A DNA stretch of 64,000 bases from Herbiconiux daphne. GTDB lineage: Bacteria; Actinomycetota; Actinomycetes; Actinomycetales; Microbacteriaceae. Where the stretch lies: NCBI RefSeq assembly GCF_024979295.1, contig NZ_JANLCJ010000004.1, positions 310,001 through 374,000 of the forward strand. Direction: 5' to 3'. Under the pieces are notes generated by a model that was given only the letters and a program-made list of their open reading frames with translations, was not told the DNA's origin and did not search any database. How positions within the stretch are numbered: position 1 is the first letter of the stretch; the number at the start of each line of letters is the position of its first letter. Positions 1-64,000 of this stretch are shown here, in pieces. Position numbers and translations under genes: made by a program.

Positions 1-825
1 CTGGAAGATCGACGAGCTGGTGCCGGCCGCCGCCGCCGTGTAGCCCACCTCCTGCTCGAGGATTGTGGGGAACCACGCGGTGAGCCCGTAGTACGAGAAC
101 GCCTGCCCCGCGAACGCGAGCGCGAGCAAGATGGCCGAGAGATTGCGCCAGGTGCGCGGCTCGGGCGCGGCGAGCGGGATGCCGCGGGTGTCGATGGCCA
201 CCGTCTCGAACGCGCCGGTCTCGATGGCGGGCCGCACGGGCCCCCAGTGCAGCGCACGCTTCGGGCCGACCGCCACCAGCCAGGCCGCCGCGGCGAGCAC
301 GACGAACCCGAGCCAGGCGAGCAGCGCCCCGCGCCAGCCGAACAGCACGGCGAGCGGCACGGTCGCGAGCGACGTGATCATCGAGCTCACGTTCATCGCC
401 GACGTGTACGCCCCGGTCACGATGCCCACCCGCTCGGTCGGCACGTCGCGCCTGATGATCACCGGAATGACCACGTTGCCGATCGTGATGAACGCCCCCA
501 TGATGATCGTGCCCGTGAAGGTGGCCTCCACTCCCCCGGCCGATCGCACGATCGAGCCGATGCCCACGCCGATGATCGCGACGGTGGTGGCGAAGTTCGC
601 GCCCGCCTTGCCGACGAACAGCGACGCGAACGGCGTGATGAGCGCGAAGCACAGCACCGGCAGGCTGGTCAGCAGCCCGGCCTGGGCGGCGGTCATCGAC
701 AGGTCTTCGCTGATCTGGCCGGTGATCGGCGCGACGGCCACGAGCGGCCCGCGCAGGATGAACCCGATGAACACGATGCCGACCACGAGAGTCCAGGGGA
801 ACCCGTTGCGGGTCAGCCGGTTCAT
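1..825 (-). CDS. CynX/NimT-type MFS transporter (partial, C-terminus outside window)
   Basis: The minus-strand frame from the ATG at 825 stays open to base 1, giving 275 codons without a stop, so the C-terminal third is outside the window. The protein opens with a hydrophobic helix followed by LRGPLVAVAPI, which resembles the first-helix motif of the cyanate/nitroimidazole (CynX/NimT) branch of the major facilitator superfamily, and about seven further hydrophobic segments follow. A purine-rich stretch (GGAAG) lies about 6 bases before the ATG. It is divergent from the reductase at 963, with 137 bases between them. The family exports or imports small anions or drugs; the substrate here cannot be told from sequence. 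Confidence 0.85.
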   Translation of the reverse strand, partial: MNRLTRNGFPWTLVVGIVFIGFILRGPLVAVAPITGQISEDLSMTAAQAGLLTSLPVLCFALITPFASLFVGKAGANFATTVAIIGVGIGSIVRSAGGVEATFTGTIIMGAFITIGNVVIPVIIRRDVPTERVGIVTGAYTSAMNVSSMITSLATVPLAVLFGWRGALLAWLGFVVLAAAAWLVAVGPKRALHWGPVRPAIETGAFETVAIDTRGIPLAAPEPRTWRNLSAILLALAFAGQAFSYYGLTAWFPTILEQEVGYTAAAAGTSSSIFQ

Positions 826-962
826 CGGCGCTTCCGGTTCATCTGCTGGTCTCGATTCCCGGGCCGCCGTCGGTCACCGCCAAGGGCGGTCCGTCTTCGG
901 TGTTCTCGCGGGGTGCACCCTCGATCTTACGCGTAGCGTGAGAGTCGACCCGAAAGGACCTC

Positions 963-1919
963 ATGCGCATACTCTTCGTCGGAGCCGGAGCCGTCGGCGG
1001 CTATTTCGGATCGCGACTGGCCGCGGCCGGGCGCGACGTGTCGTTCCTGGTGCACCGCGGGCGAGCGGAAGCGCTCCGCCGCGACGGTCTGCGGGTCGCC
1101 CTGGGCCCGGCCCCGGATGCCGCCACCGAGGTGTTGCACGACGTGCACGCCGTGGTGGCCGACGGGTCCACCCCGGTCGGCGGCCCCTTCGATGTGATCG
1201 TCGTGGCAGTGAAGGCCTATGCGCTCGACGCCGCCCTCGACGACATCGAGCCGTTCGTGGGGCCCGACACGATGGTGCTGCCGCTGCTCAACGGACTGCG
1301 TCACATCGACACGCTGGTCGCGCGATTCGGCGAGCACCGGGTGCTCGGCGGCCTGTGCGTGGTGGCCGCGCAACTCGACCCCGACGGCACGGTGCGGCTG
1401 CTCGCGCCGGGCGCGACCATCACCTACGGCGAGCTCGACGGATCGCTGTCGCCACGCATCCGGGCCCTCGACGAGCAGTTCCAGCTGCCTGCCCCCGCCG
1501 ACGGCGGGTTCAAGGCGCGCGCGTCGCAGCAGATCGAGGCCGATCTGTGGTCGAAATGGGTGTTCCTCTCGTCGGGCGGGGCGGTCACCACGTTGCTGAA
1601 CGGCACGGTCGGCCAGATCACGGCGACGCCGACCGGGCCCGAGACGGCACGGGCGATCGTGGCGGAGTGCGCGGCGGTGGCGGCGGCATCCGGGTTCGCG
1701 CTGCCTCCTCGATCGATCGAGGCGGTCGAACGCCAGGTGACCGAGCCCGGTTCGGGCTTCACGACCTCGATGTACCGCGACCTGCAGGCCGGCCGGCCCG
1801 TCGAGGCCGACGCCATCGTCGGCGATCTCGTGGCGAGGGCGGCGTCTCTCGGCGTCTCGGTGCCGTTGCTGTCGGCGGCCTACGCCCGCCTACGCGTCTA
1901 TGTCGACGGCCGCGCCTAG
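963..1919 (+). CDS. Ketopantoate reductase (PanE/ApbA) family NADPH-dependent reductase
   Basis: The 318-residue length fits the family. The N-terminal Rossmann fold has GAGAVGG at residues 7-13. VKAY follows at 83-86. WSKWVFLSSGGAVTTLL around 196-212 carries the likely catalytic lysine (K198), and QAGRPVEAD near the C-terminus carries the conserved substrate-contact glutamate region. AAAGGA precedes the ATG. Ketopantoate reductases make pantoate for coenzyme A, but actinobacteria carry several paralogues acting on other 2-oxoacids, and no panB or panC is nearby. I therefore assign the family and not the pathway step. Confidence 0.85.
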   Translation: MRILFVGAGAVGGYFGSRLAAAGRDVSFLVHRGRAEALRRDGLRVALGPAPDAATEVLHDVHAVVADGSTPVGGPFDVIVVAVKAYALDAALDDIEPFVGPDTMVLPLLNGLRHIDTLVARFGEHRVLGGLCVVAAQLDPDGTVRLLAPGATITYGELDGSLSPRIRALDEQFQLPAPADGGFKARASQQIEADLWSKWVFLSSGGAVTTLLNGTVGQITATPTGPETARAIVAECAAVAAASGFALPPRSIEAVERQVTEPGSGFTTSMYRDLQAGRPVEADAIVGDLVARAASLGVSVPLLSAAYARLRVYVDGRA

Positions 1920-1949
1920 GCGCCCGCTCGCGCCCAGGCGCCCGCTCGC
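1918..1949. repeat. 14-bp direct repeat spaced 18 bp, overlapping the reductase stop
   Basis: AGGCGCCCGCTCGC occurs at 1918-1931 and again at 1936-1949. The first copy includes the last two bases of the TAG stop codon of the upstream gene. It looks like a small tandem duplication; see also the similar cases at 16773 and 40936. Confidence 0.8.
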
Positions 1950-2115
1950 TCGCACCCGATGCTGACGGCACCTCGCCGATTCGATCCCACCGGCCGCTGG
2001 CTACACTGGAGGCGGCGGGGGCTTCCCCCGACGCTCGAATGCCCTCCCGAGGGTCGGACAGCGCAGTCACGAGTTCCCAGCGCCGTCTGCACCCCCTTCT
2101 CCGCAAAGGTGCGTC

Positions 2116-3852
2116 ATGTCAGTCCCCCCTCAGACCCTCGTCGACGCACTCCGCTCGACCGTCAGCCGTCACGGCAATGATCGAGGCGTTCGTTACTACG
2201 GCACTCCCACGTCGTCGGAGTTCATCGGCTACGCCGACATCGACCGGAACGCGCGCTCGATCGCCGTCAGCCTGATCGCCGCGGGGCACGAGGTCGGCGA
2301 GACGGCACTCATCGCCGTCTCGCCCGGCCTGGGGTGGGCCCCGGCCGTGTACGGCGTGATGTATGCCGGCCTCGGCTTCGTTCCGGCGCCCATCGCGGGG
2401 TACGGGTCGGCCGACAGCATCGCCGAGAAAGCCGCCGGGATCGGGCGAGCCGCCGAAGCCGGCCTGTTCGTGACCGACCGGCAGGCACTCGCCAAGCTTG
2501 GCGGGTCGCTGCCCGGATTCGAAGGTTCGACGGTGTTCGTCGAAGACCTCTTGGCCGATGGCGATGCGGATGCGTGGGTGCGACCCGACATCGACGGCGA
2601 CTCACTCGCCTACCTGCTCTTCACCTCGGGCTCGACGGGTGACCCGAAAGGCGTGATCGCCGCTCACGGAAGCATCACGTCGACCTGCTTCGGCAACCGG
2701 CCCTTCTACGGCGACGTCGACGGCGACTCGACGATGGTGGGGTGGGCGCCACTGCACCACATCACGGGACTGTCGATCAGCCTCCTCATCCCGGCGACGA
2801 TCGGCGTCGACACCGTCATCACGCCGACCGAGCAGTTTCAGCGCAGGCCGATCCTCTGGCTCCAGTTGATCAGCAAACATCAGGGCACGGTGAGCGCAGC
2901 GGGGAACTTCGCCTTCGCGCTGTGCACCCAGCTCGTGACCGACGAGCAGGTGGCCGATCTCGACCTGTCGAGCCTGCGAGCACTCATCTGCGGCAGCGAG
3001 CCGATCCTGCCGGGCACGATGCGGGCCTTCATCGAGAAGTTCGCGCCGGCCGGTCTCGCGCCCGACGTCATCGCGCCCTCGATGGGTCAGACCGAGTCGG
3101 GCCTCGTCTCGGCCAAGTTCGCGGGCGAGCCCCTGATCATCCGGCGGTTCGACCTGAAGGCGCTCGAATCCGGCGAACTCGTGCCGGCTGACGGGGAGGG
3201 AGACGACACCGTCGAGTGGGTCTCGTGCGGCCGCGTCGCAGACGACGTCACCATGAAGATCGTCGACCCCGAGACCCTCGAGGTGCTGCCGGATGGCCGC
3301 GTCGGCGAGATCTGGGTGTCGTCGTACATGGTGTCGCCGGGCTACTTCCACCGCCCGGAAGCCACCGCGGAGACCTTCGGCCTCTCCCTGCCGGGCGATG
3401 ACCTGCCGTACCTGCGCACGGGTGACCTCGCGGCGCTCGTGGACGGACAGCTCTACGTCACCGGCCGGCTCAAGGAGATGATCATCATCCGGGGCCGCAA
3501 CCTCTACCCGCAAGACATCGAGGCCGCAGCCCGAGCCGTCTCGCCCGCCGTCGGCATCGGGTCGGCCTTCGAGCTGACCGGTCACCCCTCCGCCGTGGGC
3601 CTCGTCTTCGAGGTCGACGACGAGACGGTCGCGACCTCCGGAGAGAGCCTGGAGTCGCTCGTGCAGCGGGTGAAGGACAGCCTGATGAGCACGTTCTCGC
3701 TGCCATCTCTCGCGATCGCGACACTGCCCGTGAATCACCTGCCGAGAACCGCCGGGGGAAAGGTGCGCCGCGGCCCCACCCGCATCGCGCTCGAATCAGG
3801 AGACCTCGCCGTGACCTCCAGCACAGGCTTCCGCAGCCCCGAGAGCGACTGA
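2116..3852 (+). CDS. Fatty-acyl-AMP ligase (FAAL-type, ANL superfamily)
   Basis: The 578-residue protein belongs to the adenylate-forming superfamily. The AMP/phosphate-binding loop LLFTSGSTGDPKG lies near residues 168-180, and the C-terminal hinge region reads GRLKEMIIIRGRNLYPQDIE near 450-470. The RGRNLYPQDIE form is characteristic of fatty-acyl-AMP ligases, which activate a fatty acid as the adenylate and hand it to a carrier protein instead of making acyl-CoA. No polyketide synthase, NRPS or acyl carrier protein gene is adjacent, so the acceptor is unknown. The start is the ATG after AAAGGTG. A possible -10 (TACACT) lies at 2002-2007. A plain acyl-CoA synthetase is the alternative. Confidence 0.82.
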   Translation: MSVPPQTLVDALRSTVSRHGNDRGVRYYGTPTSSEFIGYADIDRNARSIAVSLIAAGHEVGETALIAVSPGLGWAPAVYGVMYAGLGFVPAPIAGYGSADSIAEKAAGIGRAAEAGLFVTDRQALAKLGGSLPGFEGSTVFVEDLLADGDADAWVRPDIDGDSLAYLLFTSGSTGDPKGVIAAHGSITSTCFGNRPFYGDVDGDSTMVGWAPLHHITGLSISLLIPATIGVDTVITPTEQFQRRPILWLQLISKHQGTVSAAGNFAFALCTQLVTDEQVADLDLSSLRALICGSEPILPGTMRAFIEKFAPAGLAPDVIAPSMGQTESGLVSAKFAGEPLIIRRFDLKALESGELVPADGEGDDTVEWVSCGRVADDVTMKIVDPETLEVLPDGRVGEIWVSSYMVSPGYFHRPEATAETFGLSLPGDDLPYLRTGDLAALVDGQLYVTGRLKEMIIIRGRNLYPQDIEAAARAVSPAVGIGSAFELTGHPSAVGLVFEVDDETVATSGESLESLVQRVKDSLMSTFSLPSLAIATLPVNHLPRTAGGKVRRGPTRIALESGDLAVTSSTGFRSPESD

Positions 3853-3871
3853 GCCGACAGGAATCCGCGCC

Positions 3872-5881
3872 CTAGGCGAGCTTGGGACGCGTCGGGGTGG
3901 TGGGCTTCGAGGAGGGCGACGCGGGCCGGTGCCGCACCGGCCGGGGCGAGGCGCCGCGAGCGGGCACCAGCCAGCCGATCTCGACCGGCCGACGGCGACG
4001 GGCGAGCGCGACGCCCGAGAGCAGGATGCTGGCGAGCAGCAGCGCCGCCATCACGAGGGCCGCGGTCACCACGGTGCCCGCGTCACCACCCGTGAGGATC
4101 GTCTGGATGCCCGAGACCGCGTAGCTCATCGGACTGATCGCGCTGATCACCTGGAACGGCCCCGACAGGATCTCGACCGGGTAGAGCCCGCCGGTCGCCG
4201 CCAGCTGCAGGGCGAGCAGCACGAGCGAGACGACCGCTCCGACGCGGCCGAAGGCCGTCGACAGCAGCTGGTGGAACGCGGTGAAGGCGAGCGCCACCAG
4301 CAGCGAGAAGCCGAGGGTCGCCGGCAGTGAACTCCACGCCACGCCCAGACCGATGTGCAGGAAGCCGACGAGCAGCACGACCTGCGCCGCAGCGATGCCG
4401 CCCGCTCGCGCGAAGGTGCGCGTGGTGAGCCGGGCGGTCGACGCCGAGCTGGCGAGCACGGCCCGCGAGAACGGCCGCAGGAACAGGAACACGGCGAGCG
4501 CGCCGATCCACAGCGCGGTCGGCACGAGGATGGTCGACACGACCTGCGAGATGTTCGAGACCTGGTTGACCGTGTTCACGTCGACCTTCACGGGCTGCGC
4601 GATCACATCGGCCGCGTTCGAGGTTCCGTCGGCGTCGCTCGACGCGTTGGCCGTGATCTGGTCGGCGCCCGACTGCAGCCCCGAGGCCAGGGTGCGGGCG
4701 CCGTCACCGAGCTGGGTCGCGCCGGTGCCGAGCTGCTGGGCGCCGGGCACGGTCTGCTGAACGCCGGTGGCGAGCTGGCTGACGCCATCGGCGAGACCGG
4801 ATGCCCCGCTCGCGAGCTCGGGGCCGCCGGCGGCGAGCTGGTCGGCACCCGAGGCGAGCTGGGCGATGCCGCCGGGAAGACTGCCGAGCCCGGCGGTGCT
4901 GCTGATCAGCTGCGAGCCGCCCGGGCCGGTGGTGCTGAGACCCGCGAGGTAGCCCTGCGCGGTCGCGAGGGCCGTCTGCGCCTCGACCGAGACGGTGGGG
5001 TTGGTCTGGATCTCGGCGAGCGCGTTGTCGAGATTCTGCTTCGCCACGTCGACCTGGCCGACGTAGCCGGTGATGCCCGCCGGAAGCTGGGCGATCGGCG
5101 CCGTCTGTGCCGCGAGCTGGTCGAGCCCGGTCGCGAGCTGCGACACCCCGCCCGTGTAGGCGGTCACGCCGGTGCTCAGCTGCGTCGCGCCCGACGCGGC
5201 CGTCGCGGCGCCCGAACCGAGCTGGTTGAGCCCGTCGGCCAGTTGGCCGGCGCCGGTGGCGAGCTGGTCGGCACCGGAGGCGAGCTGGGTCGCTCCGCCC
5301 GCGGCATCCGAGAGGCTCGTGCCGACGCCGCCGAGGCCGGTGTAGAGCCCGTTGACGACGGTGGCGGTGATCTGCTGGCCGAAGCCCGACTGCACCGCCG
5401 AGGCGACCGTCGACGCCACGATGCCCGAGAGGTAGCCGTGTGCGTCGTCGGTGGTGATGTCGATGAGACCCTGCTTCGGGTCGGCGGTGGCGACGGTGTT
5501 GAGGGTGGCCGAGAAGTCTTCGGGAATGGTGAGCACCGCGTAGTAGGTGCCGTTCTCGAGCCCCTTCTGGGCGTCGTCGGAGTTCGTGGCCTGCCAGTCG
5601 AAGCCGGTCTCGCCGTCGCCGGTGAGCTCGGTGACGAGCCCGCGGCCGGCGAAGTTCGTGGTCTCGGTGCCGTCGGCGTTGGTGGTGGTGGTCATCTTGT
5701 CGTTGTTGACGATGGCGGCCGGAATGGTCGACAGGTTGGTGTCGGCGTTCGAGAGGGCACCGGCGAACAGGCCGTTCACGGCGAGCGGGGTGAAGATCAC
5801 GCCCAGCACGGCGAGCACCACGATCGCGATGGTGGTGCGCCGGCGCGTGCGGGGGGTCGGCGTTGTGGTGGAGGCGCTCAT
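3872..5881 (-). CDS. YhgE/Pip-family membrane protein
   Basis: The 669-residue protein has one N-terminal membrane segment (about residues 17-41) and a block of about five near the C-terminus. Between them is a long extracytoplasmic region built of repeats such as ADQLATGAGQLADG, which are predicted to be helical or coiled. This is the layout of YhgE/Pip proteins (phage-infection-protein and EsaA relatives). Its ATG overlaps the TGA of the MMPL gene by four bases (ATGA), so the two are translationally coupled and probably act together at the membrane. The last 30 residues are a basic, proline-rich tail. The family's exact role in actinobacteria is not established. Confidence 0.85.
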   Translation of the reverse strand: MSASTTTPTPRTRRRTTIAIVVLAVLGVIFTPLAVNGLFAGALSNADTNLSTIPAAIVNNDKMTTTTNADGTETTNFAGRGLVTELTGDGETGFDWQATNSDDAQKGLENGTYYAVLTIPEDFSATLNTVATADPKQGLIDITTDDAHGYLSGIVASTVASAVQSGFGQQITATVVNGLYTGLGGVGTSLSDAAGGATQLASGADQLATGAGQLADGLNQLGSGAATAASGATQLSTGVTAYTGGVSQLATGLDQLAAQTAPIAQLPAGITGYVGQVDVAKQNLDNALAEIQTNPTVSVEAQTALATAQGYLAGLSTTGPGGSQLISSTAGLGSLPGGIAQLASGADQLAAGGPELASGASGLADGVSQLATGVQQTVPGAQQLGTGATQLGDGARTLASGLQSGADQITANASSDADGTSNAADVIAQPVKVDVNTVNQVSNISQVVSTILVPTALWIGALAVFLFLRPFSRAVLASSASTARLTTRTFARAGGIAAAQVVLLVGFLHIGLGVAWSSLPATLGFSLLVALAFTAFHQLLSTAFGRVGAVVSLVLLALQLAATGGLYPVEILSGPFQVISAISPMSYAVSGIQTILTGGDAGTVVTAALVMAALLLASILLSGVALARRRRPVEIGWLVPARGASPRPVRHRPASPSSKPTTPTRPKLA

Positions 5882-8800
5882 CGGAGGCCCTTCTTCGAGG
5901 AGGAATCGGGGGCGGCGCTGCGGCCGCCGGAGGGGGAATCGGATGCCGCGGAGCGAGCCCCCGACGCGGCGAGGCCGCCCGGAGCGCGCCCGCTCGACGC
6001 GCCGACGGATGCCGCCAGGCCGCTCGGCGCCGCTGTGCCCGGGCCGTTCGAACCGGTCGGGTCGTTCGGGTCGCCCGCGTCGCTCAGCTCGATGCGGGTC
6101 AGCGCCCGGCCGCCCACGGTTGCCGCGTGCGTGGCGGGCTCCGACAGCACGCCGAGCACGAGGGTGATGTCGGGGCCGGCCACGGTCACCACGGCGCCCG
6201 CGAACGACGGGCTCGCGGGCTGCGCGAACTCGCCGTCACCGGCGTCGACCACCAGCACCGACGCTCCGTCGGCCACACCGAGCGACACCGCGAGCAGGGC
6301 GCTCGCCACCGGTGACAATTCGTCCATCGTGCGGTGCACGTCGATCGGCTGCTCGCCCTCGACCGACGACAACCCGGCGTTGATGCGCTGCACCAGGTGG
6401 TCGGCGCCGTCGCGGGGAACGCGCCGGAACCACGGGCGGCCGAGCCGCAAGCGCTCGTTGATGGCGTCGCCGACCGCGGTGGTCGCATCCGGTCGCCGCG
6501 ATTCGAGGTCGACCAGGCTCACCCGCTTCGCCACGGCGCTCGCCTCGGAGGGCAGGCTGTGGCCGAGCACCTGCAGGTGCCCGCTCTCGGGCGTGATGCG
6601 CCCGGCGATCGCGGCGCCGACGAGCCGGCGAGCGGCGGTCGGGCCGGTGATCACGGCGACCGATCCGGCCGGCACGGCGAACGAGACCGGCGCGCCCGCA
6701 CCCTCGACGGCGAGTTCCTCGGCGGTGATGGCGTCGGCGGTGTGCTGCGCGGCCCACTCGGTCTCGTCGATGTGGTCGCGCAGACCCTCGCCCTCGACGT
6801 CGACGTTCGGCAGGATGCGCCCGAGCCACTTCGGCAGGTACCAGGCCCGGTCGCCGAGCAGGGTCATGATGGCCGGCACGAGTGTCATGCGCACCAGGAA
6901 GGCGTCGACGAACACGCCCACCGCGAGCGCCAGGGCGATGGCCTTGATGGCGCCCTCGCCCTCGGGCACGAAGGCGAAGAACACGAAGAACATGATGAGC
7001 GCGGCCGCCGTGACGACCCGGGCGCCGTGCTGGAAGCCGACGCGCACGGCGCGCCGGGCATCCTTCGTCTTCACGTACTCCTCGCGCATGCCCGACACCA
7101 GGAACACCTCGTAGTCCATCGCGAGGCCGAACAGGATGGCCATCAGCAGGATCGGCAGGAAGCTGATGATGGGCCCCTGCGAGTGCACGCTCAGCAGGTC
7201 GGCCAGCCAGCCCCACTGGAACACCGCCACCGTCACGCCGAACGAGGCGCCGACCGAGAGGGCGAACCCGAGGGCCGCCTTGACGGGCACCGCGATGGAG
7301 CGGAACACCATGGCGAGCAGCAGGATCGAGAGGCCGATCACCAGGATGCCGAACGGGATGAGTGCGTTCGAGAGCTGGTTCGACACGTCGATGGCGACCG
7401 CGGTCTGGCCGCTCACCGTGAACGGGGTGCCGTATTGGTCGTCGACCTCGCCCTTCATGTCGCGCAGCCGCTCGACCAATGCTTTCGTGGCGGGGTCGTC
7501 GGGCGCGGTGGTGGGCACCACCTGGAAGATCGCGGTGTCGAGCGTCTCGTCGGGAATGCCGGGGCCCACCGTCGCGACGCCGTCGACCGCCTCGAGGTCG
7601 GTGCGGATGCCCTCGAGCACGTTCTGGATGTCGGTGGTCTGCGTGATGTCGGCCACCACCACGATCGTGCCGTTGTAGCCGGCGCCGAACTTGTCGGCGA
7701 TGGTGTCGTAGGCCGTGCGCGACGAGCTGCCCTCGGGCTGCGACGCCGCGGTCGGCAGGTTGAGGTCGAGGCTGAACGCCGGGATCGACACGACGCCGAG
7801 CAGCCCGATCACCGCGACGATGAACACGATCGGCGCCTTCATGACGAGCCGCACCCAGCGGCCGCCGAGGGAGGGCTTGGCCGGTTTCGCGGGTTTCGCG
7901 GGCGTGGCCGGCGCGCCCTGCGCCGCCGCGGTGGCCGGCGTGCCCTGGGCAGCCGCGGTCGTCTCCTCGTCGTCGTGCGACGCCTCGGCGATCGCGCGGC
8001 GCGCGGCCCGCGACCCGGGCTTGGCGGCGAGCCTGCCCTTGGCGATGCCCATGATGGCGGGCAGCAGCGTGATGGCGATGCTCACGGCGGCGAACACGGC
8101 GAAGGCCGCGGCGACGCCCATCACCGAGAGGAACGGGATGCCGACCACCAGCAGGCCGAGCAGCGCGATGATCACCGTGAGACCGGCGAACACGACCGCG
8201 GCGCCGGCGGTGGCCACGGACTGGGCCGCCGACTCCTCGGGACCCATCCCCCGCGCGAGCTGGGATCGATGCCTCGACAGAATGAACAGCGCGTAGTCGA
8301 TGCCGACCGCGAGACCGATCATCACGGCGAGCATCGGGGCGGTGCTCGACACGCTCGTGAACGCGGCCACCACCGAGATGCCCGCGAACGACACGCCCAC
8401 GCCGATCAGCGCCGACAGCAGCGGCAGGCCCGCCGCGAGCAGCGAGCCGAACGTGATGAACAGCACCACTCCGGCGAAAAGCACGCCGAGGCCCTCGGTG
8501 ATGGTGATGCCGAAGGTCTGGTTCGAGAACACCTCGCCGCCGTACGAGACGGTCATGCCGTCGGCGTCGAGGGTGTCGCCCGCGGTGGTCACCTGCTCGA
8601 GGGTGGCGTCGGTGACATCCGTCGCCGGCCCGTCGAACTGCACCTTCACGAGGGCGGTCGTGCCGTCTTCGGAGATCGCGTTCGTGGCATATTCGGAGTA
8701 GGGCGAGATGACCGCGGAGACCTGGTCGAGGTCGGCGAGGTCGTCGGCCACGTCGCTGATCTGCTGCTTGACGGTGTCGTCGTTGACGCTCTGGCCGTCG

Positions 8801-9033
8801 GGTGCGACCACCACCACCGTGGCCGCCGCACCGGCCGCCGAGGGGAACAGGTTCTCGAGCTTGTCGATGGTCTGCTGCGACTCGGTGCCCGGGATGGTGA
8901 AGCTCTCCTGGGTCTGGCCGCCGAGCAGCATGCCCCCACCGAGCAGTGCGCCGAGGATCAGCACCCAGGCCGCGACGACATACCAGGCTTTGCGAAAGGC
9001 GAATCGTCCGATTCGGTAGAGCAGTGTCGCCAC
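5878..9033 (-). CDS. MMPL-family RND transporter with C-terminal degenerate ABC-ATPase-like domain
   Basis: I start this at the GTG at 9033, behind GAGGAG, because the protein then opens with the standard MMPL first helix (ATLLYRIGRFAFRKAWYVV). The open frame continues upstream to 9438 but that part is antisense to the TetR gene. The protein is 1,051 residues. Residues 1 to about 750 are two tandem MMPL halves, each with a periplasmic loop and a helix bundle, as in lipid and siderophore exporters. From about 773 to 990 the sequence reads like a small ABC ATPase whose P-loop has decayed (GPTAARRLVGAA in place of a GKS/T loop), with LSPVASALLAV where the signature should be and VLVVDAGD where Walker B should be. 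A Ser/Gly/Ala tail follows. It sits between TetR and YhgE in one operon. Confidence 0.88.
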   Translation of the reverse strand: MATLLYRIGRFAFRKAWYVVAAWVLILGALLGGGMLLGGQTQESFTIPGTESQQTIDKLENLFPSAAGAAATVVVVAPDGQSVNDDTVKQQISDVADDLADLDQVSAVISPYSEYATNAISEDGTTALVKVQFDGPATDVTDATLEQVTTAGDTLDADGMTVSYGGEVFSNQTFGITITEGLGVLFAGVVLFITFGSLLAAGLPLLSALIGVGVSFAGISVVAAFTSVSSTAPMLAVMIGLAVGIDYALFILSRHRSQLARGMGPEESAAQSVATAGAAVVFAGLTVIIALLGLLVVGIPFLSVMGVAAAFAVFAAVSIAITLLPAIMGIAKGRLAAKPGSRAARRAIAEASHDDEETTAAAQGTPATAAAQGAPATPAKPAKPAKPSLGGRWVRLVMKAPIVFIVAVIGLLGVVSIPAFSLDLNLPTAASQPEGSSSRTAYDTIADKFGAGYNGTIVVVADITQTTDIQNVLEGIRTDLEAVDGVATVGPGIPDETLDTAIFQVVPTTAPDDPATKALVERLRDMKGEVDDQYGTPFTVSGQTAVAIDVSNQLSNALIPFGILVIGLSILLLAMVFRSIAVPVKAALGFALSVGASFGVTVAVFQWGWLADLLSVHSQGPIISFLPILLMAILFGLAMDYEVFLVSGMREEYVKTKDARRAVRVGFQHGARVVTAAALIMFFVFFAFVPEGEGAIKAIALALAVGVFVDAFLVRMTLVPAIMTLLGDRAWYLPKWLGRILPNVDVEGEGLRDHIDETEWAAQHTADAITAEELAVEGAGAPVSFAVPAGSVAVITGPTAARRLVGAAIAGRITPESGHLQVLGHSLPSEASAVAKRVSLVDLESRRPDATTAVGDAINERLRLGRPWFRRVPRDGADHLVQRINAGLSSVEGEQPIDVHRTMDELSPVASALLAVSLGVADGASVLVVDAGDGEFAQPASPSFAGAVVTVAGPDITLVLGVLSEPATHAATVGGRALTRIELSDAGDPNDPTGSNGPGTAAPSGLAASVGASSGRAPGGLAASGARSAASDSPSGGRSAAPDSSSKKGLR

Positions 9034-9118
9034 GGGAGGGCTCCTCGGTGATCTCGGGTGTTGTGTTCGGGGGTGGTGCCTGGGGTGGTGTTCGGTCGCC
9101 GGTTTCGTCGATCCGCGG

Positions 9119-9703
9119 TCAGGCGGAAAGGCCGGTGATGAGTTCGGACACGACGTCGATGAGAGCCTCCCTGATCTCGTCGACGGATTCGATCTCAGCG
9201 GTGCTCGGGCGCGCGGCCACGAGGACGTAGGCGGCGCCCGCGAGGGCGACACCGAGACGGATGCGCTGCTTGGTGGTCGGCAGCTCCGACATGAACGACT
9301 CGCCGATGCGGTCGATGTAGCCGCGGGCCGCGTCGATGGCCGGGATGTCGGCGAGCGTCTGACCCTGGTTGATGATGATGTGTGCCGCGAGACGGTGCTC
9401 GAGCAGCAGGTCGACGAACTCCTCCACGAACGCCGCACGCAGTTCGTCGCTCGACGCGCGGGCGACGACCGAGTCGAGGAACTCGCCGAGCTCGCTCAGC
9501 GCGGGCGCGAGCGACTCCTCGAGCAGGGCCTCCTTCGACCGGAAGTGGTAGAGCACGCTCGACTTCGAGTAGCCGGCCGCGTCGGCGATCTGCTGCAGGC
9601 TCGTGCCGGCGTAGCCGTTCTCGGCGAACATCTGCAGGGCGATCAGGCGCAACTCAGCGTTCACATCGTTCTGGATGCGCGGAATCGGCTGAATCGAAGA
9701 CAC
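9119..9703 (-). CDS. TetR/AcrR-family repressor of the MMPL-YhgE operon
   Basis: The 194-residue protein has an N-terminal helix-turn-helix (about residues 16-62, ending ADAAGYSKSSVLYHFRSKEALLEE) typical of TetR regulators, followed by a helical ligand domain. The start is the GTG at 9703; there is no strong ribosome-binding site, so a leaderless or nearby start is possible. The MMPL gene begins 85 bases downstream in the same direction. A paired palindrome lies 9-55 bases upstream of the start, so autoregulation and ligand-induced export are the natural reading. The ligand is unknown. Confidence 0.88.
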   Translation of the reverse strand: MSSIQPIPRIQNDVNAELRLIALQMFAENGYAGTSLQQIADAAGYSKSSVLYHFRSKEALLEESLAPALSELGEFLDSVVARASSDELRAAFVEEFVDLLLEHRLAAHIIINQGQTLADIPAIDAARGYIDRIGESFMSELPTTKQRIRLGVALAGAAYVLVAARPSTAEIESVDEIREALIDVVSELITGLSA

Positions 9704-9711
9704 GTTCCGAC

Positions 9712-9758
9712 CCTAATCTGACCGATCGGTCAGCGCCTGCACGATCGGTCAGATTAGG
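9712..9758. promoter_or_regulatory. TetR operator: two inverted 17-bp arms, one containing a perfect 16-bp palindrome
   Basis: CCTAATCTGACCGATCG (9712-9728) is repeated exactly in reverse complement as CGATCGGTCAGATTAGG (9742-9758). In addition CTGACCGATCGGTCAG (9718-9733) is itself a perfect palindrome. The block lies just before the TetR start codon and is the only such element nearby. GACCGATCGGTC-type cores are common TetR targets. Confidence 0.85.
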
Positions 9759-9805
9759 AGATTTCTGTCAGGTTCAGGCAGTTGGCGGCATCCGCCGGTC
9801 GCGGG

Positions 9806-10780
9806 TCAGAAGCCGGCCACCGGATGCGCGCGGTAGGGCGCGTCGAGGCGCGCGAGCTCGTCGTCGGTGAGCGACAGCTCGAGCGACGCGACGGCGTCGT
9901 CGAGGTGCTCGGGCTTCGAGGCGCCCACGATCGGCGCCGAGACCACCGGATGCCGCGACACCCAGGCCAGCGCCACCTGCGCGCGGCTCACTCCGCGCTC
10001 GGCCGCGATCGCCGCCACGGTCTCGACGATCTCGCGGTCGCCCAGGTCGGCCGAGTAGAGGGTCTTGCCGAACTCGTCGGTCTGCGACCGGGCGGTGGTG
10101 TCGTGCCAGTCGCGCGTGAGCTTGCCGCGCGCGAGCGGGCTCCACGGAATCGCGCCGATCTTCTCGTCGGCGCAGAGCGGATACATCTCACGCTCCTCTT
10201 CGCGGTTGAGCAGGTTGAAGTGATCCTGCATCGACACGAACCGCGACCATCCGTTGGTCTGCTGCAGGTGCAGGGCCTTGCTGAACTGCCAGGCCCACAT
10301 CGACGACGCGCCGAGATAGCGCGCCTTGCCGGCCTTGACCACGTCGTGCAGCGCCTCGAGGGTCTCTTCGATCGGCGTCGCGGCATCCCAGCGGTGAATC
10401 TGGTAGAGGTCGACGTAGTCGGTGCCCAGGCGGCGCAGGCTCGCGTCGATCTCGGTGAAGATGGCCTTGCGCGAGAGGCCGCCGCCGTTGGGCGACCGGC
10501 GCATCACGCCGTGCACCTTCGTGGCGATGACGATCTCGTCGCGATCGGCGAAGTCGGCCAGTGCGCGGCCCACGATCTCTTCGCTCGACCCGTCGGAGTA
10601 GACGTTCGCCGTGTCGAAGAAGGTGATGCCGGCGTCGACGGCCTGGCGGATGAGGGGGCGGCTCTGCTCTTCGGGCAGGGTCCAGGCGTGGTTGCCGCGG
10701 TTCGGGTCGCCGTAGGTCATGCAGCCGAGGGCGATTGCCGAGATGTCGAGGCCGGTGTTGCCGAGCTTGGTGTACTTCAC
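9806..10780 (-). CDS. Aldo/keto reductase
   Basis: With the GTG start at 10780 (GGAGG 8 bases upstream) the protein is 324 residues and opens VKYTKLGNTGLDISAIALGCMTYG, the classical family start. The catalytic tetrad is visible: D56 and Y61 in FFDTANVY, K88 in IVIATK, and the histidine in LYQIHRWD. It resembles the YajO/Tas and plant auxin-induced-protein branch that reduces small aldehydes and ketones with NADPH. It starts one base after the stop of the epimerase gene, so the two form an operon. The substrate is unknown. Confidence 0.88.
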   Translation of the reverse strand: MKYTKLGNTGLDISAIALGCMTYGDPNRGNHAWTLPEEQSRPLIRQAVDAGITFFDTANVYSDGSSEEIVGRALADFADRDEIVIATKVHGVMRRSPNGGGLSRKAIFTEIDASLRRLGTDYVDLYQIHRWDAATPIEETLEALHDVVKAGKARYLGASSMWAWQFSKALHLQQTNGWSRFVSMQDHFNLLNREEEREMYPLCADEKIGAIPWSPLARGKLTRDWHDTTARSQTDEFGKTLYSADLGDREIVETVAAIAAERGVSRAQVALAWVSRHPVVSAPIVGASKPEHLDDAVASLELSLTDDELARLDAPYRAHPVAGF

Positions 10781-10781
10781 G

Positions 10782-11660
10782 TCACGCCTCCGGGGTGGCG
10801 ACGTGGTCGCGCCAGCTGTGCTGCGGGGCATACCAGAGCATGCGCCGCGCCTTGTCGATGCCGAGCAGCGTCTCGACGCCCTCCACCGGGCGCGTGAACG
10901 GCACCGAGGCGAAGTAGCGGGCGGCGAGCTCGGCCGAGGGCGTCGACATCACGGTGTCGGCGGCGGCGATGATGAACGCCTCGAAGCCGGTGATGGTGCT
11001 CTCGAGCGCCAGCCGCACCGCCTGTGCGCCGTCGCGGGCGTCGATGTAGCCCCAGGCGTTCCACGCGCGGCTCGGCGGGTCGCTCTCGAACGCGGGGAAC
11101 GCCGCGTAGTCGGCCTCGTCCATGACGTTCGAGAAGCGCAGCCCGATGAGCTTGAGGTCGGGGTTCCAGCGGGTGAAGTGCCGCGCCATCTCCTCCTCCA
11201 CCGCCTTGCCGAGGGAGTAGGTCGACTGCGGGCGCACCGGGTAACCCTCGTCGACCGGGAAGGTCGGCGGCGGGGTCTCCCCGAACGGCAGCCCCAGAAC
11301 GGTCTCGCTCGACGCCCAGACCACGTTGTCGATGCCGGCGGCCTGCGCCGCGGCGAACACGTTGTAGGTGCTCGGCACGTTGTTGGCGAAGGTCGCCGAG
11401 TTGGTCAGCAGGCCCGGTGCCGGAATGGCGGCCAGGTGCACCACGGCGTCGACCTCGCTGTAGCGGTCGTCGACCGACGTGAACGCCTCGAGCACCTGGC
11501 CGTAGTCGCTCAGGTCGATGCGCACGAACTGCGCCCGGGCATCCGGATGCGTCGAGGGCGCCCGATCGAGGTTCACCACGTCGTAGCCGTGGTCGAGCAG
11601 GTGGGTCACCACCGCCCGGCCGAGCTTTCCGCTTCCTCCAGTGACGACGATGCGTGTCAT
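10782..11660 (-). CDS. NAD(P)-dependent epimerase/dehydratase (extended SDR)
   Basis: The start is the ATG at 11660, behind GAGGAG; the open frame upstream to 12182 is antisense to the DUF1304 gene. The 292-residue protein has the nucleotide-binding GGSGKLG (residues 8-14) and the catalytic YSLGK. It is a sugar-epimerase-like short-chain dehydrogenase, possibly acting on a free or nucleotide-linked sugar. It is directly coupled to the aldo/keto reductase, which suggests a shared two-step redox conversion, but nothing shows the substrate. Confidence 0.87.
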   Translation of the reverse strand: MTRIVVTGGSGKLGRAVVTHLLDHGYDVVNLDRAPSTHPDARAQFVRIDLSDYGQVLEAFTSVDDRYSEVDAVVHLAAIPAPGLLTNSATFANNVPSTYNVFAAAQAAGIDNVVWASSETVLGLPFGETPPPTFPVDEGYPVRPQSTYSLGKAVEEEMARHFTRWNPDLKLIGLRFSNVMDEADYAAFPAFESDPPSRAWNAWGYIDARDGAQAVRLALESTITGFEAFIIAAADTVMSTPSAELAARYFASVPFTRPVEGVETLLGIDKARRMLWYAPQHSWRDHVATPEA

Positions 11661-11789
11661 GTGTGCTCCTCGGGTCGGGGTGTGGTTCCAGTATCCCGCG
11701 GGAGCCCTCGCGGGGCTCGCGCCGGGCTTGCGTTGGGCTCGCGCGGGGCTTCCGCGGGCCTCTTGCTGCCTCGCCGCTAGGCTGACCGC

Positions 11790-12170
11790 ATGGCCGTCGT
11801 CGCATCCGTTCTGGTAGGGCTCGCCGCCCTGCTCCACGTCTACATCTGGTACATGGAGAGCCTCGCCTGGCGCACCCCCGCCATCTGGAAGCGCTTCGGA
11901 CTCGCCAGCCAAGCGGATGCCGACACCACCGCTCCCCTGGCCTACAACCAGGGCTTCTACAACCTCTTCCTCGCCATCGGCGCGGGCCTCGGCGTCATCC
12001 TCTACTGGGCGGGCGCTCGTGACGCCGGCTTCGCCCTCGCGGTGTTCTCGGCGGCATCCATGTTCGCGGCCTCGCTCGTGCTGCTCTCGACCGGCCGCTC
12101 CCGCCTGCGCGCCGCCGCGACCCAGGGCACGCTGCCCCTGCTGGGCCTGATCTTCTTCGTGCTGAGCTAG
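11790..12170 (+). CDS. DUF1304 family small membrane protein
   Basis: The 126-residue protein has four hydrophobic segments and the family's LLHVYIWYMESLAW near residues 14-27 and LAYNQGFYNLFLAIG in the second helix. The family is widespread in bacteria and has no assigned function. It is transcribed away from the epimerase. The 129-base gap between them is full of GGGCTCGCG-like short repeats and shows no clear ribosome-binding site. Confidence 0.85.
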   Translation: MAVVASVLVGLAALLHVYIWYMESLAWRTPAIWKRFGLASQADADTTAPLAYNQGFYNLFLAIGAGLGVILYWAGARDAGFALAVFSAASMFAASLVLLSTGRSRLRAAATQGTLPLLGLIFFVLS

Positions 12171-12181
12171 CGGCACCCCCA

Positions 12182-12257
12182 CCCACCCCGCGAGAAGTCA
12201 AATCTCGCTCCAAATCCGCCCTCCAAGCACCCAAAAGTGACTTCTCGAGGGGGTGGG
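12182..12257. repeat. 57-bp hairpin element, copy A, with C-rich and G-rich flanks
   Basis: CGAGAAGTCA (12191-12200) and its exact reverse complement TGACTTCTCG (12238-12247) enclose a 37-bp centre. The left flank is CCCACCCCG and the right flank GAGGGGGTGGG, which extends the pairing to about 19 bp. Copy B at 12364 has the same length and arms but an unrelated centre. Confidence 0.75.
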
Positions 12258-12352
12258 AGGGGGCAAAGAGGGTGGGCGGGGTCGACCAGGGTGCGCGACT
12301 GGACGAGGGTGCCGCGAGCCGCGCCGGCCGTCCCGCGAGAAGTCAACAGCAC

Positions 12353-12431
12353 GCCCACCCCCGCGAGAAGCCAATACTTGGTGCAAGTTCGCGCTCGAAG
12401 CAGCTGAACGTGACTTCTCGGGAGGGGTGGG
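12353..12431. repeat. 57-bp hairpin element, copy B
   Basis: CGAGAAGCCA (12364-12373) and TGACTTCTCG (12411-12420) form the arms, with one G-T-type mismatch, again spanning exactly 57 bp. The flanks are again CCCACCCCCG on the left and GGAGGGGTGGG on the right. The centre differs from copy A, so only arms, flanks and length are conserved. Confidence 0.72.
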
Positions 12432-12593
12432 GAACGGGGGCGCAGGCTGCAGGCCGCGCTCGACGACCCAGGCTGAGCGCGTGGCCGCGCAGCGACCGCG
12501 TGCTCAGGTGTCGCGGCGCGCCGCAGAGGCGGCGGCGCGCCCGGTTGCAGCCGCGCGCAGCACGGCCGCAACCGCAGCCAGCCAGCCAGCCGG

Positions 12594-15500
12594 TCAGCCC
12601 GCGATCTCGCGGCGGTTGCGGCGGCGCTCGCGGGTGCCCTCGACGAGGTTGTAGAGCACGGGCAGCACGATCAAGGTGAGGAGCGTCGATGACACGAGGC
12701 CGCCGATGACGATGATCGCGAGGGGCTGCGAGATGAAGCCGCCGTGGCCGGTGAGGCCGATGGCCATGGGCAGCAGCGCGAAAATCGTGGCGAGCGCCGT
12801 CATGAGGATGGGCCGCAATCGACGGCTCGCCCCTTCGACCAACGCCTCGCGCACGGGCAGACCCCGGCCTCGATATTGGTTCACGAGGTCGACGAGCACG
12901 ATGGCGTTCGTCACCACGATGCCGATCAGCATCAGCACGCCGATGATCGACGGCACACCGAGCGGGATGCCCGTGATCACCTGCAGCGCCACCGCGCCGG
13001 TGGCCGCGAACGGAATCGAGACCAGCAGCAGGATCGGCTGCAGCAGGCTCTTGAACGTGGCCACCATGACGACGTAGACGATCAGGATGGCGACCAGCAG
13101 CGCGATGCCGAGCTGCGAGAACGCGTCGGACTGATCGGTCACCACGCCACCCACGGTCGCCGTCGCTCCCGCCGGCAGCTCGACGTCGGCGAGTGCCTGC
13201 TGCACCTCCGCGCTGGCGGTGCCGAGGTCTTCGCTGTTCGGCGTGACCGACACGGTCGCCGTGCGCACCCCCTTCACCGTGGTGATCGCGGCCGGACCGT
13301 CGACGATCGACACCGTCGCGAGCGACGAAAGTGGCACGACCCCCGCGACAGTCGGGATCTGCAGGTTCGACAGCGCGTCGACCGTGGTGGGCGGGTTGTC
13401 GGCCGCGATGTAGATCGTGTAGTTGGTGTCGTCGATGACGATCGATCCCACGGTGGTGGGCTGCATCGCCTGCGAGACGATCCCGCCGACCGCCACCTCG
13501 TTGAGTCCGGCCTGCGCGGCCTTTGCCCGGTCGACCGCGACCTGCACGTAGGGCCGGGAATCGGTGAGGTTGCTCGAGGCCTGCTTGACGGCATCCAGCG
13601 CTTGCATGCTGGTGAGCACCGCGGCGGCGGCCGTGCCGAGGTCGGTCTGGTTGGTTGCGGTCACGTCGACGGCGATGTCGGAGTTGCCCCCGAAACCGGC
13701 CGACGCCGAAACCGAGATCTCGCCCGCGTCGGGCAGCTTCTCGAGTTCGGTGCGCACGGTGTCCTGCAGGGCGTCTTGGTCGACGTCGTCGTCAGTGGTG
13801 ATGTTGTAGGTGATGGCACTGTCGCCGCCGCCCACGAACGCGTCGCGAAGCGCCGACCCGCTCGAGCCGATGGTGAGCTGCACGGTCGCGATGCCGTCGA
13901 TGCCCTCCAGCGCCGATTCGACGTCGGATGCCGCGGCCGATTGCGCATCGAGGCTCGACCCGACCGGCACGGTCTGGGTGACGGTGAAGGTGTTCTGGCC
14001 GCTGGAACCGAGGAAGTTGGTCTTCATCAGCAGCGTCAGCGGCAGGGTGCCGACGAGCACCACGATCGCGATGACGATGGTGACGACCGAGTGCTTGAGC
14101 GTCCAGGTGATGATGGGCAGATAGCGGCGCTGCAGGGCGGTGAGCGGCTCTTCGTCGATCGTCGCCTTGTTGTGGTTGCGCTCGCGCCGCGTCGGGGCGG
14201 GCGCCACGGCGACTGCGGCGGCGGGCACGGCGGCCGCGCCGCCCGGCGCCGCGTGGGCGGGCACGTGCTCAGCGGCTGCCGCGTCGTCAGGCGCGAGCCC
14301 GGCCGCGTGCGCGGGAGCGTGCGAGGAGTCAGGGGCGGCAGAGGTCGCACCGGCATCCGTCGAGGCGAGGGCGGCGGCATCCGTCGGCGCAGCCGGGGCG
14401 GCACCCCGCGAGGCGCCCTTCGGCTTCGGCGGGCGCACGAACCAATAGGCCAGCACGGGCACGATGGTGAGCGCCACGAGCAGCGACGCGAGCAGCGCGA
14501 TCGTCACCGTCAGCGCGAACGGCCGGAACAGCTCGCCGGTGGTGTCGCCCACGAAGGCGAGCGGCAGGAACACGGCGACGGTGGTGATGGTCGAGGCGGT
14601 GATGGCGCCGGCGACCTCGCGCACGGCGTCGACGATAAGGGCCGAGCGCGCGGCGCCCGACTCCTTCGGCGTGAGCCCGCGCGGGTCGAGCGTCGATAGG
14701 TGTCTCTTGATGTTCTCGATCACCACGATCGAGTCGTCGACCACGCGGCCGATGGCGATGGTGAGCGCGCCCAGCGTGATGATGTTGAGCGTGTAGTTCG
14801 CCGTCTGCAGTCCGATGAAGGTGATGAGCACCGACGTCGGAATCGAGATGGCCGTGACGATCGTCGACCGGATCGACAGCAGGAACACGAACACCACGAG
14901 CACCGCGAAGAACAGCCCGAGCAGGCCCTCGGTGGCGAGCGACTCGATCGACTGCTGAATGAAGGGCGCCTGGTCGAACACGACGGTGAAGGTCGCACCG
15001 GGCAGGGCGCTCTCGAGCTGGGGCAGCAGGTCGCGCACGCCCTTCGACACCTCGACGGTGTTGGCCGAGGGCAGCTTGGTGATCGAGATCGTCAGGGCGT
15101 CTTCGCCGTTGACGCGCGAGATCGAGGTCACCGGGTCGTCGACGAGGGCGACGGATGCCACCTGCCCGATCGTCACCGGAGTGCCGTCGCCGTTCAGCGC
15201 CGGCAGCGGCAGCGCAGCGATGTCGTCGGTCGAGGTGAGCTTCGAGCCCGCCTGCACGGAGTAGCTCTGGCCGTCTTGCGTCAGGGTGCCCGCAGGGATC
15301 AGCTGGCCGTTGGTCGAGATCGCGTCGCTGATGTTCTGCGTCGTGACGCCCGTGATGGCGAGCGACTCGGGCGACGGGGTGATGGTGACCCGCTGGCCGA
15401 CCTGTCCCAGCACCTCCGCGGCGCGCACGCCCTCCACCTCTTCGAGGTCGGGAACCGCGGATGTCTCGAGCTGCTGCGCGAGGGTCTTGGTGTCTTCGCC

Positions 15501-15932
15501 CGTCACGGCGATCGAGATGATGGGCAGGTCGTTGATGCTGCCCGACAGCACCTGCGGGTCGAGGTCTTCGGGCAGCGTCGACTTGATGCGATTGATCGCC
15601 TGCGTCATCTTCTGCTCGGCCGTGGCGAGGTTGGTGCCGTAGGTGAAGGTCGCCGAGATGATCGACAGGTTCGTGCTGCTGGTGGCGCTCGTGGTCTCGA
15701 TGCCCTCGACGCCCTGGATGGCGCTCTCGATCGGCGTCGAGACGTCGTCGTTCACGACCTCGGGGCTCGCGCCCGGGTAGGTCGTGAGCACGGCGAGCTG
15801 GGGGAACTCGATCGACGGGATCAGCTCCTGCTTCAGGCTGGTGAGCGCCAGGCCGCCGAACACCGCCACCACGATCGTGACGAGGGCGATCAGCGCACGG
15901 TTCTTCATGCTCAGAACGGCGAGAAAATGCAC
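12594..15932 (-). CDS. RND efflux transporter (AcrB/HAE1-like, single-subunit locus)
   Basis: The 1,112-residue protein has the two-fold RND plan: a first helix, a large extracytoplasmic loop, a six-helix bundle, then the same again. The opening MKNRALIALVTIVVAVFGGLAL...LIPSIEFPQLAVLTTYPGASPEVV is classic for the hydrophobe/amphiphile exporters. The GTG at 15932 follows AGAGGGAG; an internal ATG eight codons later is an alternative. About 80 residues of Ala/Pro-rich linker separate the halves on the cytoplasmic side (around 14140-14440). No membrane-fusion or outer-membrane partner is adjacent, as expected in a Gram-positive cell. The substrate is unknown. Confidence 0.9.
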   Translation of the reverse strand: MHFLAVLSMKNRALIALVTIVVAVFGGLALTSLKQELIPSIEFPQLAVLTTYPGASPEVVNDDVSTPIESAIQGVEGIETTSATSSTNLSIISATFTYGTNLATAEQKMTQAINRIKSTLPEDLDPQVLSGSINDLPIISIAVTGEDTKTLAQQLETSAVPDLEEVEGVRAAEVLGQVGQRVTITPSPESLAITGVTTQNISDAISTNGQLIPAGTLTQDGQSYSVQAGSKLTSTDDIAALPLPALNGDGTPVTIGQVASVALVDDPVTSISRVNGEDALTISITKLPSANTVEVSKGVRDLLPQLESALPGATFTVVFDQAPFIQQSIESLATEGLLGLFFAVLVVFVFLLSIRSTIVTAISIPTSVLITFIGLQTANYTLNIITLGALTIAIGRVVDDSIVVIENIKRHLSTLDPRGLTPKESGAARSALIVDAVREVAGAITASTITTVAVFLPLAFVGDTTGELFRPFALTVTIALLASLLVALTIVPVLAYWFVRPPKPKGASRGAAPAAPTDAAALASTDAGATSAAPDSSHAPAHAAGLAPDDAAAAEHVPAHAAPGGAAAVPAAAVAVAPAPTRRERNHNKATIDEEPLTALQRRYLPIITWTLKHSVVTIVIAIVVLVGTLPLTLLMKTNFLGSSGQNTFTVTQTVPVGSSLDAQSAAASDVESALEGIDGIATVQLTIGSSGSALRDAFVGGGDSAITYNITTDDDVDQDALQDTVRTELEKLPDAGEISVSASAGFGGNSDIAVDVTATNQTDLGTAAAAVLTSMQALDAVKQASSNLTDSRPYVQVAVDRAKAAQAGLNEVAVGGIVSQAMQPTTVGSIVIDDTNYTIYIAADNPPTTVDALSNLQIPTVAGVVPLSSLATVSIVDGPAAITTVKGVRTATVSVTPNSEDLGTASAEVQQALADVELPAGATATVGGVVTDQSDAFSQLGIALLVAILIVYVVMVATFKSLLQPILLLVSIPFAATGAVALQVITGIPLGVPSIIGVLMLIGIVVTNAIVLVDLVNQYRGRGLPVREALVEGASRRLRPILMTALATIFALLPMAIGLTGHGGFISQPLAIIVIGGLVSSTLLTLIVLPVLYNLVEGTRERRRNRREIAG

Positions 15933-16028
15933 GTTGTCGACTCCCTCTGAAACGGCTAGGTCGCTTAACTATCGCATCCTCACCCGAACGCTCCTGACGG
16001 GCGCAGACGCCCCGGTTAGGGTGGGCAG

Positions 16029-16784
16029 ATGCTCACCGCAGGAGTCGATCTCGCCGCCGAGGCCAAGGGCACCGCCCTCGCCCTCATCGACTGGTCGAAT
16101 CAGGGCGCGACGCTCGTCGGTCTGACGGCCGGCGCGGATGACGCCACCATCGTCGATGCGGCGCTCGGGCACGGGGTGGCGAAGCTCGGCATCGACTGCG
16201 CACTCGGCTGGCCCGACGAGTTCGTGCGCTTCGTGGCGGCGCACGCCCGCCACGAGTCGTCGCCCGCGGTCGACGGCGGCATGGACTGGCGCCGCAGCCT
16301 CGCCTATCGGCAGACCGACCGCGAGGCGCGCCGCATCACCGGTCGGTGGCCGCTGAGCGTGTCGACCGATCGGCTCGGTCTCACGGCGATGCGCTGCGCC
16401 GGCCTGCTCGCGAGGCTCGAGGCCCGCGGCGTGGAGGTCGACCGGGCGGGCGGCGGACTCGTGGTGGAGGTGTACCCGGGCGCCTCGCTGCGACTCTGGG
16501 GGTTCGACACCGCGGGATACCGCACCGACACCGACGCGCGCTCCGCCCTGCTGCAGCGTCTCGCCGAAGCCGCGCCCTGGCTGTCGCTCGCGCCGTTCGC
16601 CGAGCTCATGGTGACCTCGGGCGACGCCTTCGACGCCGTCATCGCAGCCCTCGCCGCGCGCAACGCCGCCCTCGGCCTCTACGCACCCCCGCCCCTGTTC
16701 TACCTCGCCCGCGCCCGCCGCGAGGGCTGGATGGCGCTCCCCTCGAGCACCCTCGCCGACCTGCCGGCCCCGCCCGCCGCGTAG
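16029..16784 (+). CDS. DUF429 family protein
   Basis: The 251-residue protein begins GVDLAAEAKGTALALIDW, resembling an RNase H-like or actin-like first strand with a conserved Asp, and contains IDCALGWPDEFV and the YRQTDREARRITGRWPLSVSTDRLG block of the DUF429 family (predicted nuclease). The ATG has no clear ribosome-binding site and lies about 10 bases after TTAGGG, so a leaderless message is possible. It stands alone between the divergent RND gene and the convergent CorA gene. Function is unproven for the family. Confidence 0.82.
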   Translation: MLTAGVDLAAEAKGTALALIDWSNQGATLVGLTAGADDATIVDAALGHGVAKLGIDCALGWPDEFVRFVAAHARHESSPAVDGGMDWRRSLAYRQTDREARRITGRWPLSVSTDRLGLTAMRCAGLLARLEARGVEVDRAGGGLVVEVYPGASLRLWGFDTAGYRTDTDARSALLQRLAEAAPWLSLAPFAELMVTSGDAFDAVIAALAARNAALGLYAPPPLFYLARARREGWMALPSSTLADLPAPPAA

Positions 16785-16819
16785 CCGTCGGCCCGCCGCG
16801 TAGCCGTCGGCCCGCCGCA
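16773..16819. repeat. 19-bp tandem duplication across the DUF429 stop
   Basis: CCCGCCGCGTAGCCGTCGG is present at 16773-16791 and 16792-16810, with a third partial copy following. The unit contains the TAG stop codon, so the duplication reproduces the gene end. Confidence 0.85.
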
Positions 16820-16896
16820 CCCTGCACCCCGCCCACCCGGGCCGGCCCAGCCGTCACCTTCGCGAAGGTCGCGACTCACACGCAGCCGCGCAACGA

Positions 16897-17871
16897 CTAC
16901 AGCCAGCCGCGCCGCTTGAAGATCTTGTAGAGGGCGAAGCCGAGGCCGAGCATGAGGGCGAGGGCGAACGGGTAGCCGAGCAGCCAGTGCAGCTCAGGCA
17001 TGTACTCGAAGTTCATGCCGTAGATCGTGCCCACGAGGGTGGGCGTGAACAGAATGGCCGCCCACGACGAGATCTTCTTGATCTCGTTGTTCTGATCCTG
17101 TCCGACGAGGGTGGTGTGCACCATGAGCGCGTTCTGCAGCAGCTGCCGGAACGAGTCGGCCCGCTCCACGATCCGCAGCACGTGGTCGTGCACGTCTCGC
17201 AGGTTGTCGCGCAACTGGGTGTCGGCGTCGTGCTCGGCGAGCGCATCCCTCAGTGTCTCGAGGATGTCGGAGAGCGGATGCGTCGCGCGCTGGAACGCCA
17301 TCACCTCGCGCGAGAGCTGGTAGATGCGCTTCGACACCTCCTGGTCGCCGTTGAACAACTGGTCCTCGATCTCGTCGATGTCATTCTCGAGGCCGTTGAT
17401 GACGGGAGAATACTCGTCGACGATCTGGTCGAGCACGGCGTAGAGCACCGCGAGCGGTCCCTTCGCGAGCAGCGCCGGGTCGTTCTCGAGCCGCTTGCGC
17501 ACCTGGGCGAGATCGGGCGACTCGGCGTGCCGCACGGTGATGACGTAGTCGAGCCCGAGAAAGACGTGCAGCTCGCCGAACTCCACCCGCTCGTCGGCGT
17601 CGATGTAGCGCGCCGGCCGCAGGGCGAGAAAGGTCGACGACCCGTACTTCTCGATCTTCGCCCGCTGGTGGCCTGCCAGGGCGTCTTCGACGGCGAGCGG
17701 CGGCAGGTCGAACTCCTTCGACACCGCGTCGAGCTCGTCGGGGCCGGGCCGGTAGAGGCCGATCCAGGCGAAGCCGGCACGGGCACGCATCACCTCGAAC
17801 GTCTCGTCGAGGTTCTCCGGATCGGCGGTGCGACGCCCCGCCACATAGACCGCGTTGTCGACGATCACCAC
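16897..17871 (-). CDS. corA: CorA-family magnesium/cobalt channel
   Basis: The start is the GTG at 17871, six bases after GAGGAGG; a second GTG is the next codon. The 324-residue protein has the long acidic cytoplasmic domain, the helical stalk (LENDIDEIEDQLF...) and, at the C-terminus, two membrane helices with the signature GMN (residues 285-287) in the pore entrance loop. CorA pentamers carry magnesium into the cell. The last residues KIFKRRGWL match the usual basic end. The gene diverges from the GH43-like gene across a gap holding a LacI-type operator. Confidence 0.93.
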   Translation of the reverse strand: MVIVDNAVYVAGRRTADPENLDETFEVMRARAGFAWIGLYRPGPDELDAVSKEFDLPPLAVEDALAGHQRAKIEKYGSSTFLALRPARYIDADERVEFGELHVFLGLDYVITVRHAESPDLAQVRKRLENDPALLAKGPLAVLYAVLDQIVDEYSPVINGLENDIDEIEDQLFNGDQEVSKRIYQLSREVMAFQRATHPLSDILETLRDALAEHDADTQLRDNLRDVHDHVLRIVERADSFRQLLQNALMVHTTLVGQDQNNEIKKISSWAAILFTPTLVGTIYGMNFEYMPELHWLLGYPFALALMLGLGFALYKIFKRRGWL

Positions 17872-17936
17872 GTCTTGCCTCCTCGCGTGCGATTCCTGTG
17901 CTGAGAGTACTTCGCTGCGGCTGGGTACTCGCCGTT

Positions 17937-17948
17937 GTATCGTTACAG
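17937..17948. promoter_or_regulatory. LacI-type operator in front of the GH43 gene
   Basis: TGTATCGTTACA is a near-palindrome (halves TGTATC and TGTAAC) with the central CG usual for LacI-family sites. It ends one base before the ATG at 17950. Twelve bases from 17935 (TTGTATCGTTAC) recur exactly at 30992-31003 over the first codons of the LacI gene. Confidence 0.65.
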
Positions 17949-17949
17949 G

Positions 17950-18933
17950 ATGTCGCAACGCCCCATCCCGACGAAGCCGTCGCCCGTGCCGAAACCCCTC
18001 TTCCGCGACCCCGTCTTCGACGGCGCCGCCGACCCGGTGCTCGTCTGGAACCGCCACGAGCAGGCCTGGTGGATGGTCTACACCGCCCGCCGCGCCTGGG
18101 GCCCCGAGCTGCCCGGCGTCGAATGGATGCACGGCACCGACCTCGGCGTCGCCTCGACCCCCGACGGCGGTCTCACCTGGCTCTACCGCGGCACGATCGC
18201 CGGGCTCGACCTCGGCTGGGGCCGCGACACCTACTGGGCGCCCGAGATCATCGACGACGGCTCGCGCTACCACATGTACGTCAGCGTGGTCACGGGCGTT
18301 CCCGACCGCTGGCCGGGCCACCCGCGCCGCATCCGCCACTACACCAGCGACGACCTCGTGCGCTGGGCGTTCGTGTCGACGCTCGACCTCTCGTCCGACC
18401 GGGTCATCGATGCGGCCGTCGCTCCCCTGCCCGGCGGTGGCCACCGCATGTGGTTCAAAGACGAGGCCGACGACAGCCACACCTGGGCCGCCGACAGCCC
18501 CGACCTCGCCACCTGGACCGTCGTCGGCCCGGTGCTCACGCACGCCCCGCACGAGGGCCCGAACGTCTTCCCGCTCGGGGGCTGGTGGTGGATGATCGTC
18601 GACGAATGGAACGGGCAGCGCGTCTTCCGCTCCCACGATCTGGCGGGGTGGACCGCGCAGGGCCTGATTCTCGATCAGCCGGGAAGGGGGCCGGATGATT
18701 CATCCGTGGGTCATCACGCCGACGTCGTGCCGACGTCGGACTCCATGGCCTCGATCTTCTACTTCACCCATCCCGGGCGCCAGACCGGTGGGCCGCTCGA
18801 CACGGTCGCCGAGCGGCGGTCGTCGATCCAGGTCGCGCGGGTGCGGGTCGTCGACGGCACCCTCGTCTGCAATCGCGACGAGGTGCTGACCGGCCCCGTG
18901 CTGCCGCCGGACGGCCCCGGCTCAGCGCCCTGA
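17950..18933 (+). CDS. GH43-like glycoside hydrolase (five-bladed propeller), cytoplasmic
   Basis: The 327-residue protein starts at the ATG at 17950; an in-frame TTG at 17935 would add five residues but lies inside the operator. No signal peptide is visible. DPVFDGAADPVLVWN (D28 a likely catalytic base), GRDTYWAPEIIDDG and VIDAAVAPLPGGGHRMWFKDEA are arranged as in GH43 and related arabinosidase/xylosidase families. A cytoplasmic location implies action on an imported oligosaccharide. Its stop overlaps the convergent HTTM gene end by 12 bases. The precise sugar cannot be read from the sequence. Confidence 0.8.
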   Translation: MSQRPIPTKPSPVPKPLFRDPVFDGAADPVLVWNRHEQAWWMVYTARRAWGPELPGVEWMHGTDLGVASTPDGGLTWLYRGTIAGLDLGWGRDTYWAPEIIDDGSRYHMYVSVVTGVPDRWPGHPRRIRHYTSDDLVRWAFVSTLDLSSDRVIDAAVAPLPGGGHRMWFKDEADDSHTWAADSPDLATWTVVGPVLTHAPHEGPNVFPLGGWWWMIVDEWNGQRVFRSHDLAGWTAQGLILDQPGRGPDDSSVGHHADVVPTSDSMASIFYFTHPGRQTGGPLDTVAERRSSIQVARVRVVDGTLVCNRDEVLTGPVLPPDGPGSAP

Positions 18934-20043
18934 GTCGGGCTGGGCGACCGCAGCCGTCGCCGCGACCCCGGCGGCAGCCCCGACCCCCGACGTCGTCGCC
19001 GCGGGCTTCGGCGCCGGCCGCCGGTCGGTGAACAGCGGCCGCACCGCCCCCACCAGCGCCTTCACGGCGCTGAGACCCCACGCCAGCATGCGCCGCCACG
19101 ACGAGTCGCGCACGAACAGCAGGTCGAGGGCGATCATCGCGAGCGAGAACGGCCAGAGCCCGAGAAACAGGCCGATGCCGAGGTGCATGCCGAGGATGAC
19201 GATGAGGGCCGCGATGCGGGTGGGCCGCCAGAGCACGAGCAGTGGGAACAGCAGCTGCACCCAGACGGAGAGGAACGTGGCCACGAAGACCCCGACGTCC
19301 CACTGCCACGCCAGGTCGCTCAGCGCCGGGAACGGCCGGAACACGTCGAGCACGAGCGAGTAGTAGAAGGCCGTGCCGTCGCGCCACTCGACGCCGCTCA
19401 GCTTGTAGATGGCCGAGTTCACGTAGACGAGCATGATCTGGTAGGCGCAGAGGACGACGGCCGCATTGCTCGCCGTGTTCTTCACGGTCTCGGCGATCAC
19501 ACCTCGCCAGAGCGGTCGCACCTGACGCGCGCCTCGCCGGCGCAGCCACGCATCCACCGACCAGTGCTGCGACAGATCGGCGACCACGAGGAACAGCAGC
19601 GTGATGCGCATGATCGTGTCGCCGCCGTTGGTGAGCACGGTGCTGTTCGTCGCCAGGCCCACCCAGAAGACGAGCAGCAGGGGCGTGACGAAGCGCGTCT
19701 GCCAGCCGATCAGGAACAGCAGGGCCAGGATGGCGAGAATCGCGTAGGAGAGGTCGAACAGAGCGGCGTCGTCTTTGGGGAACGCGATCTGGAACAGGCC
19801 GATCCAGCCGCGGCGCTTCGCCTCGGGCTCGACCCACTGCGAGGCGACGCCCCAGAGGTAGTGCCGGTCGGCGACGTTCGTGGCGAGGAACGCCAGGATG
19901 ATGCCGCCGTAGATGATGCGCAGGAACGAGAGGCTGAACGTGGCGTGCTTCGACCGGGTCAGCCAGCCGATCAGCAGCGCGGGCACCTGCCGAGGCTCAG
20001 GGAGTGCCGGCAGGAGGCGACGGGATGCGTTCGGCTGGTTCAT
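18922..20043 (-). CDS. HTTM-domain membrane protein (vitamin K-dependent carboxylase/SdpB-like)
   Basis: The 373-residue protein has about eight membrane segments. It shows SLSFLRIIYGGIILAF at the first, the ...LTNGGDTIMRITLLFLVVADLSQHW motif in the middle, and INSA-like YVNSAIYKLSGVEWRDGTAFYYSL, all typical of the HTTM family. It starts with an ATGA overlap at the end of the DUF5819 gene, so the two products are made together. HTTM proteins include gamma-glutamyl carboxylase and SdpB, a maturation protein for a toxin peptide in Bacillus. The C-terminal 40 residues are Ala/Thr-rich and poorly ordered. Confidence 0.83.
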   Translation of the reverse strand: MNQPNASRRLLPALPEPRQVPALLIGWLTRSKHATFSLSFLRIIYGGIILAFLATNVADRHYLWGVASQWVEPEAKRRGWIGLFQIAFPKDDAALFDLSYAILAILALLFLIGWQTRFVTPLLLVFWVGLATNSTVLTNGGDTIMRITLLFLVVADLSQHWSVDAWLRRRGARQVRPLWRGVIAETVKNTASNAAVVLCAYQIMLVYVNSAIYKLSGVEWRDGTAFYYSLVLDVFRPFPALSDLAWQWDVGVFVATFLSVWVQLLFPLLVLWRPTRIAALIVILGMHLGIGLFLGLWPFSLAMIALDLLFVRDSSWRRMLAWGLSAVKALVGAVRPLFTDRRPAPKPAATTSGVGAAAGVAATAAVAQPDSGR

Positions 20044-20801
20044 GAGGTCGGTCCGTATCGCTTGAGCATGTCGTCGTAGACGGCGAGCGTCTCGGGGTCG
20101 ACCACGTCGTCGACGTGGCGCCATCCGAAGGTCACCGTGTAGGGGTCGAACTGCTGTTGTTCGTCGAAGCGATGGTCGAAGTCGTTCGGCCTGGTGCGCA
20201 CGAGCTTCCAGCGCACCCGTTCGATCGGTTTGCCGAAGTAGGCGGTGGCGAAGTCGGTGGCGTACTCCTTGAGCATGTAGTCGTAGCGCAGAAAGCGCAC
20301 GATGTCGCCCTGTGCGGCGGCATCCGTTCCGTCGACCGCTTCGAGCTGCTCGATCAGGGGCGCCGGCGGTTTGGCGCGGTAGCCGCCCTCGCCGTCGCGC
20401 TCGATGAAGGTGTCGCGCACCACCTCGCGCTGCTGTTCGTTGAGCGCGACGTAGCGGCCGTAGTAGGCGAGCATGGCGTTCCACGACGACTTCTGGATGC
20501 GCGAGGGCATCGCGTGGCCGGGCACCGACTGCTGTTCGATGCCGGTGACGCTCACCCAGTCGCTCTTGACCAGTTCGCCGCCGTCGCCGCGCCACTGGGC
20601 CTCGATGACGAATTCGGTGTTCGTCTTCATGATGCTCGGCGCGAACACGTTCCACTTCTGCGAGAAGTAGGGAGCGGTCGCCGTGACCACCGAGCTTCGC
20701 AGCGGACTCGACGGCAGCACGGTCACGAGCGTCACGAAGATGTAGACGGCCACGACCGCGACGGCGACGGATGCCGCGACCTTCTGTGTGCGAGTAGTCA
20801 T
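20040..20801 (-). CDS. DUF5819 family membrane-anchored protein
   Basis: The start is the ATG at 20801, six bases after GAGGGGA; the longer open frame upstream crosses a hairpin and is rejected. The 253-residue protein has one N-terminal membrane helix (about residues 9-30), then an exported domain beginning TAPYFSQKWNVFAPSIMKTNTEF, with the conserved W-N-V-F-A-P. It is immediately followed, with overlapping start, by an HTTM gene, a pairing I know from other actinobacteria. No enzyme activity is known. Confidence 0.8.
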   Translation of the reverse strand: MTTRTQKVAASVAVAVVAVYIFVTLVTVLPSSPLRSSVVTATAPYFSQKWNVFAPSIMKTNTEFVIEAQWRGDGGELVKSDWVSVTGIEQQSVPGHAMPSRIQKSSWNAMLAYYGRYVALNEQQREVVRDTFIERDGEGGYRAKPPAPLIEQLEAVDGTDAAAQGDIVRFLRYDYMLKEYATDFATAYFGKPIERVRWKLVRTRPNDFDHRFDEQQQFDPYTVTFGWRHVDDVVDPETLAVYDDMLKRYGPTS

Positions 20802-20820
20802 TGTCTTCCCCTCAGAAACC

Positions 20821-20856
20821 TCAGACGCAGTGGACGGTTGCATCCACTGCGTCTGA
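20821..20856 (-). terminator. Strong hairpin after the LANTG surface-protein gene
   Basis: TCAGACGCAGTGGA (20821-20834) pairs perfectly over 14 bp with TCCACTGCGTCTGA (20843-20856) around an 8-base loop. It lies 47 bases after the end of the surface-protein gene and 20 bases before the DUF5819 start. The following tract has few U residues, so it fits an actinobacterial U-poor terminator. Confidence 0.75.
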
Positions 20857-20902
20857 GATCGGCGGGTGGGTCACGTGGCGTCGCGTGGCCCACCCGGGTC
20901 GG

Positions 20903-23900
20903 TCATCGTAGGCGCATTCTCCGCACGCCCATCACTGCTCCGCCGGCGAGTAGCAGCAGCAGGGCGAACCCTCCGATGAGTGGGCCGTCGAGCCCGGTGT
21001 TCGCGAGGCCCCCGGCCGGGGTGGCCGGGCCGCTGCCCGCCGTGGCCGGAGCTGCGGTGACGGTGAACGAGGCGTTGTTCCTCTCTGAGGGAACCGGGCC
21101 GGTCTGGCTGCCGGTCAGGGACACCACGTGGGTTCCGAGGGGGAACTGGGCCCCGATCGGAAGGGTGAAGGTCACGTTGCCTGCGGCATCGGCGACCTGC
21201 GGGGTGAAGGTGAAGCCGTCGAGCGTCGCGGTGACGGTCTCGCCGGGGGCGAAGCCGGTGCCGTAGATCTCTTGCACCACCCCCATACCCCGCACGATGC
21301 TCGAGTACTTGACCGACGACTCGGGCGCGTAGTCGGCGTCGGTGTCGCCGTCGGCGTCCGTCGCGGCGTCGGTGTCGGTCGCGGCGTCGGCGTCGGTCGC
21401 GGCATCGGCGTCGGCGTCCGTCGCGGCATCGGCGTCCGTCGCGGCATCGGCGTCAGTCGCGGCATCCGCGTCAGTCGCGGCATCCGCGTCAGTTGCGGCA
21501 TCCGCGTCCACGTCGGCTGCAGCATCTGCGTCCGTTGCGGCGTCGGCGTCAGTCGCAGCATCAGCATCAGTCGCGGCGTCAGCATCAGCGTCGGTCGCGG
21601 CATCAGCGTCGGTCGCGGCATCCGCGTCCGCATCGGCCGCAGCATCAGCATCCACGTCTGCGGCAGCATCGGCGTCCACATCAGCGGCCGCATCGACGTC
21701 GGCAGCCGCATCCACATCGGCTGCAGCGTCTGCGTCGGCATCACTGTCAGCGGCAGCATCCACATCAGCCGCCGCGTCTACGTCAGCGGCCGCATCAACA
21801 TCCGCGTCGGCTGCAGCGTCAACATCCGCATCGGCATCCACATCTGCCGCTGCATCAACGTCAGCGTCCGCGTCGGCCGCAGCGTCCACGTCCGCATCGA
21901 GGTCTGCCGCTGCGTCTACGTCCGCAGCTGCATCCACATCGGCTGCAGCATCAACATCCGCGTCAGCATCGACGTCCGCGGCCGCATCAACATCAGCGTC
22001 AGCGTCAACGTCGGCTGCCGCATCAACGTCCGCAGCCGCATCAACATCCGCGTCAGCGTCCACATCGGCCGCTGCATCCACATCAGCGTCAGCGTCCACA
22101 TCGGCCGCTGCATCCACATCAGCGTCAGCGTCCACATCGGCCGCAGCATCCACGTCGGCTGCAGCATCAACATCCGCGTCCACATCAGCCGCCGCATCCA
22201 CGTCCGCCGCAGCATCCACATCCGCGTCGGCATCCGCATCCGCGTCGGCGTCCACATCCGCAGCCGCGTCCACATCGGCCGCCGCATCGACATCAGCAGC
22301 GGCATCCACGTCTGCATCCGCATCAACGTCGGCTGCAGCATCCACGTCTGCCGCGGCATCCACGTCAGCATCCGCGTCCGCGTCCACATCGGCCGCTGCG
22401 TCTACGTCAGCCGCAGCATCCACGTCCACATCAGCGTCGGCATCCACGTCCACATCAGCGTCGGCATCCACGTCCACGTCCAAGTCAGCCGCCGCGTCCA
22501 CGTCGGCTGCGGCATCCACATCGGCCGCAGCATCGGCGTCGGCCGCTGCATCCACATCCGCATCTACATCGACGTCAGCATCCACGTCGACATCAGCGGC
22601 CGCGTCGGCGTCGGCCGCGGCATCGGCAGCGGCGTCCACATCCGCATCCGCATCAACGTCGACGTCCGCATCCACGTCCGCCGCAGCATCGGCGTCAGCC
22701 GCCGCATCCACATCCGCATCCACGTCCACATCAGCGGCCGCATCGGCGTCGGCCGCAGCATCGGCGTCAGCCGCCGCATCCACATCCGCATCCGCATCCG
22801 CATCAACGTCGACGTCCACGTCCACATCTACGTCGGCCGCAGCATCGGCGTCGGCCGCAGCATCGGCGTCGGCCGCCACGTCGGCGTCGGCCGCGGCATC
22901 CGTGTCGGCGTCGGCGTCGGCGGCCTCGACCTGCACGGTGAAGGTGACGGTGTCGTCGCTCTCGGCCTCACCGGCGGTCTGCACGGCGGTGGCCGTGTAG
23001 GTGTCGGCCGGCAGGTCGAGGAACGTCACCTCCCACGTACCGTCTTCGTTGACCGTGGTCGGCTGATCCGGCTGACCGGGAATCGACACGACGATGTCGG
23101 CGAGAGGCTCACCCTCTCCCGACACGATGACCGTGGCGGTCTCGGTGGCCTGGCCCGCCGGAATCACCGCGCCCTCGGTGGGGCCTGTGATCAGCACGTC
23201 GGTGATGTCGATCGCGTTCGGCCCGACCGTCGCATTCGCGATCTCGAGGGTGACCGCGTCGAGGCCCGGCAGAACGGTGACCACGAGCGCGGTCTCCGAG
23301 AACACCCCGGCGTTCGTCTCCTGGTGGTTGACCTCGAGCGACAGCGCGAGCGACAGGATGTCGGTGATCGCCGGCACGAGCAGTTCGTTCACCGGAATCA
23401 ACGCCGTCGTCGCGACGGAGGTGACCGAGGTGATCAGGTCGTCCAGTGGGGCGGTCAGAGCGTCGACGATCAGGTCGAGCCCCAGCGTGAGACCGACGCC
23501 CGCGAGCGAGATGCCCGACGTGTCACCGCTCAGCAGTGCGCCGACGCTCGTGTCGAGCGTGATCACGGGCCCGACGACCAGCACGGTCACACCACCGGTG
23601 ATGGTGATGCCGTTGATCGCCTCCGTGAGGTCTTCGACCACGTCGTCGAGCACGCCGTCGATGAGATTGAAGACGGAGTCCTGAATCTGCTCGATCACCG
23701 CGGGCGTGAGGATCTGCGTGTTCGGGTCCAGCCCGTTCAGCGGCTGGATCGCATCCAGATCGACCGACACCACACCGGTCGACAGATCGACCGATACCCC
23801 GGGGTAGGCCGGGTCGGTGACCGGTCCGTCGAAAAGCCCGGCGATCGCATCGGTGAGCGTGACCGAGCTCACATCGACGTCGACCGTCGCCAGGGCGCCC

Positions 23901-24637
23901 AGGTCGAGCAGCCCGAGCGCCGCGTCGAGGCTGACACTCAGCTCATCGACACTGGACTGCAGCGCGGTGACCAGGTCACCCACCTCGCCGGCCAGACCGG
24001 CGACCGTGGGGCTGGTGAAGAGCAGGTCGGCTCCCGCGATCTCATAGCTGCCCTCTGCCGCAGCCGGCGCCGCCTGACTCGCGCGGGCGCTCGTGACACC
24101 CACCTGGAGGCTGAGGTCGGCCAGCTCGGCCGTGATGTCGGCGTCGAGCCCGAGCGCCGCGACCACATCGCTCAACTCCAGCGACAGCGGCCCCGGCGCC
24201 ACGCCGGGTGCGGGGGTCACGCCGGTGCCGATCAGGCCGCCTTCGCTGACGAGCCCGGATGCCCCGACCGACGACCCATCGGTCTGCGCACTCGCATACT
24301 GGCTGACCACGCCGGCGTCGACGAGGCTCAGCGGAAGCTGCACGCCCCCGCCCGCCTCGAGCGTCAGGATGTCGAGCACCGAGAGGTCGAGATTATTCGC
24401 GTTCGTCTCGGGCGTCACGCCGTCGCTCGTCGCCGACTCGCCCGCGAGCTCGGCGATCACGTCGGTGTTGAGCCCCAGGATCGAGCCCCCGAGATAGGTG
24501 CCCGTCGCATTCGACACATCCCCCGGATCGGCGTGCGCGGCCGTGACCGATCCGAAGGCCAGCAGCGCTGTCGCCCCGACGAGCGCGAGCGACCTCGCTC
24601 CCCAGCCCATGCGCGAATGACGGCGGTTCTGTGTCAT
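20903..24637 (-). CDS. Sortase-anchored surface protein with long Asp-Ala repeat stalk (LANTG)
   Basis: The 1,244-residue protein has a signal peptide (about residues 1-36, ending AHA-DPG). A head domain to about residue 470 begins DVSNATGTYLGGSILGLNTDVIAEL and looks like the choice-of-anchor G family. An Ig-like domain follows (about 480-568, GTWEVTFLDLPADTYTATAV). Residues about 569-1101 consist almost only of Asp, Ala, Val and Thr in DAAADV, DADADV and DAATDA hexads. A second Ig-like fold contains GTGFAPGETVTATLDGF. It ends with LANTG, a hydrophobic helix and RRMRLR. LAxTG is the motif of class E sortases; no sortase gene is in the window. The stalk is extremely acidic and may play the spacing role of Ser-Asp repeats in staphylococcal adhesins. 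Confidence 0.88.
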   Translation of the reverse strand: MTQNRRHSRMGWGARSLALVGATALLAFGSVTAAHADPGDVSNATGTYLGGSILGLNTDVIAELAGESATSDGVTPETNANNLDLSVLDILTLEAGGGVQLPLSLVDAGVVSQYASAQTDGSSVGASGLVSEGGLIGTGVTPAPGVAPGPLSLELSDVVAALGLDADITAELADLSLQVGVTSARASQAAPAAAEGSYEIAGADLLFTSPTVAGLAGEVGDLVTALQSSVDELSVSLDAALGLLDLGALATVDVDVSSVTLTDAIAGLFDGPVTDPAYPGVSVDLSTGVVSVDLDAIQPLNGLDPNTQILTPAVIEQIQDSVFNLIDGVLDDVVEDLTEAINGITITGGVTVLVVGPVITLDTSVGALLSGDTSGISLAGVGLTLGLDLIVDALTAPLDDLITSVTSVATTALIPVNELLVPAITDILSLALSLEVNHQETNAGVFSETALVVTVLPGLDAVTLEIANATVGPNAIDITDVLITGPTEGAVIPAGQATETATVIVSGEGEPLADIVVSIPGQPDQPTTVNEDGTWEVTFLDLPADTYTATAVQTAGEAESDDTVTFTVQVEAADADADTDAAADADVAADADAAADADAAADVDVDVDVDVDADADADVDAAADADAAADADAAADVDVDADVDAAADADAAADVDADVDVDADADVDAAADAAADADAAADVDVDADVDVDADVDAAADADAAADVDAAADVDAAADLDVDVDADADVDVDADADVDVDAAADVDAAADVDADADADVDAAADVDAAADVDADADVDAAADVDAAADVDAAADVDADADADADADVDAAADVDAAADVDADVDAAADVDAAADVDADADVDAAADVDADADVDAAADVDADADVDAAADVDAAADVDADADVDAAADVDADADVDAAADVDAAADVDAAADLDADVDAAADADADVDAAADVDADADVDAAADADVDAAADVDAAADVDAAADSDADADAAADVDAAADVDAAADVDADAAADVDADAAADADADAATDADAATDADADAATDADAATDADAATDADAAADVDADAATDADAATDADAATDADAATDADAATDADADAATDADAATDTDAATDADGDTDADYAPESSVKYSSIVRGMGVVQEIYGTGFAPGETVTATLDGFTFTPQVADAAGNVTFTLPIGAQFPLGTHVVSLTGSQTGPVPSERNNASFTVTAAPATAGSGPATPAGGLANTGLDGPLIGGFALLLLLAGGAVMGVRRMRLR
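21330..22930 (-). repeat. 1.6-kb degenerate hexanucleotide/18-mer repeat encoding the Asp-Ala stalk
   Basis: The tract is built from GCNGCATCC-, GCGTCGGCN- and ACATCAGCG-like words (plus-strand reading). Because TAA, TAG and TGA are scarce in such words, several frames are open through it. Third-position variation between units (GCG, GCA, GCT, GCC) shows it is an old repeat, not a recent perfect expansion. Unit type changes along the gene: alternating DV near residues 600-800, AAADVD in the middle, AATDAD at the end. Confidence 0.85.
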
Positions 24638-24742
24638 AGCAAGTCCCCCATGCTGTGTCGGAGCCCGGTGGGTGCGCCCGTGTGACGGGGCCCGGTCCGA
24701 CGTGCTGCAACCCTAGGTGGCGCTGAACAGCGCCCGAGGGAA

Positions 24743-28124
<3,382 letters not shown>

Positions 28125-29894
28125 TCACGCCGACTGCACGTGGTGCAGGGTCGCGTAGCGCCCCTTCGCGGCGAGCAACTCGTCGTGGCTGCCCACTTCG
28201 ACGATACGGCCGTGCTCGAGCACCACGATGCGATTGGCCGAGCGGATGGTCGACAGCCGATGCGCCACGACGAGCGTCGTGCGCCCCCTCATCAGGCGTT
28301 CGAGCGCCTGCTTCACGAGGGCCTCCGACTCCGGGTCGAGGGCGCTCGTCGCCTCGTCGAGGATGAGCAGGCGCGGGTCGCGCACGAGCGCGCGGGCGAT
28401 CGCGATGCGCTGCCGCTGGCCACCCGACAGGCGAGCACCGCGCTCGCCGACCACCGAGTCCCAGCCGTCGGCCAGCGCCTCCACGATCTCGAGGGCGTTC
28501 GCGTCGCGCAGCGCCGCCGTCACACGCTCGTCGCTCACCGACCCGAGCCCGTAGGTCACGTTGTCGCGGATCGAACCCTCGAACAGCACCGACTCCTGCG
28601 GCACCACCGACACCGAGCGGCGGTAACTGCGCATGTCGACCGTCTCCATGTCGATGCCGTCGAGCAGGATGCGCCCGGCCGTTGGCCGCAAGAACCCGAG
28701 CACCAGGTTGAGCATGGTCGACTTGCCCGACCCCGACGACCCCACGAACGCCACGGTCTCGCCGGCCCGCACCTCGAGGTCGATGCCTGAGAGCGCCGGC
28801 GCGTCATCCGGAGCGTAGCGATAGTCGACGTGCTCGAGCCGCATCGAGCCGGTCACGTTCTCGAACCGGTGCTTGCCCTCGTTGAACTCGAGGTCGGGCT
28901 CCTGCATCACCTCGGCGATCGAGCGCACCGACTCGGTTCCGCGGGCCACGACCGGCAGCAGCATCAGCAGGTTGGTCATCGCGCCCGTGATCAGCGCGAA
29001 GTAGGAGCTCAGCAGCACCACCTGACCGGGAGTGATGGGCAGCCAGCCGCTGATCGACACCCAGGCGGCCAGCACGAGGCATCCGACACCCAGCAATTGC
29101 AGGCTCACCCACGACAGCGACGCGAAGCGGCCGTTGAGCAGGTCGAGGCTGAAACCCGCCGACCGCAGCCCCTCGGCGCCCTGAGCCACCCGATCGACCG
29201 CGGTGCGCTCGAGGCCGTGCGCGCGCGTGATGGGCATGAGCGTCGCCATCTCACCCACCCGGGCCGAGAACCGCTCCACCTCGAGCCGGAACTGCTCGTT
29301 CTCGTGCCGCGAGCGCCGGCTGAGAAAGGCCCGCAGCAGCACCGCGATCGGAATCGCCAGCGCATAGACGGGCAGGAACGCCGGCACGTTGATGGCCGTG
29401 GTCGCGATCGCCCCGATCAGCACCATGGTGGCCGACAGCAGCGGATGCGCCACCTGCTGCAGCATCAGTTCCACGTTCTCGACGTCGCGCACCACCTTCG
29501 TCTGCACGATCGACGAGCTGGCCCGCGAGTGGTAGCCGATCGACAGGCTCTGCAGCCGCGACGCGAGGGCGTTGCGCAGGTCGGCGCCGGTCTGGCGCAC
29601 CACGCTCATGAAATAGCGCGTGTAGAGCACGTGGTTGGGGTAGTTCTGGGCCAGCGCCACGAGCGCGATGGCCGCCCAGAGCCAGAGAGTGGATGCCGGG
29701 CCGCCGGCGACCACCACGTCGATGATCGCGCTCGTCACGACGGGCAGCAGCCAGAGCGGGGTGTCTTTCAGGGCGAAGAACGCCACCGACGCCACGACGC
29801 GCCCCCGGTAGCGGCCGAGCAGGTGGAAGACCGAGCGAACCGGATGCCGCTGGTCGAGTTCGATGGTCGAGAAGGACTTCTTCAACACGGTCAC
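28125..29894 (-). CDS. ABC exporter half-transporter (fused permease-ATPase)
   Basis: The 589-residue protein starts at GTG 29894. It has six membrane helices (about residues 30-320) and a C-terminal ATPase: Walker A GSSGSGKST near 380-388, signature LSGGQRQ near 489, Walker B LLILDEATSALD near 512, and an H-loop in VVAHRLST. This is the type I exporter layout (MsbA/LmrA-like), working as a homodimer or heterodimer; no partner half is adjacent. It lies 62 bases after LacI and 129 before lacZ. The low-complexity gap at 28025-28085 is a run of GGCAGGTCAGG-like units. Confidence 0.88.
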   Translation of the reverse strand: MTVLKKSFSTIELDQRHPVRSVFHLLGRYRGRVVASVAFFALKDTPLWLLPVVTSAIIDVVVAGGPASTLWLWAAIALVALAQNYPNHVLYTRYFMSVVRQTGADLRNALASRLQSLSIGYHSRASSSIVQTKVVRDVENVELMLQQVAHPLLSATMVLIGAIATTAINVPAFLPVYALAIPIAVLLRAFLSRRSRHENEQFRLEVERFSARVGEMATLMPITRAHGLERTAVDRVAQGAEGLRSAGFSLDLLNGRFASLSWVSLQLLGVGCLVLAAWVSISGWLPITPGQVVLLSSYFALITGAMTNLLMLLPVVARGTESVRSIAEVMQEPDLEFNEGKHRFENVTGSMRLEHVDYRYAPDDAPALSGIDLEVRAGETVAFVGSSGSGKSTMLNLVLGFLRPTAGRILLDGIDMETVDMRSYRRSVSVVPQESVLFEGSIRDNVTYGLGSVSDERVTAALRDANALEIVEALADGWDSVVGERGARLSGGQRQRIAIARALVRDPRLLILDEATSALDPESEALVKQALERLMRGRTTLVVAHRLSTIRSANRIVVLEHGRIVEVGSHDELLAAKGRYATLHHVQSA

Positions 29895-29956
29895 GATGGG
29901 GTGATCCTGTTCTCGGCGAGTGGCCGATCGCGTCTTCGGTGTTCGGGGGCGCCGGC

Positions 29957-31006
29957 TCAGCCGGCGGTGGTCTCACGAGCCACCAGCCGGTAGCCGCTCA
30001 CCACTTCGCGCGCCGGACGACCCGTCGCGCCGTGCTGGATCCTGTCGACCAGCAGTCGCACCGCCGTGCGGGCCGTCTCGTCGTGATCGGGTGCGATCGA
30101 CGAGAGTGACGGCACCAGGTATTCGCTCTCGGGCACGTCGTCGAAACCGATCACCTTGACGTCGGCGGGAACCCGGATGCCCAGGGTCGCGAAGGCCCGC
30201 AGCGCCCCCATCGCGACGGTGTCGGTGACGCAGAACACCCCGTCGAAGGGCACCCCGCTCTCGACCAGACGGGTGGCCGCCTCGGCGCCCCCGCGCATGG
30301 TGAACCGCTCGACGCCCGTCACGAGGGCGGGGTCGTAGGCGATGCCGGCGGCCGCGAGGGCGGTGCGGTAACCGGTGTGCCGCAGCGTGGAGACGTTCAC
30401 CTCGGCGGCACGCTCGCCCGGGGCCGCGTCGTCGGGGTGAGGTGCCTCGGGCGCGGCGGCGTCGAGGATGGCGATGCGGCGGCATCCGCTCTCGATCAGG
30501 TGCGTGACAGCCGTCTGCGCCCCGTCGACGTTGGGCAGGGCGATGTGGTCGACCGGTCCGTCGAAGATGCGCTCGCCCAGAATGACCACGGGGTGATCGA
30601 CCCGCAGCAGGTCGGAGTCGGCGGCGCCGAGCCCCACGGTGGCCAGGATGAGCCCGTCGTAGAGCCGGTTGCGTGAGAGGGCGAGGGCGCGCAGCTCGCT
30701 CTCGCGGGTGGCGCCGGTCTGCTCCACCACCACGTGGAGCTTGTGCTCGGCGGCGGCCTCGGTGATGAGGGCCGCGAGGTGGCCGTAGTAGGGGCGGTCG
30801 AGCTCGGGCACCGCCAGGCCGATCGTGCCGGTGCGCCCGGTGCGCAGGTTGCGGGCGGCGATGTTGACGCGGTAGTCGAGGGCCGAGATCGCCACGAGCA
30901 CCTTCTGGCGCGTCGCGGTCTTGACGTGGGGGTGCTCGTTGATGACGTGCGACACCGTCATCGGCGACACCCCGGCCGCTTTCGCCACGTCTTGTATCGT
31001 TACCAC
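29957..31006 (-). CDS. LacI-family transcriptional repressor
   Basis: The 349-residue protein opens VTIQDVAKAAGVSPMTVSHVINEH, the LacI-family helix-turn-helix plus hinge, followed by a periplasmic-binding-protein-like sugar domain ending IGFDDVPESEYLVPSLSSI. Start is GTG 31006, four bases after the kdpE stop. The first codons after GTG are GTA ACG ATA CAA, rare in this GC-rich DNA, and spell the same 12-base word as the operator before the GH43 gene. It therefore probably represses itself, and possibly the downstream exporter-lacZ genes and the GH43 gene. Confidence 0.9.
   Translation of the reverse strand: MVTIQDVAKAAGVSPMTVSHVINEHPHVKTATRQKVLVAISALDYRVNIAARNLRTGRTGTIGLAVPELDRPYYGHLAALITEAAAEHKLHVVVEQTGATRESELRALALSRNRLYDGLILATVGLGAADSDLLRVDHPVVILGERIFDGPVDHIALPNVDGAQTAVTHLIESGCRRIAILDAAAPEAPHPDDAAPGERAAEVNVSTLRHTGYRTALAAAGIAYDPALVTGVERFTMRGGAEAATRLVESGVPFDGVFCVTDTVAMGALRAFATLGIRVPADVKVIGFDDVPESEYLVPSLSSIAPDHDETARTAVRLLVDRIQHGATGRPAREVVSGYRLVARETTAG
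30991..31005. promoter_or_regulatory. LacI operator embedded in the LacI start codons
   Basis: TTGTATCGTTAC (30992-31003) is the reverse complement of the codons GTA-ACG-ATA-CAA directly after the GTG start. It matches 17935-17946 exactly. Its halves, TGTATC and GGTAAC, flank a central CG. Confidence 0.62.
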
Positions 31007-31010
31007 ACCA

Positions 31011-31697
31011 TCAGTCTGGCACGAAGCGGTAGCCCATCCCCGCTTCGGTGAGCAGGTGGCGCGGATGCGCGGGCTCGGGTTCGAGCTTCTTGCGCAATTG
31101 GCCGAGATAGAGACGCAGGTAGCCGGTCTCCTTGACGTGATGGGTGCCCCAGACCTCGGTGAGCAGCTCCTGATGGGTGACGAGCCGGCCGGGGTTGCGC
31201 ACGAGCAGCTCGAGCACCTTCCACTCGGTGGGCGTCAGGCGGATGGCGGTGCGATCGCCGGCTCGGGTGACCTGCCGGGCCGCCAGGTCGACCGTGACGC
31301 CGCCGAACGTCACGACGGGCTCGTCGCTCGCGGCTCCGGGGGTGGCGCGCCGGGTGAGGGCACGGATGCGCGCGAGCAGCTCGTCCATCGCGAACGGCTT
31401 GGTGACGTAGTCGTCGGCCCCCGCGTCGAGGGCGTCGACCTTGTCGGCCGACCCGGCGCGGCCCGACACGACGAGGATGGGCACGGCCGACCAGCCCCGC
31501 ACGGCCTGGATGACCTCGAGGCCGTCGAGCCGCGGCATCCCGAGGTCGAGCATGATGAGGTCGGGAGCGCTCTCGGCGGCGAGCCGGATCGCCTCGGCGC
31601 CGTCGGCCGCCGTGACGATGTCGTAGCCCTGCGAGCCGAGGGTGATGCGCAGCGCCCGCAGGATCTGCGGGTCGTCGTCGGCGATCAAGATCTTCAT
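31011..31697 (-). CDS. kdpE: KdpE response regulator
   Basis: The 228-residue OmpR/PhoB-type regulator has a receiver domain with the acidic cluster DDD at residues 7-9, phosphoacceptor D51 (IMLDLGMP) and a conserved K near 104. A C-terminal winged helix follows (TPTEWKVLELLVRNPGRLVTHQELLTEVWG). Its ATG overlaps the kdpD stop by four bases. Phosphorylated KdpE switches on kdpFABC when potassium is scarce or turgor falls. Confidence 0.95.
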   Translation of the reverse strand: MKILIADDDPQILRALRITLGSQGYDIVTAADGAEAIRLAAESAPDLIMLDLGMPRLDGLEVIQAVRGWSAVPILVVSGRAGSADKVDALDAGADDYVTKPFAMDELLARIRALTRRATPGAASDEPVVTFGGVTVDLAARQVTRAGDRTAIRLTPTEWKVLELLVRNPGRLVTHQELLTEVWGTHHVKETGYLRLYLGQLRKKLEPEPAHPRHLLTEAGMGYRFVPD

Positions 31698-34384
31698 CGG
31701 TCGGCGCCCTCCTGGTCGACTGGCGCAGCCACCGGCAGCGTCACCACCATTGTGAGGCCTCCGCCGGGAGTCTCCTCGGTGTCGAGGGTGCCGCCCATGC
31801 CTTCGGCGAAGCCCTTCGAGAGGGCCAGACCGAGCCCGAGCCCGGTGAGGTTGTCGGTGTCGCCGAGCCGCTGGAAGGGCACGAACACCTCGTCGCGCCG
31901 ATCGCTCGGAATGCCCGGGCCGCGATCGATCACCCGGATCTGCACCGTGTCGGCGAACGCACTCGCCGCCACCACGACCCGCTCACCCTCGGGGCTGTAG
32001 CGCACGGCGTTCGAGAGCAGGTTGACCAGCACCCGGTCGAGCAGCACGGGGTCGGCGTCGAACGCCGGCAGATCGGCGGGGATGTCGAGGTCGACCTCTT
32101 CGGGGCCGAGCCCGAGCTCGTCGAACACGGCCGGGATGACGTCGTCGAGATCGACGGGCTCGAGCGAGACCCCGAGCACCCCGGCCTGCACGCGGCTGAC
32201 GTCGAGCAGGTCGGTGAGCAGCTGCGCAAGTGAGGCGAGGCTCTCTTCGGCCGTCTCGAGCAGCTCGTCGCGGTCGGCCGGCGTGAGCGACGACTGCCGC
32301 GCGCGCAGCCCGGTGACGGCGGCGGTCGCGGCGGTGAGCGGGCGGCGCAGGTCGTGGCCCACGGCGGCGAGCAGGGCCGAGCGCACCCGGTCGGCGGCGG
32401 CCAGCGGCGCCATCTCGCGCGCGGTCTCTTCGAGCCCCGCGTGCTCGAGTGCTGCCGCGAGCTGCACCACGATCACGGCGAGCAACCGGCGATCGGATGC
32501 CGCCAGCTCCCGCCCGTGCAACTCGAGCACGGTCTCGTCGTCGACCCGCACCTCGACGACCCCGTCCCCGTCCCCACCCTCCCGCTCCTCGCGTCCTCGG
32601 CCTCCCGAGCGCTCCTCGCGCCACCCACCCTCCCGCGAGTGGTCACTTTCGGCGGCATCCGGCGCGTTTTGGCGCACTTCGTGACCACTCGGCGAAGGGG
32701 TGGAGGGGGTGGGGGGCGCGTCGGGGGCGGACGGGGGCGCGGCGGGGGCCGCGGGGGCGGGCTCGCCGTCGGTGTAGAGGGGGCGGCCGGCGCGCAGCAG
32801 GCGCACGCCGGTGAGGCCGAACGCCTCGCGGGTCTGGGTGACGAGGGCCTGCAGGGCGTCCTCGCCCCGCAGCACGCTGCCGGCGACGGTGGCCACGAGT
32901 TCCGATTCGGCCGCCGAGCGCCGCGCCATGCGCGAGCGCCGGGCCGCCTGGTCGACCACGATGCTCACGAGCACGGCGATCACCACGTAGAGCACGAGCG
33001 CGAGGATGTGCAGCGGGTCGCTCACCGTCACGGTGTAGAGCGGTGCCACGAAGAAGAAGTCGAGTGTGAGTCCGCTCAGCACCGCGGCGAACAGCGCCGG
33101 CCAGATGCCGCCGATCAGCGCCGCAACCACCACGAGCAGCTGGTAGCTCAGCACGTCTGACGTGATCGACTCCTCGCTGCGGAACGCCGACAGCAGCCAG
33201 GTGAGCAGGGGCCCCGCGGCGAGCGCGAAGGCGAAGCCGTAGAGCCTGCGGCGCAGCGAGAGCGCCCCGTGCGACCCCGGCAACCGCACGCGCAGACCGC
33301 GGGCGGCTGCCGCGTGCGTCACGATGTGCACGTCGATGTCGCCCGACTCGCGGATGACCGTGGTGCCGATGCCGGGACCCGTGAGCAGCGCGCTCAGGCG
33401 GGTGCGCCGGCTCACCCCGATCACGAGCTGCGTCGCGTTGCTCGCCCGGGCGAATTCCACCAGGGCGGTCGGGATGTCGTCGCCGATCACCTGATGGTAG
33501 CTGCCACCCAGGCTCTCGACCAGCTGCCGCTGCGCGGCCAGCGCGCCCGGATTCGGGTCGCGCAGCCCGTCTTGGCTGGTCACGTGCACGGCGAGCAACC
33601 GCCCGCCCGACGACCTCGCCGCGATGCGGGCGCCACGGCGGATGAGCGTCTCGCCCTCGGGCCCGCCGGTCAGCGCCACGACCACCCGTTCGCGCGCCTC
33701 CCACTTGTCGCCGATGCCGTGGTCGCTGCGGTACTTCTGCAGCGACGAGTCGACCTCGTCGGCGAGCCAGAGCAGGGCGAGCTCACGAAGCGCCGTGAGG
33801 TTGCCGAGCCGGAAGTAGTTCGACAGCGCGGCATCCACCCGCGCTTCGGGATAGACCACACCCTCGGCCAGCCGGTCGCGCAGCGCCTGGGGCGCGAGGT
33901 CGACGACCTCGATCTGGTCGGCTTCGCGAAGCACGGCATCCGGAATCGTCTCGCGCTGCGGCACGCCGGTGATCTGCTGCACCACGTCGTTGAGCGACTC
34001 GATGTGCTGGATGTTGACGGTCGAGATCACGTCGATGCCGGCATCCAGCAGGGTCTCGACGTCGCGCCAGCGCTTCTCGTGGGCGAGGCCAGGGGCGTTG
34101 GTGTGGGCCAGCTCGTCGACGAGCGCGTACTCGGGAGCTCGGGCGAGCACGGCGTCGAGATCCATCTCGGCGAGCTCGACCCCGCGGTGCGACACGAGCA
34201 CGCGCGGCACGATCTCGAAGCCGGCGGTCATCGCCTTGGTGGCCGCCCGCCCGTGCGTCTCGACCACGGCGACCACCACGTCTTTTCCGGCCGCCCGCAG
34301 GCGCCGCCCCTCTTCGAGCATGGCGTAGGTCTTGCCGACGCCGGGAGCGGCGCCGAGCAAGACCCGCAGCCTGCCCTGCTTCAC
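31694..34384 (-). CDS. kdpD: KdpD sensor histidine kinase
   Basis: The 896-residue protein has the KdpD N-terminal domain with Walker A GAAPGVGKT (residues 12-20), a universal-stress-like domain (about 230-365), four membrane helices (about 380-500), a GAF-like segment, a histidine kinase core with H675 region VGHDLRRPLT, and an ATPase domain with DRGPGIPSDRRDEVF and GLGLALSKGFAEGMGG. Between the GAF-like part and the kinase, residues about 548-615 are a low-complexity Pro/Ser/Gly/Glu linker. Inside it (about 565-583) lies a 56-bp hairpin element that keeps the frame. It sits 39 bases after kdpC. Confidence 0.95.
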   Translation of the reverse strand: MKQGRLRVLLGAAPGVGKTYAMLEEGRRLRAAGKDVVVAVVETHGRAATKAMTAGFEIVPRVLVSHRGVELAEMDLDAVLARAPEYALVDELAHTNAPGLAHEKRWRDVETLLDAGIDVISTVNIQHIESLNDVVQQITGVPQRETIPDAVLREADQIEVVDLAPQALRDRLAEGVVYPEARVDAALSNYFRLGNLTALRELALLWLADEVDSSLQKYRSDHGIGDKWEARERVVVALTGGPEGETLIRRGARIAARSSGGRLLAVHVTSQDGLRDPNPGALAAQRQLVESLGGSYHQVIGDDIPTALVEFARASNATQLVIGVSRRTRLSALLTGPGIGTTVIRESGDIDVHIVTHAAAARGLRVRLPGSHGALSLRRRLYGFAFALAAGPLLTWLLSAFRSEESITSDVLSYQLLVVVAALIGGIWPALFAAVLSGLTLDFFFVAPLYTVTVSDPLHILALVLYVVIAVLVSIVVDQAARRSRMARRSAAESELVATVAGSVLRGEDALQALVTQTREAFGLTGVRLLRAGRPLYTDGEPAPAAPAAPPSAPDAPPTPSTPSPSGHEVRQNAPDAAESDHSREGGWREERSGGRGREEREGGDGDGVVEVRVDDETVLELHGRELAASDRRLLAVIVVQLAAALEHAGLEETAREMAPLAAADRVRSALLAAVGHDLRRPLTAATAAVTGLRARQSSLTPADRDELLETAEESLASLAQLLTDLLDVSRVQAGVLGVSLEPVDLDDVIPAVFDELGLGPEEVDLDIPADLPAFDADPVLLDRVLVNLLSNAVRYSPEGERVVVAASAFADTVQIRVIDRGPGIPSDRRDEVFVPFQRLGDTDNLTGLGLGLALSKGFAEGMGGTLDTEETPGGGLTMVVTLPVAAPVDQEGADR
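32621..32713. repeat. 56-bp hairpin element inside kdpD
   Basis: CGAGTGGTCAC (32636-32646) and GTGACCACTCG (32681-32691) are perfect 11-bp inverted arms. The left flank is C-rich (CCACCCTCCCG) and the right flank G-rich (AAGGGGTGGAGGGGGTGGGG), just as for the elements at 12191 and 12364. The arm sequence differs from those copies but pairing and length are kept. The insertion lies in the low-complexity linker of KdpD and leaves the frame open. Confidence 0.72.
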
Positions 34385-34423
34385 GACCGGCCCCCGTCAG
34401 GGAGCGCCGAGGGGCCCACCTCG

Positions 34424-35023
34424 TCAGAGCGCGGCGAGCGCGATGTTGAGCCGCAGCACGTCGACGGTCGGCTCGCCCAGGTAGCCGAGGTCACGGCCCT
34501 GAATGAAGGACTCGACCAGATCATGAACCTGCGACTCCTCCAGTCCGCGCGCCTCTGCGACACGAGGCACCTGCAGTAGAGCGTAGGCGGGGCTGATGTG
34601 CGGGTCGAGTCCGGAGCCCGACGTGGTGAGCGCGTCGACCGGGATGTCGGCCACCGGCACCCCTTCCAGCTCCGAGATCGCGGCCTTGCGGGCGTCGATC
34701 TCGGCCAGGAAGTCGGGGTTCTCGGGGCCGTAGTTGCTGCCGACGGATGCCGCCGCGTCATAGCCTGCGGCCGAGGGCCGCGACTGGAACCACTCGGGCA
34801 GGGCGTTGCCGTCGTCGTCGGTGAACGACTGCCCGATCAGCGACGAACCGACGACCGTGCCGTCGGCATCCGTCACCATCGAGCCGTTGGCCTGGGCGGG
34901 CAGCACGAGCTGACCGACGCCGAGCACCGCCAGGGGGAACACGATGCCGAGCGTGACGGTGGCGACGATCATGTAGCGCAACGCCACCCAGTAGGGGCGG
35001 GCGAAACCGCGTGTAGGAGCCAT
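34424..35023 (-). CDS. kdpC: KdpC subunit of the potassium-transporting ATPase
   Basis: The 199-residue protein has a single N-terminal membrane helix (about residues 13-40) and a soluble domain with VVGSSLIGQSF, LPEWFQSRPSAAGYDAAASVGSNYGPENPDF and the final LVESFIQGRDLGYLGEPTVDVLRLNIAL, all standard KdpC motifs. KdpC stabilises the KdpA-KdpB complex. It starts 19 bases after kdpB. Confidence 0.96.
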   Translation of the reverse strand: MAPTRGFARPYWVALRYMIVATVTLGIVFPLAVLGVGQLVLPAQANGSMVTDADGTVVGSSLIGQSFTDDDGNALPEWFQSRPSAAGYDAAASVGSNYGPENPDFLAEIDARKAAISELEGVPVADIPVDALTTSGSGLDPHISPAYALLQVPRVAEARGLEESQVHDLVESFIQGRDLGYLGEPTVDVLRLNIALAAL

Positions 35024-35042
35024 GAGAGCAGGAGCCTTCTTT

Positions 35043-37121
35043 CTAGAAACCGGGGATGAGGCTCACGACGAGGTCGATGAGCTTGATGCCGATGAACGGG
35101 GCGATGACGCCGCCGAGCCCGTAGACGAGCAGGTTGCGGCTCAGGATGCGCGATGCCGACATCGGCCGGTATTTCACACCGCGGAGCGCGAGCGGGATCA
35201 GCACCACGATCACCAGGGCGTTGAAGATGACCGCCGAGAGGATCGCCGAGGCCGGCGAGTGCAGCTGCATGATGTTGAGCAGCGCGAGACCCGGGAAGAC
35301 CGCGGCGAACATCGCGGGGATGATGGCGAAGTACTTGGCCACGTCGTTCGCGATCGAGAACGTGGTGAGCGCCCCGCGCGTGATCAGCAGCTGCTTGCCG
35401 ATGGCCACGATGTCGATGAGCTTCGTGGGGTCGGAGTCGAGGTCGACCATGTTGCCGGCCTCTTTGGCCGCCGAGGTGCCCGTGTTCATGGCCACGCCGA
35501 CATCCGCCTGCGCGAGGGCCGGGGCGTCGTTGGTGCCGTCACCGGTCATGGCGACGAGACGCCCGCCCTCCTGCTCGCGGCGGATCAGGGCGAGCTTGTC
35601 CTCGGGCGTCGCCTCGGCCAGGTAGTCGTCGACGCCCGCCTCGGCCGCGATGGCCTTGGCCGTGAGCGGGTTGTCGCCCGTCACCATGACCGTGCGGATG
35701 CCCATCGAGCGCAGTTCGGCGAACCGGGTGGCGATGCCCTCCTTCACGATGTCCTTGAGGTAGACCACACCGAGGATCTGCGCGGGGCGGCCGGGCTCGC
35801 GCACGGCCACCACGAGCGGCGTTCCGCCGAGCTCGCCGATGGCGTCGGTCTGTTCCTGCAGTTCGTCGAACAGCGAGCTGCCCTTGGTGCCCGTCTCGCG
35901 GGCCCAGGCGGTGACAGCCGAGCCGGCGCCCTTGCGGATCTGGCGACCGTCGGCGAAGTCGATGCCGCTCATGCGGGTCTGCGCCGTGAACGGCACGATC
36001 TCGCCGTCGACCGTCGACGGCCGGCGGAAGCCCTGCTGTTCGGCGAGGTCGACGATCGACTTGCCTTCGGGGGTGGGGTCGGAGAGCGACGAAAGTGCAG
36101 CGGCATCCCGCAGCGCGATGTTGTCGACCCCCACGAGGGACCGCAGCTCGGATGCGCGACGGTTGCCGTAGGTGATCGTGCCCGTCTTGTCCATCAGCAG
36201 CGTGGTGACGTCGCCCGCGGCCTCGACCGCGCGACCCGACATGGCGAGCACGTTGTGCTGCACCAGGCGGTCCATGCCGGCGATGCCGATGGCCGAGAGC
36301 AGCGCACCGATGGTGGTGGGGATGAGGCAGACGAGCAGCGCCACGAGCACCGCGACCGACGGGGCGGCGTCGGAGTAGCCCGCGATCGGCCCGAGGGTGA
36401 GCACCACGATCAAGAAGATGATCGAGAGGCTCGCGAGCAGGATGTTGAGGGCGATCTCGTTCGGCGTCTTCTGCCGCGAGGCCCCTTCGACGAGCCGGAT
36501 CATGCGGTCGACGAAGGTCTCGCCGGGCTTCGAGGTGATGCGCACCACGATGCGGTCGGAGAGCACGCGGGTGCCGCCGGTGACCGCGCTGCGGTCGCCA
36601 CCCGACTCCCGCACCACCGGCGCCGACTCGCCCGTGATGGCCGATTCGTCGACCGAGGCGATGCCGTGCACGATGTCGCCGTCGCCCGGAACCAGCTCAC
36701 CCGCAACCACGACGACCGTGTCGCCGAGTCTGAGATCGGCCGAGGCCACCTGCGTGGTCGTGGCACGCTCGGCCGCCGGGTCGTGCGCCGGGTCGTAGTC
36801 GACCACGCGAACGGCCATGGTGCTCGTGCGGGTCTTGCGCAGGCTCGCGGCCTGGGCTTTGCCGCGGCCCTCGGCCACGGCCTCGGCCAGGTTGGCGAAG
36901 AGCACGGTGAGCCAGAGCCAGACGGCGATGCCCCAGGTGAAGGCGACCGAACCGGCCGCGTCCCCCGAGCCGAGGAACGGCTGCACGATGGCGATCAACG
37001 TCGTCAGCGCGGCTCCGACCTCGACGATGAACATCACCGGGTTCTTCCACATGACCCGCGGATCGAGCTTGCGGAAGGCCCCGGGAATGCCCGTGGCGAG
37101 TTGTGACGTGAACATCGACAT
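35043..37121 (-). CDS. kdpB: KdpB P-type ATPase subunit
   Basis: The 692-residue protein has the phosphorylation motif DKTGTITYG at about residue 308, the TGES loop (ITGESAPV), the nucleotide-domain KGA, and the hinge [43 protein letters not shown]. KdpB hydrolyses ATP and drives potassium through KdpA. The ATG at 37121 is five bases after the kdpA stop; a second ATG two codons later is possible. Confidence 0.97.
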
Positions 37122-37126
37122 GATGG

Positions 37127-38800
37127 TTACTGCAGCCCTTCAGCGAGAGGCCCGAGTGCGAGCACCGGGAAGTAGGTGAGGGCGACGACGATCACGACGA
37201 CGCCCACGAGAAGGCCCACGAACTGCGGGCGGTGGGTGGGCAGGGTGCCGGCGGTGACGGGGATCCTGCCCTGGGCGGCCAGCGACCCGGCGAGCGCGAG
37301 CACGAAGACGATCGGGATGAACCGGCCGAGCAGCATGGCGACGCCGAGCGCAGTGTTGAACCACGGGGTGTTGGCGGTGATGCCGGCGAAGGCCGAGCCG
37401 TTGTTGTTGGCGGCCGAGGTGAAGGCGTAGAGCACTTCACTGAAGCCGTGCAACCCGGGGTTCCAGATCGAGGTGCCCTCGACATCCGCTCGCACCGCCG
37501 GAATGGCGAAGCTGAGCGCGGTGCCGAGCAGCACGAGCACGGGGGTGGTCAGGATGTAGAGGCTCGCGAGCTTGATCTCGCGCGGGCCGATCTTCTTGCC
37601 GAGGTATTCGGGCGTGCGGCCGACGAGCAGCCCCGCGATGAACACGGTGATGATGGCGATCACGAGCATGCCGTAGAGGCCCGCCCCGATGCCGCCGGGC
37701 GCGATCTCGCCGAGCATCATGTTGAACATCGTCATCATGCCGCCGAGCGAGGTGAAGCTGTCGTGCATCGAGTTGACCGCACCGGTCGACGTGAGCGTCG
37801 AGGTGGAGCCGAAGAGAGCGGATGCCGCCACGCCGAAGCGCTGCTCCTTGCCCTCGAGCGCCCCGCCCGCGGCCATGGGACCGGTGCCGGCGCCGATGAT
37901 CTCGAAGGTCGTGAGCGCCGCGAGCGACACCACGAAGATCGTTCCCATCGCGGCCAGCACGGCGTAGCCCTGCCGCTTGTCGCCCACCATCGTGCCGAAG
38001 GTGCGGGGCAGCGAGAACGGGATGGCGAGCATCAGCACGATCTCGAACAGGTCGGTCCAGGGCGTGGGGTTCTCGAACGGATGCGCCGAGTTCACGTTGA
38101 AGAAGCCACCACCGTTGTTGCCCAGCAGCTTGATGGCCTCCTGCGACGCGACCGGCCCGCCCGGGATCGACTGCGTGCCTCCGGTGAGGGTCGTCACGTC
38201 GGTGAACCCGGAGAAGTTCTGGATGACGCCGCCGGCGATCAGCACGATCGCCGCGATGAACGACAGCGGCAGCAGCACCCGGAAGGTTCCGCGGGTCAGG
38301 TCGACCCAGAAGTTGCCGAGGGTGCCGGTGGAGCGGCGCGAGAAGCCGCGGATCAGGGCGATCGCCACGGCGAGACCCACGCCGGCCGACACGAAGTTCT
38401 GCACGGCCAAGCCGATCAACTGCACGGTGTAGCCCATGGTGACGTCGGGGGAATACGACTGCCAGTTCGTGTTGGTCACGAACGACACGGCGGTGTTGAA
38501 CGAGAGCCCCTCGGGAATCGCGGGGAACCCGAGCGAGTAGGGCAGCACGGCCTGCAGGCGCTGGATGAGGTAGACGAGCAGCACCCCGATGAGCGAGAAG
38601 GCGAGCACACCGCGCAGGTAGGCCCCCCAGCTCTGCTCGGAGTCGGGGGCGACCCCGACCACGCGGTAGAGTCCGCGCTCGACCTTGAGGTGCTTGGCCG
38701 AGGTGAAGGTGTGCGCCATGAAGTCGCCGAGGGGCCGATAGATCAGCGCGATGGCGAGGGCGAGGGTCGCGAATTGCGCGACGGCGAGCCAGGTCTCCAT
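37127..38800 (-). CDS. kdpA: KdpA potassium-binding channel subunit
   Basis: The 557-residue membrane protein has about ten helices and the four potassium-selectivity-loop regions, visible as [54 protein letters not shown] and [15 protein letters not shown]. It forms the ion pathway of the Kdp pump. Its ATG follows the kdpF stop by one base. Confidence 0.97.
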
Positions 38801-38801
38801 G

Positions 38802-38891
38802 TCAGAAACGCTCCGGCTTCACGAGGGCGTAGACGAGGTAGGCGACGGCGGCGACACCGAGCACCGCGGCGAGCAGTTCGATGACGATCAC
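38802..38891 (-). CDS. kdpF: KdpF stabilising peptide (29 residues)
   Basis: The frame runs GTG to TGA and reads [20 protein letters not shown] followed by YALVKPERF. It is one membrane helix ending in the KPERF motif that marks KdpF across bacteria, and it has the same 29-residue length as the Escherichia coli peptide. The GTG overlaps the stop of the preceding small frame (GTGA) and the stop is one base before the kdpA ATG. KdpF helps hold the KdpABC complex together in the membrane. Confidence 0.92.
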
Positions 38892-38971
38892 AGCTTGCCG
38901 ACCCCCCAGGCGACGAGGGCGACGATGCCGAATAGGGCAAGGATCGCAGCGACATAGACGATGTCGAGCAC
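38888..38971 (-). CDS. Small single-helix membrane peptide coupled upstream of kdpF
   Basis: The 27-residue reading from the GTG at 38971 (six bases after GGAG) is VLDIVYVAAILALFGIVALV followed by AWGVGKL; an ATG at 38983 would give 31 residues but overlaps that GGAG. It is one hydrophobic helix with a Lys at the end. Its stop overlaps the kdpF start by four bases, so it is the first gene of the kdp operon. It does not carry the KPERF ending of KdpF. I do not know a named family for it. Confidence 0.72.
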   Translation of the reverse strand: MLDIVYVAAILALFGIVALVAWGVGKL

Positions 38972-39107
38972 GGGTATCTCCATCCGAACGGTGTTGACTG
39001 ACGGATGTCGATTCAACGCCGCTGCCGGGCAGCCCCTGTCGGTCCTAACGATTTCCTGTCGCCACGCCGCGAGAACCCCACGCGTTCCATACGCGCCCGG
39101 TTCGACC

Positions 39108-39113
39108 TATGCT
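39108..39113 (+). promoter_or_regulatory. Probable -10 box (TATGCT) for the small gene at 39140
   Basis: TATGCT lies 27 bases before the ATG, with AAAGGAGAA as ribosome-binding site between them. The -35 region is not clear. Confidence 0.45.
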
Positions 39114-39139
39114 TTTCGAGTCGAGTTCAAAGGAGAACC

Positions 39140-39346
39140 ATGACCGAAACTCTGACCGCGCGCGCCATCACCTGGCGCGAGGCCCAACTGGGCCTGTGGG
39201 TCGCGACCACACCACATGCCGGGCCGATCGGCATCGTCACCGAGAAGTGGGTTCACGGCTTCGTCGTGACCGGGCGCAGCGGAAAGCACCTCGGAACCTA
39301 CCCGAGCCTCGACGACGCGAAGGCGGCGCTGGAGGCAGTTCTCTAG
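39140..39346 (+). CDS. Small hypothetical protein (68 residues)
   Basis: A strong ribosome-binding site (AAAGGAG) precedes the ATG. The protein begins MTETLTARAITWREAQLGLW and ends in a probable amphipathic helix (YPSLDDAKAALEAVL); GRSGKHLGTY sits in between. It has no membrane segment or known motif. It diverges from the kdp operon, and its stop overlaps the stop of the convergent DUF7882 gene in the shared word CTAG. I do not recognise a function. Confidence 0.75.
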   Translation: MTETLTARAITWREAQLGLWVATTPHAGPIGIVTEKWVHGFVVTGRSGKHLGTYPSLDDAKAALEAVL

Positions 39347-39705
39347 CGCACGGTGGCGGGCCCGTTGGCACCGCCGTGCCCGTTTCCGTTGTGCCCGTTG
39401 CCGTTGGCACCCGGCTCCTCGGTGAACTGCAGCCCACCGCTGCCGTTCGACGACTGGGTCAGGATGTCGAGCCACTCGCGGTTGATCGAGGGCACGCGGC
39501 CGCCTGCGAACTTGAAATAAAGAGGAATGGATGCGTCGAGCCAGATGCTCGAGCGCCCGTCGCCGATCGCGGGGTCGTCTTTCCAGGAGAAGAAGAAGCT
39601 CTCTTTGCGCCGCAGTTTCGCCGCGATGACGATCTGCAGGTGTGTGAGTGTGCGGTCGTCGAACTCGATCTCGATGCTCGATGTGCCGTACAAGAGCTTT
39701 CCCAT
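39343..39705 (-). CDS. DUF7882-type small protein
   Basis: The 120-residue protein starts MGKLLYGTSSIEIEFDDRTL and contains HLQIVIAAKLRRKESFFFSWKDD. I know this pattern from many Microbacteriaceae proteins grouped as DUF7882 (often mislabelled as DNA ligase). The ATG at 39705 follows GGGGG. Asn/Gly/His repeats (GNGHNGNGHGG) make a flexible tail. Function is unknown; the family is largely restricted to this branch of actinobacteria, which supports the taxonomic guess. Confidence 0.82.
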   Translation of the reverse strand: MGKLLYGTSSIEIEFDDRTLTHLQIVIAAKLRRKESFFFSWKDDPAIGDGRSSIWLDASIPLYFKFAGGRVPSINREWLDILTQSSNGSGGLQFTEEPGANGNGHNGNGHGGANGPATVR

Positions 39706-39800
39706 GCCCCCATTAACGCACGCAACCGGCCTGAGTACCGCATACGGGCGGGCATCCGTTCGCCGCACTAGTGTTGCGAGCACGTCGAGATGAGGTGTTC

Positions 39801-40934
39801 GTGTTCAAGAAGAAGCCGCAGACCCCCGAGGGGGCCGCCCTGCAGCCGGGGTCCGACCTCGAGATCGCGGGGCACGACACCGTGCCCGCGGTGCGCATCA
39901 ATGCCTTCCGCATCGGTCTGGTCGGCGCGCTGGGCGTGCTGCTCGCCATCCTCATCGGCGGCATCATCACGCAGCTCAGCACGGTGCTCATCTACATCGG
40001 CGTCGCCCTGTTCCTCGCGCTCGGACTCGACCCGCTGGTGTCGTGGCTCGAGAAGAAGATGAAGCGCTGGCTCGCCATCGTGATCGTCTTCGCCGTGGTC
40101 ATCCTGGTGTTCGGCGGCCTGCTCTTCGCCGTCATCCCGCTCATCGTCGACCAGGCGTCGAACTTCATCGACCAGTTCCCGCAGATTCTCAAGGACTTCA
40201 CCAACAGCGACTTCGTCGCCGGAGTGCAGTCGCAGCTCGGCGGCATCATCGACATCGACAAGGCGGTGCAGGGCGCCACCGACTTCGTGCAAGACCCGAA
40301 CAACCTGCTCGCCGTCGGCGGCGGCCTGCTGGCCGTCGGCACCGGCATCGCGTCGGGGGCGACGGGCGCCGTCATCGTGCTCATCCTGACGCTCTACTTC
40401 CTCGCGTCGCTCCGCAGCATGAAGCGGGTCACCTACCGCTTCGTGCCCGCCAACAAGCGGCCCGCGTTCGCATCGCTCACCGACGACGTCACCGGGGCCG
40501 TCGGGCGCTACGTGGTGGGGCAGATCGGCCTGGCGGCCATCAACGGCATCCTGAGCCTCATCTTCTTGAGCATCATCGGGGCCCCGCTGCCGGCGCTGTT
40601 CGCGTTCGTCGCTTTCCTGGCCTCGCTGATCCCGCTCGTCGGCACCCTCTCGGGCTCGATCATCATCGTGCTCGTGTGCCTGTTCGCGTCACCGCTGACA
40701 GCCCTCGTCGCGGCGATCTACTACATCATCTACATGCAGGTGGAGGCCTACTTCCTGAGCCCCCGCATCATGAACCGTGCCGTCTCGGTGCCGGGCGCGA
40801 TCGTCGTGATCGCAGCCGTCGCGGGCGGCACCCTGGGCTCGGTGCTGGGCGCGCTGGTCGCCATCCCGATCGCCGCTTCGGGCATCATCATCATTCAGAA
40901 GGTCGTCTTTCCGAAGCAGGACGCCAAGCTCTGA
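39801..40934 (+). CDS. AI-2E family (PerM-like) membrane transporter
   Basis: I start at GTG 39801, five bases after GAGATGAGG, giving 377 residues. About eight membrane helices are visible, with a soluble segment after the third (DQASNFIDQFPQILKDFTNSDF) and the PALFAFVAFLASLIPLVGTLSGSIIIV and MQVEAYFLSPRIMNRAVSVPG motifs of the AI-2E/PerM family. Members export peptides, act as antiporters or export autoinducer-2; which applies here is unknown. It diverges from the DUF7882 gene. Confidence 0.87.
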   Translation: MFKKKPQTPEGAALQPGSDLEIAGHDTVPAVRINAFRIGLVGALGVLLAILIGGIITQLSTVLIYIGVALFLALGLDPLVSWLEKKMKRWLAIVIVFAVVILVFGGLLFAVIPLIVDQASNFIDQFPQILKDFTNSDFVAGVQSQLGGIIDIDKAVQGATDFVQDPNNLLAVGGGLLAVGTGIASGATGAVIVLILTLYFLASLRSMKRVTYRFVPANKRPAFASLTDDVTGAVGRYVVGQIGLAAINGILSLIFLSIIGAPLPALFAFVAFLASLIPLVGTLSGSIIIVLVCLFASPLTALVAAIYYIIYMQVEAYFLSPRIMNRAVSVPGAIVVIAAVAGGTLGSVLGALVAIPIAASGIIIIQKVVFPKQDAKL

Positions 40935-40935
40935 C

Positions 40936-40980
40936 CGCCTGGGAGCCGGTCGGCCCATCGCTGTACCTCGCCTGGGAGCC
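40936..40980. repeat. 12-bp direct repeat just after a stop codon
   Basis: CGCCTGGGAGCC occurs at 40936-40947 and 40969-40980, beginning two bases after the TGA of the AI-2E-family gene. Confidence 0.7.
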
Positions 40981-41028
40981 TGACGCAACCCCTGACCGAC
41001 TCGCCCCGACCGGCGTAGGTTCGGCGGC

Positions 41029-41514
41029 ATGACCGATCACGAAGACGACATCGCAACCATCTCCAAACTGATCTCCGCGTCGAAGATCGCCCTGGTCACC
41101 ACCCAGACCGCCGACGGCGAGCTGCACAGCCGGCCGTTGGCCGTTCAAGAGGCGGAGTTCGACGGCGACCTCTGGTTCTTCACCCAGCACCCCAGCGAGA
41201 AGACCGACGACATCGCCGTGAACCCCCAGGTGAACGCCGCGTTCGAATCCGGCAAGGGCTACCTCTCGGTCTCGGGCACCGCCACGGTCGAGCGCGACCA
41301 GGCGAAGATCGACGAGTTGTGGTCGAAGGGCGTCGAGGCCTGGTTCCCCGAGGGCCGCGAAGACCCCACCGTCGCGCTGCTGAAACTGCACGCCGAGTCG
41401 GCCGAGTACTGGTCGATGGACGACCCGCGGGCCGTCACCCTGTTCAAGATCGCGAAGGCAGCGGTCACCGGCGGCCAGCCCGACGTGGGCGAGAACCGCA
41501 CCGTCGAGCTCTGA
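41029..41514 (+). CDS. Pyridoxamine 5'-phosphate oxidase-like protein (general stress protein 26 type)
   Basis: The 161-residue split-barrel flavin-binding protein has SASKIALVTTQTADGELHSRPLAVQ at the N-terminus, DLWFFTQHPSEKTDDIAVNPQVNAAF in the middle and YLSVSGTATVERDQAKIDELW, all as in general stress protein 26. Such proteins bind FMN or F420 and are induced by stress. The ATG has no obvious ribosome-binding site. It is followed by a Dps gene 101 bases later, which fits a stress-protection neighbourhood. Confidence 0.87.
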   Translation: MTDHEDDIATISKLISASKIALVTTQTADGELHSRPLAVQEAEFDGDLWFFTQHPSEKTDDIAVNPQVNAAFESGKGYLSVSGTATVERDQAKIDELWSKGVEAWFPEGREDPTVALLKLHAESAEYWSMDDPRAVTLFKIAKAAVTGGQPDVGENRTVEL

Positions 41515-41615
41515 GGCATGGGTCGCCGGTCACTCGGCCGCGCGACCGGCTCTTCGCCCTCAGTTCCGCACCCCCTCACCCGCACACCCCCCACACGACG
41601 AAAGCGAGACTCATC

Positions 41616-42161
41616 ATGACCTCCACCATCGAACGGCACGTCGAAGCCCCCTCCGACGCCGGAGCCAAGCCCACCCGCCGCCAGAACGCCGAGCGCGGCT
41701 TCAAGGCGTCGAAAGAGCTCACCGACAGCATGCAGAAGGTGCTCGTCGACCTGATCGAGTTGCATCTTCAGGGCAAGCAGGCGCACTGGAACGTGGTGGG
41801 CAAGAACTTCCGCGACCTGCACCTGCAGCTCGACGAGATCATCGACGACGCCCGTGAGTTCAGCGACGTGGTGGCCGAGCGCCTGCGCGCCCTGCACGCC
41901 GTCGCCGACGGGCGCAGCGACACCGTGGCCGCGACGACCACGCTGCCCGAATACCCGAACGGCGAGATCGACACGGCCGAGACCGTCGATCTCGTCACCG
42001 TGCGGCTCGAGGCCGTGGTGGGAACCATGCGCGAGGTGCACGACACCGTCGACGAGGCCGACCCGACGAGCGCCGACATCCTGCACGGCATCATCGAGAA
42101 GCTCGAGCAGCACGCCTGGATGGTGAGCGCCGAGAACCGCAAGCCCGCCAAGTCGCGCTGA
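41616..42161 (+). CDS. dps: Dps-family ferritin-like DNA-protection protein
   Basis: The 181-residue protein has the four-helix Dps fold with the inter-subunit ferroxidase site residues in LHLQGKQAHWNVVGKNFRDLHLQLDEIIDDAREFSDVVAERL. The His of AHWN, the Asp of LDEIID and the following Glu/Asp are the iron ligands. The first 30 residues (PSDAGAKPTRRQNAERGFKAS) are basic and flexible and may bind DNA. It stores iron and limits hydroxyl radicals. The chosen ATG gives a normal family length. Confidence 0.9.
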   Translation: MTSTIERHVEAPSDAGAKPTRRQNAERGFKASKELTDSMQKVLVDLIELHLQGKQAHWNVVGKNFRDLHLQLDEIIDDAREFSDVVAERLRALHAVADGRSDTVAATTTLPEYPNGEIDTAETVDLVTVRLEAVVGTMREVHDTVDEADPTSADILHGIIEKLEQHAWMVSAENRKPAKSR

Positions 42162-42192
42162 CCTGGCGGTCTCGGCCGACTAGCGGCGGCCG

Positions 42193-42783
42193 CTAGCCGG
42201 TGGCCGCCAGCGGGAACACGAGCAGTGAGCTCGTGGCCGTGGCCACGACTCTGCCCGCGGCATCCGTCACCGACGCCTCGGCGAACGCGACCCGCCGGCC
42301 CGGCTTCACCACGCGGCCCACGCACGTGAGTTCGCCGCTGTCGTGGTGCAGCGGGCGCAGGTAGCTCACCTTGATCTCGATCGAGGTGTAGCCGACGCCG
42401 GCGGGCAGAGTGGTCTGCACGGCGCAGCCGGCCGCGGAGTCGAGCAGCGTGCACACCAGGCCACCGTGCACGATGCCGATGGGGTTGTAGTGCGACTCGT
42501 TCGGGGTGCAGGTGAACGTGGCGGTGCCGGGTTCGGCCGACACCAGGGTCATGTCGACGAGCTTGCCGATGGGCGGCGGCGGGAGCTCGCCGTCGATCAT
42601 GGCCTGCAGGAACTCCAGGCCGGTCAGGCCGGCGGCGGCCTTGACGCCGATGAAGGGGTCGTCCCACTCGACCAGGCGGCGGCGGACCGGTTGTCGGGCT
42701 GCGTCGGGTGGGGCGGCGTCGGGTGAATCTGCGTCGGGCGAGGCGGCGTCGGGTGGAGGTGCGGATGCGTCGTCGGATTCCAT
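42193..42783 (-). CDS. PaaI-family hotdog thioesterase
   Basis: The 196-residue protein has a single hotdog fold with HYNPIGIVHGGLVCTLLDSAAGCAVQTTLP, the PaaI/4HBT active-site stretch, and YTSIEIKVSYLRPLHHDSGELTCVGRVVKPGRRVAFAEA. It hydrolyses an acyl-CoA, perhaps an aromatic one. Its first 30 residues are a repeat-like tail rich in Pro, Asp and Ala (DAASPDADSPDAAPPDAA), encoded by a short GGGTGGGGCGGCGTC-like repeat; a start further inside is conceivable. Confidence 0.85.
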   Translation of the reverse strand: MESDDASAPPPDAASPDADSPDAAPPDAARQPVRRRLVEWDDPFIGVKAAAGLTGLEFLQAMIDGELPPPPIGKLVDMTLVSAEPGTATFTCTPNESHYNPIGIVHGGLVCTLLDSAAGCAVQTTLPAGVGYTSIEIKVSYLRPLHHDSGELTCVGRVVKPGRRVAFAEASVTDAAGRVVATATSSLLVFPLAATG

Positions 42784-42800
42784 GCCGTCAGGCTACGACC

Positions 42801-44261
42801 TCACACCACGTCGGCGTAGAGCTCCGACGGCGGCATCGGGTGGTGCGACAGCGTGCTCCAGCCGGCCGCGAGGGCGTCGAGGCCCCGTTTCAGTTCGGGC
42901 AGCTGGTGGCCGATCGGAATGCGGATGAACCGCTCGAAGGCCCCGTCGAGGCCGAACCTGGGCCCCGCGGTGATGAGCACTCCGCGCGATCGCACCGACA
43001 GGGCGAGCTGTGAGCTGAACGGCTCCCTGAGGTTCACCCAGACCGCGAGACCACCGTCGACCCGCGGCACCCGCCAGTCGGGGAACCGCTCGCCGAGCAT
43101 GCTCACGATCGTGTCGCGGCCCTCACGCAGTTGCGCCGAGCGCAGTTCGAGCACGGGGTCGAAGTCGCGCAGCAGTTCGGCGACGATCAGCTGGTCGAGC
43201 ACCGGGGTGCCGAGGTCGCCCGCGAACCGGGCTCCCGCGAGCTTGCGGATGATCGCGGGGGTGGCGCGGATCCAGCCGACACGCAACCCCGACCACACCG
43301 TCTTGCCGACCGAGCCGATCGTGATGGCCGAGTCGGCCGTGGCGGCGTCGCCGTAGGCCGCGAACGGCAGGAACGACTCGGCGCGGTCGATGTCGAGCTC
43401 ACCGGTGGTCTCGTCGGCGATCACCAGGCTGCCCTGGCGGGCCGCGTCACTCAGCACCTGACTGCGCAGCTCGGCCGGCATCGACTCCCCGGTGGGATTG
43501 TGGAAGTCGGGCATGAGGTAGGCCAGGGCCGGGCTGGTGCGGGCGAAGGCCTGCTCGAGGCCCACGGCATCCCAGCCGTGCATGCCGTCGTCGCTGGTTC
43601 CCTTCGCGCCCACCGCCACCGGCACCAGGCGCGCGCCGGCGGCCTTCAGCGCCTCGTAGGCGTGCGGGTAGCTCGGCAGCTCGACCACGGCCCGGTCGCC
43701 CCGGCCGAGCAGCACGCGCGCCAGCAGGAAGATGGCGTGCTGCGCCCCGATGGTGATCATGATCTGGTCGACGCTCGTCGGCAGTCCACGCGCGGTGTAG
43801 CGGTCGGCGACGGCTTCGCGCAGCGCGCGGGAGCCGAAGGGATCGAGCCCGCTGCCGCCCAGTTCGACGGCGAACGAATCCATCACCCGCTGCGTGGCGG
43901 CATAGAGACCGGGATAGGCCGGGAGCGTGGCCTTGCTGAAGTCGATGAAGTCGCCCGACACGTCTTGGCCGCCCACCGGCGCACGCCCGGGCAGCCGGGT
44001 CACGCTGCCCGAGCCGCGCACGCTCTGGGTGTAACCGGCGTCGCGCAGCTCGCGATAGGCGGCCGACACCATCGTGCGGCTCACGCCGAGGGCTTGTGCG
44101 AGGTCACGCTCGGCGGGCAGGCGGGTGTCGACCGCGATGCGGCCGTCGAGCACGAGCAACCGGATGCGATCGAACAGCGCCAGATAGGAGGGGCCGGTCG
44201 TCTGCCGCCAGTCACCGAGGTGTGCGATGAGCGACCGGGTTCCGATTCGTGCGTCAGCCAT
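42801..44261 (-). CDS. MocR/GntR-type regulator with aminotransferase domain (YczR-like)
   Basis: The 486-residue protein joins an N-terminal GntR winged helix (RIAVDTRLPAERDLAQALGVSRTMVSAAYRELRDAGY) to a fold-type I aminotransferase domain. The PLP lysine is in SVGKTVWSGLRVGWI (about K319). It diverges from a YczE-type membrane protein gene, a pairing known for the YczR subgroup of MocR regulators. The shared intergenic region has ATTGGC repeats that may be its binding sites. The effector and the role of YczE are not established. Confidence 0.87.
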   Translation of the reverse strand: MADARIGTRSLIAHLGDWRQTTGPSYLALFDRIRLLVLDGRIAVDTRLPAERDLAQALGVSRTMVSAAYRELRDAGYTQSVRGSGSVTRLPGRAPVGGQDVSGDFIDFSKATLPAYPGLYAATQRVMDSFAVELGGSGLDPFGSRALREAVADRYTARGLPTSVDQIMITIGAQHAIFLLARVLLGRGDRAVVELPSYPHAYEALKAAGARLVPVAVGAKGTSDDGMHGWDAVGLEQAFARTSPALAYLMPDFHNPTGESMPAELRSQVLSDAARQGSLVIADETTGELDIDRAESFLPFAAYGDAATADSAITIGSVGKTVWSGLRVGWIRATPAIIRKLAGARFAGDLGTPVLDQLIVAELLRDFDPVLELRSAQLREGRDTIVSMLGERFPDWRVPRVDGGLAVWVNLREPFSSQLALSVRSRGVLITAGPRFGLDGAFERFIRIPIGHQLPELKRGLDALAAGWSTLSHHPMPPSELYADVV

Positions 44262-44277
44262 GCAACCACCCTATCGA

Positions 44278-44315
44278 CATTGGCTACTTGATCAACGGCC
44301 AATGACGCGATTGGC
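44278..44315. promoter_or_regulatory. Candidate YczR operator: CATTGGC inverted repeat plus a third half-site
   Basis: CATTGGC (44278-44284) and GCCAATG (44298-44304) are inverted; ATTGGC recurs at 44310-44315 in direct orientation. The block begins 17 bases before the regulator gene and covers the first codons of the membrane-protein gene. Confidence 0.6.
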
Positions 44316-45342
44316 TTTGCGAGTGAGCGTTCGATCCTTCCGCCTGTTCCGCGTGCTGCTCCTGCTGCGCGTGCCGCGGACTCCGGGGGTGCCGCGCGCC
44401 CTGCGGGTGCTGCGTCTGCTCGCAGGGCTCGTGCTCTACGGGTTCGCCGACAGCCTGATCATCCGGGCGTCGATCGGCGTCGAACCCTGGACCGTGCTCG
44501 CGCAGGGCGTGGCCGAACGCACGGGGTGGAGCATCGGCATCCTCACGAACGTCATCGGCCTCGGCGTGCTGCTGCTCTGGATTCCGCTGCGGCAGCGACC
44601 GGGGCTCGGCACCGTGCTCAACGTGCTGGTCGTCGGTACGTCGATCGACCTCGGCCTGCGGCTGGTGCCGCCGGTGGAGTCGTGGGCGGGGACCGGGTCG
44701 GGGTCGGCGGTGTGGTCGAGTTCGTCGCTGTGGTCGGGGTCGCTGTGGTCAGCGTCGTTGTGGTCGGGGTCATCTGGATCTTCGGGCGCGTCGCTGTCGA
44801 TGCTCGGGATGCAGGTCGGCCTGTTCGTGGCGGGGCTGCTGTTGCTCGCGGTCGCGAGCGGCATCTACATCGGTGCGGATCTCGGGCCCGGTCCGCGCGA
44901 CGGGTTGATGACCGGCATCCGGAGCCGCTTCGGCTGGCCGATCTGGCTGGGCCGTGGCGTGGTCGAGGGATCGGTGCTGCTCGTCGGCTGGCTGCTCGGG
45001 GGTGACGTGGGCATCGGCACGCTCGTGTTCGCGCTGGCGATCGGGCCGCTCTGCGCGGTGACGCTGCCGCTGTTCGGCGCCGTGCCGCGGGCGTCGGGGT
45101 CGCCGGCGTCGCGGTCGTCGCGGTCACGGTCGTCGCGGTCGCGGTCGTCGGGGTCACGGCCGCGCTCGGCGGGATCGCCGTCGTCCGAGCCCTCATCGTC
45201 CGGGCCCTCATCGTCCGGGCCCTCATCGCGAGGGTCGCAGTCGACATCGCCAGGGTCGCCGTCGTCGAAGTCGTCGCGGTCGCCGGTGTCGGCACCGCCG
45301 CCTTCGTCGAGCGCGCCACCCGCGCTGCCGGCGCCGCGGTAA
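44302..45342 (+). CDS. YczE/YitT-like membrane protein with Ser/Arg-rich tail
   Basis: I choose the ATG at 44302, giving 346 residues. It lies inside an operator repeat with no ribosome-binding site, so it may be leaderless; in-frame TTG and GTG codons follow within 25 bases. The first 260 residues have about five membrane helices and LVLYGFADSLIIRASIGVEPWTVLAQGVAERTGWSIGILTNVIGLGVLL, the YczE pattern. A loop carries SSLWSGSLWSASLWSGSSGSSG repeats, and the last 85 residues are an SRSSRSRSSRSRSSGSRPRS-type repeat tail that normal YczE lacks. It is the divergent partner of the MocR-type regulator. Confidence 0.75.
   Translation: MTRLALRVSVRSFRLFRVLLLLRVPRTPGVPRALRVLRLLAGLVLYGFADSLIIRASIGVEPWTVLAQGVAERTGWSIGILTNVIGLGVLLLWIPLRQRPGLGTVLNVLVVGTSIDLGLRLVPPVESWAGTGSGSAVWSSSSLWSGSLWSASLWSGSSGSSGASLSMLGMQVGLFVAGLLLLAVASGIYIGADLGPGPRDGLMTGIRSRFGWPIWLGRGVVEGSVLLVGWLLGGDVGIGTLVFALAIGPLCAVTLPLFGAVPRASGSPASRSSRSRSSRSRSSGSRPRSAGSPSSEPSSSGPSSSGPSSRGSQSTSPGSPSSKSSRSPVSAPPPSSSAPPALPAPR
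45096..45232 (+). repeat. Minisatellite-like repeats in the YczE tail
   Basis: CGGTCGTCG-type nine-base units occupy 45110-45165, and a 15-bp unit (CCTCATCGTCCGGGC) repeats two and a half times at 45190-45232. They encode the low-complexity C-terminal tail. Confidence 0.75.
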
Positions 45343-45376
45343 GGTCGTCTCGCCCGCAGCCCCACCGAGGAGAACC

Positions 45377-46531
45377 ATGGCCCTGGCCGACTATCTCGAC
45401 GCCTTCTCAGAAGATCCGCTCTACCTCAATCACGCGAGCTACGGCCCGCCGTCGAGGGCGGTGACCGACACGGTGCAGCGCCTGTTCGCGATCGCGGCGA
45501 AGGGTGGTCCGGCGGCATCCGCGACCCTGCACAGCGAAGACGGGCGCGCCCGCACGGCGGTCGGGGCGCTGGCGCGCATTCCGGCCGAGCGCATCGCCCT
45601 CACGACGAGCACGTCGCAGGGACTGATGCAGCTCGCGTTCGGGGTGAGCGGTGAGGTGCTGGTGAGTCTCGACGAGTTTCCGGCCAATCTCGTTCCGTGG
45701 CGGCGTGCGGCCGACGCGGGGCGGGTGCGGGTGCGGCCGCTGCCGGGGTCGGGGGCAGGGTCAGATGCCGTCTCTCCCGTGATGGTGACCCCCGAGCGGG
45801 TCGCCGACGCGCTCACTCCCGCGACCAGGGTCGTGTCGGTGAGCGCCGTGGACTTTCGCACGGGGTACCGGGCCGATCTGTGGGGCATCCGGGATGTGAT
45901 CGGGCCGGATCGGCTGCTGGTGGTCGACGGCATCCAGGGGTTCGGGGCCATCGATGCCGACTGGTCGCCGGCCGATGCGGTGGTGGTGGGCGGCCAGAAG
46001 TGGCTGCGGGCGGGGTGGGGCACCGGGTTCATCGGCTTCTCGGAGCGCGGGCTGCAGGCGTTCGCCCCCACGTTGTCTGGCTGGTCGGCGGTCGAGGATG
46101 CCGCGCTCTACGACGGCGCGGAGCACGCGCTGCTGCCCGGGGCCGAGCGGTTCTCGGTGACCAATCTGTCGCCGTTCACGAGCGGGGCGCTGGCGGCGGC
46201 CGCGGAACTGGCCTCTTCGGTGGGCGTCGCCGCGATCGAGGCGAGGATCGAGGGCATGGCGTCGGCCCTGATTGACACCCTGGATGCCGCGGGCATCCTG
46301 GTGCTCTCGCCGCGGCCGGCGGAGTCGCGGGCCGGGATCGTGGTGGCGGGGTTCGGGGCGGGCGGGGCGGCTGCTGTGCACGCTCGGCTCACCGCCGCGG
46401 GGGTGACGTGCACGCTGCACGCCGACGACCGCATCCGGTTCGCGGTGCACGCGACGACGACGCTCGAGGCCGTGGAGACAGCGGGGAGGGTCGTCGGGGC
46501 CGGCGGCGTCGGGGCCGGCGCCGTCGGGTAG
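45377..46531 (+). CDS. Class V aminotransferase-fold PLP enzyme
   Basis: The 384-residue protein follows GAGGAGAACC. YLNHASYGPPSRAVTD near the start, LTTSTSQGLMQLAFG and VVVGGQKWLRAGWGTGFIG with the PLP lysine at K208 place it in the class V aminotransferase/cysteine desulfurase-like superfamily. It lies 34 bases after the YczE gene, so both may share a transcript, and YczR-type regulators are themselves PLP proteins. The substrate is unknown. The last 20 residues are Gly/Ala/Val-rich repeats. Confidence 0.85.
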   Translation: MALADYLDAFSEDPLYLNHASYGPPSRAVTDTVQRLFAIAAKGGPAASATLHSEDGRARTAVGALARIPAERIALTTSTSQGLMQLAFGVSGEVLVSLDEFPANLVPWRRAADAGRVRVRPLPGSGAGSDAVSPVMVTPERVADALTPATRVVSVSAVDFRTGYRADLWGIRDVIGPDRLLVVDGIQGFGAIDADWSPADAVVVGGQKWLRAGWGTGFIGFSERGLQAFAPTLSGWSAVEDAALYDGAEHALLPGAERFSVTNLSPFTSGALAAAAELASSVGVAAIEARIEGMASALIDTLDAAGILVLSPRPAESRAGIVVAGFGAGGAAAVHARLTAAGVTCTLHADDRIRFAVHATTTLEAVETAGRVVGAGGVGAGAVG

Positions 46532-46633
46532 CGGCGGCATCCGGAGTTCGCAGCATCCGCCGGCGCGAGCGACGCCGGCCCCGGCATCCGTGGGCAGCGG
46601 CATCCGAGGGCCGCGGCATCCGAGGTTCGCGGG
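46532..46633. repeat. CGGCATCCG-rich spacer after the aminotransferase gene
   Basis: The 102-base gap holds five GCATCC words in short imperfect repeats (for example GCGGCATCCGAGGGCCG then GCGGCATCCGAGGTTCG). No gene or clear hairpin is present. Confidence 0.6.
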
Positions 46634-47209
46634 TCAGGCCTGCTTGGCTGCGGCCTTCGCCGCGCGCTTGGTCTCGCGCACGCGGGTGAGCGAGTCGGCG
46701 TCGACGATGTCGGCCACCGAGCGGAACGAGCCCTCTTCGCCATACGGCCCGGCCGCCTCACGCCAGCCGGCGGGTGTGACCCCGTATTGCTTGCCGAGCA
46801 GGGCGACGAAGATGCGCGCCTTCTGTTTGCCGAAGCCCGGGAGCGCCTCGAGGCGTTTGAGCAGCGTGGGTGCGTCGGGGTGGTCGCGCGTCCAGAGTTG
46901 GGAGACGTCGCCGCCCCACTCCGACTCGATGGCGGCGCTCAGGGCCTGCACGCGGGCTGCCATCGATCCGGGGTAGCGGTGCACGGCGGGCGTCTGCCGG
47001 AAGAGTTCGACGAAGGCCTCGGGGTCGTAGTTCGCGAGGGTGTGGGCGTCGAGGGCGCCGACGCGGTCGAGAATCTTCTTCGGCCCTTCGAAGGCAGTCT
47101 CCATGGCGATCTGCTGGTCGAGCAGCATGCCGATCATGAGCGCGAACGGATCGGTCGAGAGCAGTTCATCGGCGGCGGCATCGCCGGTGATGTGGAGCGA
47201 GATGGCCAT
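46634..47209 (-). CDS. HhH-GPD family base-excision DNA glycosylase-like protein
   Basis: From the ATG at 47209 the protein is 191 residues. TDPFALMIGMLLDQQIAMETAFEGPKKI is the start of the HhH-GPD fold, and LLKRLEALPGFGKQKARIFVALLGKQYGVTPAGW is the helix-hairpin-helix (LPGFGKQKA). I do not see the iron-sulphur cysteines of endonuclease III nor a clear catalytic Asp after the hairpin, so activity is uncertain. The frame is open to 47275 and a longer start is possible. It is transcribed away from the DUF222-HNH gene. Confidence 0.82.
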   Translation of the reverse strand: MAISLHITGDAAADELLSTDPFALMIGMLLDQQIAMETAFEGPKKILDRVGALDAHTLANYDPEAFVELFRQTPAVHRYPGSMAARVQALSAAIESEWGGDVSQLWTRDHPDAPTLLKRLEALPGFGKQKARIFVALLGKQYGVTPAGWREAAGPYGEEGSFRSVADIVDADSLTRVRETKRAAKAAAKQA

Positions 47210-47292
47210 GCTCCATGCTGGCACGGGGCGGGGGGCGGTGTCGATCGCACCCCGAATCCCCAATGTCAGAGGCATGGTATTGACTGATCCTC

Positions 47293-48996
47293 ATGAAGCA
47301 ATCCAGCGTCTCGTTCTCCTCGGCACCCTCCTCGGTGCCGGGCGGGCTCGGTGCTGCGCTCGCGCCGTTCGGGGCTTCCGGGTCGTCAGGGGGGTCGGGC
47401 GCCGATGCCGACTCCGACTCCGACTCCGTCTCCGTCTCCGACTCGCTCGAGCTCGACGAGCTCGGCCTGCAGTTCGACGAACTGTTGCGCGCCATCGCGG
47501 CCGACGACGCGTCGATCGCAGCAGCCGAGGCCCGGCGGGCCCGCCACCTGGCCGCTATCGCAGCGGTCGCCGCGCGGATGTCGCGGCGCGACGGCACCGC
47601 GGCGACATCCGCGGGGCGCGAATGGGTGCGGCGCAAGCTCGCGGCAGAGATCGGCTGCGCCACCCATCGCACCGAGGGTGCCGTCTCGCGCCTGATCGAC
47701 GAGAGCGAGCGGCTGGTCGACGAGTTGCCGGCGACGCTCACGGCCCTCGAGAGCGGCGAGATCTCCTATCGGCACGCCCGTGTCATGATCGGGCACGCCA
47801 TCACGGTGCCGGCCTCGGCGCGGGCCTCGTTCGAGCAGCAGCTGCTTCCGGTCGCGGCGGCGCTGGCGCCGCACCGCTTCGACATTCAGGCCCATCGGCT
47901 GCGTGAGCGGGTGCACCCCGACTCGATCATCGACCGCACTCGGGCAGCCCACGCCGAGCGGCACGTCGCCTTCTCGGTCGACGGTGACGGCATGGCGAGC
48001 ATCCGTCACCACCTTCCCGTCGTCGACGCCCTCGCCATCGACGATCTCATCGACAAGATCGCGCGCTCCCAGCGTGGTGAGGGCGGCCCGGGCGAGCGGC
48101 TAGGCGGGCCACCCACCCCTGGTGAGTCGGCCGCGACCACGGCGGGCGGCGCGGATGCCGCTGCGAGTTCCTCCGCGATCGTCAGCGCCGAGGCTCGACG
48201 CACCCACGCCCAGCGCCGAAGTGACGCGCTCACCAACCTCATCCTCGGTCGCGGCGAGCGCCCGCGCATCACGCCCAGCGTGGTCGTCACGGTGAAGGCG
48301 TCGACCATCGCGGGTGCCGACGACGATCCGGCCGAGCTGCACGGCTACGGCCCGATCGATCCGGTCATGGCCCGCGAGATCGCGGCCCTCGCCCCGACAT
48401 TCCTGCGAGCGCTCACCAGGCCCGATTCGTCTGGGCCGGTCGTGGTCACCCGCCATCGCGCACGCCCGGTCGCCGATGCTGCGGTCGGGCGCGACCAGCA
48501 CGACGCTTCCCCGATGCTGCGAACGGCGCTGATGCTCGCCGACGACACCTGCCGGTTCCCGAACTGCGGTCGACGGGCGTCGCGGTGCGAGCTCGACCAC
48601 ACGCACGCATGGGCCGAGGGCGGCCGCACCACGCCCGACAACCTCGCCCACCCCTGCCCGAAGCACCACCACCTCAAGCACGACGGAGGCTGGAAGGTCA
48701 CCGGCTCCGACGACGGCACCCGCACCCTGCACTGGACCAGCCCCCGCGGCACCCGCTACGCAACGCACCCGGGTGGCACGCCACCCGAACCGGTAGCCCC
48801 ACGGCCTGGCGCAAGCGCCCCAGCATGCCCGCACGCCCCGAGCGCCGCACCACCCCCACCGTCTGGCTCGAGCACCGCACCACCCCTACCGACCGGCCAG
48901 ATCGCCGCGCCACGAACACCGCGGCCCCCATCTCTCGCGCCACCCGTCGCCGCGCCACCGAGCGGCGAGCTCGACGACGACCCGCCACCGTTCTGA
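47293..48996 (+). CDS. DUF222 and HNH endonuclease domain protein (13E12-repeat family)
   Basis: The 567-residue protein begins with a low-complexity stretch (ADADSDSDSVSVSDS). The DUF222 domain runs over about residues 50-330. The HNH nuclease module near 415-470 reads MLADDTCRFPNCGRRASRCELDHTHAWAEGGRTTPDNLAHPCPKHHHLKH: two CxxC-like pairs, the DH of the HNH core and the closing HxxH. A proline-rich tail follows. Such genes are multi-copy in actinobacteria and have been linked to mobile DNA; no partner mobile gene is nearby. Confidence 0.9.
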   Translation: MKQSSVSFSSAPSSVPGGLGAALAPFGASGSSGGSGADADSDSDSVSVSDSLELDELGLQFDELLRAIAADDASIAAAEARRARHLAAIAAVAARMSRRDGTAATSAGREWVRRKLAAEIGCATHRTEGAVSRLIDESERLVDELPATLTALESGEISYRHARVMIGHAITVPASARASFEQQLLPVAAALAPHRFDIQAHRLRERVHPDSIIDRTRAAHAERHVAFSVDGDGMASIRHHLPVVDALAIDDLIDKIARSQRGEGGPGERLGGPPTPGESAATTAGGADAAASSSAIVSAEARRTHAQRRSDALTNLILGRGERPRITPSVVVTVKASTIAGADDDPAELHGYGPIDPVMAREIAALAPTFLRALTRPDSSGPVVVTRHRARPVADAAVGRDQHDASPMLRTALMLADDTCRFPNCGRRASRCELDHTHAWAEGGRTTPDNLAHPCPKHHHLKHDGGWKVTGSDDGTRTLHWTSPRGTRYATHPGGTPPEPVAPRPGASAPACPHAPSAAPPPPSGSSTAPPLPTGQIAAPRTPRPPSLAPPVAAPPSGELDDDPPPF

Positions 48997-49029
48997 CCGG
49001 GAGAGTTCGTCACGTGAATTTGCCGGGGG

Positions 49030-49056
49030 TGTCGATCGCGGCCCGGTTCGATCGTC
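49030..49056 (+). promoter_or_regulatory. ECF42-type promoter (TGTCGA, 17 bp, CGTC)
   Basis: TGTCGA at 49030-49035 and CGTC at 49053-49056 are separated by 17 bases and lie 60-86 bases before the DGPF gene start. As I recall, the published ECF42 motif is TGTCGA at -35 and CG(A/T)C at -10. The next gene but one encodes the matching sigma factor. Confidence 0.7.
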
Positions 49057-49115
49057 ATCACTGTAGAAGCCGCCCGTGAACGCGGCTAACCTGACCACCA
49101 CGAAAGGACCACAGC

Positions 49116-49493
49116 ATGCGCTACTCATTGCTCCTCACCAACCAGGAAGCACAAGACGCCGGCGTCACCGAAGAAGACATGGCACCGTTCCGCGCGGCCT
49201 TCGACGCCTACGCCAAGTCACTCGAACAGGCGGGCGTGCTGATCTCGGCCGACATCCTGCAGCCCTCCGCGGCCACCACGACGATCACACTCCGCAACGG
49301 AACCCTCGAGGTGCAAGACGGCCCATTCGCCGACACCAAAGAGAAACTGGCGGGCGCCTTCGTCGTCGACGTGCCCGACCTCGATGCCGCCATCGCTTGG
49401 GCCGAGAAGTGCCCGGGCGCGCAGTACGGCGTGATCGAGATCCGTCCGACCGCCCTGTCGTTCAGCGACGGGCAATGGCACGAACTCGGATGA
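49116..49493 (+). CDS. YciI-like DGPF-domain protein
   Basis: The 125-residue protein has the family opening MRYSLLLTNQE, the name-giving DGPF (about residues 68-71) in TLEVQDGPFADTKEKLAGAFVVD, and IAWAEKCPGAQYGVIEIRP. GAAAGGACC precedes the ATG. DGPF genes accompany ECF42 sigma factors and may act as stress-related dimeric enzymes; no activity is proved. Its stop overlaps the sigma gene start (ATGA). Confidence 0.9.
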   Translation: MRYSLLLTNQEAQDAGVTEEDMAPFRAAFDAYAKSLEQAGVLISADILQPSAATTTITLRNGTLEVQDGPFADTKEKLAGAFVVDVPDLDAAIAWAEKCPGAQYGVIEIRPTALSFSDGQWHELG

Positions 49494-50971
49494 TCCCTCC
49501 CGCGCCCTCGACCGGTCCGGCCGCCTCGCCCACCACGGGCGGGCCGGCGGCCGCGAAGCGCGACACCACCGCGGCCACGGCCCACCTCAATGCGCCGGAT
49601 GCCTCGGCGACGACGAGGCGCGACGCGGGGGATGCCGCGGCGGTGACGGCTGAACAGGTGGCCCGCACGGCCTACGGGCGGCTGCTGGCACTGCTGGCGG
49701 CACCGACCCGCGACATCGTCGCGGCCGAAGACGCCCTGGCCGACGCATTCGAACGGGCCCTGCGCGGGTGGCCCGAGAGCGGGGTGCCCGACAATCCCGA
49801 AGGCTGGTTGCTCACCGTCGCCCGCAATCGGCAGCGCGACGAACTCGGCTCAGCGGCCCACCGCACGTCGGTCCCTCTCGACCTGCTGATCGAATCATCC
49901 GGACCCACCGAGTCGACTCGCGATGCGGGCGGAGGCCGCGCCCAGCACCCCACCACCGTCGACGACCCCTTCGCGGTGACGCTCGCGCACGACCATGCGC
50001 CCGATCTTGAAGCGATTCCCGACAAGCGACTCGAACTGCTCTTCGTCTGCGCCCACCCGGCCATCGACCCCGCGGTGCGCACCCCGTTGATGCTGCAGAC
50101 CGTGCTCGGCTTCGACGCCCAGCAGATCGCCACCGCCTTCGTCGTGCCTGCTCCCGCCATGGCGCAGCGGCTCGTGCGAGCCAAGCGGCGCATCCGATCG
50201 GCCGGCATCCCGTTCACGGTGCCCGACCGCACGGCGATGCCGGGCCGCCTCGCCCCCGTGCTCGAAGCGGTCTACGGCGCCTACGCCATCGACTGGCAGC
50301 GCGTATCGGGCGAGACGCTGCGGGAGTCCCTCTCAGCCGAAGCGCTCTACCTGGCCGAGACCCTCGCCGACCTGTTGCCGACCGAGCCCGAAGCACACGG
50401 ACTGGCCGCTCTGCTCTGCCTCTCGATCGCGCGAACGGGTGCCCGCACCACTCCCGAAGGCGACTGGATTCCCCTCGACGCCCAAGACCCCACCCTCTGG
50501 AATCACGCCCTCATCGCCCGCGGCGAGTCCCACCTGCGCCGGGCACACGCCCTCGCAACCCGTGAGGGCACGGCCGAACCCATCCCCTTCGGCCGCTTCC
50601 AGCTCGAGGCCGCCATGCAGTCGGTGCACTGCGCCCGCGCATCCACCGGCGACACCGACTGGCGCACCCTCCGCACCCTCAACGAAGCCCTCGTGCGAGT
50701 CGCCCCCACCCTCGGCGCCCACGTCTCCCTCGCCGCCACCATCGCCGAAGTCGACGGCCCCGAAGCCGGCCTCGCCTACCTCGACCACCTCGCCACCGAA
50801 GCACCAGACCTGGCCCGCTTCCAACCCGCCTGGGCCACCCGAGCGCACCTCCTCGCCCGCTCCGACCGCCCCACCGAAGCCCACACCGCCTACACCCGCG
50901 CCCTCACCCTCACCACCGACCCCCACCTCCGCACCGCCCTCCACCACCACCAATCCACCCTCCCCCACTAA
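49490..50971 (+). CDS. ECF42-type RNA polymerase sigma factor with C-terminal TPR-like extension
   Basis: From the ATG at 49490 the protein is 493 residues; an ATG at 49475 is an alternative. The first 60 residues are low complexity. Sigma region 2 covers about residues 60-115 (EDALADAFERALRGWPESGVPDNPEGWLLTVARNRQRDEL). Region 4 lies around 180-240 (LMLQTVLGFDAQQIATAFVVPAPAMAQRLVRAKRRIRSAG). A 250-residue helical extension (DUF6596-like) follows, which in ECF42 proteins replaces the anti-sigma factor. It overlaps the DGPF gene and reads an ECF42-type promoter in front of it. The last third is strikingly G-poor on the coding strand. Confidence 0.88.
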   Translation: MIPPAPSTGPAASPTTGGPAAAKRDTTAATAHLNAPDASATTRRDAGDAAAVTAEQVARTAYGRLLALLAAPTRDIVAAEDALADAFERALRGWPESGVPDNPEGWLLTVARNRQRDELGSAAHRTSVPLDLLIESSGPTESTRDAGGGRAQHPTTVDDPFAVTLAHDHAPDLEAIPDKRLELLFVCAHPAIDPAVRTPLMLQTVLGFDAQQIATAFVVPAPAMAQRLVRAKRRIRSAGIPFTVPDRTAMPGRLAPVLEAVYGAYAIDWQRVSGETLRESLSAEALYLAETLADLLPTEPEAHGLAALLCLSIARTGARTTPEGDWIPLDAQDPTLWNHALIARGESHLRRAHALATREGTAEPIPFGRFQLEAAMQSVHCARASTGDTDWRTLRTLNEALVRVAPTLGAHVSLAATIAEVDGPEAGLAYLDHLATEAPDLARFQPAWATRAHLLARSDRPTEAHTAYTRALTLTTDPHLRTALHHHQSTLPH

Positions 50972-51118
50972 CCCCCACTCCCACGACCTCCCCCTCAAGC
51001 CGCCGGCAGCCCCACCCCAACGCATCCAACCCACCGCCAGGCCCCACCCACCACCACCCCGTCGCCGGGAGGCCACTTACCCGATCCCATCGCGGCGCAG
51101 CCCGCGCCCCTAACTCGC

Positions 51119-51203
51119 GGTCACGGGTTTCCGGTTCGGTGCTGGGGCGCCTTTGAGCTCCGCTCAACCCCTAGCCCCAGTGCCGAACCGGAAACCCGTG
51201 ACC
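51119..51203. repeat. 85-bp long-armed hairpin between convergent genes
   Basis: Bases 51119-51148 pair with 51174-51203 over 30 bp with two mismatches; the common part is GGTCACGGGTTTCCGGTTCG. The loop contains a second hairpin, TTGAGC (51153-51158) and GCTCAA (51162-51167). It sits between the sigma factor and the MBL gene, so it can serve as a bidirectional terminator, but it is far larger than most terminators. Confidence 0.82.
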
Positions 51204-51246
51204 ACCACCCGACCCGACCCCGCCAGCGCCAGTCGAACCAAAACCC

Positions 51247-52065
51247 TCAATCCTCCGCGACATCCCCCCGCACCCACCGCACATACCGCTCCAACCCCCG
51301 CTCCACGACCCCCGCCGCCCCCGACTCGATCACCCGGAACGCGCTGTAGACCCGGTCGAACTCCAGCTCCCCCACGGTGCCCGCGATGCGTCGCACGAGT
51401 CGTTCCGGCAGCGGAATCAGGTTCGGGTAACTCCGCATCACCGACACCGACGCCAGGTCGGCCCCCACCATGATCGTGTCTCCGGTCAGCAGCACCCCGC
51501 GGCCCGACGCGCCCGCCCGCCACTGCGCCACGGCGCTGCCGGCGAAGTGCCCGCCGCACTGCACCAGCCGCACTCCCGGCAGCAGCTCGAGATCGCCACT
51601 CCACAACCCGATCACTGGGTCAGGCCGCCTGATCCAGCGCGCATCCGCTTCAGCCACGAGCACGGGCGCGCCGCCGAAGGCGTGACTCCACTGGATCGAC
51701 GAGCCGGTGAGATGCGGATGACTCGCCGTCACCGCCGCCACCCCGCCGAGCTCCGCCACCGCAGCAATGCCTGCGGCGTCGATGAATCCCGGCGGCTCCC
51801 AGAGCAGGTTGCCCCCCGGCGTTCGCACCAGCAGTCCGCGCTGCCCGATGCCGAGCTCGTGGTCGGTTTCGACCGCGAACAGATCGGGCTCGAGCTCGCG
51901 CACCACGATGCGGTAGCCCTCGGCCTCCAGCTGGTCGCGGCTGGTCCACTGCTGCCCGGATGCCGGCACCCACTGCCGCTCGTCGCTGCAGATCGCGCAG
52001 TGCGCCGGCGGCGACGGCGTGTCCGGATGCTCGATCGCACAGGTTGCGCAGGTCCAGATGGTCAT
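51247..52065 (-). CDS. Metallo-beta-lactamase-fold hydrolase with N-terminal zinc ribbon
   Basis: The 272-residue protein opens with a rubredoxin-like zinc ribbon, two CxxC pairs (CATC at residues 6-9, CAIC at about 23-26). The MBL domain has GGHFAGSAVAQW and LLTGDTIMVG, but the first metal motif reads SHPHLTGS, lacking the usual HxHxDH aspartate. I know this variant from a group of actinobacterial MBL proteins. Zinc occupancy and substrate are unknown. It is convergent with the sigma gene and 72 bases from the ROK gene upstream. Confidence 0.82.
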   Translation of the reverse strand: MTIWTCATCAIEHPDTPSPPAHCAICSDERQWVPASGQQWTSRDQLEAEGYRIVVRELEPDLFAVETDHELGIGQRGLLVRTPGGNLLWEPPGFIDAAGIAAVAELGGVAAVTASHPHLTGSSIQWSHAFGGAPVLVAEADARWIRRPDPVIGLWSGDLELLPGVRLVQCGGHFAGSAVAQWRAGASGRGVLLTGDTIMVGADLASVSVMRSYPNLIPLPERLVRRIAGTVGELEFDRVYSAFRVIESGAAGVVERGLERYVRWVRGDVAED

Positions 52066-52137
52066 CGTCGACCCCCTCGTGATGCGGAGAAGTCCCGTTC
52101 TGCTTCTCCTACTGCACCACCGGCATCCGTTGCCTGT

Positions 52138-53364
52138 CTACTGCACAGCCGAAACCGGTGGCTCCCCGAGCGACTCGAAGAGCTCGTCGATGCGGTCGGT
52201 CGAGAACAGCTGATCGGCCGTGATCAACGCCAGCCCCGTCACCCCGGCGAACTCCCCGAGCTGCGACACCCGGATGGCCAGGTTGCGCGTGGCCAACGGC
52301 TGCGAGCGCTGGTAGACCCGTTCGCGAACGCCCGACAACAGCACTTCGTCGCAATCGGCCAGCTGACCCGACACGACGATCATCTCGGGGTTGAGAATGC
52401 TCACGAGGTCGGCCACCGCGTCGCCGAGCACCCGACCCGCCTGACGCACGAGCCGCACGGCCTCGATGTTGCCGAGCTTCACGAGCGAGACGACCTCGGC
52501 CACGTTGTCGACGTGCACCCCGGCCGCTTCGAGGTCGCGGATCAACGCCCAGCCGCCCGCGTAGGCCTCGACGCAGCCGACGTTGCCGCACCGGCACGGC
52601 AGGGGGTTCGCGGCATCCGGCACCGCGGCCCTGGTGTGGCCGATGTCGCCGGCCGCTCCCTCGCTGCCGCGGATGATCTGGCCGTTGAACACGAGCCCCG
52701 ACCCGATTCCGGTGCCGAGCTTCAGGCTGATGAGGTTGTCGTGCCGGTGCGGGCGCGCCTCGGCGACCGCGCGGGAGTTGGCATCGTTCTCGACCACGAC
52801 CGGCACGCCGTAGTCGGCGAACCAGCCGACGATGTCGAAGCGGTCCCAGCCGGTCATGATCGGCGGGTTCACCACGCGCCCGGCGGCGAACTCCACCGGA
52901 CCGGGAACGCCGATGCCGATGCCCCAGACCTCTTCGTCGCCGAGCAACTCGGTGAGTGCGGCGCCGACTGCGCCGAGCACGCGGTGCGGCCCGTCCCACA
53001 CGTCGACCAGCTCGCTGACGTGCCGCAACGGTGTTCCGCCGAGATCGCACACCGCCGCCACGAATCCGGTGGCCCCGATGTCGGCGGTGAGCAGCACCGC
53101 GCGCCGGCGATTCAGGGCGAACCGGCTCGACGGCCGCCCTCCGGTCGACTCGCCGCCGCCGATCTCCTCGATCAGGCCGGCGGAGTGCAGCGAGGCGAGC
53201 CGCTGATTGACCGTCGAGCGTGACAGACCCGAGATCTCGATCACGTCGGTGCGGCTCAGTTCGCCGTGCTCGCGAAAGAGCGCGAGGACTTCACCGACGT
53301 GGGTTCGCACATCCTTCACTTTACGCAGAGCTCCATCGCGGTCATCGAATTGACGTGCAGTCAT
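52138..53364 (-). CDS. ROK-family transcriptional regulator of the sugar locus
   Basis: From the ATG at 53364 the protein is 408 residues. An N-terminal winged helix (ELSRTDVIEISGLSRSTVNQRLASLHSAGLI) is followed by the sugar-kinase-like ROK fold with the ATP-site GTGIGSGLVFNG and the zinc-binding CRCGNVGCVEAYAGG. It diverges from the binding-protein gene across 113 AT-rich bases, so it very likely controls the sugar transport genes, with a sugar as the inducer. Confidence 0.9.
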   Translation of the reverse strand: MTARQFDDRDGALRKVKDVRTHVGEVLALFREHGELSRTDVIEISGLSRSTVNQRLASLHSAGLIEEIGGGESTGGRPSSRFALNRRRAVLLTADIGATGFVAAVCDLGGTPLRHVSELVDVWDGPHRVLGAVGAALTELLGDEEVWGIGIGVPGPVEFAAGRVVNPPIMTGWDRFDIVGWFADYGVPVVVENDANSRAVAEARPHRHDNLISLKLGTGIGSGLVFNGQIIRGSEGAAGDIGHTRAAVPDAANPLPCRCGNVGCVEAYAGGWALIRDLEAAGVHVDNVAEVVSLVKLGNIEAVRLVRQAGRVLGDAVADLVSILNPEMIVVSGQLADCDEVLLSGVRERVYQRSQPLATRNLAIRVSQLGEFAGVTGLALITADQLFSTDRIDELFESLGEPPVSAVQ

Positions 53365-53393
53365 TGTAACCACATAAAAGAGAAAGTCAGCCA

Positions 53394-53438
53394 ACTTTTG
53401 TGTTGCAATAAATCAAAAGTGCGCGTAGTTTCGAAAAC
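53394..53438. promoter_or_regulatory. Candidate ROK operator in an AT-rich spacer
   Basis: ACTTTTG (53394-53400) and CAAAAGT (53414-53420) are inverted with 13 bases between. A second short palindrome, GTTTCGAAAAC, is at 53428-53438. The stretch 53365-53440 is exceptionally AT-rich for this window. Confidence 0.6.
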
Positions 53439-53477
53439 CGAAGGCACGCAGTAGTGCCCCAACCACCAAGGATGACA

Positions 53478-54530
53478 ATGTTCAGCAAAGACGCAACATG
53501 GATGCGCACCGCACGCATCGCAGTGCCCCCCGGTCTTGCGGCCCTCGCTCTCGCCGGCTGCTCCGGTGGCGACGCCGGCAGCACGGGCGGCTCGGGCGGC
53601 TCCTCGTCCAGCAACGTCGCCGCCGTGATCAAGGGCCTCGACAACCCCTTCTTCCAGGCGATGGAAGACGGCATCCAAGAGACCGCAGACGCCGACGGCG
53701 TCGACGTGACCATCCAGGCCGCCGCCGACATCGGCGACACCACCGGCCAGGCCGACAAGCTCACCACCCTCGCCGGGCAGGACTTCGGCTGCTTCATCGT
53801 GAACCCGATCTCGGGCACCAACCTCGTGCAGTCGCTCAGCCAGGTCTCGGGCGCGGGCAAGCCCATCGTCAACATCGACAGCCCGATCGACGCGGATGCC
53901 GCGAAGACCGCGAACCTCGACATCGCCACCTACATCGGCACCGACAACGAGGCCGCGGGCGGCAAGGCCGGCGACTTCGTGCTCGATCAGGTCGACCCCG
54001 GCTCCGAGGTCGCGATCATCGGCGGCATCGCCGGCGACGTGACCAGCGGCGCCCGCGTCGACGGCTTCAAGGCGGCCGTCGGCAGCGACGTCGACATCAT
54101 CCAGGAGTCGGCCGCCGACTGGAAGCGCGAGGTCGCCCTCACGACCGCGACCGACATCATCGCCGCCAACCCGAACGTGAAGGCCTTCTTCGCCGCCAAC
54201 GACGACATGGGCCTCGGCATCGTGAAGGCCGTCGAGAACGCCGGCCTCACGGGCACGATCACCGTCGTGTCGGTCGACGGCAACCAAGACGCCCTCGAGT
54301 CGGTGAAGGCCGGCGGCCTCTCGGCGACGGTCGCCCAGTACCCCTACGCGATCGGCTCGCTCGGCCTGCAGGCCTGCGAGGTCGCGACATCGGGCGGCAC
54401 CCTGCCGAAGACGATCGAGTCGCCGACCGCCCTGGTCACGAGCGCCGAGGCCGACGACGCCATCGCCGCCTTCCCGCAGCCCTTCGCGCCCTTCGACAAC
54501 CCGCTCGAAGACCTGCTCCCCGCCAAGTAG
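53478..54530 (+). CDS. Sugar ABC transporter substrate-binding lipoprotein (RbsB/FrcB-like)
   Basis: The start is the ATG at 53478, behind AAGGATG. The 350-residue protein has a lipoprotein signal with lipobox LALAGC (C28), then the ribose-binding-protein fold: VAAVIKGLDNPFFQAMEDGIQETA, GCFIVNPISGTNLVQSL, GKPIVNIDSPID, AFFAANDDMGLGIVKAVENAG. It captures a sugar for the fused permease-ATPase 73 bases downstream. A hairpin between them may raise its share of the message. Confidence 0.92.
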   Translation: MFSKDATWMRTARIAVPPGLAALALAGCSGGDAGSTGGSGGSSSSNVAAVIKGLDNPFFQAMEDGIQETADADGVDVTIQAAADIGDTTGQADKLTTLAGQDFGCFIVNPISGTNLVQSLSQVSGAGKPIVNIDSPIDADAAKTANLDIATYIGTDNEAAGGKAGDFVLDQVDPGSEVAIIGGIAGDVTSGARVDGFKAAVGSDVDIIQESAADWKREVALTTATDIIAANPNVKAFFAANDDMGLGIVKAVENAGLTGTITVVSVDGNQDALESVKAGGLSATVAQYPYAIGSLGLQACEVATSGGTLPKTIESPTALVTSAEADDAIAAFPQPFAPFDNPLEDLLPAK

Positions 54531-54546
54531 TCCCTCACCACCCCGG

Positions 54547-54573
54547 GGGGTGCGTGCCCGCTGCGCGCACCCC
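54547..54573 (+). terminator. Intercistronic hairpin between binding protein and permease
   Basis: GGGGTGCG (54547-54554) pairs with CGCACCCC (54566-54573). Such a structure often protects or partly terminates the message after the binding-protein gene, giving more binding protein than transporter. Confidence 0.6.
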
Positions 54574-54602
54574 TCTTCGCCCCCGACTGAAACGTGACGC
54601 CA

Positions 54603-56381
54603 ATGACCACCACCGAAGCACACCGGCCCGGAAGGATGCAGGCGGTGCTCGCTCAGACCCGCCAGCTGAGCTTCTGGGCCGAGAATGCCGCACCGATCGG
54701 CCTCATCGCCCTGGTGATCGTGTTCTCGATCCTCTCCCCCACCTTCCTCACCCTCGGCAACATCAAGGCGATGCTCGTCGCCGCGGCCATCCTCGTGATC
54801 CTCGCCGTCGGCCAGGCCTTCGTCATCACGACCGGGGGCATCGACCTCTCGATCTCGGCCACGATGACCTTCGGGGCGATCGGCTTCGGCCTCGCCTTCC
54901 AGGCCGGGCTGGGGTTCTGGGTGTCGGCCCTCGTCGCCGTCATCGCCGCCCTTCTGATCGGCATCATCAACGGGCTGCTGATCGCGAAGGGAAAGGTGAC
55001 CGACTTCATCGCGACGCTCGGTACCCTCTCGGTGGCGACCGGCCTCGCCCTCATCGTCTCGAACGGCAAGCCGATCAGCGTCTTCAGCCCCGAGCTGCTC
55101 ACCCTGACCTCCGGCGCCATCGGCATCTTCGGGTTCCCGATCATCCTGGCCGCCGTCATCGCCGCCCTGGCCTGGTTCTTCATGTTCCGCACCCGGTTCG
55201 GCCTGCACGTGCAGGCGGTCGGCGGCAATGAAGAGAGCGCGGTGGCCAACGGCGTGAGCGCCACCAAGATCCGCATCGCCGTCTACCTCATCTCGGCCGG
55301 ACTCGCCGGCGTCGCGGCCCTGCTGCTCGTCGCGCGTGTGGGCGCGGCGGAGCCCGCGATCAACACGCAGTTCCTGCTCAACTCCATCGCCGCCGTCGTG
55401 CTGGGCGGCGTGAGCCTCACGGGCGGCAAGGCCAAGATCGTCGGCCCCGTCATCGGTGCGCTGCTGCTCACCGCCCTCACCAACGGGCTCACGCTTCTCG
55501 GTGTCTCGCAGTTCTACCAGCCGCTCGCCGTCGGACTCGTCGTGGTCCTGGCCGCTACTCACGAGGTTCCAGAAGAAATGACCGACAAATACAACTCCCG
55601 ACCGGATGTCGCCCCCTTCACCGGCACGACTCCGGCCAGTGATTTCATCCTCCAGGCCACCGACATCAAGAAGTCGTTCGGCGGCGTGCACGCCCTGAAA
55701 GGCGCGTCGATGACCATGCGCCGGGGCGAGATCACCGCCCTCATCGGCGACAACGGCGCCGGCAAGTCGACCATGGTGCGCTGCCTCTCGGGCATCCACC
55801 GGCCCGACTCGGGCACCATCCTGCTCGACGGCGAGAACGTCACGTTCGAGACGCCCAACGCGGCCCGCGAGCGCGGCATCGAGACCGTGCAGCAGAACCT
55901 CGCCCTCGTCGAAGAGCTCACCGTGTGGCAGAACTTCTTTCTCGGCCGCGAGAAGACCCATGGAGTGGGGCCCTTCCGCACCCTCGACCGCAAGCTGATG
56001 AAGGCCACGGCCGGAGACCTGCTCAAAGACCTGGCGGTCAACGTGCCGCCCGTCACCAGCAAGGTGCGGCGTCTCTCGGGCGGCCAGCGGCAAGCGGTGG
56101 CCATCGCCCGCGCCGCGGGCTGGGGATCGAAGATCGTGATCATGGACGAGCCGACCGCCGCGCTCGGCGTGCAGGAGACCGCCCGAGTCGAGGGCGTCAT
56201 CAACTCGCTGCGTGACGCGGGCGTGGCCGTGCTGCTGATCAGCCACAACTTCGACCAGGTCGTGCGCCTCTCCGACCACGTCTGGGTGATGCGCGCGGGC
56301 CTCGCCGTCGCCGAACGCCGCACCAACGAGACCGACGGCGACGAGCTCGTGGCTCTCATCACCGGCGCGAAGGCGGCCTGA
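54603..56381 (+). CDS. Sugar ABC permease fused in frame to its ATPase
   Basis: The frame of 592 residues has no interruption. Residues 1-325 are an RbsC/FrcC-like permease with about ten helices (ITTGGIDLSISATMTFGAIG, VVLGGVSLTGGKAKIVGPVIGALLL). Residues 345-592 are one nucleotide-binding domain: Walker A GDNGAGKST near 381, LSGGQRQ near 490, Walker B IVIMDEPTAAL near 510, H-loop LISHNF. The join is near residue 322, and the ATG at 55578 in the linker has a purine-rich stretch before it, like a former gene start. Related systems have separate genes. A GTG at 54594 is an alternative start. Confidence 0.9.
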   Translation: MTTTEAHRPGRMQAVLAQTRQLSFWAENAAPIGLIALVIVFSILSPTFLTLGNIKAMLVAAAILVILAVGQAFVITTGGIDLSISATMTFGAIGFGLAFQAGLGFWVSALVAVIAALLIGIINGLLIAKGKVTDFIATLGTLSVATGLALIVSNGKPISVFSPELLTLTSGAIGIFGFPIILAAVIAALAWFFMFRTRFGLHVQAVGGNEESAVANGVSATKIRIAVYLISAGLAGVAALLLVARVGAAEPAINTQFLLNSIAAVVLGGVSLTGGKAKIVGPVIGALLLTALTNGLTLLGVSQFYQPLAVGLVVVLAATHEVPEEMTDKYNSRPDVAPFTGTTPASDFILQATDIKKSFGGVHALKGASMTMRRGEITALIGDNGAGKSTMVRCLSGIHRPDSGTILLDGENVTFETPNAARERGIETVQQNLALVEELTVWQNFFLGREKTHGVGPFRTLDRKLMKATAGDLLKDLAVNVPPVTSKVRRLSGGQRQAVAIARAAGWGSKIVIMDEPTAALGVQETARVEGVINSLRDAGVAVLLISHNFDQVVRLSDHVWVMRAGLAVAERRTNETDGDELVALITGAKAA

Positions 56382-56382
56382 G

Positions 56383-57381
56383 ATGACCACCGCATCCGGC
56401 GCCGACCCCGGCTCCGGCACCCTCGTCGCGCCCCGCATCGCGTTCGCGCGCCGCGCGGCCGGCAAGACGAACCCGATCGGGGTGCACGCCGGCACCTGGA
56501 CCGCGGGCTGGAGCGACGACGCCGCCCGCTCCGCCATCGCCGGCGCGGCCGAGGCCGGGTTCGACCTGATCGAAATCCCGTTGCCCACGCCCGACGAGCG
56601 GAACGCCGCCTTCACCCGCACGCTGCTCGAGGCATCCGGTCTCGACGCCGTCGTGTCGCTCGCGCTCGGCGTCGACACCGACATCAACACCGACGACCCG
56701 CGGGTGTCGGCGCGGGGCGAGCAGCAGCTGACGGATGCCGTCGACTACGCGGCCGCGATCGGGGCCGGCTACGTCGGCGGGGTGACGTTCTCGGCGATGA
56801 CGAAGTACGCGCATCCGGCGACCCCGGCGTCGCGGGCGAACTCGCTCGCCGTGCTGCACCGCGTGGCCGAGACGGCACGGGGACTCGGCGTGCTGATCGG
56901 CCTGGAATACGTCAACCGCTACGAGAGCAACCTGCTCAACACCGCGGCCCAGACGGCCGAATTCATCGAGGAGCTCGAGGTGCTCGGCGCCGACAACGTG
57001 CTGCTGCACATCGACACCTACCACGCCAACCTCGAAGAGCCGTCGCTCGCGCACGCCGTTCGCGACGCCGGCCCGCTGCTCGGCTATCTGCACCTCGCCG
57101 AGAACCATCGCGGGCGACTCGGCACCGGCTCGCTCGACTGGAGCGGACTGTTCGGCGCCCTCGCCGCGTCGGGCTACAGCGGCCCGCTCACCTTCGAGTC
57201 GTTCTCGGCGGATGTCGCGTCGGCTGCCACGCGCGATGAGATCGGCCTCTGGCGCACCCTGTGGAGCGACCCCGCCGAGGTGTCGGCACAGGCCGCCGAG
57301 TTCATCGCCCGCGGGCTCGACGAGGCCGCGGCATCCGGTGCCGGCGCGCCCACCACCGCAGTTCCCCGGTCCGTCGCCTGA
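56383..57381 (+). CDS. Sugar phosphate isomerase/epimerase (ketose 3-epimerase-like), paralogue 1
   Basis: The 332-residue TIM-barrel protein starts one base after the permease-ATPase stop. It has the metal-binding set of D-psicose/tagatose 3-epimerases: E in IGLEYVNRYE, D and H in LLHIDTYHANLEE, H in YLHLAENHRG, and E in LTFESFS. It has about 30 extra residues at each end compared with the second paralogue. It probably interconverts a keto-sugar at C3; the natural sugar is unknown. Confidence 0.87.
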   Translation: MTTASGADPGSGTLVAPRIAFARRAAGKTNPIGVHAGTWTAGWSDDAARSAIAGAAEAGFDLIEIPLPTPDERNAAFTRTLLEASGLDAVVSLALGVDTDINTDDPRVSARGEQQLTDAVDYAAAIGAGYVGGVTFSAMTKYAHPATPASRANSLAVLHRVAETARGLGVLIGLEYVNRYESNLLNTAAQTAEFIEELEVLGADNVLLHIDTYHANLEEPSLAHAVRDAGPLLGYLHLAENHRGRLGTGSLDWSGLFGALAASGYSGPLTFESFSADVASAATRDEIGLWRTLWSDPAEVSAQAAEFIARGLDEAAASGAGAPTTAVPRSVA

Positions 57382-57486
57382 CCGCGGCGGCGACACCACT
57401 CCGCCCCCACGTCTCCGCACCCGCCTCACCGCACCCCCTCTTCGTACCCATCTCTCCGCACCACCCTCTCAACCGAAGGAAGCGCA

Positions 57487-58356
57487 ATGCCGATCAACAC
57501 TCTCGGAGTCCACGCCCTCGTCTTCTCGGGCGGCACCACGCCGGCCGAGGTCGACTACACGATCGCCGAGACGAAGAAAGCGGGCTACGACCTGCTCGAG
57601 CTCTCGCTGCACGACGCCAAGAACCTCGACGTTCCTGCCGCGCGGGCCTCGCTCGAGGCGGCCGGTCTCGACATCGTGTGTTCGCGCGGTCTCGCCTTCG
57701 AGGCCGACGTATCGAGCGACGACCCGGCCAACGTGGCCCGCGGGGCGCAGCTGCTGCACGACTCGCTCATCATCACGCACGAGCTCGGCGGCACGCACTT
57801 CACCGGCGCCCTCTACAGCGCCCTCGGAAAGTACGGGCACGCCCTCACCGCCACGGGCCGCGCCAACGTGGTCTCGACCCTGAAAGAACTCGCGGTCGAA
57901 GCGCAGGGGCTCGGCATGACGCTCGGCCTCGAGATCTGCAACCGCTACGAGACCAACGTCATCAACACGGCGGCGGATGCGCTGCGCCTGGCCGACGACA
58001 TCGGTCACGACAACGTGCTGATCCACCTCGACAGCTACCACATGAACATCGAGGAGGACGACTTCGTGCGCCCCGTGCACCTTGTGGGCGACCGTCTCGG
58101 CTACGTGCACATCGGCGAGAACCACCGTGGCTACCTGGGCTCGGGGCACCTCGACTTCACCTCGTTCTTCCATGCTCTGGCCGACATCGACTACACCGGA
58201 CCGATCACGTTCGAATCGTTCTCGTCGGCCGTGGTGTCGCCGACGCTCTCGAACGACCTGGCGATCTGGCGCAACCTCTGGAACGATGGTCCGGCGCTCG
58301 CTGCGCACTCGAAGGGCTATCTGACGAACATGATCGAGGGGACCCGTGCCTACTGA
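57487..58356 (+). CDS. Sugar phosphate isomerase/epimerase (ketose 3-epimerase-like), paralogue 2
   Basis: The 289-residue protein follows GAAGGAAGC and is of normal length for D-tagatose/D-psicose 3-epimerases. LTLGLEICNRYETN, LIHLDSYHMNIEEDDF, YVHIGENHRGYLGSG and ITFESFSSAVV hold the metal Glu-Asp-His-Glu set. It is clearly homologous to the previous gene, so the locus carries a diverged duplicate pair. Its end overlaps the kinase gene by 11 bases. Confidence 0.88.
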   Translation: MPINTLGVHALVFSGGTTPAEVDYTIAETKKAGYDLLELSLHDAKNLDVPAARASLEAAGLDIVCSRGLAFEADVSSDDPANVARGAQLLHDSLIITHELGGTHFTGALYSALGKYGHALTATGRANVVSTLKELAVEAQGLGMTLGLEICNRYETNVINTAADALRLADDIGHDNVLIHLDSYHMNIEEDDFVRPVHLVGDRLGYVHIGENHRGYLGSGHLDFTSFFHALADIDYTGPITFESFSSAVVSPTLSNDLAIWRNLWNDGPALAAHSKGYLTNMIEGTRAY

Positions 58357-59092
58357 GACCGGGCCGGAGACGCCGGCGACCGCGGCATCCGGAGCGACCG
58401 CGACATCCGGGGCTTCCGGCGACGACCGGCTCGACGACCTCGCCCGCCGGGCGCTCGGGCTCGTGCGACCGGGCAGCCGCGTCATCCTGGGCATCGCCGG
58501 CAGTCCCGGGGCCGGCAAGACGACGCTCGCGATCGACCTCGCCCGCCGGGTGAACGCCCTGAGCGCTCGCGACGGCGGGCCGGGAGCGCCGTTCGCGGCG
58601 CACCTGCCGATGGACGGCTACCACCTCGCCAACTCCACCCTCGACCGGCTCGGGCGGCACGACCGCAAGGGCGCCATCGACACGTTCGACGGCTGGGGCT
58701 TCGTGGCCCTGCTGCGGCGGCTGCGCGACGAACTCGACCATCCGGTCTACGCGCCGAGTTTCGACCGCACGGTCGAGGAGCCGATCGCGGCGGAGCTCGT
58801 GGTCGAGCCCGAGACCCGGCTCGTGATCGTGGAGGGCAACTACCTGCTCGTCGACGACGGGCCCTGGGCGTCGGTGAAGGGGATGCTGGCCGAGGCGTGG
58901 TTCTGCGAGACGAGCGACGCCGAGCGGTTGCGGCGCCTCGTGGTGCGTCACGAGCTGGGTGGCCGCTCGCCCGAGGCGGCGAAGGCCTGGGCCGAGACGG
59001 TCGACGGCAAGAACGCCGTGCTCATCGAGAGCACCGCGCCGCGCGCCGACCTCATCGTGTCGGGCGTGACCGCCGCCGTGCTCACGCCCTGA
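58346..59092 (+). CDS. P-loop sugar/nucleoside kinase-like protein (FrcK-like)
   Basis: The 248-residue protein has an Ala/Thr/Ser-rich lead of about 25 residues, then the P-loop GIAGSPGAGKTT near 49-60, HLPMDGYHLAN and VIVEGNYLLVDDGPW. This is the uridine-kinase/phosphoribulokinase-like pattern of the FrcK proteins that accompany frcBCA fructose transporters. It overlaps the epimerase gene by 11 bases and is the last gene of the sugar operon. Likely role: phosphorylation of the imported or isomerised sugar (inference). Confidence 0.85.
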   Translation: MPTETGPETPATAASGATATSGASGDDRLDDLARRALGLVRPGSRVILGIAGSPGAGKTTLAIDLARRVNALSARDGGPGAPFAAHLPMDGYHLANSTLDRLGRHDRKGAIDTFDGWGFVALLRRLRDELDHPVYAPSFDRTVEEPIAAELVVEPETRLVIVEGNYLLVDDGPWASVKGMLAEAWFCETSDAERLRRLVVRHELGGRSPEAAKAWAETVDGKNAVLIESTAPRADLIVSGVTAAVLTP

Positions 59093-59123
59093 CCCCGGGT
59101 GCTGTCGGCGGCACCATCCGCCC

Positions 59124-59173
59124 GGTCGCACAAACGGCTCTGTTTCGCGCGTCGGAGGACACTTTGCGCGACC
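59124..59173. repeat. 50-bp inverted repeat between kinase and GNAT genes
   Basis: GGTCGCACAAA (59124-59134) and TTTGCGCGACC (59163-59173) pair over 11 bp with one mismatch. It could be the operon terminator or a further member of the hairpin-element class seen at 12191, 12364 and 32636, although it lacks their C-rich and G-rich flanks. Confidence 0.6.
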
Positions 59174-59243
59174 GCGGTCGCCCGCCCGACCGCCCGCCTG
59201 ACCAGCGGGCGCACGGAGCAGAGGCGTGCGTATAGTCGAGAGC

Positions 59244-59762
59244 ATGCCCGAGGCATTCACCGTTCGCCGCACCGTCGAAGCCGACTGGCCCGAGGTGCGC
59301 CGGCTGCGACTCGAGATGCTCGCCGACACCCCGCTCGCCTACCTCGAGACCCTCGCGCACGCCGAGCGGCGCTCCGAGGCCGAGTGGCGCTCGTGGGCGC
59401 GCGACGGTTCGTCGGCCGACGCCATCACGGTGGTGGCGATCACCGGCGGCGGGCGCTGGGTGGCGACCATGATGTCGAAGGTGCCGTTCGGGGCATCCGG
59501 GCCCTACCTCTTGGGTGTCTACGTCGCCCCCGACATGCGGGGCAAGGATGCCGGCGTGACCGACGCCCTGCTCGGCGAGATCGAGCGTTGGGCGTCCACC
59601 CGCGGCGACACCCTCACGCTCGAGGTGCACGAGCTCAACGGCCGGGCGCGCGCCGCGTATGCGCAGCGCGGGTTCGTCGAGACCGGGGTCACGGTGCCCT
59701 ACCCGCTCGACCGGTCGCAGCGCGAGATCCAGATGGTGAAGTCGCTCGCACCGGTGAGCTGA
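59244..59762 (+). CDS. GNAT-family N-acetyltransferase
   Basis: From the ATG at 59244 the protein is 172 residues; a GTG at 59226 would add six. It opens FTVRRTVEADWPEVRRLRLEML and has the acetyl-CoA motif region LLGVYVAPDMRGKDAGVTDALLGEIERWA, followed by LEVHELNGRARAAYAQRGFVETG. The pyrophosphate loop RGKDAG is a slight departure from the usual RGKGIG. The acceptor is unknown. Short GAACTG/GAGCTGAAC repeats fill the 70 bases after its stop. Confidence 0.87.
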   Translation: MPEAFTVRRTVEADWPEVRRLRLEMLADTPLAYLETLAHAERRSEAEWRSWARDGSSADAITVVAITGGGRWVATMMSKVPFGASGPYLLGVYVAPDMRGKDAGVTDALLGEIERWASTRGDTLTLEVHELNGRARAAYAQRGFVETGVTVPYPLDRSQREIQMVKSLAPVS

Positions 59763-59834
59763 ACTGCGCTGAGCGCGCTGAGCTGAACGGCGTCGAACTG
59801 CCCCGAAGCGAACTGAACTGACCGCGCCGCCGGC

Positions 59835-60629
59835 TCAGTTCGTGCGCGTGAGTGTGCCGATCTCGGTTCCGGATGCGTCGAGCACCGTCGCGGTGTCGCC
59901 CTCGATCGTGAGCGACCCGGCCCGGGTGAGCCACGGCTCGGCGCCCTCGCAGCCGATCAGGGTCGAGATCATCGACGAGAGCACGACCGTGCCGTCGTCG
60001 CCCTCGCTCCAGGTGCCGGCCAGGCTGTTGCAGCCGTCACTGCCGGAGACCTCGAAGTCGTCGGTGAGGGTGAGGTAGGCCTCCGCGCCGGTGCCGGCGA
60101 GGGGGCCGGCGCTCCACGTGCCGGTGACCGCCGCCGCGGCATCCGGAACCGTTCCCTCGGGAGCGGCGACGAGCGTCACGATCGGCGTGCCCTCGGCGTC
60201 GGCGAGCACCAGGTCGTCGCCTGCGATGAGCGCGACCCGCGCGTCGTGGAGGCTGCTCGGCAGGGCGGCTCCGGCGCACGCGATGAGGGTCTGCATGCCC
60301 GACGACGTGGTGAGCGAGCCGTCGGCGGCGACAGCCCAGCGCCCTCGGGCGCCGTTGCAGCCGTCGGAACCGGTCCAGGTGCCGTCGTCGGCGAACGCGA
60401 GGAACGGCACATCGGGGGCCTCGTAGTCGTCGCCGGTGACCCAGGCGCTCACCATGGTCTGCGCGGTGGCGGGCTCGGCGTCGGCGAGGCCGCCCGAACC
60501 GCTGCCGGAACTACCGCCCGAGCCGGGGTTCCCGCTGCCGGCACCCGAGGCGCACGCGGTTAGAGCCACGGATGCCGCCACGGCGGCCGCGGCCAGCACG
60601 ATCGCTCTCGTGATGCTGCCGACCCTCAT
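59835..60629 (-). CDS. Lipoprotein with two META domains
   Basis: The 264-residue protein has a lipoprotein signal with lipobox LTAC (C26) and a Gly/Ser linker. Two META-domain copies follow (HslJ-like): TGSDGCNGARGRW...GMQTLIACAG and SGSDGCNSLAGTW...MISTLIGCEGAE. The paired cysteines in each repeat (GCN and the later C) match HslJ-type domains. It is anchored outside the membrane. The family is linked to stress or antibiotic tolerance in some bacteria, but no activity is known. Confidence 0.87.
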   Translation of the reverse strand: MRVGSITRAIVLAAAAVAASVALTACASGAGSGNPGSGGSSGSGSGGLADAEPATAQTMVSAWVTGDDYEAPDVPFLAFADDGTWTGSDGCNGARGRWAVAADGSLTTSSGMQTLIACAGAALPSSLHDARVALIAGDDLVLADAEGTPIVTLVAAPEGTVPDAAAAVTGTWSAGPLAGTGAEAYLTLTDDFEVSGSDGCNSLAGTWSEGDDGTVVLSSMISTLIGCEGAEPWLTRAGSLTIEGDTATVLDASGTEIGTLTRTN

Positions 60630-60735
60630 GCCGCGCTCCTCGCTCGCCCTGGGTTTTCACGCTAGCAACGCGAGATAACGGCGCGGACACGTTCTGCTTC
60701 GAACATGCTGGGCCGAGCCGGTAGGCCGCCACGCC

Positions 60736-61497
60736 CTACGAGAGATGGCGCTCGGCGAACACCGCCATCGCGTCGCGCACGAACGCCGCTCCGGCCGTGC
60801 CGCCGTAGTTCGCGGCGAAGCGCTCGTCGTTCGCATACAACTCGCCGAGCCCGGTGAAGTAGGCCTTCGTCGGCCCGCCGCCATCGCTGCCGGGCGTGCC
60901 GGGCACGGCCGCGAGCCAGTCGTACTGGCGCTGCGCGAGCGCTTGCGCCTCGGCACCGGCCGGGGCCACACCGCGGGCCGCGGCATCCTGCCAGTCGGCG
61001 CCGAGCCGCGCGAGTTCGGCCTGCCACGCCTTCTTCTGCTCGGGCGACTTGGCCCGCCACCACGAGTCGCCGGCCGCATAGGCGGCCGCGCCCCAGCGCT
61101 CTTCGACCTCGTCCTTGTAGACCGTGTGGTCGAATCCGTCGAACATGTTCTCTGCCATCAGTTGTCCCTTCTCCGTGATCGTGTCGAGCGTGCGGCGAAC
61201 CGAGGCGATCTGCCGCGCCAGCCGTGCGCGCTCCGCCTCGAGCCACTCGAGGTGAGCGCGCAGCGCGGTGGGCTCGTCGGCCTGCTCGGCGAGCACGCCG
61301 GCGATCGCCGGCAGCCCGAGCCCGAGTTCGCGCAGCATCAGCACGCGCTGCAGTCGCACCAGGGCGGCCTCGTCGTAGTAGCGGTAGCCGTTCGCCCCGA
61401 CGCGGCTCGGCTGCACGAGCCCCACCTGCGCGTAGTGCCGCAGCGTGCGGCTCGTCGTGCCCGCCAATCGGGCCACCTCCTGAATCGGCCAGTCCAT
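60736..61497 (-). CDS. MerR-family regulator with TipAS-like domain
   Basis: From the ATG at 61497, behind GAGAGGAGA, the protein is 253 residues. A MerR helix-turn-helix (YRYYDEAALVRLQRVLMLRELGLGL) and dimerisation helix are followed by a TipAS-like antibiotic-recognition domain (WGAAAYAAGDSWWRAKSPEQKKAWQAEL...FTGLGELYANDERFAANYGG). TipAL-type proteins activate their own promoter after binding thiopeptide antibiotics. The promoter upstream has the 19-bp spacer such activators need. Confidence 0.9.
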   Translation of the reverse strand: MDWPIQEVARLAGTTSRTLRHYAQVGLVQPSRVGANGYRYYDEAALVRLQRVLMLRELGLGLPAIAGVLAEQADEPTALRAHLEWLEAERARLARQIASVRRTLDTITEKGQLMAENMFDGFDHTVYKDEVEERWGAAAYAAGDSWWRAKSPEQKKAWQAELARLGADWQDAAARGVAPAGAEAQALAQRQYDWLAAVPGTPGSDGGGPTKAYFTGLGELYANDERFAANYGGTAGAAFVRDAMAVFAERHLS

Positions 61498-61526
61498 CCG
61501 GCTCTCCTCTCCGTCGCTCGTCATCG

Positions 61527-61557
61527 ACCCTACGAGTTGACGCAGCGTCAATGTCAA
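61527..61557 (-). promoter_or_regulatory. MerR-type promoter with 19-bp spacer and palindrome
   Basis: On the minus strand, TTGACA (61552-61557) and TAGGGT (61527-61532) are 19 bases apart, and TTGACGCTGCGTCAA (61537-61551), a perfect palindrome around one base, fills the spacer. This is the stretched promoter that MerR proteins twist into an active form. Confidence 0.85.
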
Positions 61558-61602
61558 GAGCCGCGCAATGGGACGATTCCGCAGTCGTAGTAACGTCGAA
61601 AC

Positions 61603-62562
61603 ATGGCACGCATCGGCGACAGCGAACTCGACGTCTTTCCGCTCTCACTCGGCGGCAACGTCTTCGGCTGGACGGCCGATCACGAGGAATCGCTCGCCAT
61701 CCTCGACGCGCACGCCGCCGGCGGCGGCAACTTCATCGACACCTCCGACAGCTACATGGCGAGCGTGCCGGGCAACTCCGGCGGGGAGTCCGAGACGATC
61801 ATCGGCGAGTGGTTCACGACCCGGGGCACGCGCGACGCGACCGTCATCGCGACCAAGGTGAGCCGGCATCCGCAGTTCCCCGGGCTCTCGGGCGACAACA
61901 TCCGCCGCGCCGCCGACGCGTCGCTCGGCCGCCTGCAGACCGATCGCATCGACCTCTACTACGCACACTTCGAAGACCCGAACACGCCGCTCGAAGAGAC
62001 CGCCGAAGCCTTCGACGCGGTCGTGCGCGAGGGCAAGGTGCGTTACACCGCGCTTTCGAACTTCTCGCCCGAGAACATCGAGGCCTACATCGCCATCTGC
62101 AAGGCCAACGGTTACGCCCTGCCGGTCGCCCTGCAACCGCACTACAACCTCGTGCACCGCAACGACTTCGAAGACCACCTGGCGCCCATCGCCGAACGCG
62201 AGCACCTCGGCGTCGTGCCCTACTACGCCCTCGCGAGCGGCTTCCTCACCGGCAAATACCGCTCCAAGACCGAAGAGCACGACCGCGCCCGCGCGAAGGC
62301 CGCCGCGAAATACGTCACCGACCAGGGGCTGCGCATCGTCGACGAGCTCGAGCGCATCGGCGGTGAGCACGGCGTCTCGATCGCCACCACCGCCCTCGCC
62401 TGGCTGCTCGCGAAGCCCACCGTCGTCGCGCCCATCGCGAGCGCCTCGCGGGTCGAACAGGTCGCCGACCTGCTCGCGGTCGCCACCGTCGAGCTCAGCG
62501 CCGACGACGTCGCCCGACTCGACGCTGTCTCGGCCTGGAGGCCTTCCGGGGGCGACGCGTGA
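61603..62562 (+). CDS. Aldo/keto reductase
   Basis: The 319-residue protein has D46 and Y51 in NFIDTSDSY, K85 in VIATKVSRH and the histidine in LYYAHFED, the complete AKR tetrad, and WLLAKPTVVAPIASASRVEQV near the cofactor site. It diverges from the TipA-like regulator and may be controlled with it. Its stop overlaps the GTG of the next gene by four bases. The substrate is unknown. Confidence 0.88.
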   Translation: MARIGDSELDVFPLSLGGNVFGWTADHEESLAILDAHAAGGGNFIDTSDSYMASVPGNSGGESETIIGEWFTTRGTRDATVIATKVSRHPQFPGLSGDNIRRAADASLGRLQTDRIDLYYAHFEDPNTPLEETAEAFDAVVREGKVRYTALSNFSPENIEAYIAICKANGYALPVALQPHYNLVHRNDFEDHLAPIAEREHLGVVPYYALASGFLTGKYRSKTEEHDRARAKAAAKYVTDQGLRIVDELERIGGEHGVSIATTALAWLLAKPTVVAPIASASRVEQVADLLAVATVELSADDVARLDAVSAWRPSGGDA

Positions 62563-64000
62563 CTCCGGTCTTCGGTCGGCGCGGCAAGAAGAACCCGCAG
62601 TCGCCCGACCGCCCCGAGCCGACGCCGAGCGCTCCGGATGCCGCCGGGGCGGTGGCCTCGCGCCGCGCCTTCCTCAAGGCCGCCGCCGTGGGCGCCGCCG
62701 GAGCGGCGGCGGGCGGCGTCGCCGGAGCGGCCATCGGCGCCGGCGTCTACGCGCAGGAGTCGACCCTCGACTTCGCCGCCGAGCAGAAGGAGCAGAAGGC
62801 CGGCTTCGAGCACCTCGTGGTGCTGATGTATGAGAACCGCTCGTTCGACAACCTGTTCGGCTGGCTCTACAAGAACGAAGAGCTCACCAACGGCCAGTCG
62901 TTCGAGGGCCTGCACCAGGGCGACTACTCCAACCCGGTGCCGGGCACCGACGAGGTCATCAAAGCCCACGCCTACACCGGGTCGACCGACGAGATCATGG
63001 GCAGCCCGAACCCCGACCCGGGCGAGGAGTATCCGCACGTCAACACCCAGCTGTTCCAGAAGGTCGACCCCGAAGACAACCGCGACCTGCACGCGAACGG
63101 CCTGAGCTACCCGTTCAACGCCCCCGGTCCCAACGAATCGCCCACGATGAAGGGCTTCGTCGAGGACTACATCATCAACTACCGCCGCATCACGAAAGAC
63201 AAGAAGCAGCCCACCCGCAAGGAGTACGAGCTCGCGATGGGCGGCTTCAGTCCCGACATGCTGCCGGTGTTCTCGACGCTGGCGAAGAACTTCGCGGTCT
63301 ACGACCACTGGTTCGCCGCGGTGCCGTCGCAGACCTTCTGCAACCGCGTGTTCTTCCACGCCTCCACCTCGCACGGCTACGTCACCAACAAGGGCGACGG
63401 CGGCTACGACAAGTGGCTCGACGCGAGCACGGCACAGGCGCCGACCATCTTCAACCGCCTCGAAGAGGCGGGTCTCTCCTGGCGCGTCTACTACGACGCC
63501 GCCCAGCTGGTGTCGATGACGGGCGTGCTGCACTCCCCGGTGCTCGAGCCCTACTGGAAGACCAATTTCCGGGTCATGGAGCAGTTCTACGACGACGTCG
63601 CCAACGGCGACCTGCCCGACTACTCCTTCATCGAACCGCGCATGATCTACAACCACAACGACATGCATCCGCCGCACGGGGTGCTGCGCGAGAGCGACAT
63701 GACCGAGACCGACGGCGACACCGCGATCGACGAGGTCGTGGTCGACGGCGCAGTGTCGGATGCGCGGGCCGGCGACGCCCTGCTGCACGCGATCTACTCG
63801 GCCATCCGCAAGAGCGACTCCGCGAGCGGCTCGAACGCGATGAACACGATGCTGCTGGTGACCTTCGACGAGCACGGCGGCACCTTCGACCACGTTCCCC
63901 CGCCCGCCGCGACACCGCCCCGCAACGGCGACGCCGGCGAGATGGGGTTCACCTTCGACCGCTTCGGCTGCCGGGTGCCCGCGATCGCCATCTCGGCCTA
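62559..64000 (+). CDS. Tat-exported phosphoesterase (phospholipase C/acid phosphatase family), cut by window end
   Basis: The frame from GTG 62559 is open to the window end (480 codons), so the C-terminus is missing. A Tat signal (SRRAFLKAAAVGAAGAAAGG, RR at residues 35-36) is followed by the PF04185-type catalytic opening HLVVLMYENRSFDNLFGWLY (E92, N93), then VYDHWFAAVPSQTFCNRVFFHASTSHG and TFDEHGGTFDHV with further metal residues. The family includes phospholipases C and acid phosphatases. The start overlaps the aldo/keto reductase stop (GTGA), so the two are coupled. Confidence 0.9.
   Translation, partial: MTPVFGRRGKKNPQSPDRPEPTPSAPDAAGAVASRRAFLKAAAVGAAGAAAGGVAGAAIGAGVYAQESTLDFAAEQKEQKAGFEHLVVLMYENRSFDNLFGWLYKNEELTNGQSFEGLHQGDYSNPVPGTDEVIKAHAYTGSTDEIMGSPNPDPGEEYPHVNTQLFQKVDPEDNRDLHANGLSYPFNAPGPNESPTMKGFVEDYIINYRRITKDKKQPTRKEYELAMGGFSPDMLPVFSTLAKNFAVYDHWFAAVPSQTFCNRVFFHASTSHGYVTNKGDGGYDKWLDASTAQAPTIFNRLEEAGLSWRVYYDAAQLVSMTGVLHSPVLEPYWKTNFRVMEQFYDDVANGDLPDYSFIEPRMIYNHNDMHPPHGVLRESDMTETDGDTAIDEVVVDGAVSDARAGDALLHAIYSAIRKSDSASGSNAMNTMLLVTFDEHGGTFDHVPPPAATPPRNGDAGEMGFTFDRFGCRVPAIAISA

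Follow-up and report, generated by a model that had tools for sequence, protein, structure and literature searches.

The window analysed here, a stretch of 64,000 nucleotides of the Herbiconiux daphne genome, raises the question why the gene of a surface protein with a long Asp-Ala-Val stalk is followed by genes encoding a DUF5819 protein and a membrane protein of the HTTM type, and what the latter two products might do to the former. We consider the DUF5819-HTTM pair, positioned directly downstream, to be the most informative feature of the locus. The reading that we favor, whose chance as a whole we place slightly below even, is that a split quinone-dependent pair modifies the exported stalk, perhaps by carboxylating its aspartates. 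The features on which the argument is built are the following:

18922..20043 (-), HTTM gene (GGCX/SdpB-type membrane protein); PF05090, 3.7e-12 on 18925-19992
20040..20801 (-), DUF5819 gene; PF19136, 5.1e-23; model pLDDT 87
20817..20860 (-), second hairpin; perfect 14-base inverted repeat 20821-20834 / 20843-20856
20864..20895 (-), first hairpin; RNA fold of 20795-20905 (-)
20903..24637 (-), stalk surface-protein gene, 1244 aa; open frame and translation
20921..20992 (-), membrane stretch (aa 1216-1239), then basic tail; hydropathy
20993..21007 (-), LANTG sorting motif (aa 1211-1215); read from the sequence
21161..21268 (-), weak Ig-like match, C-terminal to the stalk (aa 1124-1159); NCBIfam NF058592 (GxPGS), E 0.031, below cut-off
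21329..22921 (-), Asp-Ala-Val stalk (aa 573-1103); composition and register
22934..23092 (-), weak Ig-like domain, N-terminal to the stalk (aa 516-568); Pfam Big_11 PF18200, E 0.0094, below cut-off
23711..24520 (-), choice-of-anchor G head (aa 40-309); NCBIfam NF033766, 4.7e-60
24530..24637 (-), signal peptide (aa 1-36); hydrophobic aa 16-35, cleavage placed by eye after AHA, end therefore putative

The stalk protein

The initial annotation had described a surface protein that carries a sortase motif and an Asp-Ala stalk, the latter being placed at 21330-22930, about 530 residues long, made of nearly only Asp, Ala, Val and Thr, and with its unit types arranged in blocks. All of this was borne out. 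We measured 531 residues at 21329-22921, comprising 239 Ala, 205 Asp, 66 Val, 16 Thr, two Leu and one Ser, Gly and Tyr each; when split after DV or DT, the stalk yields 24 DAAADV and ten DADADV units. Threonine is clustered, with 15 of the 16 residues in the last ~100 positions. The head passes the choice-of-anchor G model with 204 bits (cut-off 45) and covers its positions 1-283 of 283; neither this head nor the downstream pair was included in that first description.

Also absent from it was the strict two-residue register of the stalk, which continues with 0 breaks: even positions hold the 205 Asp and 60 Ala, while odd positions are occupied mostly by Ala, Val and Thr and never by Asp. The unit V-D-A-A-A-D fits a hexapeptide rule, and for this reason a solenoid was considered. 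A solenoid with fixed six-residue turns was set aside, as Val recurs at a spacing of six in just 34/65 cases and the two-residue register is unbroken. An antisense Ser-Ala frame over the stalk was likewise discarded as a by-product of the repeat.

At the DNA level, GC3 amounts to 0.61 in the stalk, 0.89 in the head and 0.84 in the neighboring genes, and the Asp codons of the stalk are split evenly (GAC:GAT 50:50). This mixed codon use was perhaps selected against recombination between the repeats. The longest exact direct repeat measures 59 bp, and of the 1534 distinct 50-mers 10 occur more than once, whereas synonymous-codon shuffles (n=200) gave a longest repeat of 20-38 bp. Some recent local duplication has thus taken place within a repeat that is mostly diverse in DNA. 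A collapsed-repeat assembly artefact is unlikely, since exact repeats do not exceed 59 bp and, with so few recurring 50-mers, reads of usual length would cross the stalk. DAAADV hexads are also found in separate assemblies of Plantibacter (25 in L083, 40 in L085 and 21 in L086).

As for the C-terminal end, LAxTG is the motif preferred by class E sortases, to which the LANTG sequence had been ascribed, and at sequence level this assignment holds: the LAxTG motif, the membrane stretch and the basic tail are all present, and the genome encodes one class E sortase (NF033747, 234 bits, cut-off 160). Class F-like sortases number two in this genome, and one, as the fragment that was scanned, lies below its cut-off. 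The stalk protein is thus a candidate class E sortase substrate, and its anchoring to the wall is predicted as probable. Searching plasmids with the stalk protein returned no match at 1e-5.

Among known surface proteins, the Ser-Asp adhesins of staphylococci (SdrC/D, ClfA/B) resemble it in having a long acidic stalk in dipeptide register that leads from a head to a sortase motif. They differ in that the stalk is here made of Asp-Ala/Val with one Ser in 531 residues, and in the head; the SdrC, SdrD, ClfA and ClfB models score at most 174 bits vs cut-offs of 999-2500, with the best stretches mostly in the repeat. Ser-Asp adhesins have glycosyltransferases; here an HTTM protein is encoded instead.

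The downstream pair and human GGCX

The DUF5819 gene likely starts from the ATG at 20801, which is preceded by GGGGAAG, the start of the longer frame (20843) being located within a hairpin. Its product contains one hydrophobic stretch, a membrane helix, and a further domain presumed to lie outside. The HTTM start codon overlaps the DUF5819 stop (ATGA), and the HTTM protein scores 46.8 bits with PF05090 (cut-off 27.7). No solved-structure relative of DUF5819 was found by sequence, Foldseek or VIA (best Z 3.0), nor did any NCBIfam model match consistently across 55 members; the SdpA model was absent from their NCBIfam matches. The source genome encodes one VKOR, a point in favor of the modification proposed below.

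The gap between the stalk gene and duf5819 is occupied by the two hairpins, both contained in the stretch 20795-20905 (-), for which the RNA fold as a whole has a z of -6.96. A hairpin with a stem of at least 10 follows the stalk gene on its 3' side in 53/68 related loci, the hairpin sequences being different, whereas in the control of five single-base shuffles per locus the longest stem averaged 6.3. We infer that the hairpins could be a way to obtain much stalk protein and little enzyme.

When a profile of 54 HTTM proteins was searched against the PDB, sequences of human GGCX, the vitamin K-dependent gamma-carboxylase of blood clotting, were the only ones to match (best 9.4e-9). The structural model of the HTTM protein (pLDDT 91, pTM 0.85) points to the same relative: its 16 best Foldseek rows are GGCX, 15 of them with E <=0.001, and VIA aligned it with GGCX at Z 21.1 and 3.5 A over 273 residues, the next unrelated chain reaching 6.5. 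The model covers only the transmembrane domain of GGCX, as the chain stops soon after the membrane helices and has no luminal propeptide-binding domain of its own.

In the study of GGCX in PMC12589487, K218 is presented as the base which deprotonates the hydroquinone, menaquinone-4 as the bound quinone, W223 and F299, together with H160, F286, F294 and others, as the lining of the quinone pocket, and N159, H160 and Y395 as the residues holding the substrate Glu. We mapped GGCX residues onto the HTTM proteins through sequence alignments and found that the equivalents of K218, W223, G226, Y211, H287, F299 and S300 are identical in 54/54. The quinone-pocket residues H160, F286 and F294 are not kept. 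Nor is the Glu pocket, since in the HMMER alignment the N159 and H160 columns hold Gln/Gly/Ala and Gly/Ser/Thr, respectively, with His in 1/54 at H160; beside these columns are an Asp in 51/54 and an Arg in 54/54. Retention of the Lys, Trp and Phe without N159/H160 indicates that the quinone site has kept its core and that the substrate side is different, so that the chemistry may differ from that of GGCX.

Gene neighborhood of the DUF5819-HTTM pair

By scanning named genomes with the HTTM alignment we obtained 513 stretches encoding a relative, the best 80 of which were examined; this set is biased to close relatives, includes several loci from one genome and shares some genomes with the 99-genome set described below. 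The genera covered are Plantibacter, Mycetocola, Microbacterium, Clavibacter, Agromyces, Leucobacter, Isoptericola, Oerskovia, Brevibacterium, Glutamicibacter, Aeromicrobium, Phytoactinopolyspora, Microlunatus and others. DUF5819 adjoins HTTM in 79 of the 80 loci, the exception (L102) being a 3.4-kb contig, and in none of the 80 are the two combined in a single frame.

An Asp-rich low-complexity stalk gene is located next to the pair in 66/80 loci, with an anchor seen in 63. By script, 59 loci encode a low-complexity acidic protein with an anchor immediately upstream of the pair, and seven were added by eye: L084, L116, L151 and L120 are anchored, the L120 stalk gene preceding the second of two pairs and lying between them, and a stalk with no anchor confirmed in frame is present in L113, L114 and L115. 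The remaining 14 comprise four loci with no upstream sequence (L089, L091, L102, L140), three with a short anchored end only (L131, L133, L155) and seven without a stalk gene beside the pair (L119, L129, L130, L132, L134, L157, L158). The idea that an Asp-Ala stalk of such size is unique therefore found no support, given related Asp-rich stalks in 66/80 loci and the DAAADV units of Plantibacter. Across 1.38 Mb the script reported seven further acidic anchored frames, which include L084 and L120, two positioned before second pairs (L121, L122), a false one (the HTTM frame in L107) and, at 16-20 kb, two that are real (L085, L086). In 26 loci the contig or locus ends less than 2.2 kb upstream of the pair, and in 6 it does so on the downstream side, as is expected if stalk repeats break assemblies.

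Some arrangements vary. In Phytoactinopolyspora (L120, L121, L122) the cassettes stand in tandem, with an anchored stalk gene between two DUF5819-HTTM pairs, and in L111 and L125 one stalk gene is followed by two pairs in a row. In two Leucobacter loci (L132, L134) the gene preceding the pair ends in apparent cell-wall-binding repeats, not in a stalk.

The same association was seen from the side of the head. NF033766 was found in 28/99 related genomes, the source genome included, and 39 head genes in 38 loci were examined with their flanks. What comes after the head is an Ig array, little or nothing, or an acidic low-complexity stalk; these stalks are very unlike in sequence, among them (DA)n, DAAGTDAT, DTAADT, VEVDG, TEVDG and mixed A/D/S/N types. 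The window's head is a clear member of the family, yet 29 of the 39 members examined have no acidic stalk and no adjacent pair: DUF5819-HTTM adjoins 8/10 acidic-stalk head genes vs 0/29 of those without such a stalk (p 7e-7), and per genome DUF5819 is present in 9/9 with acidic-stalk heads vs 3/19 with other heads (p 3e-5), both values serving as a guide only, as related sequences are not independent. Of the 13 places in the 99 genomes where DUF5819 exceeds its cut-off, 11 lie directly behind a stalk gene, and the sorting motif is seen in ten of these 11 genes, the end of the G085 gene being masked. The other two pairs (G083:C16 and G038:C1) have no stalk gene ahead; G083 encodes two stalk proteins elsewhere. 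Unpaired HTTM genes number four in the 99 genomes, one of them below cut-off; near the two that were examined no anchored stalk was found, and their HTTM is too distant for the profile made here.

We also searched for the stalk pattern without regard to the pair. Runs in which Asp alternates with Ala or Thr are common at the DNA level: sequence that would encode D[AT]D[AT]D[AT]D[AT]D is present in at least 42/99 genomes. Among 20 places outside known stalk genes, taken from the pattern matches listed, none lies in a sortase-anchored frame by script and none has the pair by profile; 19 are short runs. The last (L187:3358-4608, genome G093) encodes a DADADADADD run of ~75 residues with neither anchor nor DUF5819-HTTM pair, so that an acidic repeat can occur in the absence of the pair.

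When 396 genomes were drawn evenly from the phylum, DUF5819 was detected in 20 at E <=0.001, in 17 of them over cut-off. Four of the 18 phylum loci examined (L175-L178) carry an anchored stalk gene beside the pair. In two (L172, L173) the upstream protein has a low-complexity tail with no sortase motif, and in the other 12/18 neither a stalk nor a low-complexity upstream protein was recognised. All 14 loci without an anchored stalk come from one genus (g78) with genomes of 6-10 Mb, in which the pair must serve a different or distant substrate. Judged by gene order, pair and stalk are strongly linked in Micrococcales and in several further groups, but this is no rule for every DUF5819-HTTM pair. 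The two tails (L172:8946-10517, L173:9241-10623) are built of GKPGDGGHGE or DHGQDDHGN.

What the pair may do to the stalk

Functional linkage of pair and stalk is, in our judgment, highly probable. That the stalk is plain and unmodified, with the pair an unrelated operon neighbor, is scarcely credible: Ser-Asp stalks elsewhere are not known to need such enzymes, but the linkage spans many genera despite very unlike stalk sequences. Going one step further, we think it likely that the pair covalently modifies the stalk. The stalk gene, DUF5819 and HTTM make up a three-gene cassette. The stalk protein would be exported and a sortase, probably of class E, would attach it to the wall, its Asp-rich stalk acting as a charged spacer that may keep the choice-of-anchor G head off the cell. 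DUF5819 and HTTM would form a membrane enzyme that modifies the stalk on the outer side of the membrane, while it is being exported or afterwards. HTTM Lys197, equivalent to GGCX Lys218, would carry out its chemistry with reduced menaquinone and oxygen, and DUF5819 might, as a guess, stand in for the luminal substrate-binding part that is present in GGCX and missing in HTTM.

GGCX with its Glu-rich substrates would be a close parallel, sharing the transmembrane fold (Z 21), the Lys218/Trp223/Phe299/His287 equivalents and, as proposed here, a site of action beyond the membrane, where an acidic segment of an exported protein is modified. Unlike GGCX, HTTM has neither a luminal domain in the same chain nor the N159/H160 Glu pocket, and is accompanied by a separate DUF5819 protein; its partner is Asp-rich and mostly not Glu-rich, and HTTM itself is known here from sequence and model.

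The choice of residue is suggested by the composition of 69 stalk cores. Asp is the sole counted residue that never falls below 2% (minimum 5%, median 26%), with Glu below this level in 37 stalks, Ser in 28, Ala in 5 and Thr in 5; the filters by which stalks were recognised demanded 8-12% Asp plus Glu, so that acidity is partly built into these figures and the predominance of Asp over Glu is not. The lowest Asp contents belong to short cut pieces (L155, 40 residues) and to Ala/Ser/Thr-rich stalks, many of them from Microbacterium (8-10%). Asp-Asp neighbors are rare (median lag-1 ratio 0.0), apart from L161 (17) and L153 (6), and some stalks are also Lys-rich (L110). Of the residues counted, Asp alone is found in all stalks; it would therefore be the likely target, and the likely product would be beta-carboxy-aspartate, with two charges per residue and, potentially, tight calcium binding. 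For the stalk as such, the initial annotation had proposed calcium binding, a hydrated brush or salt-dependent extension as possible properties. Glycosylation of Ser/Thr is not favored as a common purpose, as S+T remains below 5% in 8/69 stalks.

The specific form of the proposal, a menaquinone-dependent carboxylation of Asp in wall-anchored stalks by a two-subunit HTTM plus DUF5819 enzyme, occurring in many actinobacteria, we advance tentatively. So too its corollary, which is doubtful to the same degree, that the fast-changing low-complexity stalks are substrates that become dense calcium-binding rods. Set against the whole reading are the pairs without a stalk (seven of the 80 named loci, G083:C16, G038:C1 and 12/18 phylum loci), the fact that most uncut partners (36/47) have the same type of head, and HTTM proteins such as SdpB and linaridin crdG, which serve peptides not known to be Asp-rich.

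A first alternative is that the pair assists in exporting, folding or anchoring long charged stalks, as an SdpAB-like accessory that makes no covalent change. The HTTM protein matches the SdpB model TIGR04033 at 8.6e-16, below cut-off (58.4 bits vs 178.4, which sets it apart from that family), and a secreted partner beside a one-helix protein and an HTTM protein resembles sdpABC. In the SdpA-SdpB-SdpC system of Bacillus subtilis an HTTM protein likewise stands beside a small protein and a secreted partner; that partner is a toxin, and in its place the cassette has a stalk protein predicted to be anchored to the wall. Yet the catalytic Lys of GGCX and two residues of its quinone pocket are invariant in 54/54 HTTM proteins, which would be superfluous for a pure helper, and we regard this alternative as unlikely.

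A second possibility is that the pair does modify the stalk, but through a different reaction of a strong base or quinone oxidant, such as hydroxylation, dehydrogenation or epimerisation, and not by carboxylation. It would agree with the lack of conservation of N159/H160, and also with linaridin crdG, described in PMC9927463 as an HTTM protein in a peptide pathway whose mechanism is unclear. Opposed to it is the chemistry characterised on this fold in the GGCX study, namely carboxylation coupled to quinone epoxidation (PMC12589487), and we give such a reaction a low probability.

Finally, the pair could serve the choice-of-anchor G head, with the stalk merely its usual companion. A profile built here finds a head of this type in 36/47 uncut partner proteins; the remaining 11 include four interrupted by masked runs, and some look head-like by eye. 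However, the pair adjoins 0/29 choice-of-anchor G genes without an acidic stalk, and anchored stalks without such a head occur beside it: L110 consists of a signal peptide, stalk and anchor, and L075 has a different head on its anchored stalk. In L113 and L115 the repeats directly follow the signal peptide, although no anchor was seen in these frames. We consider service to the head improbable.

No description of the cassette appeared in the titles and abstract beginnings among the matches listed, which come from openly available papers. Full-text searches found no paper on choice-of-anchor G or DUF5819, on SdpB with vitamin K, or on beta-carboxyaspartic acid, and that for HTTM with gamma-carboxylase and bacteria returned just a GGCX review.

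Whichever chemistry applies, DUF5819 and a GGCX-like branch of HTTM, both so far without an assigned role, are tied here to a definite class of surface proteins. If the favored modification by the pair is real and the enzyme active, a vitamin K-type protein modification would be at work in bacteria and a role found for the bacterial relatives of GGCX, the small split enzymes would be of use in studying the reaction, and it would be explained why stalk sequences vary widely yet keep Asp. Should Asp carboxylation be true, bacteria would have an equivalent of the vitamin K chemistry that serves blood clotting, Asp taking the place of Glu.

Stalk sequences differ widely. In two loci of the same genus as the window (L110, L112) the pair follows a headless SDSTDSK stalk, so that stalk type varies within the genus, and an Isoptericola stalk (L124:5901-9116) consists of near-perfect VEVDG pentads, almost without Ser, Thr and Ala.
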